Positions 1 to 64,000 of a stretch of DNA of 64,000 nt are shown one piece after another. Each line of letters starts with the position of its first letter. The stretch's first letter is position 1. A program made the position numbers and the translations under genes. Under the pieces are notes generated by a model. The model worked only from the letters and a program-made list of their open reading frames with translations. It did not search any database and was not told the DNA's origin. The DNA comes from an uncultured Clostridia bacterium. Its GTDB lineage: Bacteria > Bacillota > Clostridia > Christensenellales > CAG-917. The stretch covers positions 1-64,000 of the forward strand of contig CALVKR010000003.1 in NCBI GenBank assembly GCA_944332995.1, in the 5' to 3' direction.

Positions 1-579
1 CTGGGGCTTGACGAAGATAAACTGACGATAGTTTTGTTTGAAGGAGGATACGGGCTCGGCAAAATGAAAAAGATTTGCAAACGCCTTTTGAAAACCGACC
101 TTGACGCAAACGTCGTCGCCATATGCGGAAAAAACGAAAAGCTGTATAACGATTTAAAAAAACTCAAGGCAAACGCCAACATAAAATTCGTCGTCGAGGG
201 CTTTTGCCCCTGCACTCTTGACTATCTTGCGGCGGCAGACATATTCATGGGAAAAAGCGGAGCGTCCTCCGTTGCCGAACCTGCGTTTTTCGGGGTGGCG
301 GAAATTATAACCAAGCATGCCACGACTATTGAGAAAAACAACTCGCTTTACTACGTAGAGGACGTCAAGTGCGCTCTTAACGTGCTGAACCCGTCAAAGG
401 CGGTAAAGACGGTCAAAAAACTCGACGCCGACAGAGCCTTGCTGAAAAAAATGCAAGATAACGCCCTTGCCATTCACGACAGATACGGCAGCGAGGAAAT
501 TGCCGACCATCTTTGGGATTTGCTTTGCAAAAAATATCCCGACCTTAAAACTCAATACGACTTGGACAACAAAAAATAA
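1..579 (+). CDS. Glycosyltransferase, MGDG synthase/GT28-like, C-terminal part
   Basis: The frame is open from base 1, so the 5' end lies outside the window; the in-window TTG at 34 is not the true start. The visible 192 codons are the C-terminal, nucleotide-sugar-binding half of a GT-B enzyme of the monogalactosyldiacylglycerol synthase / processive diacylglycerol glucosyltransferase type. The glycine-rich FEGGYGLGKM loop is followed by an ADIFMGKSGASSVAEPAF segment that matches the sugar-nucleotide donor site of GT28 enzymes. The inferred role is glycosylation of diacylglycerol at the inner membrane face to make glycolipids. It is the only gene before a bidirectional terminator. Sugar donor and processivity cannot be judged from this part. 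Confidence 0.75.
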   Translation: MGLDEDKLTIVLFEGGYGLGKMKKICKRLLKTDLDANVVAICGKNEKLYNDLKKLKANANIKFVVEGFCPCTLDYLAAADIFMGKSGASSVAEPAFFGVAEIITKHATTIEKNNSLYYVEDVKCALNVLNPSKAVKTVKKLDADRALLKKMQDNALAIHDRYGSEEIADHLWDLLCKKYPDLKTQYDLDNKK

Positions 580-634
580 TTCGCCGATGCTCTTTGCAAT
601 TTGAAAATAAAATATAATAAAACAATCTTAAATA

Positions 635-664
635 AAAAACAGACGGTTTAATCCGTCTGTTTTT
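635..664. terminator. Bidirectional rho-independent terminator
   Basis: An inverted repeat with the arm ACAGACGG and its complement around a 6-nt loop is flanked by A-runs on the left and T-runs on the right. It works in both directions and separates the plus-strand glycosyltransferase from the converging minus-strand trmL operon. Confidence 0.85.
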
Positions 665-693
665 AGTATTTTCACTACTCATTAAGTTACCGT

Positions 694-1221
694 TTAAAAC
701 TTTGTCAGCTTCCCCTCGCTTAGAAGCCCTTTAAATCCGTTTTGCCTTAGCGCCTCGTAAACGACTATTGCCACGGAGTTTGAAAGATTTAGCGAGCGGC
801 AGCCGTCTATCATGGGTATGCGAAAAGAGTTTTCGTAGTTTTCGTGCAAAAGTTCCTCGGGAAGTCCTTTCGTTTCCTTGCCGAAAAGCACGAAACAGTC
901 GTCGTCGAAAGCGACTTCGTCGTATCTTGATTTGGCTTTTGTGGAAGCGTAATACATTTTGGCGTCAAGACTCACTTTAAATGTTGAATTGACCTTCTCG
1001 TATTTTCCGTGAGCGTTTTTCTCGAAAAAGTCCTCGAGGTTTTCATACACTTTTATATCTACAAAATGCCAATAATCCAACCCTGCCCTTTTCAGTGCCC
1101 TGTCGGATATGTCGAAACCGAGCGGCTTTACGAGGTGCACTTTTGAGCCTGTAGCCGCCGCCGTCCTGACTATGTTTCCCGTATTCTGCGGAATTTCAGG
1201 TTCCACCAAAACTATGTTCAT
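694..1221 (-). CDS. trmL: tRNA (cytidine(34)-2'-O)-methyltransferase TrmL
   Basis: A 175-aa SPOUT-class methyltransferase of normal TrmL length. It begins MNIVLVEPEIPQNTGNIVRT, the hallmark start of the family, and has the C-terminal knot residues around FGKETKGLPEELL and RIPMIDGCRSLNLSNSVAIV, which form the SAM-binding trefoil. TrmL methylates the wobble ribose of tRNA-Leu isoacceptors in E. coli. The ATG overlaps the rsmI stop codon by 4 bp (ATGA), so the two genes are translationally coupled. It is the last gene of a minus-strand rplI-yabB-rsmI-trmL cluster devoted to translation. Confidence 0.93.
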   Translation of the reverse strand: MNIVLVEPEIPQNTGNIVRTAAATGSKVHLVKPLGFDISDRALKRAGLDYWHFVDIKVYENLEDFFEKNAHGKYEKVNSTFKVSLDAKMYYASTKAKSRYDEVAFDDDCFVLFGKETKGLPEELLHENYENSFRIPMIDGCRSLNLSNSVAIVVYEALRQNGFKGLLSEGKLTKF

Positions 1222-2048
1222 ATCTCGTCCTTTAAGTCTATCGCAAGCTGATAGACTTCGTTTTTTGTAAGTCCTCTGTCTTTGGCGGCTTTTTTTATCG
1301 CCTCTTTTTTATCCTCGCCGAGGCGCATATACGCCAAGACGTGCTCTTTTATACCGAGCGAATTGAGCGGATTTTCCGCTTCGACCGCACCGTCCACTAT
1401 GAGCACGTATTCGCCCTTTGGCGGTGCGACTTTAAAATCAGCAAGAGTGGTAAATTCTACCCCCTCGTGAATTTTTGTTATCTCTTTTACCGCCGCCGCT
1501 TTCCTGTCGCCGTATACCGAGTATAAGGCTTGGGCGTTGGCTATAAGGTCATGAGGCGCACTGTATATGACTGTGGGTATTTTCAGATTTTTATAATCTG
1601 CCAAAAGAGACTTTTTCTCCGATTCCTTTTGAGGCAGAAATCCTAAAAACACGAATTTGCTTGCGTCGTATCCGGCAAGCGAGAGTGCGCTCGTCACCGC
1701 CGTGGCGGACGGCACCACCTCGACCTCTATCCCCTCACTGTGACAAAGTGATATTATCACCGAACCGGGATCGCATACGGACGGCATACCTGCGTCGGAA
1801 ACGAGCGCAACGCTGCTGCCGTCTGAAAGCAAAGCTAAAAATTTTTCCTTTATCTCGTTTTCGTTGAATTTGTGATAAGCAAAAAGTTTTTTTGAAATGC
1901 CGAGATGATTCAAAAGCGGCAAGGTGTGCCTCGTATCCTCGCAGGCGATATAATCGACGGATTTGAGCGTTGCCACCGCCCTCTTGGATATATCCGACAG
2001 ATTGCCTATCGGTGTGCCGACAATGTAAAGTTTACCCTTTTTCATCAT
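1218..2048 (-). CDS. rsmI: 16S rRNA (cytidine(1402)-2'-O)-methyltransferase RsmI
   Basis: A 276-aa tetrapyrrole-methylase-fold protein. The N-terminal KLYIVGTPIGNLSDISKRAV and the CEDTRHTLPLLNHLGI segment are diagnostic of RsmI, which 2'-O-methylates C1402 in the decoding centre of 16S rRNA using SAM. The LVSDAGMPSVCDPG loop near residues 85-98 is the second SAM-contacting motif. Two consecutive ATGs open the frame; the first overlaps the upstream stop by 4 bp and is preferred. The short C-terminal helical extension is normal for Gram-positive RsmI. Confidence 0.95.
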   Translation of the reverse strand: MMKKGKLYIVGTPIGNLSDISKRAVATLKSVDYIACEDTRHTLPLLNHLGISKKLFAYHKFNENEIKEKFLALLSDGSSVALVSDAGMPSVCDPGSVIISLCHSEGIEVEVVPSATAVTSALSLAGYDASKFVFLGFLPQKESEKKSLLADYKNLKIPTVIYSAPHDLIANAQALYSVYGDRKAAAVKEITKIHEGVEFTTLADFKVAPPKGEYVLIVDGAVEAENPLNSLGIKEHVLAYMRLGEDKKEAIKKAAKDRGLTKNEVYQLAIDLKDEI

Positions 2049-2770
2049 TTATAAAGTCCTTCAAATTTCCGAGTCATCGTGCCGTCGCCGTTGTATTGCA
2101 CGATATAATCCGACCTCAATTCCTCTTTTCCGCCCTTTACCGCCCTCACTATAAAGGTGTCCGCTTCCTTGTCCGCTTTGGGATAGACGATAATCAGTTC
2201 CTTTACGGCGAGGTTGTGTTTTGAAAGCAGAGCCATAACTTCCTGCAAACGTCTCATTTTGCATACCATGTAAAAGTCTTTGCCGAACATGAGCATTTTT
2301 GAAGCGGCGGCGATAAAGTCTCCCACCGTGGCAAGATTTTCCGAACGGCAGTTATCCGTCACACTGTCCCGTCCCGTCGCCTTTTCGTATGGCGGATTGC
2401 ATACGACAAGGTCGAAACTTTCTCTTGAATAGTATTTTTCGAGCTCGGATATATCGGCGTTTAAAATTTCTATTTTATCCGACAGATTGTTGATAGAAAC
2501 ATTCTCTTTTAAAAGGGCGAACATCTCCGCCTGTTTTTCCACCGCCGTGATATGCTTTAATTTGCGCTTGCCCGTAAGAAGAACGGATATTACGCCGTTT
2601 CCCGCTCCAAGCTCTAACGCCTTTGATTTTCCCGTCACCTTTACGAGGTTTGCAAGCATGACGCTGTCGCAGTTGAAACAATAAAAAGATGGATTTTGCT
2701 TTAGCTTTAATCCATCCGTTTGAAGGTCGTCTATTCTGAATTCAAAATCCTTAGATGACTTCTCTGACAA
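2045..2770 (-). CDS. yabB: tRNA1(Val) (adenine(37)-N6)-methyltransferase-like (YabB/TrmN6)
   Basis: A 241-aa class I SAM-dependent methyltransferase. Motif I reads [15 protein letters not shown] and the catalytic motif is VVCNPPYEK; the NPPY signature marks N6-adenine methyltransferases acting on RNA or DNA. The opening segment with [21 protein letters not shown] matches the YabB/TrmN6 family. The start is a TTG inside the end of rplI, 20 bp of overlap, chosen because AAAGGTG lies 4 nt before it. Gene order rplI-yabB-rsmI-trmL implies co-transcription. Modification of tRNA1(Val) is the E. coli activity; the exact tRNA here is inferred. Confidence 0.85.
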
Positions 2771-3203
2771 CGTGCACCTTTAATTTTGCCGATATCTCGG
2801 CGTAAAGTTTTACGGCAACGACATAGTCGCCGTAAGCCTTGATATTTTCTTTTAAAACTATTTTCTTTTTGTCGACGTCGATGCCCTGTTCTTTGAGCGC
2901 CCCGGCAATCTCGGCGTTGGTGGCAGAGCCGAACATTTTACCGTCGGCGCCCATACACTTGACTTTCACCGTCACTTCCGTGGCGTTGATTTTGTCGCAA
3001 AGCTCCCTCGCCTCCGCCTTTTCTTCCTCTATGCGCTGAGCCTCGAGTTTCTTTTTGTGATTTAAAATATTTACGTTTGCGGTGGTAGCTTCCTGAGCCA
3101 AATTCTTTTTAAGCAAAAAATTTCTCGCATATCCGTCATTAACTTCTATAATTTCATCTTTTTTGCCTGTTCCTTTTACGTCCTGAAGTAGTATAACTTT
3201 CAT
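2751..3203 (-). CDS. rplI: 50S ribosomal protein L9
   Basis: A 150-aa L9. It starts [20 protein letters not shown], the conserved L9 opening, with the N-terminal RNA-binding domain followed by the long connecting helix rich in K and E and the C-terminal rRNA-binding domain. An in-frame ORF extends 13 codons further upstream, but the start at 3203 has AAAGGAGA at the right distance and matches the family start. It heads the translation cluster running leftward to the terminator at 635-664. Its usual neighbours gdpP and dnaB are not here. Confidence 0.97.
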
Positions 3204-3294
3204 ATATATCTCCTTTAGAACAATATAACATACAACCGACAAAAATAAAAGTATATATTTTCATTTTAGGCAAATAATTTTAGTGGAGGATTGT

Positions 3295-3609
3295 ATGAAA
3301 AAAATCTTATGTCAAACTGCTAATTGTGAACACAATTTGAAAAATACCTGCCTCGCCGGAGTTATCACCGTGGGCGAAAAAGGCAAATGTCTGTCTAAAA
3401 TAAAGAGAGAGGGAGGCGTTTTGGCGCAGGCTTTCGCCGACGTCGAAGCGGCGGAAGAAATATCCCCCGACAGAGGTTACGACTGTATCGTCCAGTGCAA
3501 CAGCAAGTGCATCTACAACAACGGCAATATCTGTTCTTGCGACGAAATAAGGGTCGACGACTCTGTTTTATCCACAAAATGCCGCACGAGAATACAATCG
3601 AGAGGCTGA
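3295..3609 (+). CDS. Cysteine-rich DUF1540-type protein, duplicated motif
   Basis: A 104-aa small protein with two similar cysteine modules. The first is C-x4-C-x7-C followed by a VITVGEKGKC stretch; the second is C-x3-C-x7-C followed by EIRVDDSVLSTKC. The spacing resembles DUF1540 modules, which occur singly or in pairs in Clostridia and are presumed to bind metal. A GTG lies 12 bases upstream, but the ATG at 3295 has GTGGAGG just before it and is preferred. It is transcribed divergently from rplI across a 90-bp gap. The function is unknown. Confidence 0.7.
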   Translation: MKKILCQTANCEHNLKNTCLAGVITVGEKGKCLSKIKREGGVLAQAFADVEAAEEISPDRGYDCIVQCNSKCIYNNGNICSCDEIRVDDSVLSTKCRTRIQSRG

Positions 3610-3632
3610 AAAGGCAAACGGATATCCAAAAC

Positions 3633-3660
3633 CCGACGGTCAGATAAAACTGCCCGTCGG
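3633..3660. other. Inverted repeat after the DUF1540 gene
   Basis: Arms CCGACGG and CCGTCGG, with an inner CAG/CTG pairing, form a hairpin 23 bases after the stop codon. There is no T-run, so it is not a classical terminator. It may stabilise the 3' end of the mRNA. Confidence 0.45.
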
Positions 3661-3744
3661 ACGGAATTTATAAATTGCCCCTTTTGCCTTGCCGCAATTT
3701 TCGGCTATGTATTTTTAAGTTTAAAATTCAGGTAAAATGAAAAT

Positions 3745-3772
3745 AAAAAGCGATATTCCGCTTTTTATTTTT
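3745..3772 (+). terminator. Rho-independent terminator leading into a T-rich tract
   Basis: Stem AAAAAGCG / CGCTTTTT with a 6-nt loop is followed directly by ATTTTTTTG. It probably ends the DUF1540 transcript and is the left edge of the expanded T-rich tract. Confidence 0.7.
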
Positions 3773-3935
3773 TGTTTTTTTATCTTTTATTTTTTATCTT
3801 TTATTTTTTATTTTTTATCTTTTATTTTTTATTTTTTGTTTTTTGTTTTTTGTTTTTTGTTTTTTGTTTTTTGTTTTTTGGTTTTTGGTTTTTGGTTTTT
3901 AACTTTTATTTTTTTTGTTTTTTATCTCTTTGAAA
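3767..3935. repeat. T-rich degenerate minisatellite
   Basis: About 170 bp in which the plus strand is almost only T, made of variants of TTTTTTATC, TTTTTTGT and TTTTTTGG in successive blocks. The stepwise change of unit (ATC, then G, then GG) suggests slippage expansion of the terminator T-run. A Phe-rich frame crosses it but has no ribosome binding site and no coding character. It accounts for most of the 382-bp gap between the converging genes at 3609 and 3992. Confidence 0.8.
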
Positions 3936-3991
3936 ACAAGCCCTTTTGACTGTCTTTTTTGTGCCTATCGACTTAAATTGCGATATGCTTT

Positions 3992-4897
3992 TTAAGTGCT
4001 TTCTTCGTCTACGGTATATCTGTTGCGAATTTCAAGCGGCGGTATGAATTCCTGCAAAAGGCTGTCTGACGGAACGTATGAAAGAGGTATCTCGTTTACC
4101 GATTCCATCGAGCGGCGCAGTTCTTCCGCCTTTTTCGTATAAATACTGCCCGGCTTTAATGTATTTAAAACCTCTATCAGCGGTGCCTTGAGCGCCGCCT
4201 TTTCGTAGTCGAAATAAGTGTTTATCGTCGCATTGGCGTATCTCGAAAACGGACGAATGTTTATCCTTTCGCTCTCTATGACGTTGTCCCACAGCTCAAA
4301 CGTGCGATTGGCGTCGCTCGAGCGGTAGTGATAATCTCTGACGAGCCTCCTTATCACCCTCGTGGCGTCCGGTTTATCCGAATCGGAATAAGAGTCAAGA
4401 TAAATTTTAAAAAGTCTGTCGCTGCCCGTGGCACAGTCGGAAATGACGGGATTTAAGGCGTGGAGCCCCTCCACTATGCACATACTGTTGCCTTTGAGTT
4501 TTATTTCTTTATACACGTCCGTTCTGCCGTGAAGATTGAAATCGAAAGTGGGAACCTGCACCGTCTGTCCCGTCATAAGACCTACGAAACATTCCCTGAT
4601 ATAAGGCAAATCAAGCGCGTAAACCGATTCAAAATCCGGCTTACCCTCCGACGTTTTCGGAACTAAATCGCGCGTCAAATAAAAGTCGTCGAGCGACAGC
4701 ACGAAAGTTTCTATCCCGTTTTCGCAAAGCGACGCCCTCAATCTTTCCGAGGTCGTCGTCTTCCCTGCGCAGCTCGGTCCTGCAAGCAATAGGATTTTTA
4801 TGTCCATCTTCTTTAAAAGGCGAGCATAAAACATAACCTCATTATTATAATTCAGTTCATCCGAGTAAATTTTTTCTCTTAGCTGCGAATCCGTCAT
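3992..4897 (-). CDS. Uridine kinase-like P-loop nucleoside kinase
   Basis: A 301-aa P-loop kinase of the uridine kinase/phosphoribulokinase group. Walker A is GPSCAGKTTTSERL at about residue 40, the substrate/Mg2+ motif is SLDDFYLTRD, and IVEGLHALNP is the Walker B-like strand typical of this group. Many clostridial relatives carry an extra N-terminal TGS-like domain; here only a 30-residue helix precedes the kinase. The predicted reaction is NTP-dependent phosphorylation of a nucleoside, most likely uridine or cytidine. It follows the MBL nuclease gene by 12 bp and is likely in its operon. Substrate assignment is moderate. Confidence 0.75.
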   Translation of the reverse strand: MTDSQLREKIYSDELNYNNEVMFYARLLKKMDIKILLLAGPSCAGKTTTSERLRASLCENGIETFVLSLDDFYLTRDLVPKTSEGKPDFESVYALDLPYIRECFVGLMTGQTVQVPTFDFNLHGRTDVYKEIKLKGNSMCIVEGLHALNPVISDCATGSDRLFKIYLDSYSDSDKPDATRVIRRLVRDYHYRSSDANRTFELWDNVIESERINIRPFSRYANATINTYFDYEKAALKAPLIEVLNTLKPGSIYTKKAEELRRSMESVNEIPLSYVPSDSLLQEFIPPLEIRNRYTVDEEST

Positions 4898-4909
4898 ATA
4901 GCCTGATTA

Positions 4910-6505
4910 TTAACTCCATCTGTTTGATATTTCGTCTATCTGTCTGGCAAGTTTTTCAAGATATTGATTTGCCTTGCCTTCGTTTTCCTTTGCCACGTTG
5001 GAAAGTCTCTCGAGTGCCTCGAGCACCTTATCGTAAGCGCCTGCCTTTCGGCTGACCACATGCTTTTCTTTCTTGACCCTCTTATGTCCGTTTTGAAGTT
5101 TTTCGCCTGTGATAAGGTCATAAACTTCCTCGACGAAAGGAGCCGTCGATTTAAAACCGTAGGTCTGTCTGACTCTTTCGGCAAACATTTCCGCCACCCT
5201 TTCCTCGCCGTGCGTTACGAAAACGTGGGCAGGAGCATTGGACAGTTTTGCCAAAAATCCCAAAAGTCCGTCACGGTCGGCGTGAGCGGAAACGTTTTGC
5301 AATTTCATAATTTTCGCTTCAACTGCGATTGTTTCCTGAAACAGTTTGACGTGTCTTGCGCCCGTCAATATGGCATTGCCCAAAGTTCCGTTTACCTGAT
5401 AACCCACAAAGAGTATCGTGCTCTGCTTTTTCCACAGATTGTGCTTTAAGTGGTGCTTGATTCTGCCTGCCTCGCACATTCCCGAAGCGGAAATAATGAT
5501 GCAAGGGTCGGTTTCCTCGTTTATCAATTTCGAGTCTTCACTAGTTATCGAAAAGCGCAAATCCTTCACGCCTATCGGGTTTATGCCTTGCTTTATCAGT
5601 TTATCCGTTTCCTCGTCGTAATATGCGGAACTCGTATTCATGAAAATATTCGTGGCGTTAATTGCGAGAGGGCTGTCAAGGAATATCTTGTATGCCCCGT
5701 GCCCTTTCACGAGATTTTCGTCTTTTATCTGTCTTAAATAATAGAGTAGCTCCTGCGTTCTGCCGACGGCAAAGCACGGAATGACGACGTTTCCGCCTCT
5801 GTCGAAAGTTTCTTGAATTATTCTCGCAAATTCGCCCACGGGATTGACCACTTCTTCATGGTTGCGGTCGCCGTATGTCGATTCCATTATGATATAGTCG
5901 GCGTCCTCTACCGGCGTATAATCTCTGACAAGCGGCATGCCTTTGTTTCCGATATCCCCCGAAAACACCACCTTTTTCGTTTGATTGTTTTCCGTCAAGG
6001 TGAGCTCAACGTGCGCCGAGCCTAAAATGTGTCCTGCGTCGGTAAACCTAACCGTTATGTTTTCGTCAATCTTTTTTGTTTCGAGATATTCAAATCCGAC
6101 AAAGTGTTTTAAACATTCCTCGGCGTTTTCCGTGGTATATAGCGGTTCGTAAGGCTCGTTTTTTGCTCTTTGCCCCTTTCTGTTTTTCCATTCCGCTTCC
6201 GTTTCCTGAATGTGCGCCGCATCTCGAAGCATTATTTCGCACAGCTCTTTTGTCGCCGAAGTGGTATAAATTTTTCCGTCAAATCCCTGCTTTACCAAAA
6301 GAGGCAACAGACCGCTGTGATCGATATGAGCGTGAGTTAAAAAGACGCAGTAAACGTCGGACGGATTCACCTTAAAAGATTGCTGCTCGTAAATTTGCGG
6401 ACCTTGTTCCATACCGCAATCGACAAGCACCTTTTTACCGCCGACTTCAACGAGATAACAGCTTCCCGTAACTTGACGGGCAGCACCCAAAAAAGATAAT
6501 TTCAT
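4910..6505 (-). CDS. MBL-fold/beta-CASP RNA-processing nuclease (Ysh1-like)
   Basis: A 531-aa metallo-beta-lactamase/beta-CASP protein. The metal-binding motif HTHAHIDHSG sits near residue 57, the DAGHILGSAH segment supplies another zinc ligand, and ESTYGDR with the later SASGMCEAGRIKHH and HADRDGLL segments are beta-CASP motifs A-C of the COG1236 family. Relatives are RNA endo/exonucleases homologous to CPSF73/Ysh1. The 40-residue basic, helical C-terminal tail is probably an RNA or partner contact. SD CAAAGGGGT precedes the ATG, and a strong sigma-A promoter lies 28-56 bases upstream. It leads a two-gene unit with the nucleoside kinase. Confidence 0.9.
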   Translation of the reverse strand: MKLSFLGAARQVTGSCYLVEVGGKKVLVDCGMEQGPQIYEQQSFKVNPSDVYCVFLTHAHIDHSGLLPLLVKQGFDGKIYTTSATKELCEIMLRDAAHIQETEAEWKNRKGQRAKNEPYEPLYTTENAEECLKHFVGFEYLETKKIDENITVRFTDAGHILGSAHVELTLTENNQTKKVVFSGDIGNKGMPLVRDYTPVEDADYIIMESTYGDRNHEEVVNPVGEFARIIQETFDRGGNVVIPCFAVGRTQELLYYLRQIKDENLVKGHGAYKIFLDSPLAINATNIFMNTSSAYYDEETDKLIKQGINPIGVKDLRFSITSEDSKLINEETDPCIIISASGMCEAGRIKHHLKHNLWKKQSTILFVGYQVNGTLGNAILTGARHVKLFQETIAVEAKIMKLQNVSAHADRDGLLGFLAKLSNAPAHVFVTHGEERVAEMFAERVRQTYGFKSTAPFVEEVYDLITGEKLQNGHKRVKKEKHVVSRKAGAYDKVLEALERLSNVAKENEGKANQYLEKLARQIDEISNRWS

Positions 6506-6532
6506 AAATACCCCTTTGTCTTTTATAGTAAA

Positions 6533-6561
6533 ATTATAACAGCAATTTATTTCACTTTCAA
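6533..6561 (-). promoter_or_regulatory. Sigma-A promoter of the MBL nuclease operon
   Basis: On the minus strand: -35 TTGAAA, 17-bp spacer, -10 TATAAT, with an upstream TG giving an extended -10. Transcription should start about 20 bases before the ATG. Confidence 0.8.
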
Positions 6562-6952
6562 TACCGATTTTACAAAAAAATACCTATATATATCAAATTA
6601 TGCAAAATTCCAAAAAAGTTTCGCTTGAAATTTTTTGAAATCGGCAAATCTTTTTTTTTTCTTTCAAATCCGATTTTTAGCTATATAAATTAAAAAACGG
6701 CATATGCCGTTTTTTAATTTCTTTTCGGGCAGGGACAATTTACTTACCGACTTTAGCAATTTATTTGCCGCCCTAACTATATGACAAAGGCGTCAGTTTA
6801 TATAGCGTTCTGCCTTTTCATATTTAAATTTTTATAATTTGTTGCGCTCTGTTTTTCCTTTATCCCCCTTTCCGTTTATAAGCCCCTTTAAATTGCTTTC
6901 ATTTTAAGCTCTGTCCGTCGTTAAATAGGGTATATCCGCCCGTATATAGAGG
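6562..6952. other. Spacer between MBL operon and spoIVA
   Basis: AT-rich spacer. Apart from the palindromic terminator at 6687-6720 I see no gene, repeat family or structured RNA in it. Confidence 0.6.
6687..6720. terminator. 34-bp perfect palindromic terminator
   Basis: A perfect 34-bp palindrome centred on GGCATATGCC, with A6 on one flank and T6 on the other. It can terminate in either direction; the gene needing it is spoIVA, whose stop codon is about 230 bp away on the minus strand. Confidence 0.75.
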
Positions 6953-8422
6953 TTAAAGCAATATGCAAAGCACGCCGCCCTTTCCTTCGTTGACTATTCT
7001 GCCGAGAGTTTTTTGCATCTTCTCTTTTGCGTCGGCAGGGATAGCGAAAAGTTTATGCTGCAATCCGTCGTTTACAAGACCTCTCAGCGTCTTCCCGAAG
7101 ATGTTTGCGTCCCATATGTCGTCGTTCTGCGGATTGGAAATAAGACTCTTTACAAGGTCCTCCGATTGTTCCTCGCTACCCACTATTGGGCTGACTTCCG
7201 TTTCGACGTCCACTTTTATTATGTGTAGCGACGGCGCTTTTGCGCTGAGTTTAACACCAAACTGTCCGCCCTGTTTTACCATTTCGGGAGTGTCGAGGCT
7301 CATTTCGTCAATGGACGGAACGACTACTCCGTATCCCGTTTCTTCCGCCTGCTTTAAAGCGTCGCACAGTTTTTGCGTTTTGGCTTTCGCCTTGGAAAGC
7401 GTCTTGAGAAGATAGAAAAGGTCGAAATCGTTTTTAACCGATTCGTTACATTCGCTCGAAAGAACGTCGTAGAAAAGCCCTTCTTTTACCGACAGCGTTA
7501 TTTCCACTCTGCCCTGTCCTGCGTCTAAAATTATGTTTGACGGAGGGTCTAAATAGTTTAAACCGTCGAACGCCTCGTCAAAGTTTAAATAGTCCTTCAT
7601 CTTTTTTGCGCTCTCTGCGACTTTCGTGACGGCGCCTATGGCTTCCTTTACGATATCGCTGCCCACGCTCAGCGCCTGTATCCACTTGGGCGCAACGGCG
7701 TCAATCTGTTTTATGGGGAACTCCAAAAGCACCGTTTCGAGTATGCCTGCCATATCCTGTTCGCTCATATTGAGCACGTCGGCGACTACGACGGGGACGG
7801 CGTATTTTTCCTCGAGCACTCCCCTTATCTTCTGAGCTTCGTTGCTTTGCGGTTTTTTGCTGTTGAGCAACACTATAAACGGTTTGCCGAGCGATTTCAA
7901 TTCGCCCACGACTCTTTCTTCTGCCGCAATATAATTCGTCCTGGGTATATCGGCTATCGTTCCGTCCGTCGTTACGAGCACAGCTATCGTCGAATGGTCT
8001 CGGATAACTTTTTCCGTTCCTATCTCGGCGGCTTTCTCGAACGGCATTTCTTTTTCTGACCACGGCGTCCTGACCATTCTCTCCTTGCCCTCCGATTTAT
8101 GCCCTTCCGCACCCTCGACGAGGTAGCCCACGCAGTCAATCATTCTGACGTTCGCCTGCATGTTTTCGCTTATCGTAACTTTTACCGCCTCGTTTGGCAC
8201 GAATCTCGGTTGAGTCGTCATGATAGTCTTTCCGTCCGCCGACTGCGGAAGCTCGTCAACCGCTCTTTGGCGTTCGTTGACGTCCTCTATGTTGTCGAGC
8301 ACCGACTGCATAAAGCGTTTGATAAACGTAGACTTGCCCGTTCGGACGGGTCCGACTACACCGACGTATATATCTCCGCCCGTCCTCTTTGCAATATCCT
8401 CCAATAAGTTAAATTTGTCCAT
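6953..8422 (-). CDS. spoIVA: Stage IV sporulation protein A (spore coat basement ATPase)
   Basis: A 489-aa SpoIVA, full length for the family. The N-terminal TRAFAC-type ATPase domain carries Walker A GPVRTGKSTF near residue 24, and the sequence runs through QSADGKTIMTTQPRFVPNEA and RMIDCVGYLVEGAEGHKSEG, all diagnostic. It ends GGVLCILL, the short hydrophobic end used for membrane or SpoVM contact in Bacillus. In Bacillus it polymerises on the outer forespore membrane and anchors the spore coat. SD AGGAGG is 6 nt before the ATG. It appears monocistronic. Its presence indicates an endospore-former or recent descendant of one. Confidence 0.97.
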   Translation of the reverse strand: MDKFNLLEDIAKRTGGDIYVGVVGPVRTGKSTFIKRFMQSVLDNIEDVNERQRAVDELPQSADGKTIMTTQPRFVPNEAVKVTISENMQANVRMIDCVGYLVEGAEGHKSEGKERMVRTPWSEKEMPFEKAAEIGTEKVIRDHSTIAVLVTTDGTIADIPRTNYIAAEERVVGELKSLGKPFIVLLNSKKPQSNEAQKIRGVLEEKYAVPVVVADVLNMSEQDMAGILETVLLEFPIKQIDAVAPKWIQALSVGSDIVKEAIGAVTKVAESAKKMKDYLNFDEAFDGLNYLDPPSNIILDAGQGRVEITLSVKEGLFYDVLSSECNESVKNDFDLFYLLKTLSKAKAKTQKLCDALKQAEETGYGVVVPSIDEMSLDTPEMVKQGGQFGVKLSAKAPSLHIIKVDVETEVSPIVGSEEQSEDLVKSLISNPQNDDIWDANIFGKTLRGLVNDGLQHKLFAIPADAKEKMQKTLGRIVNEGKGGVLCILL

Positions 8423-8448
8423 AATTGCCCTCCTGCTACTTACGCTTA

Positions 8449-8477
8449 AATATATTCGCCTTAGACGGCAATATTCC
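8449..8477 (-). promoter_or_regulatory. Possible sigma-E-type promoter of spoIVA
   Basis: In the 70 bp between the small-RNA terminator and the spoIVA start, the minus strand holds GGAATATT and, 13 bp later, GAATATATT. This resembles sigma-E elements (-35 KMATATT, -10 CATACAHT), the factor controlling spoIVA in Bacillus. No sigma-A promoter is visible in the same space. Confidence 0.4.
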
Positions 8478-8485
8478 TGAAAAAC

Positions 8486-8512
8486 AAAAAAAACAAGCCC
8501 GAAGGCTTGTTT
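8486..8512 (-). terminator. Terminator of the candidate small RNA
   Basis: Stem AAACAAGCC / GGCTTGTTT with a TTCG loop on the minus strand, followed by eight T. It sits 64 bp upstream of the spoIVA start, so it ends a transcript that begins upstream of spoIVA. Confidence 0.85.
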
Positions 8513-8771
8513 AATTTTTCTTTTGTATCTTTATGGTTTATCCTTGGTAACTTGTCGTTTAATCTTTAGTGCAATATAATCTTTTGTATAAAAATCTTTG
8601 GTGCTTTAACGATTGTCTTATGAATTTCTTTTGTTTATCCGATTTTTATCTTTTGAATTTCTTTTGTATTTAAGGCCGTAACTTTTGATTTAAAGTATAT
8701 TTAAATCTTAATCTTTCGTAAAAGTTCTACGATTTTTTTACACCAAGGAAAAAGCGGAAATCCCTTAGCTT
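8486..8771 (-). ncRNA. Candidate small RNA of about 285 nt with its own promoter and terminator
   Basis: A sigma-A promoter at 8778-8806 and a strong terminator at 8486-8512 bracket this region on the minus strand, and no open frame with a ribosome binding site lies between. Three hairpins occupy the 5' half of the RNA: CTAAGG/CCTTGG, TCGTA/TACGA, and an 8-bp perfect GATTTAAA/TTTAAATC with a 5-nt loop (8687-8707). The 3' half is unstructured and A-rich, with recurring AAAGAT and ACAAAAGA words, including a 14-bp direct repeat at 8621-8634 and 8654-8667. I do not recognise the family; it does not fold like 6S, SRP, tmRNA or RNase P. It could alternatively be an attenuated leader of spoIVA. Confidence 0.5.
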
Positions 8772-8777
8772 GATAAA

Positions 8778-8806
8778 ATGTTAGCACGGCGACCAGCGAA
8801 TGTCAA
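8778..8806 (-). promoter_or_regulatory. Sigma-A promoter of the candidate small RNA
   Basis: Minus strand: perfect -35 TTGACA, 17-bp spacer, -10 TAACAT. The ldh promoter has the same hexamers and spacing. The predicted start is near 8771. Confidence 0.75.
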
Positions 8807-8990
8807 TAGTCGAAATGAGGCAATATTTGGAAATTTGTCGAAATATGTCAATTTAACGAATTATTCTTCCTTTCGTGCAATTTTTTTGCACCGGGATTTT
8901 TTACCGTTTTGCTTATATTGTCGAATAAATAAAATATTAAATTTTCAAGTGTAAAACTTGAAAAGCCGCATAAAATAATGTGAGGTGTTT
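8807..8990. other. Inverted repeats upstream of the ytxC-like gene
   Basis: Two inverted repeats stand between the small-RNA promoter and the plus-strand gene: GTGCAA/TTGCAC at 8875-8891, and a perfect 9-bp TTTTCAAGT/ACTTGAAAA with a 5-nt loop at 8942-8964. The second would lie in the leader just before the ribosome binding site. I see no clear sigma-A promoter for the downstream gene. Confidence 0.5.
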
Positions 8991-9704
8991 ATGTGGTCGA
9001 ACGTAATTAGTATAGACAAAATGTATGACAAAGAATTCGAGTACCTATACGAAAAAATCAAGGCGGATAAAAACGTATCCTACGCCTACGAGGAAAGCCG
9101 GTCAAGACACTTTTTGTATCTTGCGTCGCTGTGCGAATCCTCTTTGGACGTGATAGCAAACGTGGAAAACAGCATATGCGAAGTTTACCTGAATCATTTT
9201 AAACTAAAGCACTTCACGAAAAACTTTAAAACGCTGTCCGACCCGCTCGTCGCACTGACTTCTGCCCTGCTTTTGTTTGACCACGCCTACGAGGACGCCC
9301 TTATTCGCAAAGTGCTCAGCGAAGCGACGGAATACAACATTGACGGAATACTCAATTTCAGGCTGGGCGCCTTGACGGAAAATTGGAACGAACTGTCCGA
9401 CCTCATTTCAAATTTGCTTGCCAACAGCCAAACGGACGACGACGTATATGCCGTGGCGCAGTTTATAAACTCGCAGGAAGGGGGCATAAACAGACTTATG
9501 CTAAGCGAAAATCAGCTTGTAAATCTGACAAAATCGAAAAACGTCGAGATTGAAAACTTTTTCGACAACAACGACCAAAACCTAATCTTTGCCATTATCA
9601 AAGAAAAACCTGCCGAGCTCGTAGTAAAAAACAGACGCCTTACCGATTCTCTGAAAAGAAGCATATCCCCGTTTGCGAGAATACGGGAATCAAAATACGA
9701 TTAA
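8991..9704 (+). CDS. Sporulation protein YtxC-like
   Basis: A 237-aa soluble protein. The middle region, with EYNIDGILNFRLGALTENW followed by a helical stretch and AVAQFINSQEG, resembles the YtxC family core, where an IEGFVxFRL strand precedes long helices and an FVDIQE motif. YtxC is a poorly characterised sporulation-associated protein. A GTG lies 6 bases upstream, but the ATG at 8991 follows GTGAGGTG at good spacing. It is monocistronic and ends at a clear terminator. Position close to spoIVA fits a sporulation role, but the family match is weak and was made by eye. Confidence 0.5.
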   Translation: MWSNVISIDKMYDKEFEYLYEKIKADKNVSYAYEESRSRHFLYLASLCESSLDVIANVENSICEVYLNHFKLKHFTKNFKTLSDPLVALTSALLLFDHAYEDALIRKVLSEATEYNIDGILNFRLGALTENWNELSDLISNLLANSQTDDDVYAVAQFINSQEGGINRLMLSENQLVNLTKSKNVEIENFFDNNDQNLIFAIIKEKPAELVVKNRRLTDSLKRSISPFARIRESKYD

Positions 9705-9722
9705 ACCTAAAAACTACGTAAA

Positions 9723-9749
9723 AAAAACTCCGCATTAAGCGGAGTTTTT
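9723..9749 (+). terminator. Terminator of the ytxC-like gene
   Basis: Stem AAAAACTCCGC / GCGGAGTTTTT with a 5-nt loop, 18 bases after the stop codon. Confidence 0.9.
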
Positions 9750-9871
9750 AAATGCAAATCTTATTTTGCTTTTAGTGTTTTAATTGGCTTTTTTAGCATT
9801 TGCAAATTGTGCTTTTAGGATATTTGCAAAAACCGGATTATGCCATAGCCGTCAAAAGCAGACGCATAAAT

Positions 9872-10396
9872 TTAGTGCTCGTATCCTGCCATAAAGCAAG
9901 CCTTGTTCGATTCGATAAACTTGGGCTTTGCGGCAAACACTTTTTCGATTGTGCTCAGCATAACCTCTTTTGGGAAAAGGTTGCTGTATTTAATGTATGC
10001 GCCGAGAACGACGAGGTTTGACGCCTTGTCGTTTCCCACCTTGTGAGCGACGGCATTTGCGTCCACGTAAACTACGGTTACGTCGTCTCTTTTGACCTTT
10101 TCGGAGATGAGCGAGCTGTTTACCAAAACAAGACCGCCGCTTTTTACCTTGTCGACAAATTTATCGAGGCTGGGCTTGTTCATGGCAATGAGCGTATCGG
10201 GAGTGGCAATAACGGGAGAAGCGATGGGGTTGTCATCGACGACTACCGAGCAGTTTGCCGTGCCTCCTCTCATTTCGGGACCGTAAGACGGAAGCCACGT
10301 TACGTTTTTATTTTCATACATTGAAGCATATGCGATTATTTGTCCGAGCGACAGAACGCCCTGACCGCCGAAACCTGCAACGATAAGTCTTTCCAT
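9872..10396 (-). CDS. 2-oxoacid:ferredoxin oxidoreductase, gamma subunit
   Basis: A 174-aa gamma subunit. It starts MERLIVAGFGGQGVLSLGQI, the glycine-rich signature of the family, and contains WLPSYGPEMRGGTANCSVVV, which contributes to the CoA-side and interdomain contacts. It is the last gene of a four-gene operon (delta ferredoxin, alpha, beta, gamma) with 1-9 bp gaps. The complex oxidatively decarboxylates a 2-oxoacid to acyl-CoA and reduces ferredoxin in the anaerobic cytoplasm. The separate four-subunit layout fits the VOR/KOR type rather than the fused pyruvate enzyme. Confidence 0.92.
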   Translation of the reverse strand: MERLIVAGFGGQGVLSLGQIIAYASMYENKNVTWLPSYGPEMRGGTANCSVVVDDNPIASPVIATPDTLIAMNKPSLDKFVDKVKSGGLVLVNSSLISEKVKRDDVTVVYVDANAVAHKVGNDKASNLVVLGAYIKYSNLFPKEVMLSTIEKVFAAKPKFIESNKACFMAGYEH

Positions 10397-10397
10397 A

Positions 10398-11132
10398 TTA
10401 AACCTCCTTAAAAACGCCGAGCGGGAAAATTTTGGTCATATCGCCCTTGACGTATTCGACGGCTTGAAGCGGAGTCATATGCCAGTTTGTCGGACAGGCG
10501 CAAAGCACTTCGACAAACGAGAAGCCTTTGCCTTCCGCCTGATTTCTGAATGCCTTTTCGATAGCCTTTTTGGCTTTTTTGATGTTGGGAACGTCCGCAA
10601 CGGAAACTCTTTCAACGTAGCTTGGTCCGTCAAGCGTGGCAAGCATTTCCGAAACCTTGATGGGATTTCCGTTGAGCATGGCGTCACGGCCGTAGATACA
10701 CGTCGTCGCCTTTTGACCGAGAAGCGTGGTAGGAGCCATCTGACCGCCCGTCATACCGTATATAGCGTTGTTGATAAATATGACGGTGATGTTCACTCCC
10801 CTTGCCGCCGCATGCACGATTTCGGCAAGACCTATCGAAGCAAGGTCGCCGTCGCCCTGATAGGCGAAAACGATGTTGTCGGGGTTTGTGTATTTAATGC
10901 CGGTAGCAACCGCAGGTGCTCTGCCGTGAGCCGCCTCCTGCATATCGCAGTTGAAATAGTTGTAAGCAAAAACGGCACAGCCGACGGGAGCGACTCCCAC
11001 GACGTGACCTTCCGCACCGACAGCCTCTAAGGCTTCTGCGACAAGACGGTGAACGATGCCGTGCGAGCAACCGGGGCAATAGTGCGTCGGAGCGTCAGTT
11101 AAAAATTTAGGCTTTTGAAACACGATACTCAT
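10398..11132 (-). CDS. 2-oxoacid:ferredoxin oxidoreductase, beta subunit (TPP-binding)
   Basis: A 244-aa beta subunit. The HYCPGCSHGIVHRL segment near residue 17 contains the cysteine pair seen in this subunit, and the TPP/Mg2+ site is the GDGDLASIGLAEIVHAAARG stretch followed by INNAIYGMTGGQMAPTT. The length and motifs match VOR/KOR beta subunits. It sits between alpha and gamma in the operon, 1 bp from each neighbour, so stoichiometric expression is expected. Substrate choice (branched-chain 2-oxoacids versus 2-oxoglutarate) cannot be settled from the sequence alone. Confidence 0.93.
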   Translation of the reverse strand: MSIVFQKPKFLTDAPTHYCPGCSHGIVHRLVAEALEAVGAEGHVVGVAPVGCAVFAYNYFNCDMQEAAHGRAPAVATGIKYTNPDNIVFAYQGDGDLASIGLAEIVHAAARGVNITVIFINNAIYGMTGGQMAPTTLLGQKATTCIYGRDAMLNGNPIKVSEMLATLDGPSYVERVSVADVPNIKKAKKAIEKAFRNQAEGKGFSFVEVLCACPTNWHMTPLQAVEYVKGDMTKIFPLGVFKEV

Positions 11133-11133
11133 A

Positions 11134-12198
11134 TTACTTGACCTCCTTTAAAACAAAATCAACGACGTCTTCGGGCGACATGACGTTGCCTCCCGACCTG
11201 CCGTAAAACTTGACGGGTTTACGGCATTCGGTGTAGAGTTTGACGTCTTCGATATATTGACCGGTGGAAAGCTCAACCGCGACTATCTCTTTCACGCAGG
11301 GCATTTCGCCGACTCTCTTGAATGCGTCTTTCGGGAAAGGATAAACGGTTATGGGACGGATAAGTCCTGCCTTTATTCCCTTTTCACGGAGCAAATCGAC
11401 GCTGCTCTTTACTATTCTTCCGACGGTGCCGTATGCGGTGAGCACTATCTCGGCGTCGTCGAGTTTGTATTCTTCCACCATAGTTTCGTTTGCCGCCATT
11501 TCGTCGTAAACCTTTTGAAGTTTTTTGTTCATGGCTTCAAGCTCGTCGGGGACGATATAGAGCGAATTTATGATACGTCTTGTTTTGCCTATGCCCTCGC
11601 CCGTAGTTGCCCAAGGCTTTTTGGGGAAGGTTTTAGGGTCTTTCATGGGCGGAAGCTCAACCGCCTCCATAATCTGACCGAGCATTCCGTCGCCGAGCAT
11701 CATGACGGGAAGACGGTATTTTTCCGCTTTGTCATAGGCGTCGTACATTAAGTTGACGCACTCCTGAACTGAGTTGGGAGCGTATACGAGCATACGGTAG
11801 TCGCCGTGTCCGCCGCCCTTGACTGCCTGGAAGTAGTCGCACTGGGCAGGCTGAATACCGCCGAGTCCGGGGCCGGAACGCACCATGTTTACGATAACGC
11901 AGGGAAGCTCCGCTCCGCATATGTAGGAGATACCCTCCTGCTTAAGGCTTATGCCGGGGCTGGACGAGCTGGTCATCGCTCTGCCGCCCGCTCCTGCCGA
12001 GCCGTATACCATATTGATTGCCGCAATTTCCGATTCCGCCTGAACGAAATGTCCTCCAACTTCGTTTAATCTCCAGGACATATATTCGGGGATTTCATTC
12101 TGAGGAGTGATAGGATATCCGGCGTAAAAACGGCAGCCTCCGCGGATAGCCGCTTCGGCGATTGCTTCGTTGCCTTTCATTAACTTCTTTTCTGCCAT
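11134..12198 (-). CDS. vorB: 2-oxoacid:ferredoxin oxidoreductase, alpha subunit (VorB-like)
   Basis: A 354-aa alpha subunit with the pyrimidine-binding half of the TPP site: GNEAIAEAAIRGGCRFYAGY followed by PITPQNEIPEY, then HFVQAESEIAAINMVYGSAG with the catalytic glutamate. The frame is open 30 codons further upstream, but the ATG at 12198 has AGGAGGAC just before it and matches the family start MAEKKLMKGNEA. The best family guess is 3-methyl-2-oxobutanoate (2-ketoisovalerate) oxidoreductase, linking branched-chain amino acid breakdown or synthesis to ferredoxin; 2-oxoglutarate is the alternative. Confidence 0.9.
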   Translation of the reverse strand: MAEKKLMKGNEAIAEAAIRGGCRFYAGYPITPQNEIPEYMSWRLNEVGGHFVQAESEIAAINMVYGSAGAGGRAMTSSSSPGISLKQEGISYICGAELPCVIVNMVRSGPGLGGIQPAQCDYFQAVKGGGHGDYRMLVYAPNSVQECVNLMYDAYDKAEKYRLPVMMLGDGMLGQIMEAVELPPMKDPKTFPKKPWATTGEGIGKTRRIINSLYIVPDELEAMNKKLQKVYDEMAANETMVEEYKLDDAEIVLTAYGTVGRIVKSSVDLLREKGIKAGLIRPITVYPFPKDAFKRVGEMPCVKEIVAVELSTGQYIEDVKLYTECRKPVKFYGRSGGNVMSPEDVVDFVLKEVK

Positions 12199-12206
12199 AC
12201 GTCCTC

Positions 12207-12413
12207 CTATTTCTCCACCGTTATAACGCAATCGGGGCACGTGGTAGCGCAAAATGCGCAACCGATACACTGCGACATATCGACGCATTCTGCGACGAAA
12301 TATCCTTTATCGTTTGATACTGTCTTTGAAACCTGCATTATCTTTTTGGGGCAGGCTTCAACGCAAAGACCGCAGCCTTTGCAAAGGTTTTTGCTGATTG
12401 TGATTTTTGCCAT
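12207..12413 (-). CDS. 2[4Fe-4S] ferredoxin, delta subunit of the 2-oxoacid oxidoreductase
   Basis: A 68-aa dicluster ferredoxin with two intact C-x2-C-x2-C-x3-CP motifs (CKGCGLCVEACP and CIGCAFCATTCP). It carries electrons from the TPP intermediate to soluble ferredoxin. The start at 12413 is preferred to the ATG two codons upstream because GAGG is 7 nt before it. It is the first gene of the operon, 8 bp before the alpha subunit. Confidence 0.95.
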   Translation of the reverse strand: MAKITISKNLCKGCGLCVEACPKKIMQVSKTVSNDKGYFVAECVDMSQCIGCAFCATTCPDCVITVEK

Positions 12414-12426
12414 ATACATACCTCAA

Positions 12427-12441
12427 CGGCACAAAGTGCCG
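12427..12441. other. Short inverted repeat in the ferredoxin leader
   Basis: CGGCAC / GTGCCG with a 3-nt loop lies a few bases before the ribosome binding site of the ferredoxin gene. There is no T-run, so it is not a terminator. It may mark the end of the NYN operon or protect the 5' end of the oxidoreductase mRNA. Confidence 0.4.
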
Positions 12442-12468
12442 AAAAATTGATTTACAAAACTATATCGT

Positions 12469-13473
12469 TTAGTCAAGACCGCCCAAAAGGTCGTAAAGCT
12501 GCTTTAAGAGAGCGTCGTCGTCGATATCCTTGTTTTCCTCTCCTGCCGGCTCCTCTTTTTGCGCTTCGTCAAAATCAAAATCCGTCTTGAGCTCGCTCTC
12601 GTCGAAACCGTCGTCCGATTCCGGCTTAGTCTCGTCCTCTTTTTCGCTTTCGGCAGGTTTTTGCTCCTCGGGTTTTGCTTCGACTTGCTCGTCTTGTTTT
12701 TCTTCGACAGGCGCTTTTACGTCGCTCATGGCAACAGTTTCTTCGCTTGCCGACGGAGTATAATCCAAAGCCTCCTGTTTTTGCCTGACTTCTTCTTCCG
12801 CCTCTGCAACGAGATTGTCGATTGTTGCCATCGTTTCGTCTTCCGCCTTTTGAATCTCTTGCTGTCTGAGCTTTTCTTCTTCCGCCTTTTCGTCGACTTT
12901 GGGTTGTTCGACGTCCGTCTTGTCTATCTTCTCTAAGGCGTCCTCGATGACCTTGTCGTCGACGACCTCGTTTTCGCTGTCGATATAAACAAGGCTCATG
13001 GGCGCTACGGGCTTATATCCCTTCTTTAAAACGTCCTTTACCACCGGCTCATCGCCGCCGAGCAAAATGACCTTGTTGCAAAGTGCCGCATTTTTGTCCG
13101 GCTCTATGCAACCCGCTATGACGTCCATTCCGTACGACTTGAGATAAGCGATAAGCGGCGTTATGTCGCCCATGCCGTAAAGCAGGAAGAATCCGTCTAT
13201 ATTTGGGAATTGAGCCAAACGGACGGCGTCGATGACCTGCCTTAAATCAAGCCTGCCTCTCTTCTTTTTAGGGAGCAAGCTGAGTGCGTCGAAATTGTTT
13301 TCGGCGATAAACTCGTCGTAGTCTTTCGACCTCTTTGAAGAATAGCCGTAAAATTTGCAAGCGGCTATTTCTCCGTAGTTGGATAATTCGTTTAAGGCTT
13401 TAGCAAAAGTGCTGTAAGGAATCCTCACGCTTTCGATGTCCGCCAAAACGATGTATTTTTTAGCAGTAAACAT
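12469..13473 (-). CDS. NYN-domain (LabA/DUF88-like) protein with long acidic tail
   Basis: A 334-aa protein. Residues 5-135 form an NYN/PIN-type nuclease domain with the expected acidic residues: VLADIESVRIP strand, QVIDAVRLAQ, and the YGMGDITPLIAYLKSYGMDV core in which SGDSDF of typical members has become YGMGDI. Residues about 170-334 are a low-complexity D/E/K/Q/P tail ending in the short amphipathic DDDALLKQLYDLLGG. It lies 10 bp after a closely related single-domain paralogue and has its own SD GTAGGAGGC. NYN domains usually cleave RNA. The tail may recruit a partner. No operon partner points to a specific RNA. Confidence 0.75.
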   Translation of the reverse strand: MFTAKKYIVLADIESVRIPYSTFAKALNELSNYGEIAACKFYGYSSKRSKDYDEFIAENNFDALSLLPKKKRGRLDLRQVIDAVRLAQFPNIDGFFLLYGMGDITPLIAYLKSYGMDVIAGCIEPDKNAALCNKVILLGGDEPVVKDVLKKGYKPVAPMSLVYIDSENEVVDDKVIEDALEKIDKTDVEQPKVDEKAEEEKLRQQEIQKAEDETMATIDNLVAEAEEEVRQKQEALDYTPSASEETVAMSDVKAPVEEKQDEQVEAKPEEQKPAESEKEDETKPESDDGFDESELKTDFDFDEAQKEEPAGEENKDIDDDALLKQLYDLLGGLD

Positions 13474-13483
13474 AGTTTGCCTC

Positions 13484-13903
13484 CTACTCTACTTTTAAAA
13501 TTATGGTCTTGTTGCACAAAACCGAATTTTGATCAGGCTCAACGACGCCCGCTATAACTTCGATGTTAAATGCCTTGAGATAGGCGATAAGCGGAGTAAG
13601 GTCTCCGTTGCCGTAAATGAGGAAAAATCCGTCCACGTTGGGATTTTGCGAAAGGCTGACGGCGTCGATGACCTGACGCATATCCAGCTGTCCCCTTCTT
13701 TTGCCGCTTAGCGGAGAAAGAGCCTCGTAGCTGTTTTCCTCGATAAACTCGGCGTAGTCTCTCGTTCTCTTTCCGCTGTAGCCGTAAAACTTGCAGGAAA
13801 CTATCTCGCCGAATTTTGAAAGTTCTTTGAGTGCGGCGTTAAAGGTGCTGTAAGGCACCCTTATTGATTCGATATCCGCTAAACAAACGTATTTTTTTGC
13901 CAT
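13484..13903 (-). CDS. NYN-domain (LabA/DUF88-like) protein, stand-alone paralogue
   Basis: A 139-aa protein that is nearly all NYN domain. By eye about two-thirds of residues match the downstream paralogue, including LADIES, YSTF, CKFYGYS, RQVIDAV and GDLTPLIAYLK. The asparagine common in the first NYN motif is glutamate in both copies. SD GAGGAG precedes the ATG. It opens a two-gene operon whose upstream region contains three 29-bp repeats. A tandem duplication followed by gain of a tail in one copy is the simplest reading. Whether the two form a heterodimer is open. Confidence 0.75.
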   Translation of the reverse strand: MAKKYVCLADIESIRVPYSTFNAALKELSKFGEIVSCKFYGYSGKRTRDYAEFIEENSYEALSPLSGKRRGQLDMRQVIDAVSLSQNPNVDGFFLIYGNGDLTPLIAYLKAFNIEVIAGVVEPDQNSVLCNKTIILKVE

Positions 13904-13970
13904 TATAACTCCTCGATTTATATGAGTTGTGTTTTAAATGTTGCTTTGAATGTTTTTATTTTGTCTATAC

Positions 13971-14057
13971 CTATAGCCAAACAATTTGTATTTCACCGTC
14001 TATAGCTAAGCGATTTGTATTTGATTATCTATAGCTAAGAGATTTGTATTTTTATAT
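13971..14057. repeat. Three 29-bp direct repeats upstream of the NYN operon
   Basis: Copies start at 13971, 14000 and 14029 with exact 29-bp spacing. The shared core reads CTATAGCYAARMRATTTGTA followed by TT. They are contiguous with no spacers, so they are not CRISPR. They lie 68-154 bp upstream of the first NYN gene, where an operator or promoter region would be; each copy contains a TATAG element. A regulator binding every 29 bp (almost three helical turns) is a reasonable inference. Confidence 0.8.
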
Positions 14058-14159
14058 CTGTTTTTGTAGTTCCCGTCCGACATACGGATACGGCGTCTTA
14101 AACAAGCTATAACGGCAGGTGCCGTCAAACAACGAAGCGGCGTCACTGCCCAAAGAGTT

Positions 14160-14993
14160 TTAAAGCGCCTCTATCTTGTTTTCTCTGGCGTAATAATACA
14201 GATATTGCTGAACGAGCCCGCTTTTGTCACCGTATTTTTCAACGAGCTTTTTGCTCATCTCGTCTGCGCTTATATCCCCCATTTTCGCCGAAAAAACTTT
14301 CTTTATCCACGTATCGACGGGGAATACGTCAAGGCGGTGAAATCCGAAAAGCAAAATGCAATCCGCCACCTTTCTGCCCACGCCTTTGAGCTTTAAAAGC
14401 TCCGCCCTCAGCGTTTCCGTATCGAGCGAAGAAAGGCTGTCGAAATCGACGTTTAAAAGCGCTTTGGAAACGGATTCGAGATAACCTGCCCTGTAGCCTG
14501 CGCCTATCCTGAAATAAAATTCCTCGTCGCAAGCCGCCATAGCCTCAGCCGTGGGAAAGGCGAAATAACTGCCCATATCCTTGCCCAATAGCGAGCAAAG
14601 GCGCTCTATTATGCTTTTTATCCTCGGAATGTTGTTGTTTTGCGATATGATGAAAGAGATAATCATTTCAAATGGATTTTGATTTAAAATTCTTATCCCC
14701 TTGCCGAACTCGACCATTTTGCGGAGATTTTCATCCGATGATAAGTTATCAATTATAATATCATACTTTCCGTCAAAATCAAAGTAATTTTTGAAAAAAT
14801 TTTCGTCGTCGGACAGCATATAGTATCCGTCGCCGTCACGGTATATCCTGCACTCTTTATCGAGAGCGTGCACGGTATAGCAATCGCCCTCGTTTTTATA
14901 TCGGAAAACCTGACCGCATTCGAGCGTGGCGGCAGGACTGAAATTTTTGTCAAAATATATCTTTTGCATACGTTCATTATAATATATTTGCAA
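14160..14993 (-). CDS. ogg: 8-oxoguanine DNA glycosylase (OGG1 family)
   Basis: A 277-aa HhH-GPD glycosylase. The hairpin-helix-hairpin and active site are LKGVGRKVADCILLFGF followed by FPVDTWIKKV: the lysine of GRKVADC and the aspartate of PVDTW match the catalytic Lys249/Asp268 of OGG1. SQNNNIPRIKSIIERLC is the preceding conserved helix. It excises 8-oxoguanine opposite C and has AP-lyase activity. The start is uncertain: a TTG at 14993 has AAAGGTGG 7 nt upstream and is used here; an ATG at 14969 lacks SD but has TATAAT 6 nt before it and could be a leaderless start. Confidence 0.88.
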   Translation of the reverse strand: MQIYYNERMQKIYFDKNFSPAATLECGQVFRYKNEGDCYTVHALDKECRIYRDGDGYYMLSDDENFFKNYFDFDGKYDIIIDNLSSDENLRKMVEFGKGIRILNQNPFEMIISFIISQNNNIPRIKSIIERLCSLLGKDMGSYFAFPTAEAMAACDEEFYFRIGAGYRAGYLESVSKALLNVDFDSLSSLDTETLRAELLKLKGVGRKVADCILLFGFHRLDVFPVDTWIKKVFSAKMGDISADEMSKKLVEKYGDKSGLVQQYLYYYARENKIEAL

Positions 14994-15038
14994 AATATTT
15001 CCACCTTTTTTTTTATAAATGCCAAAATTTACTTTAAG

Positions 15039-15064
15039 CAAAATAAAAACCGCCCTGAGGCGGT
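15039..15064 (-). terminator. Minus-strand terminator downstream of ldh
   Basis: Stem ACCGCC / GGCGGT with a 4-nt loop, followed on the minus strand by TTTTTATTTTG. The nearest upstream gene on that strand is ldh, which would give it a 300-nt 3' untranslated region. Confidence 0.75.
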
Positions 15065-15360
15065 AAAAATTTTTTGTTTAAAAATTTTAAAATAAGTCGG
15101 TTTGACTTTTTCTATAACGCTTCTTCATAAAACGCTTTATTTTCTCTTTTTACGTTTTACGTCTTCATAAAACGGTTTATCTTTTTTAACGCATTATATC
15201 CTCGTAAAACGGTTTAGCATTTCTTAAATAAACGCTTTTGCCGAAGTTTTAAAGCACTCAGACTGCACGGCAAATTTTAAAACTTATCTGCTTATATCAC
15301 TTTGCGATGGGTTTTAAAATCGTATGCTTTAATGGGTTTTATCTTGCCGTGTTATACGCT
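15065..15360. other. Long 3' region of ldh
   Basis: Nearly 300 bp without a gene between the ldh stop and its apparent terminator. The only recognisable structure is the threefold repeat at 15123-15217. Confidence 0.55.
15123..15217. repeat. Three imperfect 18-bp repeats in the ldh 3' region
   Basis: CTTCATAAAACGCTTTAT (15123), CTTCATAAAACGGTTTAT (15163) and CCTCGTAAAACGGTTTAG (15200), at 40- and 37-bp spacing. They are separated by unrelated T-rich sequence. Their role is unknown. Confidence 0.7.
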
Positions 15361-16308
15361 TTACCACTCCACCTGTTTTATGACGCTTTTTAACATATCG
15401 GCGGCGTGCACTAAAGATTCGACCTCTGAATCGACGAGCGGCGGAGCCACGTTTGTCTTTATTCCGTCGCAGCCGACGACGCTCATTATCGACAGCGCCA
15501 CGTCCTTTATGCCGTATTCACCGTCAATGAGCGTGGATACCGTGAGAATGGTTTCCTTTCTCGAAAACAGACAGCGGCATATCCTTGTGACGGAAGCGGC
15601 AATGCCGTAATCGGTCACTCCCTTGCGTTTGATTATTTCCGCACCCGACGTACGGACGTATTCCTCCACCTTTTCTTTGCTGAATTCGTTTTCCTTGGCA
15701 TAAGGCGAAGACAGACTTTTGACATAGCTGTCTATCGGGATAGAGTTTATCGTCGCCATCGACCACGGAATAAAGCTGTTGTCACCGTGCTCGCCGAAAA
15801 CGTGTGCGTAAATCTGGTCCTGTCTGACGGAGAACAGCTCGGAAATCTTAGTCCTGAGCCTTGCCGAGTCGAGAATGGTTCCCGAGCCGATTATCTTGTG
15901 AGTGGGAATACCCGACGTCTTTATAAATTGATAGGTCAATACGTCGACGGGGTTTGCGACTATTATGTAAAATGCGTCGGGAGCATATTTGGTTATCTGC
16001 GGAATAATGCTCTTCATAATTCCGACGTTGGTGGAGGCAAGGTCTATCCTCGACTGACCGGGACGTCTGCCGAGTCCCGACGTGATAATGACGATATCCG
16101 AACCCTTTGCGTCGTCATAATCCCCCACATATATGGTAGCGGGCGACAAAAACGGGAGCGCCTGTGATATATCCATGGCCTCGCCGAGAGCCTTTTCCTT
16201 ATCGATATCGATAAGTACTATTTCGTTTGCCGTCTGGGTAGCGAGCAGGCTATACGCAAGCGACGAGCCTACGTGTCCGCAACCGATGATTGTAACTTTT
16301 CCGTTCAT
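15361..16308 (-). CDS. ldh: L-lactate/malate dehydrogenase family enzyme
   Basis: A 315-aa NAD-dependent 2-hydroxyacid dehydrogenase. The Rossmann motif is IIGCGHVGSSLA (residues 7-18), and the catalytic residues are D147, R150, R87 and the GEHGD histidine H174. The overall sequence, including GTILDSARLR and HVFGEHGDNSFIPWS, is lactate dehydrogenase-like. However, the substrate-discriminating position is R81 in SGLGRRPGQSR, where lactate enzymes have Q and malate enzymes have R. It may therefore reduce oxaloacetate or a bulky 2-oxoacid. SD GGAAG precedes the ATG, with a near-consensus promoter 40 bp upstream. It is monocistronic. Confidence 0.8.
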   Translation of the reverse strand: MNGKVTIIGCGHVGSSLAYSLLATQTANEIVLIDIDKEKALGEAMDISQALPFLSPATIYVGDYDDAKGSDIVIITSGLGRRPGQSRIDLASTNVGIMKSIIPQITKYAPDAFYIIVANPVDVLTYQFIKTSGIPTHKIIGSGTILDSARLRTKISELFSVRQDQIYAHVFGEHGDNSFIPWSMATINSIPIDSYVKSLSSPYAKENEFSKEKVEEYVRTSGAEIIKRKGVTDYGIAASVTRICRCLFSRKETILTVSTLIDGEYGIKDVALSIMSVVGCDGIKTNVAPPLVDSEVESLVHAADMLKSVIKQVEW

Positions 16309-16348
16309 AATGTCTTCCGTTAAATTTTATTCGATTTAAACCGCTTAT

Positions 16349-16377
16349 ATGTTATTATGCGAATTTTACAATGTCAA
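16349..16377 (-). promoter_or_regulatory. Sigma-A promoter of ldh
   Basis: Minus strand: -35 TTGACA, 17-bp spacer, -10 TAACAT. The predicted leader is about 35 nt. Confidence 0.8.
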
Positions 16378-16504
16378 TCGAATGGAAAAATTTTTGTTAA
16401 AATTGTTGAATAAAAAATTTTTTTTGCTTCCTGATTGCAGGGCAAATCTAAGTGCTCGGCTAAAAAATAATATCCGATAAAGCTTTAAGCAAAAATTAAA
16501 CGAC

Positions 16505-16536
16505 AATAAAAAACGGACGGCAATGCCGTCCGTTTT
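16505..16536 (-). terminator. Terminator of the 102-aa gene
   Basis: Perfect 12-bp stem AAAACGGACGGC / GCCGTCCGTTTT with a 3-nt loop, followed on the minus strand by TT and ATTG. It starts 10 bases after the stop codon of the gene ending at 16547. Confidence 0.85.
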
Positions 16537-16546
16537 AAAGCGATTT

Positions 16547-16855
16547 TTAAAATATGTCCTGACTGTCCATAAAATAAGCAAGAGAGCTCATAAGTTCGTT
16601 TATAAATTTAAGCTCCTCGTTGGTTTTATTCTTTAAACGCTGTCTTAACGGATATTCGTAGTGGGTCTGAATGTAGGTCATTATTTCATCGCAATTTTCA
16701 GGGACGATTTTTTTTGCGTTACATTTCCTGAAAACGTTTTCCTGAAGCCATTCCTGCTGTTCGGGCGTAGGCTCAAACACCTTTGGCGGCTTATAACCCA
16801 TTCCGCCGCTCTTTGACTTTTCTTCCTCTTTTTTCTTCTTACCAAATAATCCCAT
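16547..16855 (-). CDS. Small hypothetical protein, basic N-terminus
   Basis: A 102-aa protein I do not recognise. It begins MGLFGKKKKEEEKSKS, a charged lead with lysines that could contact membrane lipid or nucleic acid, followed by a PPKVFEPTPEQQEWLQ linker and a helical C-terminal half containing NAKKIVPENCDEIMTYIQTH. There is no signal peptide or transmembrane segment. SD AGGAGGC is well placed, and the gene has its own terminator. It appears monocistronic and codon use matches its neighbours, so I accept it as real. Confidence 0.75.
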   Translation of the reverse strand: MGLFGKKKKEEEKSKSGGMGYKPPKVFEPTPEQQEWLQENVFRKCNAKKIVPENCDEIMTYIQTHYEYPLRQRLKNKTNEELKFINELMSSLAYFMDSQDIF

Positions 16856-16975
16856 AATTGCCTCCTAAGATGCTTTTTATCATTCTACCATATGCCAAAG
16901 GTTATTTCAATACCTTTTTGATTTTAAAAATTTTTCTTTTTTACCCCTTTTTGTTTTCCGTTTGTTTTTTAACAA

Positions 16976-17000
16976 TAAAAAATCCGTCTTTCGGCGGATT
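16976..17000 (-). terminator. Terminator of deoD-cdd
   Basis: Stem AATCCG / CGGATT, loop of 8 nt, followed on the minus strand by TTTTATTG. It lies about 55 bp after the cdd stop. Confidence 0.7.
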
Positions 17001-17053
17001 CGTTTTAAATTTACAGTGAAGTATTCTTAAAGCGCTTTTAAGCGTTTTTGCGT

Positions 17054-17431
17054 TTACAGCCTAAAGGCATTGGGCAGAAAATCTTTTAGAGTAAAACTTT
17101 TTATTTCGCCTTTGTCAAGTTGCAAAACGACAAAGTTTTCGTCGCAAAACTCGCTGAGCACCTGAAGGCATATTCCGCACGGAGGGCAAAGCTCGTCGCC
17201 CGACACGACCGCTATCTTTAAAAACTTTCGCTCACCGCTCGAAACCGCCGAACATATCGCCGAGCGTTCGGCGCATATCGTTGCTCCGAAACTCGAGTTT
17301 TCGACGTTTGTGCCAAGGTATACCTTTCCGCTTTCGGCAAGGAGCGCCGCCCCCACCGTAAAATTGGAATAAGGGCTATAACTGTGCTTTTTGGCTTCAA
17401 AAGCCTTATCTATCAATTGACGGTCAGTCAC
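17054..17431 (-). CDS. cdd: Cytidine deaminase
   Basis: A 125-aa zinc-dependent cytidine deaminase. The active site is intact: CAERSA supplies the cysteine ligand and proton-shuttling glutamate, and PPCGICLQVLSEF supplies the two remaining cysteines. The substrate loop SYSPYSNFTVGAALL is also conserved. It converts cytidine and deoxycytidine to uridine and deoxyuridine. The gene overlaps the end of deoD by 8 bp, making a nucleoside salvage pair. It is slightly shorter than the usual 130-135 aa. Confidence 0.95.
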   Translation of the reverse strand: MTDRQLIDKAFEAKKHSYSPYSNFTVGAALLAESGKVYLGTNVENSSFGATICAERSAICSAVSSGERKFLKIAVVSGDELCPPCGICLQVLSEFCDENFVVLQLDKGEIKSFTLKDFLPNAFRL

Positions 17432-18125
17432 AGGCTACCTCCAGGGCAAGTTCCATCATCTGAGTGAACGACGTTTCTCTGTCAAAAGCCGAAAGCGCTT
17501 CGCCGGTGACGAGAGAATCGGAAATCGTGCATATGGCAAGAGCGTTCTTTCCCGTAAGAGAGGCGTTTAAAAAGAGTGCCGCCGCTTCCATTTCCACCGC
17601 AAGCACGCCGAGGCGTTTCATTTCGTCGAGATCCGTCTTACGGTAAAAGACGTCGGAAGACATAAGTTTGCCAACCTTATACTCGAATCCCTTCTCCTTG
17701 GCGATTTTTTCGGCAAGAGCCACTTTGCACGGAGTGGCGACTATCTTTACGGATTTATCGAAACCGAGCTGGTCGACGATGTTAGATACGGTATAGGCGC
17801 TGTCGGCGATAACTATATCCTTTAGCTTGAGCGACGGAGATGTCGCACCTGCACTGCCCACTCTTATTATCGTATCGACGTCGTAGACGCTGAATAGCTC
17901 GTAAGAATAAATGGACATGGACGGCATACCCATACCGGACGCCATGACGGACACGGAGCGTCCTTTATATTTTCCCGTATACCCTTGCACTCCTCTGACG
18001 TTGTTTACCAAGACGGCGTCCTCCAAAAAGTTTTCCGCTATAAATTTAGACCTTAGCGGATCACCCGGCATAAGCACGGTTTTGGCAAAATCTCCCTTTT
18101 TAGCGCTGTTATGCGGCGTTGCCAT
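17424..18125 (-). CDS. deoD: Purine-nucleoside phosphorylase, DeoD type
   Basis: A 233-aa hexameric-type PNP. It starts MATPHNSAKKGDFAKTVLMP and contains VRGVQGYTG, RVGSAGATS, VEMEAAALF and TISDSL, all expected for the NP-I/DeoD subfamily. It cleaves purine nucleosides with phosphate to the free base and (deoxy)ribose 1-phosphate. The ATG at 18125 is chosen over a longer frame because AAGGAGG precedes it. It is co-transcribed with cdd. The 245-bp region upstream holds an ACACGG/CCGTGT inverted repeat but no recognisable purine riboswitch. Confidence 0.95.
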   Translation of the reverse strand: MATPHNSAKKGDFAKTVLMPGDPLRSKFIAENFLEDAVLVNNVRGVQGYTGKYKGRSVSVMASGMGMPSMSIYSYELFSVYDVDTIIRVGSAGATSPSLKLKDIVIADSAYTVSNIVDQLGFDKSVKIVATPCKVALAEKIAKEKGFEYKVGKLMSSDVFYRKTDLDEMKRLGVLAVEMEAAALFLNASLTGKNALAICTISDSLVTGEALSAFDRETSFTQMMELALEVACD

Positions 18126-18370
18126 AATGCCTCCTTGTATATCCGTTTCATAAAAAAAACGGTATGCCATGTTTTATAACACGGACTCGACTTAAGCCGT
18201 GTGCGATACGGGTATGACGAGCCTTTTAACTGTCCCTTGTTCAAAGCCTTACCCCATCTATAGCCGCACCCGTTTGCGCCCGACGCTTTAATAATTTCTC
18301 TTGTTTCAAAACTTTAGCTTGATAAAGCGTCAACGCTATTCTGATTCGACTTAATGCGACGTTTTAAAAT

Positions 18371-19501
18371 CTAAGAATTTTGCTCGCTTCTGACTTTCTG
18401 GCACTCGTCCTCCAATGCGGAAAGAATCCAAAAAGCGTCCTGAAGCGTTTTACCTACGACGAGCACTCCGCTGTTTCCCATAAAAACGGCGTTTGTGTTT
18501 TTCAGTTCCTTAACGACGTTTTGCACCTGCTTTGCCGAAAGCGGCGTCGCCCATTCGCTTACGGGCACGACCTGACCTATGATATTTTGCATTCTTTCGC
18601 TGACGGCAAGATTTTCCATGGTGGCGGCGTTTACGGAAGCGTATATAGGCTGAGCCATTATTATAGCTTTTATATCCTCTCTTTGTTCGTATACCGCCTG
18701 ATGCAATTTCAGACCGCCCTTTAAAGAACAGCGCTTTACGAGCGAAGCCTTTAAGACGTCTTTTTCCTCGATAAAATCGGGGGACACGCCGTAAGGAGTT
18801 ATAAACATATTGTCGCCGTGTCTGACCGATATAAGCCCTCTGTTTCCCTGCACCATATCCTCGGACGCCAGTTTCCTGAGATAAAACACGAGCGACGCAA
18901 GAGTCTCCTTGCCTGCCAACTTCTGAGTTTTGGGCGCTATGCCGTATACCTCGCCCTGCCTTATCGTCTTTTGATTTTTTGCCGAGCGGGATTTATAAAG
19001 CCTGTTCATCGTTTTGGCGTATTTTGTCAACGGACAGACGGTGTGCCCGATAAAATCTTTTATTATGTTGGATTTTAGCAATACTTCCATATTGCAAACG
19101 GCTTCGTCGATAGAACGTCCCGAAGTTGCAATTCCGACGGAATCGACAAGAGCCGCACCTCTTTTTTTCAAGAACTTGAAAACCGCAGGGTCGGACGGCA
19201 AGAACGCCTTGACCGCACCGCCGAAACTTTCGGCAAAATCGTCGATATAAACGCCGATATCCTTTTGCGAATCCTCGCCCGTTTCCAAAATGAGCACGGC
19301 GTTGTTACAGTCAAGAGCGTCAAAAGCAAAATTGACTGCGGCAACGTCGTTTTTCTGAGTTATAAAAAACTGTGCGTCGTCAATGGAAGATACGGACAAA
19401 ACAAGTTTTTCGTCCGCTTTTGAAGCCAAAGTAAAAGGCATCGAAAATTTAGCGAAAACGGTTTTCGCTTTTTTTCTCATTGTAGTCTTTAGTGTTTCCA
19501 T
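18371..19501 (-). CDS. Double class II aldolase/adducin-fold protein without zinc ligands
   Basis: A 376-aa protein that seems to contain two class II aldolase-like halves. The C-terminal half (about 195-370) has the family strand ISVRHGDNMFITPYGVS (224-240) and the helix GVLVVGKTLQDAFWIL. The N-terminal half ends with a matching VGIATSGRSIDEAVCNMEVL (122-141). In the C-terminal half the zinc histidines are gone: the VHTHS site reads IMAQPIY (281-287) and the HHG site reads GNSG (342-345). It is therefore probably not an aldolase; a binding or structural role is more likely. It starts 9 bp after hup and shares its operon. Confidence 0.6.
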   Translation of the reverse strand: METLKTTMRKKAKTVFAKFSMPFTLASKADEKLVLSVSSIDDAQFFITQKNDVAAVNFAFDALDCNNAVLILETGEDSQKDIGVYIDDFAESFGGAVKAFLPSDPAVFKFLKKRGAALVDSVGIATSGRSIDEAVCNMEVLLKSNIIKDFIGHTVCPLTKYAKTMNRLYKSRSAKNQKTIRQGEVYGIAPKTQKLAGKETLASLVFYLRKLASEDMVQGNRGLISVRHGDNMFITPYGVSPDFIEEKDVLKASLVKRCSLKGGLKLHQAVYEQREDIKAIIMAQPIYASVNAATMENLAVSERMQNIIGQVVPVSEWATPLSAKQVQNVVKELKNTNAVFMGNSGVLVVGKTLQDAFWILSALEDECQKVRSEQNS

Positions 19502-19510
19502 AATAAGCCT

Positions 19511-19783
19511 TTAATTGAAGTAGTCTTTAAACATATCGCCAAAACGCAAAACGGGAGTGTTTTGAGCTTCAATCAAAACTCTCTCCCCCGTCCTGGGATT
19601 GACGCCCAATCTCTCTTGTTTTTGTCTGAGCTCGAATGTGCCGAACCCTGCAAGAATGATTTTGTCCCCCTTTTTCAGTGTGGACGCCACCACCTCTACC
19701 ATGCTGTCGAACGCCCTTTGTGCGTCTTTTAAAGATAAATCCGCCTTAAAGGCAATTTCCCTGATAAATTCGGCTTTATTCAT
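19511..19783 (-). CDS. hup: HU family DNA-binding protein
   Basis: A 90-aa HU. MNKAEFIREIAFKADLSLKD is the usual N-terminal helix pair, and the DNA-contacting arm contains the family GFGTFELRQKQER-NPRTGE pattern with the conserved proline. HU bends and compacts DNA as a dimer. SD AGAGG is well placed and a sigma-A promoter is just upstream. Co-transcription with the aldolase-fold gene 9 bp downstream is unusual for HU and unexplained. Confidence 0.96.
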   Translation of the reverse strand: MNKAEFIREIAFKADLSLKDAQRAFDSMVEVVASTLKKGDKIILAGFGTFELRQKQERLGVNPRTGERVLIEAQNTPVLRFGDMFKDYFN

Positions 19784-19798
19784 AATAACCTCTTAGTT

Positions 19799-19826
19799 AT
19801 TATAACATAAAGCAGCCAAAAATCAA
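19799..19826 (-). promoter_or_regulatory. Sigma-A promoter of hup
   Basis: Minus strand: -35 TTGATT, 16-bp spacer, -10 TATAAT, with TG 1 base upstream. It gives a leader of about 10 nt carrying the SD. Confidence 0.7.
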
Positions 19827-19829
19827 CAA

Positions 19830-20465
19830 TCAATTTTTAAGCGTTCTTTCGCTTCTTGCCAAAATTTCACCGTTTTTTACGTCCAACAACACGCATTTCA
19901 TATAATTTGGCGATATACATGCGACAAAATAGCGATACTGTCCGCTGTGCATGACGTCCTTTGAATATGAAGCGTATATCTCCCCCTCGCTTCCTACCGC
20001 CTGCATTCCTTTGCTTAAAAGCTCGCCCGATGCCATTCCTTCCGTTTTGACAAGCGTAAACTGCGTGTCGTTAAACCTGATTTCGCACAGGTCGAGGTTT
20101 TCCCTTACCGTCAGCACGAGCATATCCCGGATTTTTTCCGCCTTGTATTCCCTGCCCGAAACGGTAAAGACGTCCCCTTCTATTTCACCGCCTATATGCC
20201 TTAGCCTCAGAGTGGTGAAGGGCTCGGCGGCGTTCGTTTTTCCGTCCGCCAAAAAGGGATTTTCCCCTGCGCCGCACCTTACTTCCAAAAAGTAGTCGCC
20301 CTCCTCGGCGGTATAGAGTGCGCTTTCGAAATACGAAGGCGTTATCTGCGCCTTAGCGTTTTCGTCACAGCCTGCAAGGACAGCCGGGCAGACGACTACT
20401 GCGGCGCACAGGCAAAACACGGCTAAAACTTTTTTTGCTGAGCTTTTACGATATCCCGATTTCAT
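19830..20465 (-). CDS. Predicted lipoprotein of unknown function
   Basis: A 211-aa exported protein. The N-terminus has basic residues, a hydrophobic run (AVFCLCAAVVVCPAV) and the lipobox LAGC at about residues 30-33, so it should be lipidated by Lgt and anchored outside the membrane. The mature part looks beta-rich, with alternating hydrophobic strands and no enzymatic motif I recognise. No SD is evident close to the ATG; AAGGAG is 18 bases upstream. An inverted repeat CCGTTTTT/AAAAACGG lies at 20502-20519, upstream of it. It appears monocistronic. Confidence 0.75.
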   Translation of the reverse strand: MKSGYRKSSAKKVLAVFCLCAAVVVCPAVLAGCDENAKAQITPSYFESALYTAEEGDYFLEVRCGAGENPFLADGKTNAAEPFTTLRLRHIGGEIEGDVFTVSGREYKAEKIRDMLVLTVRENLDLCEIRFNDTQFTLVKTEGMASGELLSKGMQAVGSEGEIYASYSKDVMHSGQYRYFVACISPNYMKCVLLDVKNGEILARSERTLKN

Positions 20466-20773
20466 ACTAAATATTTATGCTCGGCTCCTTGCCGCTATGC
20501 CCCGTTTTTTGAAAAACGGCAGCTTCTGCCCGAAAATATCCGACTTCGTCGCATAACCGTCTATTTGCCAAACTTAAGGCTCCGTTTGAAAGGAATTTAC
20601 CTTTATCCTGTCTTATATTTATTAACAAGTTAAATCAATTTCTAAATTATAATTGCTATTTTTTTTCGTATATGATATTTTTTATATATATATCTTTGTT
20701 TTTAAATATTAAATGAAGAAAATAATTAAAATAAAAACAATAAAAAAATCCGGCGTTTTTTCGCCGAAATTTT
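20466..20773. other. Divergent intergenic region, lipoprotein / P-type ATPase
   Basis: 308 bp between divergently transcribed genes. It holds the 20502-20519 inverted repeat, a plausible promoter for the ATPase at 20653-20681, and a CGGCG/CGCCG hairpin with a T6 loop (20752-20766) just before the ATPase start. Confidence 0.6.
20653..20681 (+). promoter_or_regulatory. Possible promoter of the P-type ATPase gene
   Basis: -35 TTGCTA, 17-bp spacer, -10 TATTTT on the plus strand. The match is moderate in a very AT-rich stretch. Confidence 0.4.
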
Positions 20774-23700
20774 ATGAGTTTGACAATGAAGACAAAATCG
20801 GACAAATTTAAAAAGACAAAAAAAGACGAGCTTTCACTCTCGGAACCGATAGTTTCCGGCGATGCGGAACAGCCGCACGCTTTAGAGGAAGATCTCGAAG
20901 TATTCGACTCCGACGGCAATCTGCTCGTCGGGCTTTCCGATGCGGAAATAGCGGCAAAAATAGAGGCAGGAGAAGTAAACGGCGAACAGAACATTCGCAC
21001 CAAATCAGTTTGGCAGATAATACGCCAAAACGTTTTTACCTTCTTCAACATTCTGTTTGTCGTGCTTGCCGTCGTTTTGTTCTTCTTCATTCCGCAAAAC
21101 GCCAACGGATATATGCAATTCGGCTTTATGATTTTGGTTATCATCAACACGCTCATCGGACTCGTGCAAGAGCTTAAAGCCAAAAAGACGATAGACAAAC
21201 TCTCGCTTATTTCCGCTCCCAAGGTTACCGCCATACGAAACGGCAAAAAATGCGAGATTAACCTTTCGGAAATAGTCCGTGACGAGATTGTCTGTCTTAA
21301 TGCGGGCTGTCAGATTTGCGCCGACGCCGTGCTCGTGGACGGCTCTATCGAAGTCAACGAATCACAGATAACCGGCGAGCCGGACGCCATTCAGAAAAAG
21401 GTCGGCGATCAGGTAATGTCGGGCAGCTACGTCATAAGCGGCAAGGCGATAACAAAAGTCATTCATATAGGCAAAGAAAACTACGCCACCAAAATTTCCG
21501 CAGGCGCAAAATATCTCAAAAAGCCGACGTCGGAAATTCTTCGTTCGCTCAATGCCATTATCAAATTTATGGCGATAGTCATTATTCCATTGGGATTTGC
21601 CCTTTTCTTTACAAAATATTCTTTAAACTACGGCACGGAGATATCTCAGAGTCTTAAAGAGCAGATAAATCAGTTCGGCACGGTTGCCGGAGCAATAATG
21701 GGATACGAGGACGTAAAGCTAAGCGGAGTCGTAAAAACCGTCGTGGGCTCCCTGCTCGGAATGATACCGTCGGGACTTGTCGCCCTCTCTTCCACCGTTT
21801 TTTGCATAAGCGTCATAAGGATATCCCGTCACAAGACTTTGGCGCAGGACCTGTATTGCGTCGAAACTCTTGCACGTGTCGATACACTATGCCTCGATAA
21901 AACGGGCACCATAACCGAGGGCAGTATGCAGGTCATGCGAGTCGTGTTGCACGGAGATATGGACGAGGACGATTTTAAAATAATCCTCAAAAACGTGCAG
22001 TCGTCCATAAACGACGAAAACGCCACGGCTAGCGCCATAAACGAGTTTACATCCGACGTCGAAGCCACCGAAAAGGCTCAATCCGTCATTCCGTTTTCCT
22101 CGGCAAGAAAGTGGAGCGGAGCTACGTTTAAAGACGGCTCGTACGTCATGGGCGCCGCAGAATTCGTGTTTAAAAACATCGACGCCAAACAAAGAGCCAA
22201 ACTCGACAAATACGCAAACGAAGGCTTCAGAGTGCTTGCCGTCGCAAAATGCGAAAGTTTGCAAGGAAAACAAATTCACAATCCCGAGCTTTTGGGATAC
22301 GTGCTCATCACCGACAAGATAAGACCGGAAGCTCCCGAAACTCTCAAATTCTTTAAAGAACAAGGCGTAAACATCAAAATCATATCCGGCGACAATCCCG
22401 TGACCGTCAAAGCGGTGGCAAAGAGAGCGGGGCTCGATAACGCCGAAAACTATATCGACCTTTCCACCCTCACCTCGGACGAAGAAGTCATTGCGGCTGC
22501 GGAAAAATATACGATATTCGGCAGAGTTACCCCCGACCAAAAACTTTTGCTCATTAAATCGCTCAGAAAAAACAAACATACGGTTGCCATGACGGGCGAC
22601 GGCGTAAACGACGTTCTTGCGCTTAAAGAAGCGGATTGCTCCGTCGCTATGGCGTCGGGAAGCGATGCGGCGAAAAACGTGTCAAGCCTGGTATTGCTCG
22701 ACAGCAATTTTGCGTCCATGCCCAAAGTTGTTGCCGAGGGCAGACGAAGCATCAACAACCTCGAACGCTCCGCCGCCCTCTATATCGTCAAGACTATATA
22801 CAGCTTTTTGTTCGCTCTCATATTCATGCTCATTCCGAGAGGTCTTCCCTTCGAGCCGACGGATATGACGGTCATAGGCGCAGTTACCATCGGTATCCCA
22901 TCGTTTATCCTCGCTCTCGAGCCGAACAAAGATATCGTCAAAGGACGGTTTATATCAAAAGTTTTAGCAAATGCGATTCCGGGAGCGCTCACGGTGGTGC
23001 TAAGCGTTATGGGCGTCGTCATAGCAAGCACGTTTATCGAGTTCGAAGCCGACGAATTAAAAGATATGTATTTCATTTTGACAACGTTCGCCAGCTTCCT
23101 CTTCCTCGCCAAAGTGTGCTTCCCCTATACGCCGCTCAGAGTGTTTTTATTCCTCGCAATGGTGGGAGTATATCTATTTATAATGTTCGACGACTTTACG
23201 CTGTTTAAGCTGAGCATCGTCTTCAATATGCCTGAAGACGTGACGTGGGATATGTGGAGAGTTATCCTCGTTATAATGGCGATTGATATTCCCTTCTTCA
23301 CCTTGTTGGTGCTCGCTTTCTCGAGACTGAGAAACCCGAAAATTATTTCCAAAATATCTTTCCATATCGACGGTCAGATAGAGGATAACTATCAAGATGA
23401 AATAGATAAAGCGGATAGAAAACTTTCAAAATTGGATAAAATCAAACAGGGCATACTAAAATTTTTCGGCAAGTTCAAATTTAAAAAACGCAATTCGGAA
23501 AATGAAGCCGAGCTTGAGGGAAATAAGACCCTCTCGGCAAAAAATGAGGCGACAGACAATGCTCAAACGACGCAAGACGAACGCTCGTCGGATTTGACTC
23601 AAACAAACGATACCTCTGCGGACGGAGCAGCCGACAACGGCAAAAAGAAGAATAACAAAATTAAAGAGTTTTTCTCCTCTCTGCCCGACAAGCTCAAAAG

Positions 23701-24010
23701 GAAAAAGACGGAAGACGCTGCCGTGCAACCCGCTTTAAGCGACAGCTCCGCCGAAAACGACGGCGCCTCTTTGCTATACGACGGTAAAGACGAAACGGAA
23801 AAAATCGTCGAAAACGCTTTAGACCAAAACGAGGTTTGCGACAACGCCGAAAATGCCGATGAGGAATCGCAAAACAACTTAGATTTGCAAACCCAAACCG
23901 AACAAGCGCAATCGGACAAAACTGCCGATGCGCAGGACGGGAAAAGCAAGACGGCCAAAAAGAAAAAGACAAGCAAAAAGCCGACCGCCGATACGTCGGA
24001 CAAAAACTGA
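20774..24010 (+). CDS. CtpE-like cation-translocating P-type ATPase with long charged tail
   Basis: A 1078-aa P-type ATPase. The N-terminal GLSDAEIAAKIEAGEVN lead, the VWQIIRQNVFTFFN segment, the actuator TGEP motif, the phosphorylation site DKTGTITEG (D375), and GDGVNDVLALKEADCSVAM of the hinge are all present. The lead and membrane layout resemble CtpE of mycobacteria, a Ca2+ uptake pump, so calcium or another cation is the inferred substrate. After the last membrane helix (about 855) there is a 220-residue D/E/K/N-rich tail with two basic helices near 887-907 and 960-976. No clear SD precedes the ATG; an ATG four codons later is possible. Confidence 0.8.
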   Translation: MSLTMKTKSDKFKKTKKDELSLSEPIVSGDAEQPHALEEDLEVFDSDGNLLVGLSDAEIAAKIEAGEVNGEQNIRTKSVWQIIRQNVFTFFNILFVVLAVVLFFFIPQNANGYMQFGFMILVIINTLIGLVQELKAKKTIDKLSLISAPKVTAIRNGKKCEINLSEIVRDEIVCLNAGCQICADAVLVDGSIEVNESQITGEPDAIQKKVGDQVMSGSYVISGKAITKVIHIGKENYATKISAGAKYLKKPTSEILRSLNAIIKFMAIVIIPLGFALFFTKYSLNYGTEISQSLKEQINQFGTVAGAIMGYEDVKLSGVVKTVVGSLLGMIPSGLVALSSTVFCISVIRISRHKTLAQDLYCVETLARVDTLCLDKTGTITEGSMQVMRVVLHGDMDEDDFKIILKNVQSSINDENATASAINEFTSDVEATEKAQSVIPFSSARKWSGATFKDGSYVMGAAEFVFKNIDAKQRAKLDKYANEGFRVLAVAKCESLQGKQIHNPELLGYVLITDKIRPEAPETLKFFKEQGVNIKIISGDNPVTVKAVAKRAGLDNAENYIDLSTLTSDEEVIAAAEKYTIFGRVTPDQKLLLIKSLRKNKHTVAMTGDGVNDVLALKEADCSVAMASGSDAAKNVSSLVLLDSNFASMPKVVAEGRRSINNLERSAALYIVKTIYSFLFALIFMLIPRGLPFEPTDMTVIGAVTIGIPSFILALEPNKDIVKGRFISKVLANAIPGALTVVLSVMGVVIASTFIEFEADELKDMYFILTTFASFLFLAKVCFPYTPLRVFLFLAMVGVYLFIMFDDFTLFKLSIVFNMPEDVTWDMWRVILVIMAIDIPFFTLLVLAFSRLRNPKIISKISFHIDGQIEDNYQDEIDKADRKLSKLDKIKQGILKFFGKFKFKKRNSENEAELEGNKTLSAKNEATDNAQTTQDERSSDLTQTNDTSADGAADNGKKKNNKIKEFFSSLPDKLKRKKTEDAAVQPALSDSSAENDGASLLYDGKDETEKIVENALDQNEVCDNAENADEESQNNLDLQTQTEQAQSDKTADAQDGKSKTAKKKKTSKKPTADTSDKN

Positions 24011-24149
24011 AAACCTTTATAGGACAAGCTGAAAACTTGCGGAAAAATTTATAATTTTATATGCTTGTTTTATATGTTTTAAATGCGTTGAAGCTGTGCG
24101 CAGCGCTATCCGTAAAGCTATTTGGACTTTTGCAATCATGGTAATTCAT

Positions 24150-24177
24150 AAACGGGCTATACGCCCGTTTTTATTTT
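24150..24177 (+). terminator. Terminator of the P-type ATPase gene
   Basis: Stem AAACGGGC / GCCCGTTT, 5-nt loop, followed by TTATTTTT. Confidence 0.85.
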
Positions 24178-24493
24178 TCGTCCTTGATAAATAGCATTTA
24201 ATCATATCTTTATCTCCCTGCCGCTCCCTATAAAAGCCTGCCCGCATATCCGAAAAAATCCTATATCCGAAAAAAGGCTTTTAAACTCAACATGGTTTAG
24301 TCGACATTTCAAACTCTTTATTTTAAGCGCATTAAAATGCCGACGGTTTTTCTATTCTTTAAAAATTTATCACCTTTTTAAAATGCGTTTCATATCATTT
24401 TAAATGGCTGTTCTCAAAATATTTTGCCCTATAAGTTATAAGGGCATTATTCGCCGTTCTTTTAAATAGAATATATCGATATAGGAGGAAATT
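24178..24493. other. Upstream region of hppA
   Basis: About 315 bp, AT-rich. A bulged hairpin GCCCT-ATAA / TTAT-AGGGC at 24428-24446 would lie in the hppA leader. I see no convincing promoter hexamer pair and no open frame with a ribosome binding site. Confidence 0.5.
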
Positions 24494-26614
24494 ATGACGG
24501 CACTACAAATAGCTTTGCTGTGCAGCATACTCGTGTCGTTAGCGGCGTTCGGTCTATCCGCCCTGTTTTTCGTTTGGGTGAAAAAACGACCGTCGCAAAA
24601 CGAAACGATAGAAAAGATATCAAAACTCATCGCAAACGGTGCAAAAACTTTTTTAAAAAAGGAATATACCGTGCTTGCCATATTTGCGGCGGTGGCGGCA
24701 ATTGTCATATTGCTGTTTTTGCCCAAGCCGATATGGCAGGAAAATCCCCTGGGCAACGTGTTTATGACGCTTTCGTATCTTTGCGGCACCGTCTTTTCGG
24801 CAATAGCCGGCAAGATAGGAATTATGATTGCCACGATTGCCAACAAAAAGACGGCGGAGGCGGCAAAGACGTCGACGGCAAAGGCGTTTATGACGGGATA
24901 CAGAGGCGGAGCAGTCATGGGTATGGCTGTCGTGGGTGCGTCGCTTATAGGCGTAAGTGCGATTTTTTGGATATTTTCCGATGCAAGCATGCTCCTCGGA
25001 TTTTCCTTCGGAGCAAGTTCCCTTGCCCTGTTCGCTAAAGCCGGCGGAGGAATATTTACCAAAACCGCCGATATCTCCGCCGACCTCGTGGGAAAAGTCG
25101 AATTGGGACTGCCCGAGGACGACCCGAGAAATCCTGCCGTCATAGCGGACAACGTGGGCGACAATGTGGGCGACGTGGCAGGTATGGGCGCCGATCTTTT
25201 CGACAGCAACGTGGCTTCCCTCGCCGCCGCTTTGGTTATATCGAGTTCTATCGACAACACGGCGGGAACGCTGTTTACCCCCGTCGTATTCGTCTATGCG
25301 CTCGTCGGTCTGCTCGCATCGATAATAGGCGTGGCGTTCAACAGAATGGGCAAAAAGGGAAATCCTACAAACGCTCTCAATTTCAGCACCTACGTGACCA
25401 TGGCGCTTTTTGCCTCGCTCACGGCGGTGGCAACGGCGGCGTTTTTCAACAGTGAAATATATTGGAGAGTTTACGGCGCCGCAGTCATCGGACTTGCCGT
25501 GGGAGCGGTCATAGGCATAGCTACCGACTATTTCACCGACGACAGAAGACGCCCCGTCAAAAAGGTGGCGTCGGCGAGCGGCAAAGGTCCTGCCTTTACG
25601 GTGCTGTCGGGTATATCCTATTCCTTTTACAGCACTCTCCCCGCAATGGCGGGAATAGCCGTATCTGCACTTGCCTCGTATAAACTGTGCGAGCCGATAG
25701 CAAACGCCATAGGGCTCTCCCCCGTCGACCTCGGAATGCTCGGCATAGCGATAGCCGCCGTGGGTATGCTCTCCGTCGTGGGAATGATAGTATCCAACGA
25801 CGCATACGGACCCATAGTCGACAATGCAAGAGGACTTGCCGAAATGGGCGGACTCGGTGACGAAGTGATAGCAAGGACGGATATGCTCGACAGCGCAGGC
25901 AACACGGTAAAGGCAATTACCAAGGGCTTTTCGATTGGTGCCGCAGGACTTACCGTCATAGCGCTTTTAGGCGCATTCAGAACGGAAGTAAACGAAGCGG
26001 CGCTCAGCATGGGACTCGGGCTCAATTATCTCAGCGGTTTCGACGTTCTTGACCCCGTCGTGTTTTTCGGAATACTCGTCGGCGGAGCCGTCCCTGCCGT
26101 GTTCAGCGCAATGCTCATGCTCGGCGTGGATAAAAACGCAAGACGTATGGTAGACGAGATACACCGTCAGTTCAAAGAAATCAAGGGACTCAAAGAGGGC
26201 AAAGAAGGCGTCATGCCTCAATACGACAAATGTATATCGATAGCCACCGCCGGCTCTATCAAAGAGCTTATCCCGGCAGGACTTATGACTATAGTTATGA
26301 CACTTGCCGTGGGATTTATAGGCGGCGTCAAAGCCGTTGGCGGATTTTTGCTTGGCAACATAGTCACGGGACTTCTGCTCGCTCTGTTTATGTCCAACGC
26401 AGGCGGACTTTGGGATAATTCCAAAAAGTATATCGAATCCGGCTTCGAGGGCGGAAAGGGCTCGAGGGCGCACAAATCGGCGGTCGTCGGTGATACCGTG
26501 GGTGATCCTTTCAAAGACACCGCAGGACCGTCTATCAACACTCAGATAACCGTCGTATCCCTCATCGCTTCGCTCACTTCCACCCTGTTTTTGTCTTTTT
26601 CCGTTTTCGCATAA
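24494..26614 (+). CDS. hppA: Membrane-bound pyrophosphatase, K+-independent type
   Basis: A 706-aa ion-pumping PPase with about 16 membrane helices. The catalytic loops are present: DISADLVGKVELGLPEDDPR, NPAVIADNVGDNVGDVAGMG, and the C-terminal VVGDTVGDPFKDTAGPSIN. It hydrolyses PPi and pumps H+ (or Na+). The specificity motif reads GNTVKAITKG with K473 and T476, the pair found in K+-independent enzymes; K+-dependent ones carry A and G there. SD AGGAGG lies 6 nt before the ATG. It is monocistronic. Together with the PPi-dependent phosphofructokinase at 48.9 kb it suggests PPi-based energy conservation. Confidence 0.95.
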   Translation: MTALQIALLCSILVSLAAFGLSALFFVWVKKRPSQNETIEKISKLIANGAKTFLKKEYTVLAIFAAVAAIVILLFLPKPIWQENPLGNVFMTLSYLCGTVFSAIAGKIGIMIATIANKKTAEAAKTSTAKAFMTGYRGGAVMGMAVVGASLIGVSAIFWIFSDASMLLGFSFGASSLALFAKAGGGIFTKTADISADLVGKVELGLPEDDPRNPAVIADNVGDNVGDVAGMGADLFDSNVASLAAALVISSSIDNTAGTLFTPVVFVYALVGLLASIIGVAFNRMGKKGNPTNALNFSTYVTMALFASLTAVATAAFFNSEIYWRVYGAAVIGLAVGAVIGIATDYFTDDRRRPVKKVASASGKGPAFTVLSGISYSFYSTLPAMAGIAVSALASYKLCEPIANAIGLSPVDLGMLGIAIAAVGMLSVVGMIVSNDAYGPIVDNARGLAEMGGLGDEVIARTDMLDSAGNTVKAITKGFSIGAAGLTVIALLGAFRTEVNEAALSMGLGLNYLSGFDVLDPVVFFGILVGGAVPAVFSAMLMLGVDKNARRMVDEIHRQFKEIKGLKEGKEGVMPQYDKCISIATAGSIKELIPAGLMTIVMTLAVGFIGGVKAVGGFLLGNIVTGLLLALFMSNAGGLWDNSKKYIESGFEGGKGSRAHKSAVVGDTVGDPFKDTAGPSINTQITVVSLIASLTSTLFLSFSVFA

Positions 26615-26646
26615 AGCGCAAGCGATTTTGGCTAAACGTATAAAAA

Positions 26647-26680
26647 AAAAGAAAAAGGGGGATTTTCCCCTTTTTCTTTT
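26647..26680. terminator. Terminator of hppA
   Basis: Long stem AAAAGAAAAAGGGG / CCCCTTTTTCTTTT with a 6-nt loop, A-rich on the left and T-rich on the right. It can act in both directions between hppA and the converging esterase gene. Confidence 0.9.
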
Positions 26681-26812
26681 GCTTTTTAATTGTTAAATTA
26701 AAAATGTATTTTCCATTTAAATGTTGACAAAACAACGTTTAATGCCTTACGGCTAAAATCTAATATGGCATGGTCAAAGTAAAAATTTATATTGACTATT
26801 GATATTATATTT

Positions 26813-27754
26813 TTATTTTAAATTTTTCAATATAAATTCTGTGCGTTTATTTATTATGTCTTCTAAAAACTTACTGCCCTTTGCTATATCATAGCCATGC
26901 ATGGCGCCCTTGACCATTTCGACGACGACCTCGACGCCCTCTCTTTTTAACCTTTCGGCGTATTTCAGACCTCCGCTTAAAAGGCAATCGTATTCGGCGA
27001 TTTCGATATATGCGTTGGGCAGTCCTTTAAGCGTCTTAGCCTCGGCAGGCATCAAATATCCGTTTGAAATATCTTCGCCGACATCCTGAAGATTACCGGT
27101 ATACAGCTTTAAAAACTTTCTTGCCGCTTGGGCGTTGCACATGGGCGTAGAAGTATACTTTTTCATACTCTCGCTGTCAAAATCTCTGTCCAAAAAAGGA
27201 TACAATAAAATCTGACAGACAGGCATAGGCTTTTTTTCGTCCCTGAGTTTAAGGCACACCGCCGCCGCGAGATTGCCACCGGCACTGTCGCCGGCTACTA
27301 TTATGTTGTTTAAATCGGCTCTGGTCTTCTCGGCGTTTTCCCTCGCCCACAGATAAGCGGCACAGCAGTCGTCAAGAGCCGTCGGGTATTTGTATTTAGG
27401 AGCAAGCCGATAATCGACAAACAGCAAACGGCAGCCTGATTTTGCCGTCAGATTTTTTAACATATCGAACTCGTGCGACGGGCATGGGTAGACAAATCCC
27501 CCGCCGTGGAAAAAAACTATCAAAGGAAGTTTTCCGTTAGCCGATATCGGAGAAAACAAAGCGGCAGGAAGTTTTGCCCCGTCCGACGGTATGGAAAACT
27601 TTTCCACAACGACGTCGCCCGACGGCTTGAGTTTTTTATAATCCTGTCTCAGCACACTCTGAAACAAAGGCAAAAGCGCCGTCACGGTGGGGATTTTCAT
27701 AAAACGGTATTTTTTCAATTCCTCACGGTATATTATCTTGTCCTTATTTGCCAT
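26813..27754 (-). CDS. Alpha/beta hydrolase, hormone-sensitive lipase family esterase
   Basis: A 313-aa alpha/beta hydrolase of the HSL/family IV type. The oxyanion motif HGGGFVYPCP, the nucleophile elbow GDSAGGNLA, the acid in an EYDCLLSGG stretch and the histidine in GAMHGYDI complete the triad. These esterases act on short-chain acyl esters; the physiological substrate is unknown. There is no signal peptide, so it is cytoplasmic. SD GGAGG is well placed. It lies 73 bp after the kinase-like gene on the same strand. Confidence 0.85.
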   Translation of the reverse strand: MANKDKIIYREELKKYRFMKIPTVTALLPLFQSVLRQDYKKLKPSGDVVVEKFSIPSDGAKLPAALFSPISANGKLPLIVFFHGGGFVYPCPSHEFDMLKNLTAKSGCRLLFVDYRLAPKYKYPTALDDCCAAYLWARENAEKTRADLNNIIVAGDSAGGNLAAAVCLKLRDEKKPMPVCQILLYPFLDRDFDSESMKKYTSTPMCNAQAARKFLKLYTGNLQDVGEDISNGYLMPAEAKTLKGLPNAYIEIAEYDCLLSGGLKYAERLKREGVEVVVEMVKGAMHGYDIAKGSKFLEDIINKRTEFILKNLK

Positions 27755-27827
27755 AATTCCTCCGAAATATTTTCGCCCCGAGATTTAACCTGCCATAACT
27801 CAACCGAATTGACCGATTTTATCCTTT

Positions 27828-28817
27828 TTACTTTTTCTTTTTTATACTACGCTCATTGCCCTGTCCGCTGAGAATTTTCAGCCGTCTTTTCATATTATTG
27901 ACTAACGGATTCATAATCAACGGAATTATTACCCCGGATTTTATAAAGCAAAATACTTCGTTCCAAAGAGCATAAAAGGCGAGTTTATCTTCTATATGCC
28001 TGCTTTCACCGTATTTGCGCCTGTATATCTTGCCGAGAAAAAACCGTCTTCCCGTCAGATTGTAAAACTGAAAGAGGTCGTATTCTACGTCGGCAAACAA
28101 GCTTGACAGAGGGTCGATAAAGGCTATATCCCCCTTTTTTGAAATAAGCACGTTTCCAACGTTCAGATCGCCGTGGATAAGACATGCGGTTTGAGGAGCC
28201 TCGCAAAATATCTTATCGAACATATCCCATGCCCTTTCCATGACAAGAGTTATTTTTTTTGACAGCTCGCCCGCATTTGCGTATTTTCTCGCCTGACAGA
28301 GCACACGATACGCAAACGGTTTATAATAATCTATCCAGCCGTCAAACATCGGATTTTGAGCGTCGCCGAATTTATCGCTTTTTACAAGGTGCAATTCGTG
28401 CAACGAATCGACTATTCTCTCGCCTATAAGCGTCCTTTTCTTTTTAGGAGCAAAATAATATTTCAAGCTGAAAAGCAACGGCTTACCATCGAGATATTCC
28501 ATTATATATCCGTCGCACGGGATTTTTTCGTCCTTAAGCCTTACAAAATATGGACGCGGCGATTTAACGGACAGCTTGTCGTGAAGGAGAGCAAGATCAA
28601 AAAAATCTTTTTTTGCCATACCGTCCGCCGTCAGAAGTTTAACTACAAAACTCTCGCCGTCTTTTTTGGCAACTTTGTATGCCCTGCCAAACGAGCCACC
28701 GCCAAGATATTTTATTTTAACGGGAGCTTCTTTCAAATATTCTGTCGCCATATCAAAAGCGAATTTTTTTCCCTCTTTTTTACCGACCGGAAAAGCTTTA
28801 AGTCTTTCCACTTCCAT
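27828..28817 (-). CDS. APH/fructosamine kinase-fold phosphotransferase
   Basis: A 329-aa protein-kinase-like small-molecule kinase. The nucleotide loop is YLGGGSFGRAYKV (residues about 38-50), the ATP lysine is in SFVVKLL, the hinge is IMEYLDG, the catalytic loop is HGDLNVGNVLI, and the metal aspartate is in FIDPLSS. This matches aminoglycoside/choline/fructosamine kinase-type enzymes, but substrate specificity cannot be inferred. The C-terminus ends with basic residues KKKK. SD AGGGTGA precedes the ATG. Confidence 0.8.
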   Translation of the reverse strand: MEVERLKAFPVGKKEGKKFAFDMATEYLKEAPVKIKYLGGGSFGRAYKVAKKDGESFVVKLLTADGMAKKDFFDLALLHDKLSVKSPRPYFVRLKDEKIPCDGYIMEYLDGKPLLFSLKYYFAPKKKRTLIGERIVDSLHELHLVKSDKFGDAQNPMFDGWIDYYKPFAYRVLCQARKYANAGELSKKITLVMERAWDMFDKIFCEAPQTACLIHGDLNVGNVLISKKGDIAFIDPLSSLFADVEYDLFQFYNLTGRRFFLGKIYRRKYGESRHIEDKLAFYALWNEVFCFIKSGVIIPLIMNPLVNNMKRRLKILSGQGNERSIKKKK

Positions 28818-28973
28818 ACGTTCACCCTACACAAAACCTTCTTAGCCCGAACACACTTTAAAGGAAAGTTATTCTGTGTCGCAGCTAATATTTATTTTAT
28901 CATCCGAAAACGAAAAAGTAAATAAGGAAAATTAAAAGGCAATGTTATATGCTCGCCTCATTATAAAAATGCA

Positions 28974-29001
28974 TAAAAAAAGGAGCAAACGATTTTGCTC
29001 C
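28974..29001 (-). terminator. Terminator of the tRNA-Ala/tRNA-Ile unit
   Basis: Stem GGAGCAAA / TTTGCTCC with a 4-nt loop, followed on the minus strand by eight T. It starts 7 bases after the tRNA-Ile CCA end. Confidence 0.85.
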
Positions 29002-29007
29002 GTATGT

Positions 29008-29084
29008 TGGTGGGATCAAGTAGACTCGAACTACCGACCTCACGCTTATCAGGCGTGTGCTCTAACCTGCTGAGCTATGATCCC
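29008..29084 (-). tRNA. tRNA-Ile (anticodon GAT)
   Basis: A complete cloverleaf: acceptor GGGATCA / TGATCCC, D arm with GCTCAGCAGGTTAGAGC, anticodon loop CTGATAA with GAT, T arm with GGTTCGAG-like loop (GTTCGAGTC), and encoded CCA. The anticodon bases are at 29048-29050. Confidence 0.97.
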
Positions 29085-29118
29085 AAAATTTTAGCCCGCC
29101 ATAGCGGACTTTTTTATT

Positions 29119-29194
29119 TGGTGGAGATAAACGGGTTCGAACCGTTGACCTCTTGAATGCAAATCAAGCGCTCTACCAACTGAGCTATACCCCC
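29119..29194 (-). tRNA. tRNA-Ala (anticodon TGC)
   Basis: A complete cloverleaf with acceptor GGGGGTA / TATCTCC. Its third pair is G3-U70, the alanine identity element. The anticodon loop is TTTGCAT, the T loop GTTCGAACC, and CCA is encoded. It is transcribed first, 34 bp before tRNA-Ile. These two tRNAs are often found inside rRNA spacers, but there is no rRNA sequence here. Confidence 0.97.
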
Positions 29195-29215
29195 GCATGC
29201 GTTTCAAGCCTGTTT

Positions 29216-29244
29216 AGTATAACAACTTAGGCGAATTATGTCAA
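29216..29244 (-). promoter_or_regulatory. Sigma-A promoter of the tRNA unit
   Basis: Minus strand: -35 TTGACA, 17-bp spacer, -10 TATACT with an upstream TG. One of the strongest promoters in the window. Confidence 0.85.
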
Positions 29245-29288
29245 CAAAATACGCCTGTTTTTTTTAATTTTTTAAGTTAAGTCGGCTC

Positions 29289-29621
29289 TTACGCTTTTTC
29301 GTTTAAGTAGGTTTGCATTTTGTTTTTTAAGGACAGATAAGCGTTTGAAACCTCGAGTATATATCTTTGCCTGTCCTGCGGAGAAAGACTTTTCATGTAG
29401 TCTTTGTCGCTGAGCTGCAAAATGGGATTTTCCACCTCGACTCCTCTATCGAGAAGGTCTTTCATCTTTTTATAAACTTCCGTTTCCATGGGCGTGAGCG
29501 AACTTTTGGCGTCCGCTTTATCGAGCGCTCCGTAGTTTACGTAGTCGTTTAATTTCATGCGTCTTTTTGCTTCCTGGGCAAGCTGTCTTATCGGACAATC
29601 GGGATGTTTTACGTTACTCAT
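29289..29621 (-). CDS. Small hypothetical protein
   Basis: A 110-aa, all-helical charged protein that I do not recognise. It starts MSNVKHPDCPIRQLAQEAKR and continues with a helix-rich body (LTPMETEVYKKMKDLLDRG, LSPQDRQRYILEVSNAY). It has no signal or membrane segment. GAGG lies 9 nt before the ATG at 29621; the frame stays open upstream, but those starts lack a ribosome binding site. Upstream, TTTTGTCTTA is repeated near 29683-29703, and a TGCTATACT extended -10 lies just before the gene. Confidence 0.65.
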   Translation of the reverse strand: MSNVKHPDCPIRQLAQEAKRRMKLNDYVNYGALDKADAKSSLTPMETEVYKKMKDLLDRGVEVENPILQLSDKDYMKSLSPQDRQRYILEVSNAYLSLKNKMQTYLNEKA

Positions 29622-29823
29622 ATATTTTACCTCGGACATAAGTATAGCAAAAAATCCGCCAAATGGAGCGTCATCGACAAAATAAGACAAAATAAGACAA
29701 ATAAATTTTGAGCGTTAACATAGGCATTCCCCTTTTGCCTGTTTTTTATTGTCAACAAAAAAAAACAAAACCGAACGGGGCGACATTAGCGCCGATACCT
29801 GCTATATGCTAATGACAGATTAA

Positions 29824-29851
29824 ATAAAAAGCCGAAATCTGAATTTCGGCT
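29824..29851 (-). terminator. Terminator of the MATE gene
   Basis: Stem AGCCGAAAT / ATTTCGGCT with a 4-nt loop, then TTTTATTTAA on the minus strand, 7 bases after the stop. Confidence 0.88.
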
Positions 29852-29857
29852 GCTTGT

Positions 29858-31234
29858 TTAATCTTTTTGCTTTATATACGGATTTGGCGTCCCGTCCAAA
29901 AATGATATATACTTTTGACGTCTGTTCTTTCTGCCCGTTCCCGAAAAGAGAGTAAGACAAAGCGCAATAGCAAGCGTCAAAAGTTCCGAAGCGGTAAAGG
30001 AATACCACACGCCGTCCATACCGTAAACCGAGGACAGGATAAAGAGGAAAGACACTATCGAAACAAAGCCTCTCGAAAGGGAGATTATCATAGCCCTTAG
30101 CGCCTTTTCGCAGGCGTTTAAATACTGCGAAAGCACGACGTTTATTCCCGAAATAAAGAAGCCGATAAAGTATATCTTTAAACCGTTTGCCGCCATGGCG
30201 TTTAAAGTCATATCGTTTTCGCTGTTGAAAATGAGTGCCAAAGAATCCGCCTTGAACGCCACAACGGAATACAGCACGGCTGAAATCAAAAGCGACAGCA
30301 ATATAGCCAAAAATACAACCGCCAAAGCCTTTTTCTTTTTAGCTACGGCATAATACTCGCTTATCTGCGGCTGAATACCCTGCGCTATGCCCATATACAG
30401 CGAGATGGTAACAAAAGCCAGATTGAGCACTATTCCGTATGCGGCTACACCCACTTTTCCGCTAAGCCCCATAATGACGATATTGAATATGACCGTCGTC
30501 AAGCCAAACGCAAATTCGACGAAAAAAGACGGTGCGCCAAGCGACAGAGTTTTCGTTATATGTCTTGCCTCGAACCTGACGGCTTTCAGTCTGAAAGTGT
30601 TGCGCTTTGTCAGAAAATGCAAAGATAAAATGATAAGGCTTATCACGGGCGAAAATACCGTGGCGAGCGCCGCTCCCTCCATGCCCATGTTGCACACGAT
30701 GACCAGTACCCAATCGAACAGCACGTTAAACAGCGAGCCGACAACCATAGCCGTCATTGCAAGCTGAGGATTGTGGTCGTTTCGGACGAAACAAAGCACT
30801 ATCTGGTTTAATATGAATACGGGCGCAAACCCGACAAGAAGCCTTAAATATCCGCCCGTCAAAGGCACGAGCTCGCCGCTTGCTCCCAAAAGCGAGGCAA
30901 TCTGTTCGGGAATGGAAACACCCAAAATCATGAGCACGCCGCCCACTATCGCCCCCGTAAAAAAGGTATTTGAATAAAGCCTGTCCGCCTCGTCGTTTAA
31001 CCCTCTTGCCTTTAACACGGCAAACCTCGTTCCGCCTCCGATGCCGAACATAAGCCCCGTGGCGTTGATGAGGTTAAACGCCGGTATGGCAAAATTGAGC
31101 GAGCTGAGCCCGTTTACTCCAAGCGCCTGCGAAACGAAAAAGGTGTCCGCTAAAATATAGCAAGACAGAGCCACCATTCCCGCCACGTTGGCTGTGACGT
31201 ATTTAAAAAAGTTTTTGACGAGAGTTTTGTCCAC
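29858..31234 (-). CDS. MATE family multidrug/cation antiporter
   Basis: A 458-aa membrane protein with 12 predicted helices in two six-helix halves. The first half contains ADTFFVSQALGVNGLSSLN and FGIGGGTRFAVLKARGLND, which match MATE exporters of the DinF/MepA branch. Such proteins export cationic or lipid-like compounds with H+ or Na+; the substrate is unknown. The start is GTG at 31234. No usable SD is present: AAGG lies 1 nt before the GTG. A TTTACA-N17-TAGATT promoter ends 6 bp before the start codon, suggesting a leaderless mRNA. Confidence 0.88.
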   Translation of the reverse strand: MDKTLVKNFFKYVTANVAGMVALSCYILADTFFVSQALGVNGLSSLNFAIPAFNLINATGLMFGIGGGTRFAVLKARGLNDEADRLYSNTFFTGAIVGGVLMILGVSIPEQIASLLGASGELVPLTGGYLRLLVGFAPVFILNQIVLCFVRNDHNPQLAMTAMVVGSLFNVLFDWVLVIVCNMGMEGAALATVFSPVISLIILSLHFLTKRNTFRLKAVRFEARHITKTLSLGAPSFFVEFAFGLTTVIFNIVIMGLSGKVGVAAYGIVLNLAFVTISLYMGIAQGIQPQISEYYAVAKKKKALAVVFLAILLSLLISAVLYSVVAFKADSLALIFNSENDMTLNAMAANGLKIYFIGFFISGINVVLSQYLNACEKALRAMIISLSRGFVSIVSFLFILSSVYGMDGVWYSFTASELLTLAIALCLTLFSGTGRKNRRQKYISFLDGTPNPYIKQKD

Positions 31235-31240
31235 GCCTTC

Positions 31241-31269
31241 AATCTATCATAAACGGCGCTGAATGTAAA
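31241..31269 (-). promoter_or_regulatory. Promoter abutting the MATE start codon
   Basis: Minus strand: -35 TTTACA, 17-bp spacer, -10 TAGATT with TG one base upstream; only GAAGGC separates the -10 from the GTG start codon. Transcription would begin at or beside the start codon. Confidence 0.6.
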
Positions 31270-31490
31270 ATGAAAAAAGCTAACCCGTTATTTATTTTGT
31301 TTAAACTGCAATTTAAACTGACTGAGTATGATTATCGGCTGCGATACGCAACGTTTGCCGTAGTATCGTCGCATTGCGTTTATAAAATTATCGCCGGCGT
31401 TTTATCGGGACACTTTATCTATTTCCTTATATGGCATTAACTAAAAGATATGGCGTATCATATCCTTTTTAAATAAAACGAATTTGTTTA

Positions 31491-31519
31491 AAAACGGCTT
31501 TAAAACTTTTAGCCGTTTT
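31491..31519. terminator. Second hairpin after rubrerythrin
   Basis: Stem AAAACGGCT / AGCCGTTTT with an 11-nt loop, followed by T6 on the plus strand. It backs up the terminator at 31529-31549. Confidence 0.6.
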
Positions 31520-31525
31520 TTCGTT

Positions 31526-31549
31526 AAAATAAAAAGCCGACCTTTCGGC
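31526..31549 (-). terminator. Terminator of rubrerythrin
   Basis: Stem GCCGA / TCGGC with a 4-nt loop, followed by TTTTTATTTT on the minus strand, 14 bases after the stop. Confidence 0.75.
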
Positions 31550-31562
31550 CGACTTTTAAATT

Positions 31563-32156
31563 TTAGTTTTCGTCTTCGATTTTGAGCATTGCGCTGCCCT
31601 GTTTTGCCTGACATATCGGGCAAACCTTAAACGCTTCCTTTGCCGTGTGCTCATAACCGCAGGAAGAACACTTCCATTTTACCGCCTTATCCTTTTTATA
31701 CAGCGTACCGTTTTTCATTTGCGTGTATAGCTGTTCAAAAAGCATCTTGTGGCAGTTTTCCACCTGAGTTATGTTGGTAAAGAGATTTGCGATATCGGTA
31801 AATCCCTCCTCTTTTGCCACCTTGGCAAATTCCGGATAAATTTTTACCGCCTCGTTGCTTTCGTCCTCCGACGCAAACTTAAGGTTGTCCAACAGATTCC
31901 ATTTTTCCTTGAAAGGATAGCCTGCGCATACCTCGGCGTTTTCTATCGGTTTATCCGACGCCGTCTGAATGAACGAATAAAACATTCTGGCGTGATTGAA
32001 TTCGTTATACGCCACCTTATCGATAAGCTCCGCCATGGCAACGTAACCTTCGTTTCTTGCGCCGTATTCGATAAACTCATATCTCGTCCTTGCCTGACAT
32101 TCGCCGGCATAGGCTCTGACTAAATTTGCAAACGTTTTACTTTTAATAAGTTCCAT
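31563..32156 (-). CDS. rbr: Rubrerythrin
   Basis: A 197-aa rubrerythrin. The N-terminal ferritin-like domain provides the di-iron ligands (ECQARTRYEFIEYGARNEGY, and VAYNEFNHARMF with E-x2-H), and the C-terminal rubredoxin domain has two CxxC knuckles (CSSCGYEH and CPICQAKQ). It acts as an NADH-linked peroxidase protecting anaerobes from hydrogen peroxide. GGAGG precedes the ATG but is enclosed in a hairpin (32160-32176). It is monocistronic with its own terminators. Confidence 0.97.
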   Translation of the reverse strand: MELIKSKTFANLVRAYAGECQARTRYEFIEYGARNEGYVAMAELIDKVAYNEFNHARMFYSFIQTASDKPIENAEVCAGYPFKEKWNLLDNLKFASEDESNEAVKIYPEFAKVAKEEGFTDIANLFTNITQVENCHKMLFEQLYTQMKNGTLYKKDKAVKWKCSSCGYEHTAKEAFKVCPICQAKQGSAMLKIEDEN

Positions 32157-32159
32157 ATT

Positions 32160-32176
32160 ACCTCCACAGAGGAAGT
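32160..32176 (-). promoter_or_regulatory. Hairpin enclosing the rubrerythrin ribosome binding site
   Basis: On the mRNA, ACUUCC pairs with GGAGGU across a 5-nt loop (one G-U pair), so the whole SD is in a 6-bp stem 4 nt before the AUG. It may limit translation until melted or bound. Confidence 0.5.
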
Positions 32177-32224
32177 ATCGTCATTTATGGCAAATTTAAT
32201 TCTTCTTACAAAAAATATTTTGCG

Positions 32225-32249
32225 TAAAAAAAGCCGCACTGCGTGCGAC
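32225..32249 (-). terminator. Terminator of the exonuclease gene
   Basis: Stem GTCGCAC / GTGCGGC with a 3-nt loop and one wobble pair, followed by TTTTTTTA on the minus strand. Confidence 0.8.
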
Positions 32250-32293
32250 TTAAATTGAGCTTTAAACTGGCGCTGAGCTCCGACGATACGGCG

Positions 32294-33343
32294 TTACGGT
32301 TCGACGTTATCCGTTTGCGGCGTGTTATCTTTGGACGCATTTAAAATTTCTTCGATTCCTTTCAGGTTCACTCCGCCTTTTGCTTTTAGCATATCTTTAA
32401 AACTTGCCGTCGACGGCTCGCTTCTTAAATACTCGAGATTGTCGGGTGCAAAGCATTTGAAATCGAGCCCCACCGTTTCGGCAAATTGAAAAATATCCAT
32501 GACAGTCGAATTTTGCACCACCTTGTGCCTTTTGCAGATAAAATCCGCTTTGACGAAATAATCCGCCTTTTCCGCCATATTGGTGTATTGACCGCCTTTT
32601 TTGCAAAACTCCTTTAACGTCGCCCAAACCTTAAGCGTATCCTTTTTTTCGAGGTGCTCGCTAAAACACACCGTCTTGCCCGAAAACGGACCGCTTTTAC
32701 TCTCTAAAGCCCTCGCTTTCGCCTTTAATATCTTATACGACGAGGCATTGCTCGCCTTCGGGGTGCCACCCTCGGTATAAGATACGCAGGAAGGGCAAAT
32801 CTCGGCAATTTCCTTGGGCGTCATTTTGATTTTTTTCAAGACAGACTTAAACGCCGACATGGTCAGTTCGGCGTCGTCGTCGGACTTGTGAAGATATTTT
32901 ATTTCAACGCCCGTCTTTTCCGCTATATGCTCGAGCGACATATTCTGCGAACGGGTAAGCTGAGCAAATACCTTTTGAGTATCCAAAGCGCAATATCTCC
33001 ACTGCCCCAGCTTGTATTGAGCGCAGGCGGTATTCAAAAACCTGACGTCGTTGGTGACTGCGTGCCCTAACACCATATCGGAAGTCAAAACAAGGTCTTT
33101 TATCTTGTCGTAGTAAAAGGAAAAGTCAGGTTGCTTTAAAAATACCTCAGGAGGGTATGCAAGTTTAATATCCGGCTCGTGGCCTCTGCGAGCGAGTCGG
33201 AAAGGATATTGAGGATTTATCAATATATCCTCTTTTTTTAAAACTTTCATCTTTTCGTCGCAGACGACGTATCCGAAACTGCACATATGCTTGCCGTCGC
33301 AACATTCGATGTCAAAAAATAAGTATCTCAAATTTCTTCCCAC
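32294..33343 (-). CDS. DEDDh 3'-5' exonuclease with C-terminal BRCT-like domain
   Basis: A 349-aa protein. The N-terminal half is a DnaQ-like exonuclease: Exo I LFFDIECCD, Exo II GHAVTNDVRFLN, Exo III HKSDDDAELT with the catalytic histidine. After a linker, residues about 217-270 read SGKTVCFSEHLEKKD, then a helix, KKGGQYTNMAEKADYFVK, which looks like a BRCT domain (GKT strand, GG turn, DYFV strand). An exonuclease-BRCT pairing suggests DNA repair or processing. The start is GTG at 33343, or TTG at 33331, which has GGTGGGAAG before it. A strong promoter ends 8 bp before the GTG. Confidence 0.75.
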   Translation of the reverse strand: MGRNLRYLFFDIECCDGKHMCSFGYVVCDEKMKVLKKEDILINPQYPFRLARRGHEPDIKLAYPPEVFLKQPDFSFYYDKIKDLVLTSDMVLGHAVTNDVRFLNTACAQYKLGQWRYCALDTQKVFAQLTRSQNMSLEHIAEKTGVEIKYLHKSDDDAELTMSAFKSVLKKIKMTPKEIAEICPSCVSYTEGGTPKASNASSYKILKAKARALESKSGPFSGKTVCFSEHLEKKDTLKVWATLKEFCKKGGQYTNMAEKADYFVKADFICKRHKVVQNSTVMDIFQFAETVGLDFKCFAPDNLEYLRSEPSTASFKDMLKAKGGVNLKGIEEILNASKDNTPQTDNVEP

Positions 33344-33351
33344 CGCTTTTT

Positions 33352-33380
33352 ATCATAACACCCATGGGCGTTAATTTCAA
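33352..33380 (-). promoter_or_regulatory. Sigma-A promoter of the exonuclease gene
   Basis: Minus strand: -35 TTGAAA, 17-bp spacer, -10 TATGAT with an upstream TG. The predicted start is within a few bases of the GTG start codon. Confidence 0.7.
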
Positions 33381-33545
33381 TATCAATCTTAAATTTAATT
33401 TAAAATATGCGCCGTTCGCTATGCGTTGTCCGCACTTTAAGCTCGCCGTCCGCTTTCGTATAAAACTGCGATATGCGGCGCCTTACCCCATAAAGAGGCA
33501 AACTTTACCTGCTCGTAAATAATGGGAGGCAAAGCGCAGGCAAAA

Positions 33546-35750
33546 TTATTTTATCCTCAGTTCCGATTTTGCGGTATCTTCTCCTGCCTTGCACGGTTGA
33601 GCATTCATGACCGCTTCCGCTTCGGACTGCGACAGCCCTCTTAAATCGAGATATCCTGCGGTTATATTTTTAAGGTTGGTAAATCTGCCTTGAAGCGTAA
33701 AACAGCACCTTGAAAGCCTGTATCTAAAAAGGGTATACTTTTTGCCTTTGGCGTCCTCGAGAGTAACTTTTTTCGGCTTACAGTTTGCGCAATCGGAGCC
33801 GTATATTTCCTTTATCGGACAATACAGATACGTCATATAAGGGACGTATCCCGCCGCGAAACGGTAGTCACATTCAAATTTCAGATTCTGCTCATACGAG
33901 GCAGCGCACCTGTATACTCCCGCTTTTCTCAAAGCGGCGACGGCATAGCGGTTAAACACGTTCATCATGGGAGAGGCAATCACTTTTTTCTCCCGTGCGT
34001 ATTTTAATCCCCAAAGATTTTGCGACACGACAAAGTCGGCTTCCTTTACCAGCGAGTCGATTTTTGCAACCTCTTTGCCGGTTGCCACGGGAGGCAATAC
34101 GAGCCCTACCTTGTGCGATTTCAAAAACATTTCCGTCCCCTTGTCAAAGTAGTTTTCGGGGCAGAAGGCAAAATCGGCGTCGTATCCCGACAAAAAGCCG
34201 TATTCTGCCTCGGAAGCAAAAATTATAAGCGGCTTTGGAGCAATATCGCACTCAAGCGGCACGATATCTTTTTTGACGTATTTAACGCCGTTTTTTATCT
34301 TAATGATTTCCTCCCTAAGGCGCTCGACAACCTTTCGTCTGAGTTCGTTCAACTGCGCTTTAGGCATAAAAACGCTGTCCGTCTTAAACGCTAAAAGGCG
34401 AAAATCAAAACATTCCGTCCCCTTTTCGAACACCCTCTGCACCTCGTCTGCGGTGAGGGAAAGGGATTTTGCCCTTTCGCATTCTTCCCCCTCTACGCTG
34501 ATAACGGCGTCGCCTATGGCACACTTGCAAAGTATCGGTCTGCCTGCAAAGGCGTATATTTCAAATTTTACCTCTCTCCTTTTTTCGAGGGATAAATTTT
34601 TATCCTCAAGGCGTTTATCCAAAGTGAGATATACGTCGTCGTCTTTTCTGACGGAGTATTTAGTGTATATTATAAATCCGTCCTTTGCCTTTTCGACGTT
34701 CCCCACGCCTGCGCTCGCAGTTTCGACGCCGTTTGTGAAAAACTTGACGCCGTCGCCCGTCACGGGGAAATAATCGGACATAACCTCGACCTTGTAAATA
34801 TCTTTGAATTTTTTGATGCTCAAAACTTTTCCTATCCTTACGCCCGTATGATTGTTATATCTCTTTTCGATTTTTTTGAAATTGTCATAAAGATATGCCG
34901 ATTCGTTAAAACTGCCTCTGCAATACGCTTTTTTGAGCTCGTTTTTTGCGCCCTCTGAATCAAAATTTTTATGGCAAAGATTGTCTATTGCCTCTCTGTA
35001 AACCTTTGTGGCAGTGGCAACGTAGCCTGCCCGTCTTAGCCTGCCCTCTATCTTGAAAGAATTTACGCCGACGTCCGACAATAGCTTTAACTTGTCCAAA
35101 AGGCATAAATCTTTCGTGGACATAAAATAGCCTTGAGCTCCGCTCGATGCGGTGTACTTAAGCCGACAGAGCTGAGCGCATCTTCCCCTGTTTCCGCTGT
35201 CGCCGCTTGCAAAACTGCTTATATAGCAATTTCCGCTAAAGGACGAACACAGCGCACCCTGCACGAAAAACTCGAGGTCGAGCGAGGTGTGTTTTTTTAT
35301 ATCCTTTATATCCTCGAGCGTCGTTTCTCTCGACAGCACCACTCTTTTAAACCCCATTTTTTCGGCAATCAACGCCCCGTCAAGATTGTGAACGCCTCCC
35401 TGAGTGCTGAGGTGAAGTTCTATGTTTTCAAAATTCTCTTTCAGAAAATAAGCGACGCCCATATCCTGCACTATAAAAGCGTCCACGCCTGCCTCTGTCG
35501 CCTCTTTGACGGCGTTTAACAGAGAGGGAAACTCATCGTCATAAACCAAAGTGTTTAAGGTAAGATAAACCTTTACGCCCCTCAAATGAGCGTAGCCGAC
35601 AGCGTCGGGCAAATCGTCGCCGAAATTGCTCGCTTTAACTCTGGCGTTAAAATTTTTACCGCCGAGATACACGGCGTCCGCCCCTGCATTGACTGCCGCC
35701 TTGAGCGTTTCAAAGTCGCCGCAGGGCGATAAAAGTTCTATACCTTTCAT
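33546..35750 (-). CDS. U32 family peptidase / RNA hydroxylation protein
   Basis: A 734-aa U32 protein. The N-terminal half contains ELLSPCGDFETLKAAVNAGA, ADAVYLGGKNFNAR, the cysteine-containing GNRGRCAQLCRL loop and the SFKIEGRLRRAGYVA signature. The C-terminal half has the collagenase-like extension and a cysteine cluster (CPIKEIYGSDCANCK). Members act in prephenate-dependent tRNA or 23S rRNA hydroxylation (TrhP/RlhA); the older name is collagenase-like peptidase. Its start overlaps the stop of the upstream transporter by 4 bp, a tight but functionally unexplained pairing. Confidence 0.88.
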   Translation of the reverse strand: MKGIELLSPCGDFETLKAAVNAGADAVYLGGKNFNARVKASNFGDDLPDAVGYAHLRGVKVYLTLNTLVYDDEFPSLLNAVKEATEAGVDAFIVQDMGVAYFLKENFENIELHLSTQGGVHNLDGALIAEKMGFKRVVLSRETTLEDIKDIKKHTSLDLEFFVQGALCSSFSGNCYISSFASGDSGNRGRCAQLCRLKYTASSGAQGYFMSTKDLCLLDKLKLLSDVGVNSFKIEGRLRRAGYVATATKVYREAIDNLCHKNFDSEGAKNELKKAYCRGSFNESAYLYDNFKKIEKRYNNHTGVRIGKVLSIKKFKDIYKVEVMSDYFPVTGDGVKFFTNGVETASAGVGNVEKAKDGFIIYTKYSVRKDDDVYLTLDKRLEDKNLSLEKRREVKFEIYAFAGRPILCKCAIGDAVISVEGEECERAKSLSLTADEVQRVFEKGTECFDFRLLAFKTDSVFMPKAQLNELRRKVVERLREEIIKIKNGVKYVKKDIVPLECDIAPKPLIIFASEAEYGFLSGYDADFAFCPENYFDKGTEMFLKSHKVGLVLPPVATGKEVAKIDSLVKEADFVVSQNLWGLKYAREKKVIASPMMNVFNRYAVAALRKAGVYRCAASYEQNLKFECDYRFAAGYVPYMTYLYCPIKEIYGSDCANCKPKKVTLEDAKGKKYTLFRYRLSRCCFTLQGRFTNLKNITAGYLDLRGLSQSEAEAVMNAQPCKAGEDTAKSELRIK

Positions 35751-37633
35751 TTATCTTTATTATCCTCTATCCTTTGTTTTTTGGTCGGGACGTCTACGCC
35801 GTCCAGAGGCAACTTGCCATCGTCGCTTAAAGAGCTCACGCCGTCGGCAGATAAAAAACTCTCGCTTATACGGCCATCTTTGCCGTCGGTCAAGCCTGTA
35901 AAGAAAGCCGCACTCTCGCCGTCAGGCAACGCATTTTTGTCCGCCACGTCGTTTAAATCGGCGTCGATTATATTTTCTTGCCCGTTTGCCGCTTCCGACT
36001 CGTTCGTTTTGCATACAGCCTGCGCCCCTGCTTCGTTTAAAGCGAGGTAATACGGCGAGGTGCGATTTTCTATCTCGTCCACCATCTTGCGGTAAAATTC
36101 GTTATCTATAATGCACTTGCGTTTGTATATCAGCATTGCTACAATCAAAAACGCCACGGGAATAAGACACATACAGCATAATAGCGCCATTATCTTGTAG
36201 TCGGGCACGGAATTTATGACGTCGGCTATTCCTGCCAATTTATCGTCGGCTGATATGACTCCTTGAGCGGCGTGGTTTTCAAGGTCGGCAATCTTGTTCG
36301 TTTCCACCGTCACGCCGACGATAAGATATACAAGCATGACCAAAAACTGCATGAGCGCCGAGCCCATTTTCGCTGTAAACGGTCTGACCGAAAATATCAG
36401 ACCCTCGTCTCGACTGCCCGTTTTCCACTCGTTATACTCGACGGTATCCGCCATATAGACGAGCATTATCGTATAGAATCCCTGACCGAAACCTACGATG
36501 CCGTTGCAAAGAATAAGCACGATAAATTTTACAAGCCACGGGTCGGACGGCAATACGAGCCCGAATAAAAGCATCAGAAGATAACCGCCTATTATCGAAA
36601 ATCCTGTGGCGTACATAAGTTTTTTGCGCCCGAATTTTTTTATCAATATCGGATACGTCAACATAAACACTACCGATACGACTGCGAAAGCTATGCCGAA
36701 TATCGTAGTGAGAATTCCGTTGTAGCCGAACTCGAAATATATATAGGAAAGGCTAAGTCCTCCTCCTACGACGTTGGTGCCGATATTGAATATCAGCATG
36801 ACGAGCGCAGACCATAAAAGCTGGTCGTTTTTAAAAATGATTTTAAACATTTCCTTTACGCCCTTTTTCGGAGTTTTGACAAAGGATTTCCCGAGAGGCT
36901 CTTCCTTTACGCCCAAAACGGTGATAAGCTGAAAGCCTATCATAAACACTCCTGCCAAAATGCCGAATACCAAATAGGCGGTTGAAGCGCTCCCGCCAAT
37001 CGTCCACTGTCCCGCCGTAAATGCGGGAACGACGACGGAAACAATTGCCGAGCCTGCCGAAGCGCAAAGCTGAGTGAACGACGTCAGTTTCGAGCGGTCG
37101 TTTTCGTTTTTGCTTAGCGACGGCAACATACCCCAATATGGAATATCGTTCATCGTGAAGGTGATGCTGAACATAAAATATATGAACGCCAAAAAACCGA
37201 TAAACGCCCAGCCTGAAAGATTTACGCTGAAAATCACCGCAACGACTATGGCAGACGTAACTGCGCCAATCAATATCCACGGTTTAAACTTTCCCCACTT
37301 TGTCCTCGTGTTTTCAACGATTCCGCCCATAACGGGGTCGTTGAAAGCGTCGAAAATTCTTGCGCAGATAATAATAATGCTGACGGAAGCAAATTGAGCG
37401 TCCGTGAGCGTTTTGGTAAACAGAATATAAGTTAAAAGATAACCGTTGAACAGATTGTATAAAAAATCCCTGCCGACGCAGCCTAACGGAAACAGAATAA
37501 GATTTCTAAGGCTCAGTTTACCGCCCGAAGGTTTATCGGCGTTGCCGTTATCCGAGCCTGTCGACGAAAAGCCGTCCGATATATCCGTCGCATTATCCGG
37601 CGCATTGTCTATTGCCGCATTTTCCGAATCCAT
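35747..37633 (-). CDS. GPH-type MFS transporter with long cytosolic tail
   Basis: A 628-aa carrier of the glycoside-pentoside-hexuronide:cation symporter group, 12 helices. Signature features are the first-half DAFNDPVMGGIVENTRTKWG followed by KFKPWIL, and the SFTMNDIPYWGMLPSLS-like segment at 160-180. It should couple sugar or glycoside uptake to H+ or Na+. Both ends are unusual: 35 acidic residues lead in, and about 110 residues after the last helix form a disordered acidic tail ending in KKQRIEDNKDK. SD GAGGGG and a TTGAAA-N16-TATAAT promoter precede it. The specific sugar is unknown. Confidence 0.85.
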   Translation of the reverse strand: MDSENAAIDNAPDNATDISDGFSSTGSDNGNADKPSGGKLSLRNLILFPLGCVGRDFLYNLFNGYLLTYILFTKTLTDAQFASVSIIIICARIFDAFNDPVMGGIVENTRTKWGKFKPWILIGAVTSAIVVAVIFSVNLSGWAFIGFLAFIYFMFSITFTMNDIPYWGMLPSLSKNENDRSKLTSFTQLCASAGSAIVSVVVPAFTAGQWTIGGSASTAYLVFGILAGVFMIGFQLITVLGVKEEPLGKSFVKTPKKGVKEMFKIIFKNDQLLWSALVMLIFNIGTNVVGGGLSLSYIYFEFGYNGILTTIFGIAFAVVSVVFMLTYPILIKKFGRKKLMYATGFSIIGGYLLMLLFGLVLPSDPWLVKFIVLILCNGIVGFGQGFYTIMLVYMADTVEYNEWKTGSRDEGLIFSVRPFTAKMGSALMQFLVMLVYLIVGVTVETNKIADLENHAAQGVISADDKLAGIADVINSVPDYKIMALLCCMCLIPVAFLIVAMLIYKRKCIIDNEFYRKMVDEIENRTSPYYLALNEAGAQAVCKTNESEAANGQENIIDADLNDVADKNALPDGESAAFFTGLTDGKDGRISESFLSADGVSSLSDDGKLPLDGVDVPTKKQRIEDNKDK

Positions 37634-37693
37634 AATTTACCCCTCAAAAAATAAGCAAGCCGTGCGATTGATTTAGGCAATGCTCTATATAAA

Positions 37694-37721
37694 ATTATAC
37701 CACACGCTTCCTCATTTTCAA
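37694..37721 (-). promoter_or_regulatory. Sigma-A promoter of the transporter-U32 operon
   Basis: Minus strand: -35 TTGAAA, 16-bp spacer, -10 TATAAT. Confidence 0.7.
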
Positions 37722-37746
37722 GTCCCAAAATTATTATGCGGCGCTC

Positions 37747-37770
37747 AAAAAAGCGGAGCATCCGCTCCGC
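37747..37770 (-). terminator. Terminator of the 331-aa gene operon
   Basis: Perfect stem GCGGAGC / GCTCCGC with a 4-nt loop, then TTTTTTGAG on the minus strand. Confidence 0.88.
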
Positions 37771-37836
37771 CCTGTTTGCCTATTTTCAAAAAGTGTTTTT
37801 ACGGCTTATATATAATATGTATGCGCCGCAAATTGT

Positions 37837-38832
37837 TTATACTGCCAAAAACAAATTTTTGAGCCTTAACTTTGCTCCGTTTTTTATCTCGTTGATATTC
37901 TGAACAAGACCGCCTGCCACTTCAAACTGAAATTCTCGGGCGTATCTTTCGTTCTCGCCGTCTTTTACCATGACTGCCACTATGTTTTCGGGATTTTCTC
38001 TCGCCTTGGGAAATTCCACGCAGGTAAACTCACCGAGATAATCTTTAAGCGCTTCCGCTTTGAGGTCGGAAGCAAGATAGGTTTGCGCTTTGTCGAGGTC
38101 GCCCGACATGACCGCCTCCAAAAGCAGATACGGCACCAAAACGGGGATATAATCCCTTTCGTTTTCGTATTCGTATTTTCTCGATATGATTTTGAATTCC
38201 CTTTCCGTTTCAAAGAAGGAATACTCCTCTATGATAACTCTGCCGAGCATATCGTGCAGCTTCTTTTTGGTGGTAAACGAGCTCTTGCCGAAAGTTATCG
38301 AATCCGCTTCCCCCATAAAAAGAAGTTTGTAGTTATTGTCCGCAAGGCAGATGAGCAAAAACTGTCCTTCCTCGGTATGTCCCGTTACGATAAATAAAAG
38401 CCCGAGGCTCAACTGCGTCGTATCTATTTTAGGCTTTGAAACCTTTCTTCCGAAGTCGTAAAGCACGTTGGAACTCGGATTGGATATCATCATCTTTTCC
38501 GTGCCGTCGACAAATACCGTCGCCGTGTGGCTTATTCCGTTATGCCTTGCCTTTACCTCGGCAACAGCCTCGAACGTTTTAAAACGCTCCTCTTTATCCT
38601 TGGCGAAACTTATCTCGTATACGCCGCTGCCCCATCTCGTTACCGCCACGTCGCCGTAGATTTCTCTTGACGAGGTTTTAAGTTTTATGCTTTTGGGCAC
38701 TCCTTTGCCAAGCGGAAAACAGCTTATCAAATGCTCTTTACCATCCCCCTCGAAAGAAAAGGTTTTAGAACAAATCTTTCCGTCAAACAAAAGATATTCG
38801 TTATCTGCGCAATTTACAATATACTTCTCCAC
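37837..38832 (-). CDS. Hypothetical protein
   Basis: A 331-aa protein I do not recognise. The first 230 residues look beta-rich (repeated alternating strands such as KHLISCF-type and GSGVYEISFA), and the last 100 are more helical, ending in NEIKNGAKLRLKNLFLAV. There is no signal peptide or membrane helix. The start is GTG with GGAGTGA before it. It lies 20 bp after the DivIVA-like gene and shares its operon, so a role in cell envelope or division is possible but unsupported by motifs. Confidence 0.7.
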   Translation of the reverse strand: MEKYIVNCADNEYLLFDGKICSKTFSFEGDGKEHLISCFPLGKGVPKSIKLKTSSREIYGDVAVTRWGSGVYEISFAKDKEERFKTFEAVAEVKARHNGISHTATVFVDGTEKMMISNPSSNVLYDFGRKVSKPKIDTTQLSLGLLFIVTGHTEEGQFLLICLADNNYKLLFMGEADSITFGKSSFTTKKKLHDMLGRVIIEEYSFFETEREFKIISRKYEYENERDYIPVLVPYLLLEAVMSGDLDKAQTYLASDLKAEALKDYLGEFTCVEFPKARENPENIVAVMVKDGENERYAREFQFEVAGGLVQNINEIKNGAKLRLKNLFLAV

Positions 38833-38852
38833 TAATTCACTCCGTTAAAATT

Positions 38853-39521
38853 TTATGCTCTGCCGCTTCCGTTTATTCCGAGCGAGCGGCAAATTTCGTC
38901 TAACGGTTTTTGCGCGCTCAGCGCTTTTTCCATCGAAAACTCGTCGCTTGCGACAGCGTCCATTTTCGGAGTATGTACTTTCTTTATCTCTCCCACCAAT
39001 TTTTCAAAAAGGCGCGAGAGTTCCTCGTCTTCCGATTTCAATCTTTTTACCTCGCTTTTAAACTGCCTTTCCGCATCGGAACCGCTCGGGCGTTTGTCGA
39101 GCGAGAAGTCTTTGCGCAGCATATTTTCGAGGTCGAGCGCCGTTTGAATGACGACGCTTTCCATATTGAGAGCGTCCTTTGAAAAGTGGTAACGCTCCTT
39201 TAATTCCTCATAGGCGTTTGTCCACTTAGCCTGAAATATTTTGAGTCTCTCGATTTCGAGCGCATATTGCAGCTTCAAATCGAGCGTCATTTCGTTTGCC
39301 TTTTCGTTTGCGGCTACTATGCTCTTTTTGATTTCGTTTTCCTGGTCTTTATAGTCGGCAATGACGTTTTCAAGTTCAAAACATCTTGCCTTAAGCTGTG
39401 AAATTTTCTCCTTTTGCTGTGCCAATTGCTCCTCATAATTTTTCTCGCGTTCAAGAATATAGCCGTCTACCTGGGCAATATCGTAGCCCTTTTTGGCTAT
39501 ATTGAATTTGGTTTTATCCAT
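38853..39521 (-). CDS. DivIVA-domain coiled-coil protein
   Basis: A 222-aa protein whose N-terminus (FNIAKKGYDIAQVDGYILER) matches the DivIVA/GpsB lipid-binding domain pattern F-x5-GYD-x2-VD-x-Y. It is followed by about 150 residues of coiled coil and a short C-terminal segment. Such proteins mark curved or dividing membrane sites and recruit partners. GTGAGGTAG is the ribosome binding site, only a few bases downstream of a terminator hairpin, so expression probably depends on read-through or on a promoter overlapping the hairpin. Confidence 0.75.
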   Translation of the reverse strand: MDKTKFNIAKKGYDIAQVDGYILEREKNYEEQLAQQKEKISQLKARCFELENVIADYKDQENEIKKSIVAANEKANEMTLDLKLQYALEIERLKIFQAKWTNAYEELKERYHFSKDALNMESVVIQTALDLENMLRKDFSLDKRPSGSDAERQFKSEVKRLKSEDEELSRLFEKLVGEIKKVHTPKMDAVASDEFSMEKALSAQKPLDEICRSLGINGSGRA

Positions 39522-39533
39522 AAACTACCTCAC

Positions 39534-39571
39534 AAAAAAACGCTATCAATACTATGAAGCATTGACAGCGT
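39534..39571 (-). terminator. Terminator directly in front of the DivIVA-like gene
   Basis: Stem of 11 bp with one mismatch (ACGCTGTCAAT / ATTGATAGCGT), 10-nt loop, then T7 on the minus strand. The ribosome binding site of the next gene begins right after the T-run. It ends pncB transcripts or attenuates the downstream gene. Confidence 0.75.
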
Positions 39572-39685
39572 ATTTGCAACTTTTAAAAGTTTAAGATTTT
39601 AATTTGTTTTGTCGATTTTGGTTTGATTTTGTTTAACCTTATCCGATAGTATCAGGAGAATTTGGGATAAACGGCACTAAATGTA

Positions 39686-41107
39686 TCAGCCCTTGTTTAA
39701 TAAGAGTTTATGTTTTAAATCGTAAAGCCTTTGCGAGAGGTCGACTTTGTATTCCTGAGTGTTTACCACCCTTAAATATTCGGGATAGAACGAAGCCGCC
39801 TGCTCGTCAAGCCTTTTTCCTATCTCGGCAAGGGACGGCAGTTTGTAAACGAGTTTCCCGCCCTTGAACACGTCTACCATAAGTTCTTCTATGCGATATT
39901 TTTCAAACGTCGTTTTCTTCCATATCTGCTCGGGGTGGAAAATCGTTAGCGGCTTTGACTCGTCGAACACGTCGTCTTCCAGGCAAATAAGGTCCGCCGC
40001 CGCCATATTGTCGGCATCGTAAATTCTGACCACCTTTTTAAGACCGGGATTTGTTATCTTTGCAGGAGTGTTGGATACTTTGATTTTGGGATCCAACTCG
40101 CCCTTTTCGTTTTCCATGGCGGCAAGTTTATAAACACCGCCTAAGCTCGGGTTGGTATAACTCGTGATAAGACGCGTGCCTATGCCGAATATATCTATTT
40201 TGGCGTCCTGTGCCTGAAGTGCAAGCAAAACGTCCTCGTCGATATCTCCCGAAGCGAAAATCTTGACGTAGTCGTATCCTGCGGCGTCGAGCATGGCCCT
40301 CGCCTTTTTGGAAAGATACGCAAGGTCGCCGCTGTCAAGTCTTATGCCGAGCGGCCTGTAACCTTTAGCCGTCAACTCGTCGAAAACCTTTATGGCGTTG
40401 GGAACGCCGGACTTTAACGTGTCGTATGTGTCCACCAAAAGCAGACAGCCGTCGGGATAGATTTCGGCGTATTTTCTGAAAGCAGTAAGCTCGTCGGGGA
40501 AGGACATAACCCAGCTGTGAGCGTGCGTGCCCTTGACGGCGATGTCGAACATTTTGCCTGCCAGCACGTTTGAAGTCTGACGGCAGCCGCCTATATAAGC
40601 CGCCCTTGCGCCGTATATGCCTGCGTCGGCGTTTTGCGCACGCCTCAGTCCGAATTCCAAAATCTGTCCTTTGGTACTTTCACAGAGCCTTAAAGCCTTT
40701 GTGGCGATGAGCGTCTGATGATTTAAAAAGGTCAACAGAGCGGTTTCCACAAGCTGCGACTCAAACAAAGTCGCCGTCACCGTGAGCAGAGGCTCATAGG
40801 GAAACACAATCGTGCCCTCGGGTATCGCTTTTATATCGCCCGTAAACTTGAAGTTTTTAAGTGCGGTCAAAAAATCCTCGCCGAACTGATTGAGCGACCT
40901 TAAATATTCTATATCGTCGTCGGAAAAGTGCAGATTTTCAACGTATTCGACAACCTGTTCAAGACCTGCCGCAACGGCATAGGAAAAACCGCCAACGCCA
41001 CGGTAAAACACGTCGAATACGGCTTTACGCTCGGCAGTGCCGCATTTCAAATATCCGTTCATCATTGTCAGCTCGTAAAAATCGGTCAACAGCGTTAAGT
41101 TTCTCAT
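39686..41107 (-). CDS. pncB: Nicotinate phosphoribosyltransferase
   Basis: A 473-aa NAPRTase of the PncB family. It starts MRNLTLLTDFYELTMMNGYL, and contains AYIGGCRQTSNVLAG, the catalytic-histidine region VKGTHAHSWVMSF, and the phosphoribose region RLDSGDLAYLSKKAR. It makes nicotinate mononucleotide from nicotinate, PRPP and ATP for NAD salvage. SD AAGAAGG precedes the ATG. A long imperfect hairpin (41131-41167) lies in the leader. The length is normal. Confidence 0.96.
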   Translation of the reverse strand: MRNLTLLTDFYELTMMNGYLKCGTAERKAVFDVFYRGVGGFSYAVAAGLEQVVEYVENLHFSDDDIEYLRSLNQFGEDFLTALKNFKFTGDIKAIPEGTIVFPYEPLLTVTATLFESQLVETALLTFLNHQTLIATKALRLCESTKGQILEFGLRRAQNADAGIYGARAAYIGGCRQTSNVLAGKMFDIAVKGTHAHSWVMSFPDELTAFRKYAEIYPDGCLLLVDTYDTLKSGVPNAIKVFDELTAKGYRPLGIRLDSGDLAYLSKKARAMLDAAGYDYVKIFASGDIDEDVLLALQAQDAKIDIFGIGTRLITSYTNPSLGGVYKLAAMENEKGELDPKIKVSNTPAKITNPGLKKVVRIYDADNMAAADLICLEDDVFDESKPLTIFHPEQIWKKTTFEKYRIEELMVDVFKGGKLVYKLPSLAEIGKRLDEQAASFYPEYLRVVNTQEYKVDLSQRLYDLKHKLLLNKG

Positions 41108-41130
41108 AGTTACCTTCTTAATGTGTTTTG

Positions 41131-41167
41131 CTCGGGCAACACTCTAGCAAAACGTGCGTTTCCCGAG
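41131..41167 (-). promoter_or_regulatory. Inverted repeat in the pncB leader
   Basis: CTCGGGAAAC and GTTGCCCGAG pair over 10 positions with one mismatch around a 17-nt loop, ending about 24 bases before the pncB start. It could be an operator or an RNA element; it does not match a NAD riboswitch I know. Confidence 0.4.
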
Positions 41168-41210
41168 GTTTATTTAAAGCGAAAACGTATATAGTTAATT
41201 TCGCATTTTA

Positions 41211-42581
41211 TTAGTTTTTCTTGCCGGACTGTTTATCGTCATCCGTTTTATCTTCAGGCTTGTCTGAACACTTATCCTTATTCGAGCTGTCCGTTTTACT
41301 CGTATCCTCGATATTTCCCGTTTCGGTTTCATTGACGCCTATATCTGCGCCCGAGGTTTCCCTCTCGCTCGGCAAAGAGTGCGCCTCTAGCGGCTCTCCG
41401 TCCGAGTCGGCAGTATTTTCTGAACGAGCGGAGCTTGTATCCTTTGTTTTGCCTTTATTTATTTTGTCTTTTATTTTGCCGAAAAATTCTTTTATCTTGT
41501 TTGGCTTTTCCGTCTTTTCGTCGGTCTTTGCGTCCGTTGCTCCTTCCGCACTTCCGCCCTCAAAGTTTTCGCTATCCACAGCTTCGCCGCTTTGCGCTTT
41601 AAGCTCCTCTGCATAACCTATGACGGGATTGCCGTAAGGGTCGACGCCGACAACCGCTCTCTTTTTGCCCCAGATTATCTTTTTCCACAAATGAGCGACA
41701 AACTTGTAGATTTTGTAATCCGCCTTATTTGTGTCAATCTCCTCGCCGTTTTCTATCCTTGCCCTCACCTTGTCATAAACCGCCTTAAATGCGATATACA
41801 AAATTCCGAGCGCAAGCGCTATCGGGAACACGACAAAACACAGCACCTGCGTTATAGGCACGGCGTCCATACGGAGATATTCCATAAGTCCCCTTATGAG
41901 GAAATACCAGAAAAGATATGCAAATCCGAGAACGCCTCTGAATTTCTTTCCGAAACGCCACACGAAATAAAAGCCTACCGCTCCGATAAAGTTCCAAGCC
42001 GCCTCGTATATAAACGTGGCATAGTGCCAGCCCGCTCCGCCGCAAGTGCAACCGGGTGCCGTGCAATGTTCGATATATACGCTGAACGGGAAAAACTCGG
42101 GAAAGCCTGCGCTGATAGCGGCTCCGTAGGCTTCCTGATTGATAAAGTTTCCCCATCTGCCTATCGACTGCGCCAAAAGCAACGTGGGGACGATAACGTC
42201 GATAAGCTCGGGAACGGTGACCTTATCCCTGTGCCGATACCAGAATATGATACCGCCTATAATACCGCCGAACACTCCGCCTACTATCGTGATACCGCCG
42301 TCCCATATCGCTATGGCGTGGACGAAATCGTCCCACGAATTCCACGGAAAATACTCCACCGGGCGAACCATGATATAAAATATTCTCGCAAAGACGACGG
42401 CTATGGGGATTATCCACAAAAACGCCTCGAGTGCGTCGTCGCTTTTTAGCCCTAACCTTTTAAACTCTATCATGGCGTAGACAAGGCATAAAAGCATCGC
42501 CAAAGTTATTATGATTCCATACCACTTGACGGACAGATTTCCTATCTCGAACGCCACTTTGTTTGGTGCCAACAACGTCAT
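41211..42581 (-). CDS. lgt: Prolipoprotein diacylglyceryl transferase with charged C-terminal extension
   Basis: A 456-aa Lgt; the enzyme core is residues 1-280 with seven membrane helices. The family signature SIGRWGNFINQEAYG is intact, with HYATFIYEAAWN and FLIRGLMEYLRMD supplying other conserved residues. It moves diacylglycerol from phosphatidylglycerol to lipobox cysteines. Two oddities: an inserted loop with three cysteines (HCTAPGCTCGG) in an extracytoplasmic segment, and a 150-residue D/E/K/S-rich tail carrying the basic helix NKIKEFFGKIKDKINK at 361. The start overlaps galK by 4 bp with SD AGAGG. Confidence 0.93.
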   Translation of the reverse strand: MTLLAPNKVAFEIGNLSVKWYGIIITLAMLLCLVYAMIEFKRLGLKSDDALEAFLWIIPIAVVFARIFYIMVRPVEYFPWNSWDDFVHAIAIWDGGITIVGGVFGGIIGGIIFWYRHRDKVTVPELIDVIVPTLLLAQSIGRWGNFINQEAYGAAISAGFPEFFPFSVYIEHCTAPGCTCGGAGWHYATFIYEAAWNFIGAVGFYFVWRFGKKFRGVLGFAYLFWYFLIRGLMEYLRMDAVPITQVLCFVVFPIALALGILYIAFKAVYDKVRARIENGEEIDTNKADYKIYKFVAHLWKKIIWGKKRAVVGVDPYGNPVIGYAEELKAQSGEAVDSENFEGGSAEGATDAKTDEKTEKPNKIKEFFGKIKDKINKGKTKDTSSARSENTADSDGEPLEAHSLPSERETSGADIGVNETETGNIEDTSKTDSSNKDKCSDKPEDKTDDDKQSGKKN

Positions 42582-43852
42582 AAATTTACCTCTGTCACAA
42601 GCGTAGCTCCGCTACCTCTGACCACGAGTTTGAAAACTCGGTCGTCGCCGAACATATCCGCCATGAGCTTTTTGAATTTATCCGAATTTTCTTTTTTGAC
42701 AAAAGCGAGAATCGTTCCCGCAAAACCGCCGCCGTGAACTCTGACAGCCTCGCACAGTCCGGACTCTTTGGCATACGTTATCGCAAAAGGCAGATACTGC
42801 GCCGTATCCGACGGAGGATAAAGGTTTTGAAGCAAACGCCACGACGAATCGCCCGACTCGTTTATAACGTTTAAAAACGCTTTTGTATCCCCATCACGTA
42901 TCGCCTTGAGGGCGGCGTCCACCCTGTCGCACTCCTCGAAAAAGTGCAAAGCTCTGAGCACCGCTCTGCCTGAAACTTTTTGCGAGAGTGTTTGAGCATA
43001 TTTTAAAACTTCCGATTTTGAAGTAGACCTAAGTGAATCGACGCTGAAAAATTTAGCCACGCTCTTCATATCGTTGAGTATTCCCGCATAGTCGTCCACA
43101 AGGTCGCTGTGGTCGCCTCCTGCGTTGATGACGAATATATCGAGCGATTTATCTTTCCACGGAGCGGGTATCACTTCGGGATTTTGAGTATCTTTGAAGT
43201 CTATCAGATTGACTCCGCCCAAGGCGATTGCCGCTTGATCCATAAGTCCGCACGGCTTGCCGAAATATCTGTTTTCGGCATACTGCGACGCTTTCGCTTT
43301 TTCGATTGCCGATACCTTGCCGTCGTTATAAAAGCGGTTGAATATCTCGCCCACGAGCACCTCGAATGCGCTCGACGACGAAACGCCTGCGCCTTTGGGA
43401 ACTCGGCTGGTAAAACAAGCCTTAAAGCCGCCCACTTTATAGCCGTGGCTCACAAAATAATCCGCCACGCCCTGAATGAGCGCAAAAGACGTTCCCTTGT
43501 TTTTCTCTTTAAAAGCTATATCGTTTAAATCGACTGTCATGCGAGGATAACCGTCGCTGTCAACGGATACCAACGAGTCGTCCGACGGAGTGGCAACCGC
43601 CAAAATATCGACGCTTACGGCAGCCGCCATGACTTTGCCGTTGTTGTGGTCGGTATGGTTTCCGCAAATCTCTATGCGTCCCGGCGAAGAAAAAACGTAT
43701 CCCTTTTGATAATCGGGAAAGCTGTTTTTAAACGCATGGGCAAGCGAATTTAACCTTAGCTTTAAGTCGTCGGATACGTCGCCGTAAATATCTTTCAAAA
43801 CCTCGTCCAAAAGCGAGTTATCGAAATATTTTTTTTGATTATCAGTTGTCAT
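42578..43852 (-). CDS. galK: Galactokinase
   Basis: A 424-aa GHMP kinase. The galactokinase signature GRIEICGNHTDHNNGKVMA is at about residue 60, the ATP loop is VPKGAGVSSSSAFE, and the third GHMP motif is VHGGGFAGTILAF. It phosphorylates galactose to galactose 1-phosphate in the Leloir pathway. The start has GAGG. It is divergent from galT across 100 bp and is followed, with 4-bp overlap, by lgt, so lipoprotein maturation and galactose use share a transcript. No galE or mutarotase is in the window. Confidence 0.96.
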   Translation of the reverse strand: MTTDNQKKYFDNSLLDEVLKDIYGDVSDDLKLRLNSLAHAFKNSFPDYQKGYVFSSPGRIEICGNHTDHNNGKVMAAAVSVDILAVATPSDDSLVSVDSDGYPRMTVDLNDIAFKEKNKGTSFALIQGVADYFVSHGYKVGGFKACFTSRVPKGAGVSSSSAFEVLVGEIFNRFYNDGKVSAIEKAKASQYAENRYFGKPCGLMDQAAIALGGVNLIDFKDTQNPEVIPAPWKDKSLDIFVINAGGDHSDLVDDYAGILNDMKSVAKFFSVDSLRSTSKSEVLKYAQTLSQKVSGRAVLRALHFFEECDRVDAALKAIRDGDTKAFLNVINESGDSSWRLLQNLYPPSDTAQYLPFAITYAKESGLCEAVRVHGGGFAGTILAFVKKENSDKFKKLMADMFGDDRVFKLVVRGSGATLVTEVNL

Positions 43853-43952
43853 ATAACCCTCGGTTATGTATAATATTTATAGCTTAGATTATATCACACA
43901 GCTTTACGTTTGAAAAGTTATTTTTTAAATAGTTTATTTTTTTAGGTGAAAT
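43853..43952. promoter_or_regulatory. Divergent galK/galT regulatory region
   Basis: 100 bp serving both genes. For galT, TTGAAA and TTTATT are spaced 17 bp (43910-43938); for galK, a TATAAT lies near 43890. A near-palindrome GTATAATATTTATAGC (43868-43883) sits between galK and its -10 and might be an operator. No CcpA site of good quality is visible. Confidence 0.45.
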
Positions 43953-45494
43953 ATGAAAGAAATCGAAATCAGCGAAAAAATCGAGCAACTTTTGATTTAC
44001 GCTCAGCAAAATCTCAATTTAATCGACGAAGACGTTATCTGGTCAAGAAACTATCTTATGGATCTTTTAAAGGTCAAAGAGCCTTTTGATGGAAAGGTAA
44101 AATCTATCCCGTTGCAGGAAATTTTGGACGGGCTTTGCGATTATGCGGTAGAGAATAAACTTTGCGAAGAATTTGAAAAACTTTTGTTTGAAACAAAAAT
44201 AATGGGATACGTCATTCCCATGCCGTCAAAGGTTATCGAGCTTTTCGACGATATCGCTTCGCAAAAGGGTATAAAATGCGCAACCGATTGGTTTTATAAC
44301 TTTTGCGTAAAGAGCAATTATATCCGCAAAATAGATATCGATAAAAACTTAAAGTGGGAGTTTAACGGCAGGTGCGGTAAAATCAAGATAACGATAAACC
44401 TTTCCAAACCCGAAAAGGATCCCGAAGAAGTCAAACGTGCGGCAACGGCAAAAACGGGATATCCTAAATGCATGCTCTGTTCTTCAAACGTGGGATTTGC
44501 AGGCAACGCCGCTCACCCGGCAAGGCAGACGCTGAGGACTATCCCGATAGAACTGAACAACGAAAATTGGTTTATGCAGTTTTCCCCTTACGTTTATTTT
44601 GAAAATCACCTCATCGCCATATGCGAGGAACACCGCCCCATGAACATCACAAAGGCGTCGTTTGAACGTATGGCGGACTTTATAAATCTCTTCCCCCACT
44701 ACTTCATAGGCTCTAATGCGTCGCTCCCCATTGTCGGCGGAAGCATTTTGGCTCACGACCACTATCAGGGCGGAAACAAAGTTTTGCCTATGCTCGAGGC
44801 GAAAAACAAAAACTACTACAAACTCGAGCAATACCCCGACGTAAACATAATCATACCCGATTGGTATAACAGCGTCGTGAAAATAGAATCGAAAAACCGC
44901 AAACAGGCAATCGATGCTGCAAACCATATTTTTGAAACGTGGCTCAATTATACCGACGAGGAAGTCAATATAACGGCATGGACGACAGAAGACGGAAAAA
45001 AAGTTCAGCACAACATAGTTACGCCCACCCTTCAGTTTAACAAGGACGGCGAATACAGCTATGCCTTTATCCTGAGAAACAACTGCACTTCAAAGGAACG
45101 CCCTTACGGCATTTTCCACCCGAGCGAAGACTTGCACAACATCAAAAAGGAAGCTATCGGCATAATCGAAGCAATGGGCTTGTTTATCCTGCCCGGCCGT
45201 CTTGCAAGCGAAGCCGCTCAGATAAAGGATATTTTGACGGGAAAAACTAAACTCGATTTCAAATCGCTTGCCGACGAGAAAAATCCGCTCAACAAACACC
45301 TCGGCATGATAGCGCAGCTCACCAACGACCTTGGCACCAACCTCGGCGAAAAGGAAGCGGAAGAAGCGGTAACAAACGCTATCAACAGCGCATGCGAAAA
45401 GATACTCGAAACTACTGCCGTATTCAAAAACGACGAAAAAGGACAGGCGGCTTTCGCTAAGTTTATGCAGGCGTGCGGCTGTATAGGAAAATAA
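43953..45494 (+). CDS. galT: UDP-glucose--hexose-1-phosphate uridylyltransferase (GalT, type 2)
   Basis: A 513-aa Firmicutes-type GalT of the usual ~500-aa length, longer than the E. coli form. Key segments are PKCMLCSSNVGFAGNAAHPA, the HLIAICEEHRPM stretch and GGSILAHDHYQGG, where the histidines of the nucleotidyl-transfer site sit. It exchanges UMP between UDP-glucose and galactose 1-phosphate. AGGTG precedes the ATG. It is monocistronic, ends in a strong palindromic terminator, and is divergent from galK. Confidence 0.95.
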   Translation: MKEIEISEKIEQLLIYAQQNLNLIDEDVIWSRNYLMDLLKVKEPFDGKVKSIPLQEILDGLCDYAVENKLCEEFEKLLFETKIMGYVIPMPSKVIELFDDIASQKGIKCATDWFYNFCVKSNYIRKIDIDKNLKWEFNGRCGKIKITINLSKPEKDPEEVKRAATAKTGYPKCMLCSSNVGFAGNAAHPARQTLRTIPIELNNENWFMQFSPYVYFENHLIAICEEHRPMNITKASFERMADFINLFPHYFIGSNASLPIVGGSILAHDHYQGGNKVLPMLEAKNKNYYKLEQYPDVNIIIPDWYNSVVKIESKNRKQAIDAANHIFETWLNYTDEEVNITAWTTEDGKKVQHNIVTPTLQFNKDGEYSYAFILRNNCTSKERPYGIFHPSEDLHNIKKEAIGIIEAMGLFILPGRLASEAAQIKDILTGKTKLDFKSLADEKNPLNKHLGMIAQLTNDLGTNLGEKEAEEAVTNAINSACEKILETTAVFKNDEKGQAAFAKFMQACGCIGK

Positions 45495-45741
45495 TCCGTT
45501 TAAAAAGTTTTGTTTGTAAAAAACGCTTTGTTTACAAATAACGCTTTGTTTGTAAAAAAGTTTTTTCGCAAATAACGCTTTGTCCTTAAAAAGGTTTTGT
45601 TTGCAAACAAGCCTATGTTCGCAAAAAAAAGTTTTGTTTGCAAACAACGCTTTGTTTGTAAAAACTTTTTATTCAAAAAGGTTTTGTCCGAAAAAACATA
45701 TTTGTAACGTAAAATCGCTTTTAAATATCGCTAAACGTTAA
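45495..45741. other. AT-rich repeat spacer after galT
   Basis: The gap between the converging genes galT and the phosphoesterase is filled by the degenerate repeat listed at 45507-45698 and ends at the terminator 45742-45770. No gene is visible. Confidence 0.65.
45507..45698. repeat. Degenerate ~18-bp tandem repeat downstream of galT
   Basis: About ten imperfect units built on GCTTTGTTTGYAAAAA / GTTTTGTTTGCAAACA. Many units are locally self-complementary (GTTTGCAAAC). The array is not coding and is unrelated to other repeats in the window. Confidence 0.75.
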
Positions 45742-45770
45742 AGCCGAGGCATATGCCTCGGCTGTTTTTT
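45742..45770. terminator. Terminator of galT
   Basis: Perfect 22-bp palindrome AGCCGAGGC-ATAT-GCCTCGGCT followed by GTTTTTT on the plus strand. It may also serve the phosphoesterase gene ending at 45797 on the other strand. Confidence 0.88.
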
Positions 45771-45796
45771 GATTGACTTACATTATATTCTACTGT

Positions 45797-46885
45797 CTAC
45801 ATATCCCTGTCTTTGTTTTCGGGAGTGTTTAATCTGTCCTTATCCTTATGCCATCTGAGCCCGCCGCCCTTTGCCTCACCTCTGACGGTGGTGAGCGGAA
45901 CGAGTGAAACGTCAAACGAGCCGTCGTCGGCAATAGTTATGAGGGTAGCTCCCCTTTGATTTTTCTTGTTTTTTATCTTCATATAGGCAAGATAATCGAT
46001 GCTCATGCCATAGGTAAGCCTGACTCCCTTATAACTCATAGAAAGAGTGTTGAGGTGGTCGTGACCGTAAAAAACGCCTTTAGTTGAGCCAAGTTTTAAA
46101 ATAGTATCGAATTCTTTGCCGTATCTATGGGGCACTCCGAAATATTGGTCGTGCTCTAAAACGGCGCCGAGATAATATTTTGTATCTTTGCTTTTTGCCT
46201 GCATCGCCCACCATGCGTCCCTTACCTCTCTGAAAGGAATGTGCTGAAAAATCAACGAAGGTTCGCCGTTTTTGCAATGCTCTTTTATCATTTTCTCATA
46301 CCATTCCACCTGGTCATCGTGCACGATATCGAAGCCCGAAAAGAAGCTGTTTGTTTCATAGCTGTTTGAGTCGAGCATCACCAAAAGGTTGTTTAAACTT
46401 CCGTCGGCGTTCTCGAGCCTTATGACATAGTTACCCTCGCCGAAAATATTTTCGTCGCCGGACTTAAAAAGGCAGTTAGGCGCGGAAGAATAAAACTTGG
46501 CAAGCTGCGACTTTTTATGAGTGGAATAAGATTCGCAGTCGTGATTGCCGAACACCAGACACCATGGCACGCCTAAAGTTTCCATAAGCGAGGCAAACCA
46601 TTTGGCAGGTCGCATATTGTTTAAACTGCCCGACACAACGGGAATGGGATAGCTTACGTCACCGGTCACTACAACAAGGTCCGGCTTGGCATAAGTTATT
46701 AAATCTCTGACGGCTGTGAGAGCGAGGCGGTCCTTCTTTCTTGAAAGACAGCCTCCGCCTATATGCACGTCGGTTATCTGAAGGATATTGAAATCCTTAC
46801 CCTTTTCCTTTCTAAACACGCTAACCCCGTCTTTTTCAAACGGGGTTATAAATTGTTTATCGATTTTTTCAGCTTTAATTTTCAT
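45797..46885 (-). CDS. Calcineurin-like metallophosphoesterase
   Basis: A 362-aa phosphoesterase. The metal-binding series is complete: ITDVHIGGG (D-x-H), VVTGDVSY (GD), FGNHDCES (GNHD), IFQHIPF (H) and FYGHDHLN (GHDH). It lacks a signal peptide, so it is cytoplasmic. The substrate is unknown; relatives include purple acid phosphatase-like and Icc-type enzymes. It overlaps the end of the transporter gene by 11 bp and is translated from within it, without a strong SD of its own. Confidence 0.87.
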   Translation of the reverse strand: MKIKAEKIDKQFITPFEKDGVSVFRKEKGKDFNILQITDVHIGGGCLSRKKDRLALTAVRDLITYAKPDLVVVTGDVSYPIPVVSGSLNNMRPAKWFASLMETLGVPWCLVFGNHDCESYSTHKKSQLAKFYSSAPNCLFKSGDENIFGEGNYVIRLENADGSLNNLLVMLDSNSYETNSFFSGFDIVHDDQVEWYEKMIKEHCKNGEPSLIFQHIPFREVRDAWWAMQAKSKDTKYYLGAVLEHDQYFGVPHRYGKEFDTILKLGSTKGVFYGHDHLNTLSMSYKGVRLTYGMSIDYLAYMKIKNKKNQRGATLITIADDGSFDVSLVPLTTVRGEAKGGGLRWHKDKDRLNTPENKDRDM

Positions 46886-48716
46886 CCGGATTATCGTTCC
46901 CTTTAATTTCAGATTCTATCGTTTCTTTTTTTTGATTTTTGCCACGTTTAGGCTTTTCCGCCTTTTTTTCGGCATCTGCTTCGTCTTGGACGGAATCGGA
47001 AACGACAGGGTCGATTTGTTCTATCTTATCGACTTCGGCTATAACTTCTTTAGGTGTTTCCTCTTCGGGAAGAACGGGATGTTCTTTATAAATTTGAATC
47101 ATCTCCATATCTTTCTCCTCGTTATACTTGCCGTAGTGCTTTTCAATCAAATCGATACGCTCTTGCTTTTCTTCGTCCGTCAAACTGTCGTATTGACCGG
47201 TCTTGACCTTATCGGAAAGATATCTGACTCTTGCGAGTACTTTGTTGTTGACTCTGAAATTGCAAGCGGCAAAGAAAGCGAATGCAATGAGCACTGTGAC
47301 AGCAACGCCCATCATAAGTCTTATTGTCAAGACAACCGTATCGGTAAGAGCTACGGAGTTTGCAATTCCGTGATTTATATTTGAAATATAGGTATCGTAT
47401 CCTACGCCCGACAACACCCATCCTATAAGGCCGACACCGAGCGCGCCCGCCACTTTTCTGATAAGCGTCATCATACCGCTGTAGTTACCCGTAGGACGCT
47501 CACCTGTCGCAAGCTCGCAAACGTCGAGAGTGTCGGGGAAAATCATCCACGGTATCATCTGCGCTCCGCCGAAGCCGAAGCCCATTATGAATGCGACGAA
47601 CGGAATGACCAAAGGCGGACACCAAACAGGATTGAGAACGGCAATCAAAATACCGCCGATAATATAGAAAGGCAAGCCCATTCTGAAGGCAAAGCCTTTG
47701 CCCTTTTTATCCATGACCCATCTTACAAGCGGGAAGGCTATGACGGCGGCAACCATGAGCGGAGCGACGACGAACATGGACGAAAATTCCATTGTCATAA
47801 ATCCGAGGTCGACTATCGTGTTTCTCCAGACGTGGTCGGCATAATATACGGCAAGAGCGGAAAGCATATCCATACAGGTGAATGCCGAAACGTACATGCC
47901 TATATGCCAAGCATAGCTTTTATTTTTATAAGGGGTGATATAACCTTTTAAGAAATCTTTGAAGTTAAATTTGACTTTTGCCTCGTGAGGCGCGGGTTTA
48001 ATTCTCTCTTTTGTTCCGAGCGCACACATGACAAGACCGCCGCCGAACAAGAGACCGAAAAGACCTGCCATAATGAGCCAGAACGCTACGGGAGACAGAC
48101 CGCCGCCCTTCAAAGAGTTGAGGAGCAGAAGCGGAACGAGATACGCAATACCCGACGCAACGGCAACAAAGACAACTTTAACCGTGTTGGCATTGTTACG
48201 TTCTTTAAATGACGGCGAAATATCGCTCGCCATAGACGTATACGGAACTTGAGAACAAGTAGAACACGTATTCCAGAACATATAGAATATGAGCATCCAC
48301 GCTATCATACCCGCTTGGTCGGTTATGCCCCATTCTCTGATAGGCGCAAAGAGTAAAAACAGCGCAACGATAAGCGAGATGCCGCCTATAAACATATACG
48401 GTTTACGTCTGCCGAACCTTGACCTAGTGTTATCGGAAATATAACCCATGACAGGGTCGGTGACAGCGTCCCAGATTTTGGAAATAAGCATAATCGTTGA
48501 TGCAGCCGCCGAAGCGATGAGCAAGGTATCGGTCATGTAGTTAAGCAAAACGCACGCCATAAGCGCAACGCCGCCGCCGTCCATAATAGCACCGAGACCG
48601 TAGAAAATCTTTTCTTTGGTAGGTATTTTATCTTCCGGTTTTACGTCGTCGACTTTTTTGACGACTACTTCACCTTCCGACGTAGCCCCTGCCAAAACTT
48701 CCTTTTTCTTTTTCAT
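46875..48716 (-). CDS. GPH-type MFS transporter with extended N- and C-termini
   Basis: A 613-aa sugar:cation symporter-like carrier. The family segment KIWDAVTDPVMGYISDNTRS followed by RFGRRKPYMFIG is intact, and 12 helices are predicted. The first 35 residues are charged, and after the last helix about 120 residues form an E/K/P-rich cytosolic tail. A long tail on GPH carriers can be a regulatory IIA domain in LacS-type proteins, but this one has no IIA histidine motif and looks disordered. It is transcribed with the phosphoesterase. SD AAGGGGG is rather far (14 nt) from the ATG. Confidence 0.85.
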   Translation of the reverse strand: MKKKKEVLAGATSEGEVVVKKVDDVKPEDKIPTKEKIFYGLGAIMDGGGVALMACVLLNYMTDTLLIASAAASTIMLISKIWDAVTDPVMGYISDNTRSRFGRRKPYMFIGGISLIVALFLLFAPIREWGITDQAGMIAWMLIFYMFWNTCSTCSQVPYTSMASDISPSFKERNNANTVKVVFVAVASGIAYLVPLLLLNSLKGGGLSPVAFWLIMAGLFGLLFGGGLVMCALGTKERIKPAPHEAKVKFNFKDFLKGYITPYKNKSYAWHIGMYVSAFTCMDMLSALAVYYADHVWRNTIVDLGFMTMEFSSMFVVAPLMVAAVIAFPLVRWVMDKKGKGFAFRMGLPFYIIGGILIAVLNPVWCPPLVIPFVAFIMGFGFGGAQMIPWMIFPDTLDVCELATGERPTGNYSGMMTLIRKVAGALGVGLIGWVLSGVGYDTYISNINHGIANSVALTDTVVLTIRLMMGVAVTVLIAFAFFAACNFRVNNKVLARVRYLSDKVKTGQYDSLTDEEKQERIDLIEKHYGKYNEEKDMEMIQIYKEHPVLPEEETPKEVIAEVDKIEQIDPVVSDSVQDEADAEKKAEKPKRGKNQKKETIESEIKGNDNPDEN

Positions 48717-48873
48717 AGTTTTGTGGGAATCCCCCTTATATAATTTTTTTTTGCAAATTGTATACTGCCCGACTTTTCAATGTGCTATAAACTTTCCATT
48801 TAAAAGTGAACGCAAAGGCAATTTAGGATAATATTTTTAAATTGCCAGCCAAAAAGCCTGTAACCGTTTTGGA

Positions 48874-48898
48874 AATAAAAAACCGCTTAAAGCAGTTT
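48874..48898 (-). terminator. Terminator of pfkA-pfp
   Basis: Stem AAACTGC / GCGGTTT (one G-U pair), 5-nt loop, T6 on the minus strand, only 2 bases after the pfp stop. Confidence 0.8.
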
Positions 48899-48899
48899 C

Positions 48900-50141
48900 C
48901 TATTTTGTCGCCCAAACTTTCTTTAGGCGCGCAAACCTCGGCAAACCGTCTTCAAGCGGAGCCTTTGCGTCTCCCTGAATGAGAGGGAGAGCGTATTTGA
49001 TAAAATCTTCGGTAAGGCCTGTGCCTTCCGGAGTTATCCACTCGAGCGGAACAGTCTTTTCGGTATTGGCGGCTTTTTCAAGCGGCATCAACACCGGTTT
49101 CATAACGTATTTATCGCCCTTTTGTCTTTCAAAGATGACCATTTGGTCCGTTTCGCCGTCGCAGGCAAATCTGACCGCCGCACTGCCCGCCTCAAAAGCT
49201 TCTTCGACGTCAACCTTAGAAGCAAGGTGCGCCGCACAGCGTTGCATGAGGCTGAATTCGATAGCCCTTGTCTTGACGCCGAGTTTTTCCTTTACGATGT
49301 TGGCGAGCATAGCGCCTACACCGCCGAGCTGAGCGTGTCCGAAAAGGTCGGTTGTAGAAGCGGTGAATTCGCCGACGTATTTACCCTCTTTGGTCTTGAT
49401 ACCCTCGGAAACGACGGCAATACATTTGTTGTTTTTCCTTTCGCAAACGCCCTTGACGTCGGATATGAATTTATCCACGTCAAAGGGTACTTCGGGAAGA
49501 TAGATAAGGTCTGCTCCGAGATTTTTATAATTGGCGAGCGCAGCGGCGGCTGTAAGCCAGCCTGCGTTTCTGCCCATAACCTCGATAACGCAAACAAGAC
49601 CTGTGTCGTAAACGCTTGCGTCGAGATTGATTTCCATTAAAGTAGTCGCAATATATTTGGCGGCACTTCCGTAGCCCGGGCAATGGTCGGTGCCGAAAAG
49701 GTCGTTGTCTATTGTCTTGGGCACGCCTATGACGTTGCAATCGTATCCCGAGTTTTTCATAAACTTGGAAATCTTGTTGCATGTGTCCATAGAGTCGTTA
49801 CCGCCGTTGTAGAAGAAATAACGAATATCGTATTTTTTGAAGACTTCGAGCAAACGGTTGTAGTCCGTGGGATCGTCCTCGAAATTCTTGAGCTTGTATC
49901 TTACCGAACCGAGCGCAGACGACGGAGTGTATTTCATAAGCTCGAGCTCTGTGGTATCCTCTTCGTTGATGAGATAAAATTTCTCTTCCAATATACCTCT
50001 TATACCGTGAGCCGCTCCGTATACGTTTGTGATATTTTTCTGCTTAAGTGCTTCGATAAATACCCCTGCCGCCGACGAGTTGATAACGGACGTCGGACCG
50101 CCGGACTGCCCGAAAATGCAGGCGCCTTTCAAATTTTTCAT
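48900..50141 (-). CDS. pfp: Pyrophosphate-dependent 6-phosphofructokinase
   Basis: A 413-aa PFK-fold enzyme. The donor-selecting residues are those of PPi enzymes: GGNDS has aspartate where ATP enzymes have glycine, and GVPKTIDND has lysine where ATP enzymes have glycine. MGRNAGWLTAA binds the sugar phosphate. It reversibly converts fructose 6-phosphate and PPi to fructose 1,6-bisphosphate. The ATG at 50141 has GGGGAGG before it; an in-frame extension upstream lacks SD. It follows pfkA by 27 bp in the same operon, so the cell has both donors available at this step. Confidence 0.9.
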   Translation of the reverse strand: MKNLKGACIFGQSGGPTSVINSSAAGVFIEALKQKNITNVYGAAHGIRGILEEKFYLINEEDTTELELMKYTPSSALGSVRYKLKNFEDDPTDYNRLLEVFKKYDIRYFFYNGGNDSMDTCNKISKFMKNSGYDCNVIGVPKTIDNDLFGTDHCPGYGSAAKYIATTLMEINLDASVYDTGLVCVIEVMGRNAGWLTAAAALANYKNLGADLIYLPEVPFDVDKFISDVKGVCERKNNKCIAVVSEGIKTKEGKYVGEFTASTTDLFGHAQLGGVGAMLANIVKEKLGVKTRAIEFSLMQRCAAHLASKVDVEEAFEAGSAAVRFACDGETDQMVIFERQKGDKYVMKPVLMPLEKAANTEKTVPLEWITPEGTGLTEDFIKYALPLIQGDAKAPLEDGLPRFARLKKVWATK

Positions 50142-50168
50142 ACTTCCTCCCCTTGAATGAATATGCAA

Positions 50169-51131
50169 CTATATACTTAAAACTCTCGTGAGTTTATAAA
50201 GCTCGGAATCCACTTCCTTTTTCATTGATAAGGCCTTAGCCAAATCCATATCGAAAATCTTGCTGTCTTTGACGCCGATAGCCCAAGCGCCCTCTCCCGA
50301 CGACAATACGTCGATAGCGTGAACGGACATTCTTGCCGCCATAACTCTGTCAAACATGTTAGGACCGCCGCCTCGCTGAATATGACCGAGCGTGGTAACG
50401 GTAGGCGTCCTGCCCGTGATTTCCTTTATCGCCTTGATAAGTTCGGTTTTATCACCCGCACCCTCGGCAAACACTATCATATTTGACGTCTTGCCTCTCT
50501 TTGCGGATTGCTGAACGCTTTCGGCAACCTCTTTAAAATCGACTTTTATTTCGGGAACGAGCACGTATTCGCAACCGCCTGCGAGTCCTGCATAGAGAGC
50601 GATATCTCCGCAGTTTCTGCCCATAACCTCGACGATGGACACCCTTTCGTGCGCCGTGTTGGTATCTCTTAAATGGTTGATTGCCCAAAGCACGGTGTTG
50701 ACGGCCGTATCGAAGCCGATTGTGAAATCGGTATACGCAAGGTCGTTGTCGATAGTGCCGGGAAGTCCTGCCACGTTGATACCGAAATCGTTGAACAAAT
50801 CAAGACCGCCTCTGAGCGAGCCGTCGCCGCCGATGACGATAAGATTGTCGATATCCCTTTTTCTTAGGTTTTCCGCCGCTTTGGCGCGCATATCGTAATC
50901 TTTAAATTCGGGGCACCTTGCCGTATGCAAAATAGTGCCGCCCTTCTGGACAATGTCGCTGACGCTTCTCGGATACATCTGGAAGATATCGTCTTCGATA
51001 AGTCCCGTGTATCCTCTTTCAACGCCGTACGTTTTGTAACCGCGATAAATTCCGTATCTGACTGCCGCTCTGACGCAGGCATTCATTCCGGGGGCGTCTC
51101 CGCCGCTTGTTAAAATTGCAACTTTTTTCAT
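50169..51131 (-). CDS. pfkA: ATP-dependent 6-phosphofructokinase
   Basis: A 320-aa PfkA of standard length. ILTSGGDAPGMNACVRAAVR opens the protein, GGDGSLRG and GLPGTIDNDLAYTD carry the glycines typical of ATP donors, and MGRNCGDIALYAG and GHIQRGGGPNMFDR complete the active and effector sites. SD GAGG precedes the ATG. A promoter about 150 bp upstream gives a structured leader. Position after dnaE matches the common clostridial order dnaE-pfkA. Confidence 0.97.
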   Translation of the reverse strand: MKKVAILTSGGDAPGMNACVRAAVRYGIYRGYKTYGVERGYTGLIEDDIFQMYPRSVSDIVQKGGTILHTARCPEFKDYDMRAKAAENLRKRDIDNLIVIGGDGSLRGGLDLFNDFGINVAGLPGTIDNDLAYTDFTIGFDTAVNTVLWAINHLRDTNTAHERVSIVEVMGRNCGDIALYAGLAGGCEYVLVPEIKVDFKEVAESVQQSAKRGKTSNMIVFAEGAGDKTELIKAIKEITGRTPTVTTLGHIQRGGGPNMFDRVMAARMSVHAIDVLSSGEGAWAIGVKDSKIFDMDLAKALSMKKEVDSELYKLTRVLSI

Positions 51132-51276
51132 ATATACCTCGAAAATTTTAATGCAACGTATTCAGTCTTAACGGTTATATCTCCGCCCAAGGTAATGCGG
51201 GGTTTAATCGTAAGTCGGCCAAAACGGATTATGCCGTTTATGCGTGCCTTTGACGCCCATTTTGCCGTCTAACCCG
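51132..51276 (-). promoter_or_regulatory. Structured ~145-nt leader of pfkA-pfp
   Basis: Between the promoter and the pfkA start the RNA can form several small hairpins, among them AAACGG/CCGTTT and CCGC/GCGG. No T-run is present, so it does not look like a terminator-type attenuator. I do not recognise a riboswitch class. Confidence 0.4.
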
Positions 51277-51282
51277 TTTATA

Positions 51283-51311
51283 ATAATAACATTTTTTATA
51301 AAACAGGTCAA
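51283..51311 (-). promoter_or_regulatory. Sigma-A promoter of pfkA-pfp
   Basis: Minus strand: -35 TTGACC, 17-bp spacer, -10 TATTAT with an upstream TG. It lies 45 bp after the dnaE stop, with no terminator between. Confidence 0.78.
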
Positions 51312-51355
51312 TACATAATTATTTATTTTATCCGTCTATTTCCCTTAAATTATTC

Positions 51356-54300
51356 TCATTTTTTCGTTTTGATTTTGACGTTGGCGCTGCCCACGATATT
51401 TTTGACGCCGCTGAGCACGTCGTCGCCTATCTTTATTCTTTCGTTGAGCTCGTAAAGATACGACTTTCCGTTCATGACCGCCTGAACGATAACCTTGGTA
51501 TCGCCCGGATATCTTTTGAGCAAATTCCTGAGAATGTTTATAAGTCCTTTGTCGTCGAGCTTGATATAAACGATATCCGTACCCAAGTCGGTATAAGTGT
51601 TTGCCTTTTCCTCGCTTTTTTTGTCTATCGTCCAAGGCAATATCTCGTCGACTACGACTTTTGGCTCACTCTCGACGGTAAGGTCGAGTTTTCCTTTCAT
51701 TATGACGGGCGTTTCCGTCTGAAGCATTCCCCTGTTCTTTTCGTAAGAGCGTCCGAACATGGCAAAAGCTATCTGTCCCTCAAAGTCGTCTATCTTGCCT
51801 ATTGCAAATCTGTTTCCGCTTTTAGACACTCTGCTTTCAAACGAGCTTATGATACCGCCGAATTCCACCCTCTTGTTGTTGAGCTCGGAAAGCGAAATGG
51901 AATTTTCTTCTTCCGTTCCCGCTTCCTCGGAATCAGATTCGCTATCGGATACCGCTACGTCCGACGTGGAAAAATTAAAGTTTTTGGTAAAGCCTCTGTA
52001 TTCGTCGAGCGGATGACCGGAAGCGTACATTCCCAAAACTTCCTTTTCGTAATTGAGTTTTTGGATATTGTCAAATTCGGGAAGCACCGTATATTTGACA
52101 GGGATATCCTCAATAAGCTCGTCAAACAGAGATATCTGCCCCGAGCCTGCGCCCTTTCTTGCCGCCGCGCAGGAATCGATAATCTGCTCGTAGCTTGCAA
52201 TGAGCGTAGCCCTCGTCTGTCCGAAACAGTCGAGCGCTCCTCCCTTTATAAGGCTTTCCAACATTTTCTTGTTTATTTCAGAGTTGCGGTCGACAAGGTC
52301 TCGTATATCTTTATACTCGCCGCCTCTTTGACGCTCGTCAAGAATGCTCTTCATCGCCGCCTCGCCCACATTCCTTATTCCCTTAAGTCCGTATCTTATA
52401 CCGTCCCCCTCTAAGGTGAACAGCTCGGACGAACGGTTGATGTCAGGCGGATATATCTTATAGCCTTTGTCCTTTAAATAATTTATATAATGCTTAACCT
52501 CGTCCGCACTGGATATCCTGTTGTTTATGACGGAAAGGAGAAAGTGCAAAGGATAATATCTTTTAAGATACGCAGTCTGATAGCACACTACGGCATATGC
52601 CGCCGCATGCGATTTGTTAAAGGCATAGCTTGCAAAGCCGACGATGACGTTCCAAAGATTTTTCGCCGACTGCCTTGACAGTCCGTTCTTGACGCAGCCC
52701 GTCACCTTTTCTTCTCTGTCCTTATCGAGCTTCAAAACTCCGCCGTCGATAAAGAGCTTTTCGTTTGCCTTTAAAATGTCCTCTTTCTTTTTGGATATCG
52801 CACGTCTTAAAATATCTGCGCCGCCGAGAGAAAATCCTGCCAGATCTTTAGCTATCTGCATGACCTGCTCCTGATACACGATAACGCCGTAAGTGACGCC
52901 GAGCACGTTTTTCAAAACCTCGTGTTCATAGGGAATATTTTCGGAATTTTTCTTGTTTTTTATAAACTGCGGTATAAAATCCTTGGGCCCCGGTCGGTAA
53001 AGGGATATTCCCGCTATGATTTCTTCAAGTCCGTTTGGCTTTAGCTGCGCCATAAAGTTTTTCATACCTGCGCTCTCAAGCTGGAACACTGCTTCGCAAT
53101 CGCCGCTTGCAATCAATTTGAAAACTTCTTTATCCTCATAGCCGAGTTTGTGGAAGTCTATATCAACGCCCTTGTCGGCTTTGACGAGCTTGACGGTGTC
53201 GGATATATCGGTGAGCGTCTTTAAGACCAAAAAGTCCATTTTTAAAAGCCCGACTTTTTCTATTTGGTCTTTATCGAACTGCGTCGTTATGATATCGTCG
53301 TTGCGCTGAAGCGGAACGTGTTGAACAATCGGGTCGGGACAAATAACGACTCCTGCCGCATGCACGGACGTCTGACGGGGCATACCCTCGAGTTTTAAAG
53401 CTATGTCGATAACTTTCTTTGCGTCCTCATTTGACTGATAAAGCGCAATAAACTCGGGAACGGGATTCTTTCCCCACAGCCCGAGCGACTCGCCTATAAA
53501 CGGCTTGCCGAGTTTAGGTAGCGTCGCCACCCATTTATTCGCTTCCTGATACGGGATATCGTATACCCTCGCAACGTCTTTAATGACAGCCTTTGCGCTC
53601 ATGGTAGAAAAAGCCACTATCTGAGCAACGTTGTCCTTTCCGTATTTGTGAGTGACGTAATCGATTATCTCGCTCCTGCGGAAGAAACAGAAATCTATAT
53701 CGAAATCCGGCATGGTTACCCTTTGAGTGGAAAGGAATCTTTCAAAAATCAAATTATATTTTATCGGGTCAACGTCGGTGATACCTATGCAATAGGCGAC
53801 AAGCGAGCCGACGCCGCTGCCTCTGCCCGGTCCGACGGGAATACCCATCTTCTTTGCCTCATTAACAAAGTCCCATACTATAAGAAAGTATCCTGCATAG
53901 CCGCATTGACCTATGACGCCCAATTCGTAGTCCAGCCTTGTTTTCAGCTCGTCCGTCATAGTCGCATATCTTTTCAAAACGCCCTCGTAGGCAAGGTCGT
54001 GGAGATACTGCGCCTCGTCACGGTTTCCCATCTCGTCGTTGGTATACTTAGGAATGATGGAATTCCTTTTCAGCACGAAGTCAAATTGGCATTTATCCGC
54101 TATCTCCACGGTACTCTCAATAGCCTCGGGAATCCAATCGAAAAGCTCTTTCATTTCCGCCTGCGACTTGAGGTAAAATTCCTGAGTTTCAAACGCAATC
54201 GGATTGACCTCGGATTTCAACAGTCTTTGCGTTATGCGCATCATGGTATCCTGAAGGTCTGCGTCCTCTTTGTTTATGTAGTGGACGTCGTTAGTTGCCA

Positions 54301-54946
54301 CCACCTTTACTCCTATCTCTCTCGCTATGGAAACAAGCTGAGGAAGAATCGCCTTTTCCTCCTTGAGGGAATGGTCTTGAAGCTCGATATAAAAATCGCC
54401 TTCCTCAAACATCGACTTAAGTTTTAAAGCGTATTCCTTTGCCGACTCATAGTCGTTTTGAAGCAAAAATCTCGGAATACGTCCTGCCAGACAGGCGGAA
54501 AGACATATAAGCCCGTCGGTATGCCCCTTTAAAAGCTCGAGGTCGATTCTCGGCTTGCCGTAAAAGCCGTCGATATAACTCTTTGACGACAGATACATAA
54601 GATTTGAATATCCGACGCTTGACTTGGCAAGCAAAATCAAATGGTCTCTTTGACGAAGCACTTCGGGGCGTTTGTCGTACATATCGGGAGCGACGTAAAA
54701 CTCACAGCCTATTATAGGCTTTACGCCCTTTTCCTTTAGAGTATTGACAAAGTTATAAACTCCGTAAAGGTTTCCGTGGTCGGTTATGGCAACCGCAGTC
54801 TGTCCGTCCTTTTTTAACGCTTCAAGCAGAGGGTAGGAATGAATTTTTCCGTCCTCGTTGCTGCCGCTGACGTAATCCAACCTGACTGCGCCGTCGAGCA
54901 TACTGTATTCGGTATGCAAATGCAAATGGACAAATTCGCAGCTCAT
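51356..54946 (-). CDS. dnaE: DNA polymerase III subunit alpha (DnaE)
   Basis: A 1196-aa DnaE. It opens with the PHP domain (FVHLHLHTEYSMLDG), has the polymerase palm with PDFDIDFCF and the GPGRGSGVGSLVAY segment, then the HhH region and a C-terminal OB-fold (FGGIISSFESRVSKSGNRFA). It is a replicative polymerase; Firmicutes usually also have PolC. GGGAGGGTGA precedes the ATG, which directly follows the whiA stop. It is the downstream end of the uvrC-hprK-murB-PHP-whiA-dnaE block. Confidence 0.97.
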   Translation of the reverse strand: MSCEFVHLHLHTEYSMLDGAVRLDYVSGSNEDGKIHSYPLLEALKKDGQTAVAITDHGNLYGVYNFVNTLKEKGVKPIIGCEFYVAPDMYDKRPEVLRQRDHLILLAKSSVGYSNLMYLSSKSYIDGFYGKPRIDLELLKGHTDGLICLSACLAGRIPRFLLQNDYESAKEYALKLKSMFEEGDFYIELQDHSLKEEKAILPQLVSIAREIGVKVVATNDVHYINKEDADLQDTMMRITQRLLKSEVNPIAFETQEFYLKSQAEMKELFDWIPEAIESTVEIADKCQFDFVLKRNSIIPKYTNDEMGNRDEAQYLHDLAYEGVLKRYATMTDELKTRLDYELGVIGQCGYAGYFLIVWDFVNEAKKMGIPVGPGRGSGVGSLVAYCIGITDVDPIKYNLIFERFLSTQRVTMPDFDIDFCFFRRSEIIDYVTHKYGKDNVAQIVAFSTMSAKAVIKDVARVYDIPYQEANKWVATLPKLGKPFIGESLGLWGKNPVPEFIALYQSNEDAKKVIDIALKLEGMPRQTSVHAAGVVICPDPIVQHVPLQRNDDIITTQFDKDQIEKVGLLKMDFLVLKTLTDISDTVKLVKADKGVDIDFHKLGYEDKEVFKLIASGDCEAVFQLESAGMKNFMAQLKPNGLEEIIAGISLYRPGPKDFIPQFIKNKKNSENIPYEHEVLKNVLGVTYGVIVYQEQVMQIAKDLAGFSLGGADILRRAISKKKEDILKANEKLFIDGGVLKLDKDREEKVTGCVKNGLSRQSAKNLWNVIVGFASYAFNKSHAAAYAVVCYQTAYLKRYYPLHFLLSVINNRISSADEVKHYINYLKDKGYKIYPPDINRSSELFTLEGDGIRYGLKGIRNVGEAAMKSILDERQRGGEYKDIRDLVDRNSEINKKMLESLIKGGALDCFGQTRATLIASYEQIIDSCAAARKGAGSGQISLFDELIEDIPVKYTVLPEFDNIQKLNYEKEVLGMYASGHPLDEYRGFTKNFNFSTSDVAVSDSESDSEEAGTEEENSISLSELNNKRVEFGGIISSFESRVSKSGNRFAIGKIDDFEGQIAFAMFGRSYEKNRGMLQTETPVIMKGKLDLTVESEPKVVVDEILPWTIDKKSEEKANTYTDLGTDIVYIKLDDKGLINILRNLLKRYPGDTKVIVQAVMNGKSYLYELNERIKIGDDVLSGVKNIVGSANVKIKTKK

Positions 54947-55900
54947 TTATTCACCCTCCCCGATTTTCATTATCTTCCTGAGCCTATGCGCCAGACAGCT
55001 TTTGGATATACCGATAAGTTCGGCAAGCTCCGACATCGACGCCGTGGGATTATTGAGTCTTGAAAGCGCCACTTCCTTGAGCGGTTCGCCCAAAGAATCC
55101 AATCCGCTTTCCTCCTCGATTTTCTGAATCGCCAAAATCTGTTTGGCGGCGGCCTCGAACGTCTTGTCAAGGTTTGCCGCTTCGCATATGACTCCTCTGT
55201 TGATAAAGTTGTTTAGTTCTCTGTCCTCTATTATCTTTTTCAGTTCGAGGGCAGAATCGGTCAAAGACAGCATAACCAAAAACGACAGCAAAACGTCCTT
55301 GTCTTTGGCGTAAACGATATAGTTTACCCCTCTTTGAGCCACCTTGAAATTGATGCCGAAACGCTCGAGCAATGCTTTGATATCTTCTGCCTCCTTTTCG
55401 TCGGCAACCTGAAACTCGGCATGGTATCCCCCGTGCGAGCCTTCGGTGGTCTGCGGAACATAAATGCTTCCCGTTGTTAAAAAAAGCCCTTTAAGATATG
55501 ATTTTGCGCAACAAGTGTTTTTGATAAGTTCGGGAGATATTCCTCTGACAAAAGAAGAAAAACTTTCGCCGTCCGCTTGCATAAGCCCGCATTCGGTCAA
55601 AACGTCCATAGTAAGTCCCTTGGGAAGTTTGACAAAATATATATCCTCACCACTCTTGACGCCGCCCTTGACTTTTGATTTTTCCAGCTCCACCTCGGCA
55701 AGGTAAAGCTGTTTTACCAAATAGGCGACAATCTCAGCCAACTGCAAATCGCCGGTTGTGATTTTTAAATATCTGCCGCTTTTTTCTATTTCGATACTGC
55801 CGTAGCTTTTGATGACGGCGGATAAAAACGCCCTTTTGCAACAATCGTTCTGCACCGGGGCGGCTTTAATTTCCAAAATTACGCTCTCTTTAAATGTCAT
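54947..55900 (-). CDS. whiA: Sporulation/division regulator WhiA
   Basis: A 317-aa WhiA. The N-terminal half is the LAGLIDADG-like fold (CCKRAFLSAVIKSYGSIEIE, CCAKSYLKGLFLTTGSIYVP) and the C-terminal half is the WhiA helix-turn-helix (NPTASMSELAELIGISKSCL followed by AHRLRKI). It is a DNA-binding protein affecting division and sporulation. The gene overlaps the PHP gene by 4 bp and abuts dnaE. In most Firmicutes rapZ and yvcK stand directly upstream of whiA; here they are missing. Confidence 0.95.
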   Translation of the reverse strand: MTFKESVILEIKAAPVQNDCCKRAFLSAVIKSYGSIEIEKSGRYLKITTGDLQLAEIVAYLVKQLYLAEVELEKSKVKGGVKSGEDIYFVKLPKGLTMDVLTECGLMQADGESFSSFVRGISPELIKNTCCAKSYLKGLFLTTGSIYVPQTTEGSHGGYHAEFQVADEKEAEDIKALLERFGINFKVAQRGVNYIVYAKDKDVLLSFLVMLSLTDSALELKKIIEDRELNNFINRGVICEAANLDKTFEAAAKQILAIQKIEEESGLDSLGEPLKEVALSRLNNPTASMSELAELIGISKSCLAHRLRKIMKIGEGE

Positions 55901-56640
55901 TTTTTTCTCACGTTAAGTCCGAGGTCAACCCCGACGATTTTATCATAAGGTATTTTGTATTTTTCTATCGCTTTCGACACTCTGTCGAACACGCCTATCT
56001 TTTCCGCTTTATGGGCGTCGCTTCCCAAAATGAATTTTACACCGCATTGCAATGCCACGTCGAGCATCGGCTCGAGAGTTTCTATATGTTTTTCGTTGAG
56101 TTCAACGTGCACCCCGAGCGAAGCGGCGCATTCAAACAAAGGCTTTGGTTCTACCTTTGTCCTGTGCCCTATATGACAGAGCACGTCCACGGGGTATTTT
56201 TCAATGGCTTTTATAAATGCGGCGGTATTGAGCCTTTTAAGCTCGGGATCGTCCGAATTTGTCCAGCCGTTTTTCAGGATAAACTGTTTTCTGTCACGCC
56301 CGTCGCCTTTTGTCACAAAGCGGTGAAAACCCAGGCTTAACATATCTAAAGAGGAAAAAAGGTCGCAAGGCACGTCTATCTCTCCGTCAAAGTTTAAAAT
56401 GTTTGCCTCTATCGACTGCAAGCCTTTAGGCTGTTCCCCTTTTGAATTGCCTGCCTTCAGCTCTGCTTTTTGCGCTTTCAGTTTTTCCCTCGTAGCACCC
56501 ACGAAATAACTTCTGAACGAATGGTCGCACGTGGCAAAATCCGTCAATCCCCTGAGTGCGGAAACGGAAAAAACCTGCTCTATCTTCGTTTTAGAGTCGC
56601 TGTATACCGTGTGTATGTGATAGTCGCCCGTGATTTTCAT
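55897..56640 (-). CDS. PHP-domain phosphoesterase
   Basis: A 247-aa PHP hydrolase. Metal ligands are seen in DYHIHTVYSD, ATCDHS, CHIGHR and GSDAHKAEKIG. This family (histidinol phosphatase/YcdX-like) hydrolyses phosphate esters; the substrate is not known. It is the usual member of the murB-PHP-rapZ-yvcK-whiA cluster. Its ATG lies 50 bp inside the end of murB, with GAGGAG 13 nt upstream. Confidence 0.85.
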   Translation of the reverse strand: MKITGDYHIHTVYSDSKTKIEQVFSVSALRGLTDFATCDHSFRSYFVGATREKLKAQKAELKAGNSKGEQPKGLQSIEANILNFDGEIDVPCDLFSSLDMLSLGFHRFVTKGDGRDRKQFILKNGWTNSDDPELKRLNTAAFIKAIEKYPVDVLCHIGHRTKVEPKPLFECAASLGVHVELNEKHIETLEPMLDVALQCGVKFILGSDAHKAEKIGVFDRVSKAIEKYKIPYDKIVGVDLGLNVRKK

Positions 56641-57457
56641 CTAAAAGTCTGAACTCCTCTTCAAGCGTTATTCCGTATCTATAATAAACTGTTTTCTTTA
56701 TTTTGTCGACTAAAAACAAAAAGTCGCTTGCCGTGGCGTCGGAAAAATTTACTATGAAATTGGCGTGTTTGTCCGACACCATAGCACCGCCGTATCTTTC
56801 GCCTTTTAAGCCGCACTCCTCAATAAGCCTGCCGGCAAAGTCGCCTTCGGGATTTTTAAAAACGCTTCCGCAGGAAGGAAAGGACGGTTGTTTGAGCCTT
56901 CTCGTCTTTAAATTTAAAAATATCCTCTCTTTGATTTTCGACGGCTCCGCCTTTTCGTATACAAATGTCGCCCTTGCCACCACACCTTCTATATCGCTAT
57001 GGCGGTATCCGAATTGGGGCTTGACAGAGGCTTCTTTGCCGTCGGCTATTACAAGGCAGTCCTTTAAAACGTCGCTCATCTTGCTTCCGAAAGCACCGGC
57101 GTTCATATATACAAGACCGCCCACGCTTGCCGGTATACCTGCCAAAAACTCGAAACCTCCCATGCCGTGCCTTGCACAAAAAGCCAAAAGCGTAGAAACT
57201 TTTATCCCTGCCCCGAACGTAACGTAGTTATCGTCATAGGATATATCCGTCAGTTTCTGTGTCGACAAAGCGGTTCCGGACACGCCTTCGTCGGCAATAA
57301 TCATATTGCTTCCGCAACCCAGAATGTAATCCGCCGTCGGATAAATCCGTATTAAATCGGACAGATTCGAGGGATAGACGACGCACTCTATATTTCCGCC
57401 GCCTTTGAACGATGTAACTTCTTTTGCAGAAACGTTATATCTTTTTTCACAGCTCAT
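56591..57457 (-). CDS. murB: UDP-N-acetylenolpyruvoylglucosamine reductase
   Basis: A 288-aa type IIb MurB. The FAD-binding segments DYILGCGSNMIIADEG and GFEFLAGIPASVGGLVYMNA followed by GAFG are intact, as are YRHSDIE and the PSFPSCGSVFKNPEGDFAGR region with the catalytic serine/cysteine position. It makes UDP-MurNAc with NADPH. The start has no SD; TATATT lies 5 bp before the ATG, reminiscent of the leaderless genes nearby. Its end overlaps the PHP gene by 50 bp. Confidence 0.95.
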   Translation of the reverse strand: MSCEKRYNVSAKEVTSFKGGGNIECVVYPSNLSDLIRIYPTADYILGCGSNMIIADEGVSGTALSTQKLTDISYDDNYVTFGAGIKVSTLLAFCARHGMGGFEFLAGIPASVGGLVYMNAGAFGSKMSDVLKDCLVIADGKEASVKPQFGYRHSDIEGVVARATFVYEKAEPSKIKERIFLNLKTRRLKQPSFPSCGSVFKNPEGDFAGRLIEECGLKGERYGGAMVSDKHANFIVNFSDATASDFLFLVDKIKKTVYYRYGITLEEEFRLLDENHGRLSHTHGIQRL

Positions 57458-57614
57458 ATAACAATATATGCGATGTGAAAGCCTTTTACGATTTTAGTTT
57501 GGCTATTTAAATTTTTGTTTTAAACTATAAATAGCCTCATTAACTCAATTAAATTTATTTTCGGCATATATATTTTTGAAGCCGCTTAAAAAAATCTATT
57601 TAATACATACGCTA

Positions 57615-58562
57615 TCAATCGAGTTGTCGGTTGTTTAAATTTTGCATATTTCCGAGCACCAAGTCAAGCGGGTTTTTGCCGAGCGACTTAAGGCACATGC
57701 TCTTTGTCGCCGCTTCGATGACTATGGCAAGGTTTCTGCCCGCTATTACCGGTATGGAGATTTTGGGTATGTCCACGCCCAAGATATTTGTATAAACCGT
57801 CTTATCGCAAAGCCTGTCCACTTTATCCGACCACTTGACGAGCTCGACGTTAAGACCTATCTGCTTTTCTTCCAAAACGCCGGATATGCCGTACATATCC
57901 TCAACGTTGATTATCCCGACGCCCCTGACCTCTAAGAGATTTTTTATCGACCTCGGAGCGGACCCGAAAAGGAAGTTTTTTATCTTTTTGACAACCACTC
58001 TGTCGTCGGCTACGAGCATATGTCCCCTGTGCACGAGTTCGAGCGCCGTTTCGCTTTTGCCTATTCCGTTTTCTCCGGTGATGAGCACGCCAATGCCTGC
58101 GATATCCAAAAGTTCGCCGTGCACGTCCGTTTCCTCGGCAAGCAAGTCGTTTAAATAATGCACGAGATTGTTGACGAATTCCGACGTGGGCTCCTCGCTT
58201 CCGAACACCGCCCTCTTATGCTTTTTAGCAATATCCAAAAAGTCCTCGTCGGGAGACTTTCCCCTCGTGAGCACCACGCATGGAATGTTTTTGCTGAAAA
58301 AAGCGTCCAGCCTCTTTCGGCGCACCTCTTGGGGAAGCGAGTTTAAATAGGCTATCTCTGCGCTTCCGCACACCTGAATACGGCTTTCGGCAAAATACTC
58401 TTCAAATCCCGCAAAAACGAGTCCCGGTCTGTTTACCGACACCGATTGAAAACTGAGATTTACCCCGGGCTCGGCGTAAAACACCTTAACGCCGTTTGCC
58501 TCGGAAAACTTTGACGTTTCCACCATAACCGCTTGTCTTTCTTCACCCGTTTCGTTGACCAT
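57615..58562 (-). CDS. hprK: HPr kinase/phosphorylase
   Basis: A 315-aa HprK. The C-terminal kinase domain has Walker A GENGIGKSETALEL and the family signature LEVRGVGIINVEDMYG; the N-terminal domain has the usual DRTK-type fold. It phosphorylates Ser46 of HPr and removes that phosphate again, linking glycolytic state to catabolite control. SD AGAGGTG precedes the ATG. It lies 294 bp after uvrC and 157 bp before murB. Confidence 0.95.
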   Translation of the reverse strand: MVNETGEERQAVMVETSKFSEANGVKVFYAEPGVNLSFQSVSVNRPGLVFAGFEEYFAESRIQVCGSAEIAYLNSLPQEVRRKRLDAFFSKNIPCVVLTRGKSPDEDFLDIAKKHKRAVFGSEEPTSEFVNNLVHYLNDLLAEETDVHGELLDIAGIGVLITGENGIGKSETALELVHRGHMLVADDRVVVKKIKNFLFGSAPRSIKNLLEVRGVGIINVEDMYGISGVLEEKQIGLNVELVKWSDKVDRLCDKTVYTNILGVDIPKISIPVIAGRNLAIVIEAATKSMCLKSLGKNPLDLVLGNMQNLNNRQLD

Positions 58563-58856
58563 TTTTCACCTCTCGAATTTTAGGCAACAAAGTAGATATC
58601 GGCAATCGCCTGCTTTTTTGCCTGTTTCCTTTTATCGTATATCCTCGATTTTTAATTTTAAATTTTCACGTGTCTTTTTACGCGTCTTTTGAGTTTATCG
58701 TAAATTTTAATTTATATTGTTTTTTATCTTTTATCTTTTCGGACTTTCGTATATGTATTGAACTCATCGCCGTGTCTTGCCGTTTTGACAAATATCTTTT
58801 GATTTTATCGCCGTATTCGACTTTACCTTGTTGCCTTTAAATTTTTCGGAAAATAT
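58563..58856. other. T-rich spacer between uvrC and hprK
   Basis: 294 bp, T-rich on the plus strand, with repeated TTTTATCTTTT-like words. I see no gene, no good promoter and no terminator in it. Confidence 0.55.
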
Positions 58857-60671
58857 TTATTCGTCATTTTCGTCCTTGGCTTCGCCGTCGGATACGTCCT
58901 TGTGAAAATGCTCAAACACTTTCACCGCCACGTTTTTGGGCACCACCTTTTCAAGTTCCACAAGGTCGGCTTCTTTTATACGCTTTATCGTTTTAAAGTG
59001 CTTGAACAACTCTTCCGCCCTCGTCTTTCCGACGCCCTCTATTTCTTTGAGTTCGCTGCTCGTCGCCGTCTTTTGCCTGAGACTGCGGTTAAAGGTTATG
59101 GCGAATCTGTGCGCCTCGTCTCTTATCCTCTGGAGCAGTTGAAGCGCTTTCGAGCTTTTATCCAAAACGATAGGCTCGCTCGTAAGGTAAAACACTTCCT
59201 CCTCCCTCTTGGCAAGGGATATGACAGGGATATCCGCACCGCTTTCGGCAAGCGCCTCTTTGGCAAACGAAAGCTGACCCTTTCCGCCGTCTATGACGAT
59301 AAGGTCGGGAAGTGACGAAAAACTCTCGTCGTCGCCGTCAATACGGGCAAGCCGCCTTGATAGAGTTTCTTTCATTGAACGGAAATCGTCTATGTTTTCC
59401 ACCGTCTTTATCTTGAATTTGCGATAATGCGCTTTTTTTGGCACTCCGTTTTCAAACACCACCATGCTCGATACTGTATGCGTTCCGCTTAGGTGGGATA
59501 TATCGTAGCACTCTATGCGCTTAGGCGGCTTGGGCAGGTCAAGATAGCTCATAAGCTGAAGCACTGCACCCTCCGTCGATTCGTAAATACGCCTTTCCTT
59601 GTCGCCGTATTTGGCAAGATAATCCGAGGCGTTTGCCACCGCCATTTCCACAAGCTGACGGCGTATTCCCTTTATGGGCGAACAGAGCAGAATTTTTCTT
59701 CCTGCAAGTTTAGATATTGCCTCCTCGAGCACGTCGTCGTCCGATTCCACCAAAATCTCGTCGCATACGGGCGGATTTTTCTGATAAAACTGCAATACGA
59801 ATTCGGATAGGTCTTCGCTTACGCTTTCAAACGCCGTGTTGTCCGCACCCGTTATTTTGCCACCCCTTATGGCAAGCAGGCTGACCGCCGTTTTCATGCC
59901 GTCCGAACGCATGGCGAAAACGTCGATATTTTTTGACGTCGGCATATTCGTAATCTGCCTTCTTACAATCTTATCCAAAACTTTGAGCTTTTCACGGCAG
60001 GCAAGCGCCGCCTCGAAATTGTTTTCGGCGGAAAAACGATACATTTTCTCTTTGAGTATTTTTTCCGCCTCTTTGTCGTTGCCCCTCAAAAATGATATGA
60101 CCTTTGAAATCTCCTTGCGGTATTCTTCATCCGATACGTCCCCCGTGCACGGCGCAAGACATTTGCCTATATGATAATTGAGGCACGGGCGCAGTTTTTT
60201 ATCTCCCAAAGCCTGACGGCAGCTCCTTATCTTGAATGCGGAATGAATGAGGTCTAAAATATCGGATACGTTTACGCTTATCATATACGGTCCGAAATAT
60301 TTTGCCCCGTCCTCTTTGAGCGAGCGGACGAGCGTGACCTGTGGGAATTTTTCTTTTAAATCTATGCGCAAAAACGGATAAGACTTATCGTCTTTTAAAA
60401 GAATGTTGTATTTTGGTTTATACTTCTTTATCAGGTTGTTTTCCGTCAAAAGAGCGTCTATTTCCGATTTGGTGATTATATAGGAAAAATCCGCCACCTT
60501 TTCCATCATCGCCATAACCTTTACCGTTTGATTGGCTTTATGAAAGTAAGACCTGAGGCGGTTTAAAAGATTTTTTGCCTTGCCCACGTATATTATCGTC
60601 CCGTCGTCGGAATACATGGTATATACACCGGGGGAAGTGGGAACGTCTTTTAATTTTTCCTTTAAATCCAT
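58857..60671 (-). CDS. uvrC: Excinuclease ABC subunit C
   Basis: A 604-aa UvrC. GIY-YIG nuclease at the N-terminus (SPGVYTMYSDDGTIIYVGKA), cysteine cluster (CRQALGDKKLRPCLNYHIGK and CLAPCTGD), UVR motif, endonuclease domain with ECYDISHLSGT and PDLIVIDGGKGQL, and C-terminal helix-hairpin-helix. It makes both incisions in nucleotide excision repair. The ATG at 60671 matches the family start. No SD is present; a near-perfect promoter ends 6 bp before the start codon, so the mRNA is probably leaderless. An upstream in-frame ATG at 60689 overlaps the promoter. Confidence 0.96.
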   Translation of the reverse strand: MDLKEKLKDVPTSPGVYTMYSDDGTIIYVGKAKNLLNRLRSYFHKANQTVKVMAMMEKVADFSYIITKSEIDALLTENNLIKKYKPKYNILLKDDKSYPFLRIDLKEKFPQVTLVRSLKEDGAKYFGPYMISVNVSDILDLIHSAFKIRSCRQALGDKKLRPCLNYHIGKCLAPCTGDVSDEEYRKEISKVISFLRGNDKEAEKILKEKMYRFSAENNFEAALACREKLKVLDKIVRRQITNMPTSKNIDVFAMRSDGMKTAVSLLAIRGGKITGADNTAFESVSEDLSEFVLQFYQKNPPVCDEILVESDDDVLEEAISKLAGRKILLCSPIKGIRRQLVEMAVANASDYLAKYGDKERRIYESTEGAVLQLMSYLDLPKPPKRIECYDISHLSGTHTVSSMVVFENGVPKKAHYRKFKIKTVENIDDFRSMKETLSRRLARIDGDDESFSSLPDLIVIDGGKGQLSFAKEALAESGADIPVISLAKREEEVFYLTSEPIVLDKSSKALQLLQRIRDEAHRFAITFNRSLRQKTATSSELKEIEGVGKTRAEELFKHFKTIKRIKEADLVELEKVVPKNVAVKVFEHFHKDVSDGEAKDENDE

Positions 60672-60677
60672 ATTTAT

Positions 60678-60706
60678 ATTATACCACATAAATTATCCGC
60701 TATCAA
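60678..60706 (-). promoter_or_regulatory. Promoter abutting the uvrC start codon
   Basis: Minus strand: -35 TTGATA, 17-bp spacer, -10 TATAAT, then ATAAAT and the ATG. The expected transcription start coincides with the start codon. Confidence 0.7.
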
Positions 60707-60898
60707 TTCATTGAACAAAAGCGGTTGCAATTTAAAAATTTTTCCCGCTCCAATGTCGCAAGGTATATAGCCTAAAGCGTCACACGAAACGATAAAACCG
60801 CAGATAGTATGGCGGCGTTAAAATTAAAGCAGGCACTCTTTTAGCCGATAAACGGTTGAAACAGCAAGACTGCGCCACGAAAAAAAATGTCAAAAGGG

Positions 60899-60924
60899 AA
60901 AAAATAAAAAGCCCGAAGGCTTTT
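60899..60924 (-). terminator. Terminator of the ArsR-type regulator gene
   Basis: Stem AAAAGCC / GGCTTTT with a TTCG loop on the minus strand, then TATTTTTT. It resembles the small-RNA terminator at 8486-8512. Confidence 0.8.
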
Positions 60925-60959
60925 ATTATCCATAAAAAATTTTCTTTTGTATATTCAGC

Positions 60960-61292
60960 TTAATAACCCAGGCACTTGACGCCTGCAAGGAGCACGTCCT
61001 CCACTCGGTTGTCCTTTAACTTATAATAGACAACCTTTCCCTCTCGGCGGTCTTCAACAACGTTTTGCACTTTGAGCATTTTGAGCTGGTGCGAAAGCGT
61101 TGTCTGATTGAGGTCGAGAGTTTTGGATAAATCTGTAACGCACATCTCGGATAAGGATAAGGCGCAGATTATCTTTGCTCTCGTTACGTCCGAAAATGCC
61201 GAGAAGAAATCGGCAAGAGCGGATAAAGCTGAATTCTTTGGTAAATAAACGTTGACTTTTTCTTGAGTAGCTGTGTCTAACAATGTTTCCAT
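60960..61292 (-). CDS. ArsR/SmtB family transcriptional regulator
   Basis: A 110-aa winged-helix repressor. The core SDVTRAKIICALSLSEMCVT followed by DLSKTLDLNQTTLSHQLKML is the ArsR helix-turn-helix, with an EDRREGKVVYYKL wing. A cysteine in the MCVTDLS segment matches the position of one alpha3 metal-sensing cysteine, but the ELCVCDL double-cysteine form is absent, so metal sensing is uncertain. SD AGGAGGGG is well placed. It is divergent from a 53-aa membrane peptide gene across 115 bp, its most likely target. Confidence 0.88.
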   Translation of the reverse strand: METLLDTATQEKVNVYLPKNSALSALADFFSAFSDVTRAKIICALSLSEMCVTDLSKTLDLNQTTLSHQLKMLKVQNVVEDRREGKVVYYKLKDNRVEDVLLAGVKCLGY

Positions 61293-61407
61293 ACAGCCCC
61301 TCCTATTTTACCGATATCATTATGTCATTAAAAAAAACAGAGGGCAACGCCGAACTTTTTCGATTTTTGTCGCATAAAGTAGAATAAAGAAAATAAAAGG
61401 TGAATTT

Positions 61408-61569
61408 ATGTTTAACGACAATTGGTATTTGTTTATTTTGCTCATACTTTTGATGTTTGCCGAAGACGGCGAAATAAACAGCCTTGAAACTTCTTTATTG
61501 ATTGCGATAAGTTTAGTGCTCGCTTCAAACAACCCGACGGCAACGGAAAACGGCAACTGCAAAACTTAA
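61408..61569 (+). CDS. 53-aa hydrophobic peptide, divergent from the ArsR gene
   Basis: A short frame starting MFNDNWYLFILLILLMFAED and ending NGNCKT, 53 residues. AAAGGTGA lies 3-4 nt before the ATG. Two hydrophobic stretches (about 6-18 and 28-41) flank an acidic middle, so it probably inserts in the membrane as a hairpin. It has a hairpin terminator 18 bases downstream. Small cysteine-poor membrane peptides of this kind occur in Clostridia, but I do not recognise the family. A convincing promoter was not found in the 115-bp divergent region. Confidence 0.65.
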   Translation: MFNDNWYLFILLILLMFAEDGEINSLETSLLIAISLVLASNNPTATENGNCKT

Positions 61570-61586
61570 GCGATTACATATACCCC

Positions 61587-61607
61587 GCCTTGCTTTGGCA
61601 AGGCTTT
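61587..61607 (+). terminator. Terminator of the 53-aa gene
   Basis: Perfect 7-bp stem GCCTTGC / GCAAGGC with a 4-nt loop, followed by TTTATC. The T-run is short. Confidence 0.6.
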
Positions 61608-61698
61608 ATCTCGTTGAAAAATTTTTGCCTTCAATGTCTTTAACCGTTCAGCTATATTTATTCCGGACCGAGTTTTATTCTTTGTCGAAAATGCGTTT

Positions 61699-61720
61699 AA
61701 AAAGGCGGTCTTAAACCGCC
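61699..61720 (-). terminator. Terminator of the acidic-tailed membrane protein gene
   Basis: Stem GGCGGT / ACCGCC with a 5-nt loop, then TTTTTAAAC on the minus strand, 12 bases after the stop. Confidence 0.8.
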
Positions 61721-61731
61721 CTTTGTCAATC

Positions 61732-62673
61732 TTAAAATTTTTCTCTTTTCTCCCGTGCGTGCTTACGTTTTTCAGGCTTTGATGTTTTTTCGCCCCCTGC
61801 CTTCTCTCCGTCAGATGCCGAAAGCTCTTTGCCATCTTCGCCGTCGCCTGCGCTGTCGTCGATGTCGGAGCCGTTTAAGCTATCGCTTTCGACGTCTGCC
61901 CCGACGTTATTATCTTCCGAACGGTTGCCGTCGTCCGTTTCGCTTACTGCCGTTCCGTCTGTAGCGGTTTCGTCTGTAGCGGTTTCGTCTGTAGCCGTTC
62001 CGTCTAAAACGTCTAAAGTAACGCCGCTTTGTTCGGGTGTCCGGTCTTTACCGTCGGCTGTGGTATCCGACTTGCTATACTCCCCCGATTTGAAATCTTC
62101 AAACACGTCGTCTTCTTCCTTCTTTTTGCCCTTTGAAGAAGAATCCTTTATCACCTTATCCATGAGCGGCTTGAGCCTGACGTAAAGCATCAGCATAAGC
62201 GTGTCGAGCAACAAAAGCAAAACCGTGCCCACAACTGCAATGACGGCGTAGTGAAGATTTATGCCGAGCGAGGATAAATCGACAACCAAAGTGTTGGTGG
62301 CAAAATATAAAATAGCAAGAGTGGCGTTGATATAAACTATTTTGACAGGGAAAGTGATATAAGGTTTGACCTTTTTTTCCGCCATGACGCAGGAAGCTAT
62401 CGTCATTGGTCCGAAATATATGATAAAGCCCAGAACCTGCAATATGTCGCCTACAATTGCAAAAGCGAGAAGCGACGAGGCGACGTATGCAAACACGGCG
62501 GCAACGTAATATTTTTTGGATATCGGCACCATAAGCACGACAGACGCCGCCACGAATAAGGAAATCGAGCCCACTCTGACAATGACGGCAAGATATAAAA
62601 ACAGGAGCATAAGCCCTGCCGATATACCGGCTACCGCTATTTCAATTGTCGGACGTCTGAACTTTTTTTTCAT
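61732..62673 (-). CDS. Membrane protein with acidic disordered C-terminal tail
   Basis: A 313-aa protein. Residues 10-170 contain about six hydrophobic helices in an arrangement reminiscent of small substrate-binding (ECF S-like) membrane proteins, but I cannot assign a family. From residue 180 it is a hydrophilic tail dominated by D, E, S, T and G, with a 5-residue repeat (TATDE three times, nt 61949-62008), ending in basic KRKHAREKREKF. It is monocistronic, with a terminator. The tail composition matches that of Lgt, the P-type ATPase and the two GPH carriers in this window. Confidence 0.7.
   Translation of the reverse strand: MKKKFRRPTIEIAVAGISAGLMLLFLYLAVIVRVGSISLFVAASVVLMVPISKKYYVAAVFAYVASSLLAFAIVGDILQVLGFIIYFGPMTIASCVMAEKKVKPYITFPVKIVYINATLAILYFATNTLVVDLSSLGINLHYAVIAVVGTVLLLLLDTLMLMLYVRLKPLMDKVIKDSSSKGKKKEEDDVFEDFKSGEYSKSDTTADGKDRTPEQSGVTLDVLDGTATDETATDETATDGTAVSETDDGNRSEDNNVGADVESDSLNGSDIDDSAGDGEDGKELSASDGEKAGGEKTSKPEKRKHAREKREKF
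61949..62008. repeat. 15-bp tandem repeat inside the membrane protein gene
   Basis: Four in-frame 15-bp units, GCGGTTTCGTCTGTA and variants, encoding TATDE-like pentapeptides. Units two and three are identical, so recent slippage is likely. Confidence 0.85.
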
Positions 62674-62920
62674 ATATCAATTATCTTTTCAAACCTTAAA
62701 GGAAAGTGAATTTATCTGTCCTTTATATCTTTAATTATTTTATACTGCCGCTTGCTCAAAACACAACCTGCCGTCGTTAAATTTTAGTCATTTTACCGTA
62801 TTTATAAAATAAGACAAGGCATTTTCCGCCGATTAAATTTCCTTTTGCCGGGCTTTAAGGAATTTCCAATGCTTTAATGCCGTTTGAACAGGCTCGGCAA
62901 TGGCGTCATGAAACCGCCAT

Positions 62921-62946
62921 AAATAAAGCCGCTCAAATGCGGCTTT
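62921..62946 (-). terminator. Terminator of the J-like gene
   Basis: Stem AAAGCCGC / GCGGCTTT with a 6-nt loop, then ATTTATGG on the minus strand, starting 5 bases after the stop. Confidence 0.75.
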
Positions 62947-62950
62947 AGCT

Positions 62951-63610
62951 TTAGCAACAAGATATCAAATCTCCGCCCATACATTCGCAGCAACAGTCCG
63001 CACAAAGAAGACCGCCGCAGATATTGCAACAGGTATTGTCGTCCCGCCTCGTATAATAGGTCCTGTTGGTGGCTGTTTGCTGATTCTGATTGGCGTTGGC
63101 ATTATTGTTGTTATTATACGTTCTGCCCGATTCCACAGTGCCGTCAATGCCGCCTTTGGACATTTTGAGATTGAGGTTGTTTAACGCCTTTTTATACTTC
63201 TCGTTTTCAGGTTCAATGGAAGAAGCGATTTCAAGCTGATTTTTACATTCCATAAACCAATTTTTGTTATAGTAAACTATCGACTGAAGATAATGCCATT
63301 CCGCATCACGGTAGCTTATATCGTCGAGAAGTTTTTGAGCTTCGTCAAAACGTCTGTCACCCAGCGCATTTCTGACGTCGTCCAAAGTGGAAGCCGCCTT
63401 TTGCGGTTCAGCCGCCGCAGTGACTATATCGATTGCCTCGGAAAAAGCCACGTCGAGTTCCTGAAGCTGTTTTGCCGCTTCCGCTCCTGCGTCGCCCTCT
63501 AAGAACATATCGTTTGACAGTTTATCTCTTTTGGCGTAATAAGCCTGCTGTATCTCCTCTTTGGAAGCCGAGCGGCTTACCCCCAAAACTACAAACGGGT
63601 CGCTATGCAT
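62951..63610 (-). CDS. J-domain-like protein with TPR and cysteine-rich C-terminus
   Basis: A 219-aa three-part protein. Residues 3-65 resemble a J domain (DPFVVLGVSRSASKEEIQQA), but the HPD tripeptide that stimulates DnaK ATPase is absent (AYYAKRDKLSND). Residues 85-150 look like TPR helices (NWFMECKNQLEIASSIEPEN). A 30-residue N/Q/T linker then leads to a 25-residue end with ten cysteines (CCNICGGLLCADCCCECMGG and SCC). It overlaps the upstream DUF5685 gene by 22 bp. The cysteines probably bind metal or are modified. The function is unknown. Confidence 0.8.
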   Translation of the reverse strand: MHSDPFVVLGVSRSASKEEIQQAYYAKRDKLSNDMFLEGDAGAEAAKQLQELDVAFSEAIDIVTAAAEPQKAASTLDDVRNALGDRRFDEAQKLLDDISYRDAEWHYLQSIVYYNKNWFMECKNQLEIASSIEPENEKYKKALNNLNLKMSKGGIDGTVESGRTYNNNNNANANQNQQTATNRTYYTRRDDNTCCNICGGLLCADCCCECMGGDLISCC

Positions 63611-64000
63611 TTATCTTCTCCTTTCAATAACCTTTTAATCTGCATATCAATGCCGAGGTATACAATATTTGAAAGCACGCCTTCCGACACTACTATATTC
63701 ATTTTGTCGTATGCCTCTACTAAAGTATTATAACTTGTTTTAAGCAAAAATTCAACATCCTGAAGACGTTCTTTTAAAAACTCCTCTTTTGAGGCAGGTT
63801 TTCCGTATTTTGCGATAAACGGATTATACCTCTTTTTTTTGCAATCTTTCCACACGTCGTCCACGGCGTCGAAAAGATATACGAGTTTGCCAAGCTCATA
63901 GGCAAAAATTTTCGTATTCTCGTCCGCATTCGGAACAAGGTAGCATACGATTTTTTCGATTATATTTCCGAACGGGTCGGCGGCTTTATCTATGCTGTCG
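63589..64000 (-). CDS. DUF5685 family protein, C-terminal part
   Basis: The frame is open to the window edge, so the start is outside. The visible 137 residues contain IDKAADPFGNIIEKIVCYL, the FAYELGKLVYLFDAVDDVWK helix with an acidic D-x2-D motif, and KKKRYNPFIAKYGK, which together fit the clostridial DUF5685 family. The acidic helix resembles prenyl-synthase-like folds, but no function is established. Coupling by 22-bp overlap to the J-like/Cys-rich gene suggests they work together. Confidence 0.75.
   Translation of the reverse strand, partial: DSIDKAADPFGNIIEKIVCYLVPNADENTKIFAYELGKLVYLFDAVDDVWKDCKKKRYNPFIAKYGKPASKEEFLKERLQDVEFLLKTSYNTLVEAYDKMNIVVSEGVLSNIVYLGIDMQIKRLLKGEDKCIATRL

Follow-up and report, generated by a model that had tools for sequence, protein, structure and literature searches.

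The DNA directly upstream of spoIVA in the window analysed here, a single stretch of 64,000 nucleotides, raises the question of whether it encodes an RNA of its own and, if so, which part of that RNA would be the working part and what would recognise it. On the minus strand, positions 8806–8484 comprise a promoter, a predicted non-coding RNA of ~286 nt and a strong terminator. The features of the locus are listed below; G000 denotes the gut Clostridia genome studied and G001 the only other genome of its genus.

Probable transcription unit upstream of spoIVA

8778–8806, minus strand: promoter TTGACA-17-TAACAT with a TG ahead of the second hexamer (10 of 12 consensus matches)
8484–8771, minus strand: predicted small RNA of ~286 nt with 45% A (promoter and terminator taken to mark its 5' and 3' ends)
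8716–8732, minus strand: AU-rich hairpin TCGTAGAACTTTTACGA (predicted fold; not conserved in G001)
8712–8719, minus strand: motif copy 1, ACGAAAGA (sequence)
8687–8707, minus strand: AU-rich hairpin GATTTAAATATACTTTAAATC (predicted fold; not conserved in G001)
8660–8667, minus strand: motif copy 2, ACAAAAGA (sequence)
8649–8656, minus strand: motif variant TCAAAAGA (sequence)
8627–8634, minus strand: motif copy 3, ACAAAAGA (sequence)
8595–8602, minus strand: motif copy 4, ACCAAAGA (sequence; copy 5 follows after 7 nt, the spacing favoured in other arrays)
8580–8587, minus strand: motif copy 5, ACAAAAGA (sequence)
8563–8570, minus strand: motif copy 6, ACTAAAGA (sequence)
8541–8548, minus strand: variant ACCAAGGA, which may also pair with UCCUUGGU at 8749–8742 (predicted fold)
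8519–8526, minus strand: motif copy 7, ACAAAAGA (sequence)
8481–8512, minus strand: intrinsic terminator with a 9-bp stem, TTCG loop and U-rich tail (sequence scan)
8448–8477, minus strand: sigma-E-type promoter of spoIVA, GGAATATT ... GAATATATTT, 3' of the terminator (alignment with the upstream regions of family members)
6953–8422, minus strand: spoIVA, a separate transcription unit (Pfam PF09547, PF20438 and PF20439)

Both the promoter and the terminator claimed in the preliminary description are present, and an ORF check of the locus agreed with it that the RNA strand holds no plausible open reading frame between the two. The terminator stem, AAACAAGCC-TTCG-GGCTTGTTT, occupies 8512–8491 and is followed by TTTTTGTTTT; the terminator region ends ~60 bp from the spoIVA ATG (8422). 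The earlier impression that no known RNA family fits has held in a covariance-model search of the small RNA against Rfam, in which no family reached the gathering cut-off. The best sub-threshold matches were to implausible eukaryotic or viral families, none of them credible.

The sigma-E-like elements noted previously proved to be real, as the family has a conserved -35/-10 pair 5' of spoIVA that both G000 and G001 match. Given a promoter, a terminator and a sigma-E-type promoter that would belong to spoIVA itself, the RNA is most simply read as an independent transcription unit, and we consider it very probable that it is one, as had been proposed. It is highly improbable that the RNA is instead a leader of spoIVA, or the interval a chance A-rich spacer. 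The RNA does lie directly 5' of spoIVA and on the same strand, but the predicted terminator and the putative sigma-E-type promoter intervene before the gene. A spoIVA leader or riboswitch was rejected on the same ground, these two predicted elements standing between the RNA and the gene with which it would be co-transcribed. The divergent neighbouring gene is weakly YtxC-like (18.4 bits, under the cut-off of 33.1).

The fold predicted for the RNA is slightly better than those of shuffled sequences (z -1.77), with 11 of 200 shuffles equally good. The 5' hairpins that had been described do appear in it, but the fold is not clearly beyond that of the shuffles and, judged by eye, the hairpins are missing from G001. 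They are weak and not a conserved feature.

The repeat word and its occurrence in related genomes

The repeated element is the 8-letter word ACNAAAGA, found in seven copies in the RNA, where 5000 dinucleotide shuffles gave a mean of 0.13 and a maximum of 2. CNAAAGA occurs eight times (shuffle mean 0.33), ACAAAAGA four times (0.06) and AAAGAT six times (0.48), and for each of these none of the 5000 dinucleotide shuffles was as high, which speaks against a chance spacer. The same is true of the retention of the array in the second genome of the genus, where ACNAAAGA is present ten times, together with a terminator, directly 5' of spoIVA; the spacers between the copies have diverged between the two genomes. 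The claim of A-rich repeat words has therefore been borne out and, with the arrays found across Clostridia, much extended, and the words are supported as what appears to be the functional part of the RNA. On comparison with relatives, the repeats are kept 5' of spoIVA in G001 and the hairpins are not. The spoIVA location is common to G000 and G001 only, and in the family's other genera no array was found at spoIVA. In G001, the contig begins just 5' of the array with a gene fragment (L007 1–210) that by eye resembles the end of an archaeal-type TYW1, with no Pfam match; the contig may be chimeric at this point, so that where the G001 RNA starts is uncertain.

In the 464 kb of G000 sampled, four or more CNAAAGA words within 200 nt were found at two places, the spoIVA-adjacent RNA and the 3' region of nrdR, and six permuted words gave one intergenic cluster altogether in the same 464 kb. 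With these two clusters alone in the 464 kb, a general trait of all G000 3' UTRs was rejected. The second cluster (contig C2, L111, reverse, 2214–2440) has five copies of ACNAAAGA and seven of CNAAAGA between nrdR and its terminator. The gene convergent with it is, by eye, like a sporulation sigma factor. G010 has the same nrdR arrangement with seven copies and, among the listed loci for which a gene end was found, an array 3' of nrdR is confined to these two genomes. Furthermore, both G000 and G001 have a two-copy ACNAAAGA unit adjoining ksgA on the opposite strand (L110 1944–1973; L106, reverse, from 2744), followed by a terminator-like hairpin, and this unit is possibly a second free RNA.

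Within this order, the presence of arrays is patchy; the sites include the spoIVA-adjacent RNA, nrdR, parB, galE and others. Of 396 genomes of the order, 13 have the exact three-copy pattern; read backwards, the pattern is found in ~4. For the class, the numbers are 30 of 245 genomes, some of the 30 being simple tandem or coding repeats, against six. The forward pattern being the commoner, the order of the letters in the word matters.

Arrays at the head of the dcw operon

When one genome was scanned for each species, at least 119 loci were returned. After removal of regular tandem repeats, at least 76 distinct arrays from all sources were left, of which three are coding, so that at least 73 are non-coding. 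L453, which had been flagged as coding, is overlapped by an antisense frame only and was kept as non-coding. The array carriers include a culturable strain, Eubacterium plexicaudatum ASF492 (L162). Among the matches listed, the head of the dcw operon holds 48 of the 73 irregularly spaced non-coding arrays, and all 48 are on the sense strand. They occupy three positions, namely 5' of mraZ, between mraZ and rsmH, and between rsmH and ftsL; an apparent rsmH match at L096 was set aside because it looks by eye like a different methyltransferase. The dcw arrays often have a 15-nt period and lie in stretches predicted to be less paired. The longest among the matches listed, with 22 copies and two alternating spacer types, is in the rsmH–ftsL spacer of G429 (L453/L474).

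The consensus across arrays is (T)AC[A>T,C,G]AAAGA[T/A]. A gap of 7 nt between copies is by far the commonest among the matches listed (56 cases, against five for 6 nt and seven for 8 nt). In 37 of 37 regions, pairing is predicted to be lower for the C and G residues within the motif than for those outside it (means of 0.70 versus 0.42 unpaired); the motif being A-rich accounts in part for this lower predicted pairing. The constant orientation at three different dcw positions argues for action in RNA, and on these sequence features we think it probable that the array is a real RNA-level element.

An element acting as DNA, in the form of operator repeats for MraZ or another DNA-binding protein, or of some other chromosomal site, is a very unlikely reading. 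MraZ is known to bind direct repeats near dcw, and its word in Mollicutes is AAAGTG[T/G] (PMC8475190), so that both kinds of element are direct repeats close to mraZ. However, 25 of the 28 array loci with a recognisable mraZ hold separate AGTGG repeats with 10–11 bp spacing just 5' of that gene, whereas the period of the ACNAAAGA arrays is 15 nt or irregular, and they are always on the sense strand and take three different positions. The MraZ boxes are DNA operators of AAGTGG type with a 10-bp period, and the arrays, which differ from the AGTGG boxes in word and period, were not assigned to them. The AGTGG repeats themselves (e.g., L137, L141 and L157) represent MraZ boxes in uncultured Clostridia.

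A viral origin was also rejected: of 120 viral contigs showing the triple pattern, no more than a handful carry irregular arrays, almost all of which are situated in open frames of 140–730 codons. In one Lachnospiraceae contig, a Clostridiales-1 RNA (RF01699; L140 2827–2999, 120.5 bits) lies directly 5' of an array. This RNA is multicopy in several Clostridia genomes, in the manner of a dispersed element. Its inclusion in the array element was dismissed as coincidence, as none of 30 other copies precedes ACNAAAGA repeats. In the literature searched, we found no description of the ACNAAAGA motif or of repeats between mraZ and rsmH.

In G000, mraZ, rsmH and the gene after them lie end to end, with no array. 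The mraZ loci examined in other members of the order, which have arrays elsewhere, likewise hold none, G142 having four scattered copies.

Possible mode of action and candidate reader

The array has the appearance of a hitherto undescribed site at which an RNA-binding protein would dock. In the proposed mechanism, the spoIVA locus would give rise to a free-standing small RNA with the ACNAAAGA array, set in largely unpaired, A-rich RNA, as its working part, and the array would be a multivalent platform to which a protein that recognises a specific sequence in single-stranded RNA would bind. This platform would, in most Clostridia that have arrays, operate in cis, inside the dcw operon mRNA; in G000 it would be carried on the autonomous RNA beside spoIVA and in the nrdR 3' region. 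Since the dcw operon of G000 has no array and the platform is on an autonomous RNA, the most likely role for the RNA is that of a decoy acting in trans, as CsrB and CrcZ do. We infer such decoy action from the architecture of the unit and, by analogy with those systems, regard a protein-binding decoy as the best explanation, with a probability of about 0.45. Alternatively, the RNA may have a local action or may be a relic.

The strongest competitor, which we consider unlikely, is that the array is a cis-acting RNA element involved in mRNA stability, processing or attenuation, the copy at spoIVA being relocated or local and not a decoy. Such a role would suit the placement of the arrays, given that nearly all dcw arrays among the matches listed come after a stop codon and before the following gene, often ahead of a hairpin, and that the nrdR arrays lie between stop codon and terminator. 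It would not suit the array at spoIVA, which has its own promoter and terminator, spoIVA having a separate sigma-E-type promoter, so that there would be no mRNA for it to act upon in cis; moreover, G042 has a comparable promoter–array–terminator unit.

The known RNAs closest to a decoy of this kind differ in their motifs. CsrB and RsmZ are sponge RNAs that share with the spoIVA-adjacent RNA a free-standing promoter–array–terminator layout and many short protein-binding motifs. The CsrB sites are GGA in hairpin loops, whereas the repeat unit here is ACNAAAGA, predicted to be mostly unpaired, and arrays of it are found inside dcw mRNAs as well; membership of the CsrB/RsmZ group was rejected on this basis. 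CrcZ and CrcY are decoys for Hfq-Crc in which A-rich repeated motifs titrate an RNA-binding protein. The A-rich repetition is shared, but the motif differs and Hfq is absent from G000. The ToxI-like type III antitoxin RNAs consist of near-identical tandem repeats of ~35–45 nt beside a toxin gene; this class was discarded, the motif here being 8 nt long with variable gaps and the neighbours being spoIVA and the weakly YtxC-like gene.

It was also considered that the RNA might be an Hfq-dependent base-pairing sRNA, its A-rich repeats serving as sites for the distal face of Hfq or pairing with UCUUU-type targets. The repeats do resemble Hfq-binding tracts, but Hfq (PF17209) is missing from G000 and from all family members tested, and we hold this reading to be quite improbable. 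The domain was found in two of the 26 genomes tested, and the controls were detected. An Hfq-dependent sRNA and a CrcZ-type decoy were both rejected for the lack of PF17209 in G000 and the family members. Pairing with UCUUU-type targets, which the preliminary description had suggested, fared no better: a set of 327 translation-initiation regions contains no TCTTTNGT and shows no enrichment of TCTTT. Moreover, any base is tolerated at the third position of the motif, which fits recognition by a protein better than pairing.

As to the protein, KhpA/KhpB (also EloR/Jag) is the leading candidate, put forward tentatively. The pair is nearly universal in Firmicutes, and for this reason its presence tests little: at least one protein with the domain (PF13083) was found in 26 of 26 genomes tested, two of them in G000 (frames of 83 and 231 aa). 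The KH groove accommodates four bases and dimers could read two successive motifs (PMC6403258). On our reading, the halves ACNA and AAGA would suit two such grooves, and it is this that would make KhpA/KhpB the most likely protein. Pneumococcal EloR/KhpA is tied to division control and was proposed to bind 5' UTRs, including that of ftsA (PMC6403258), a link of an RNA-binding pair to cell-division mRNAs that parallels the link of the arrays to dcw. The same paper describes the RNA targets of EloR/KhpA as not yet identified (PMC6403258), and the literature searched gave no RNA motif for KhpA/KhpB. A fuller proposal, which we offer as speculation with the odds well against it, is that the ACNAAAGA arrays are KhpA/KhpB recognition sites through which the division operon of Clostridia would be controlled in cis, and that in this lineage they have been moved onto free RNAs, the spoIVA-adjacent one among them, that would titrate the protein, linking division control to sporulation.

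A short RNA word repeated up to 22-fold (among the matches listed) on the transcribed strand at the head of dcw across many Clostridia, and present neither in Rfam nor in the literature searched, points to an unrecognised post-transcriptional control of division. Were KhpA/KhpB to read it, the array would supply the missing target sequence for an RNA-binding pair that is among the most widespread in Gram-positive bacteria, and the spoIVA-adjacent RNA, as its free-standing version, would be a natural decoy with which to test the idea. In G307 (contig C8, L098), an array follows parB ~6 kb beyond a KhpA/B-domain frame on the same strand; if KhpB reads the array, this arrangement would fit KhpB autoregulation and is suggestive only.
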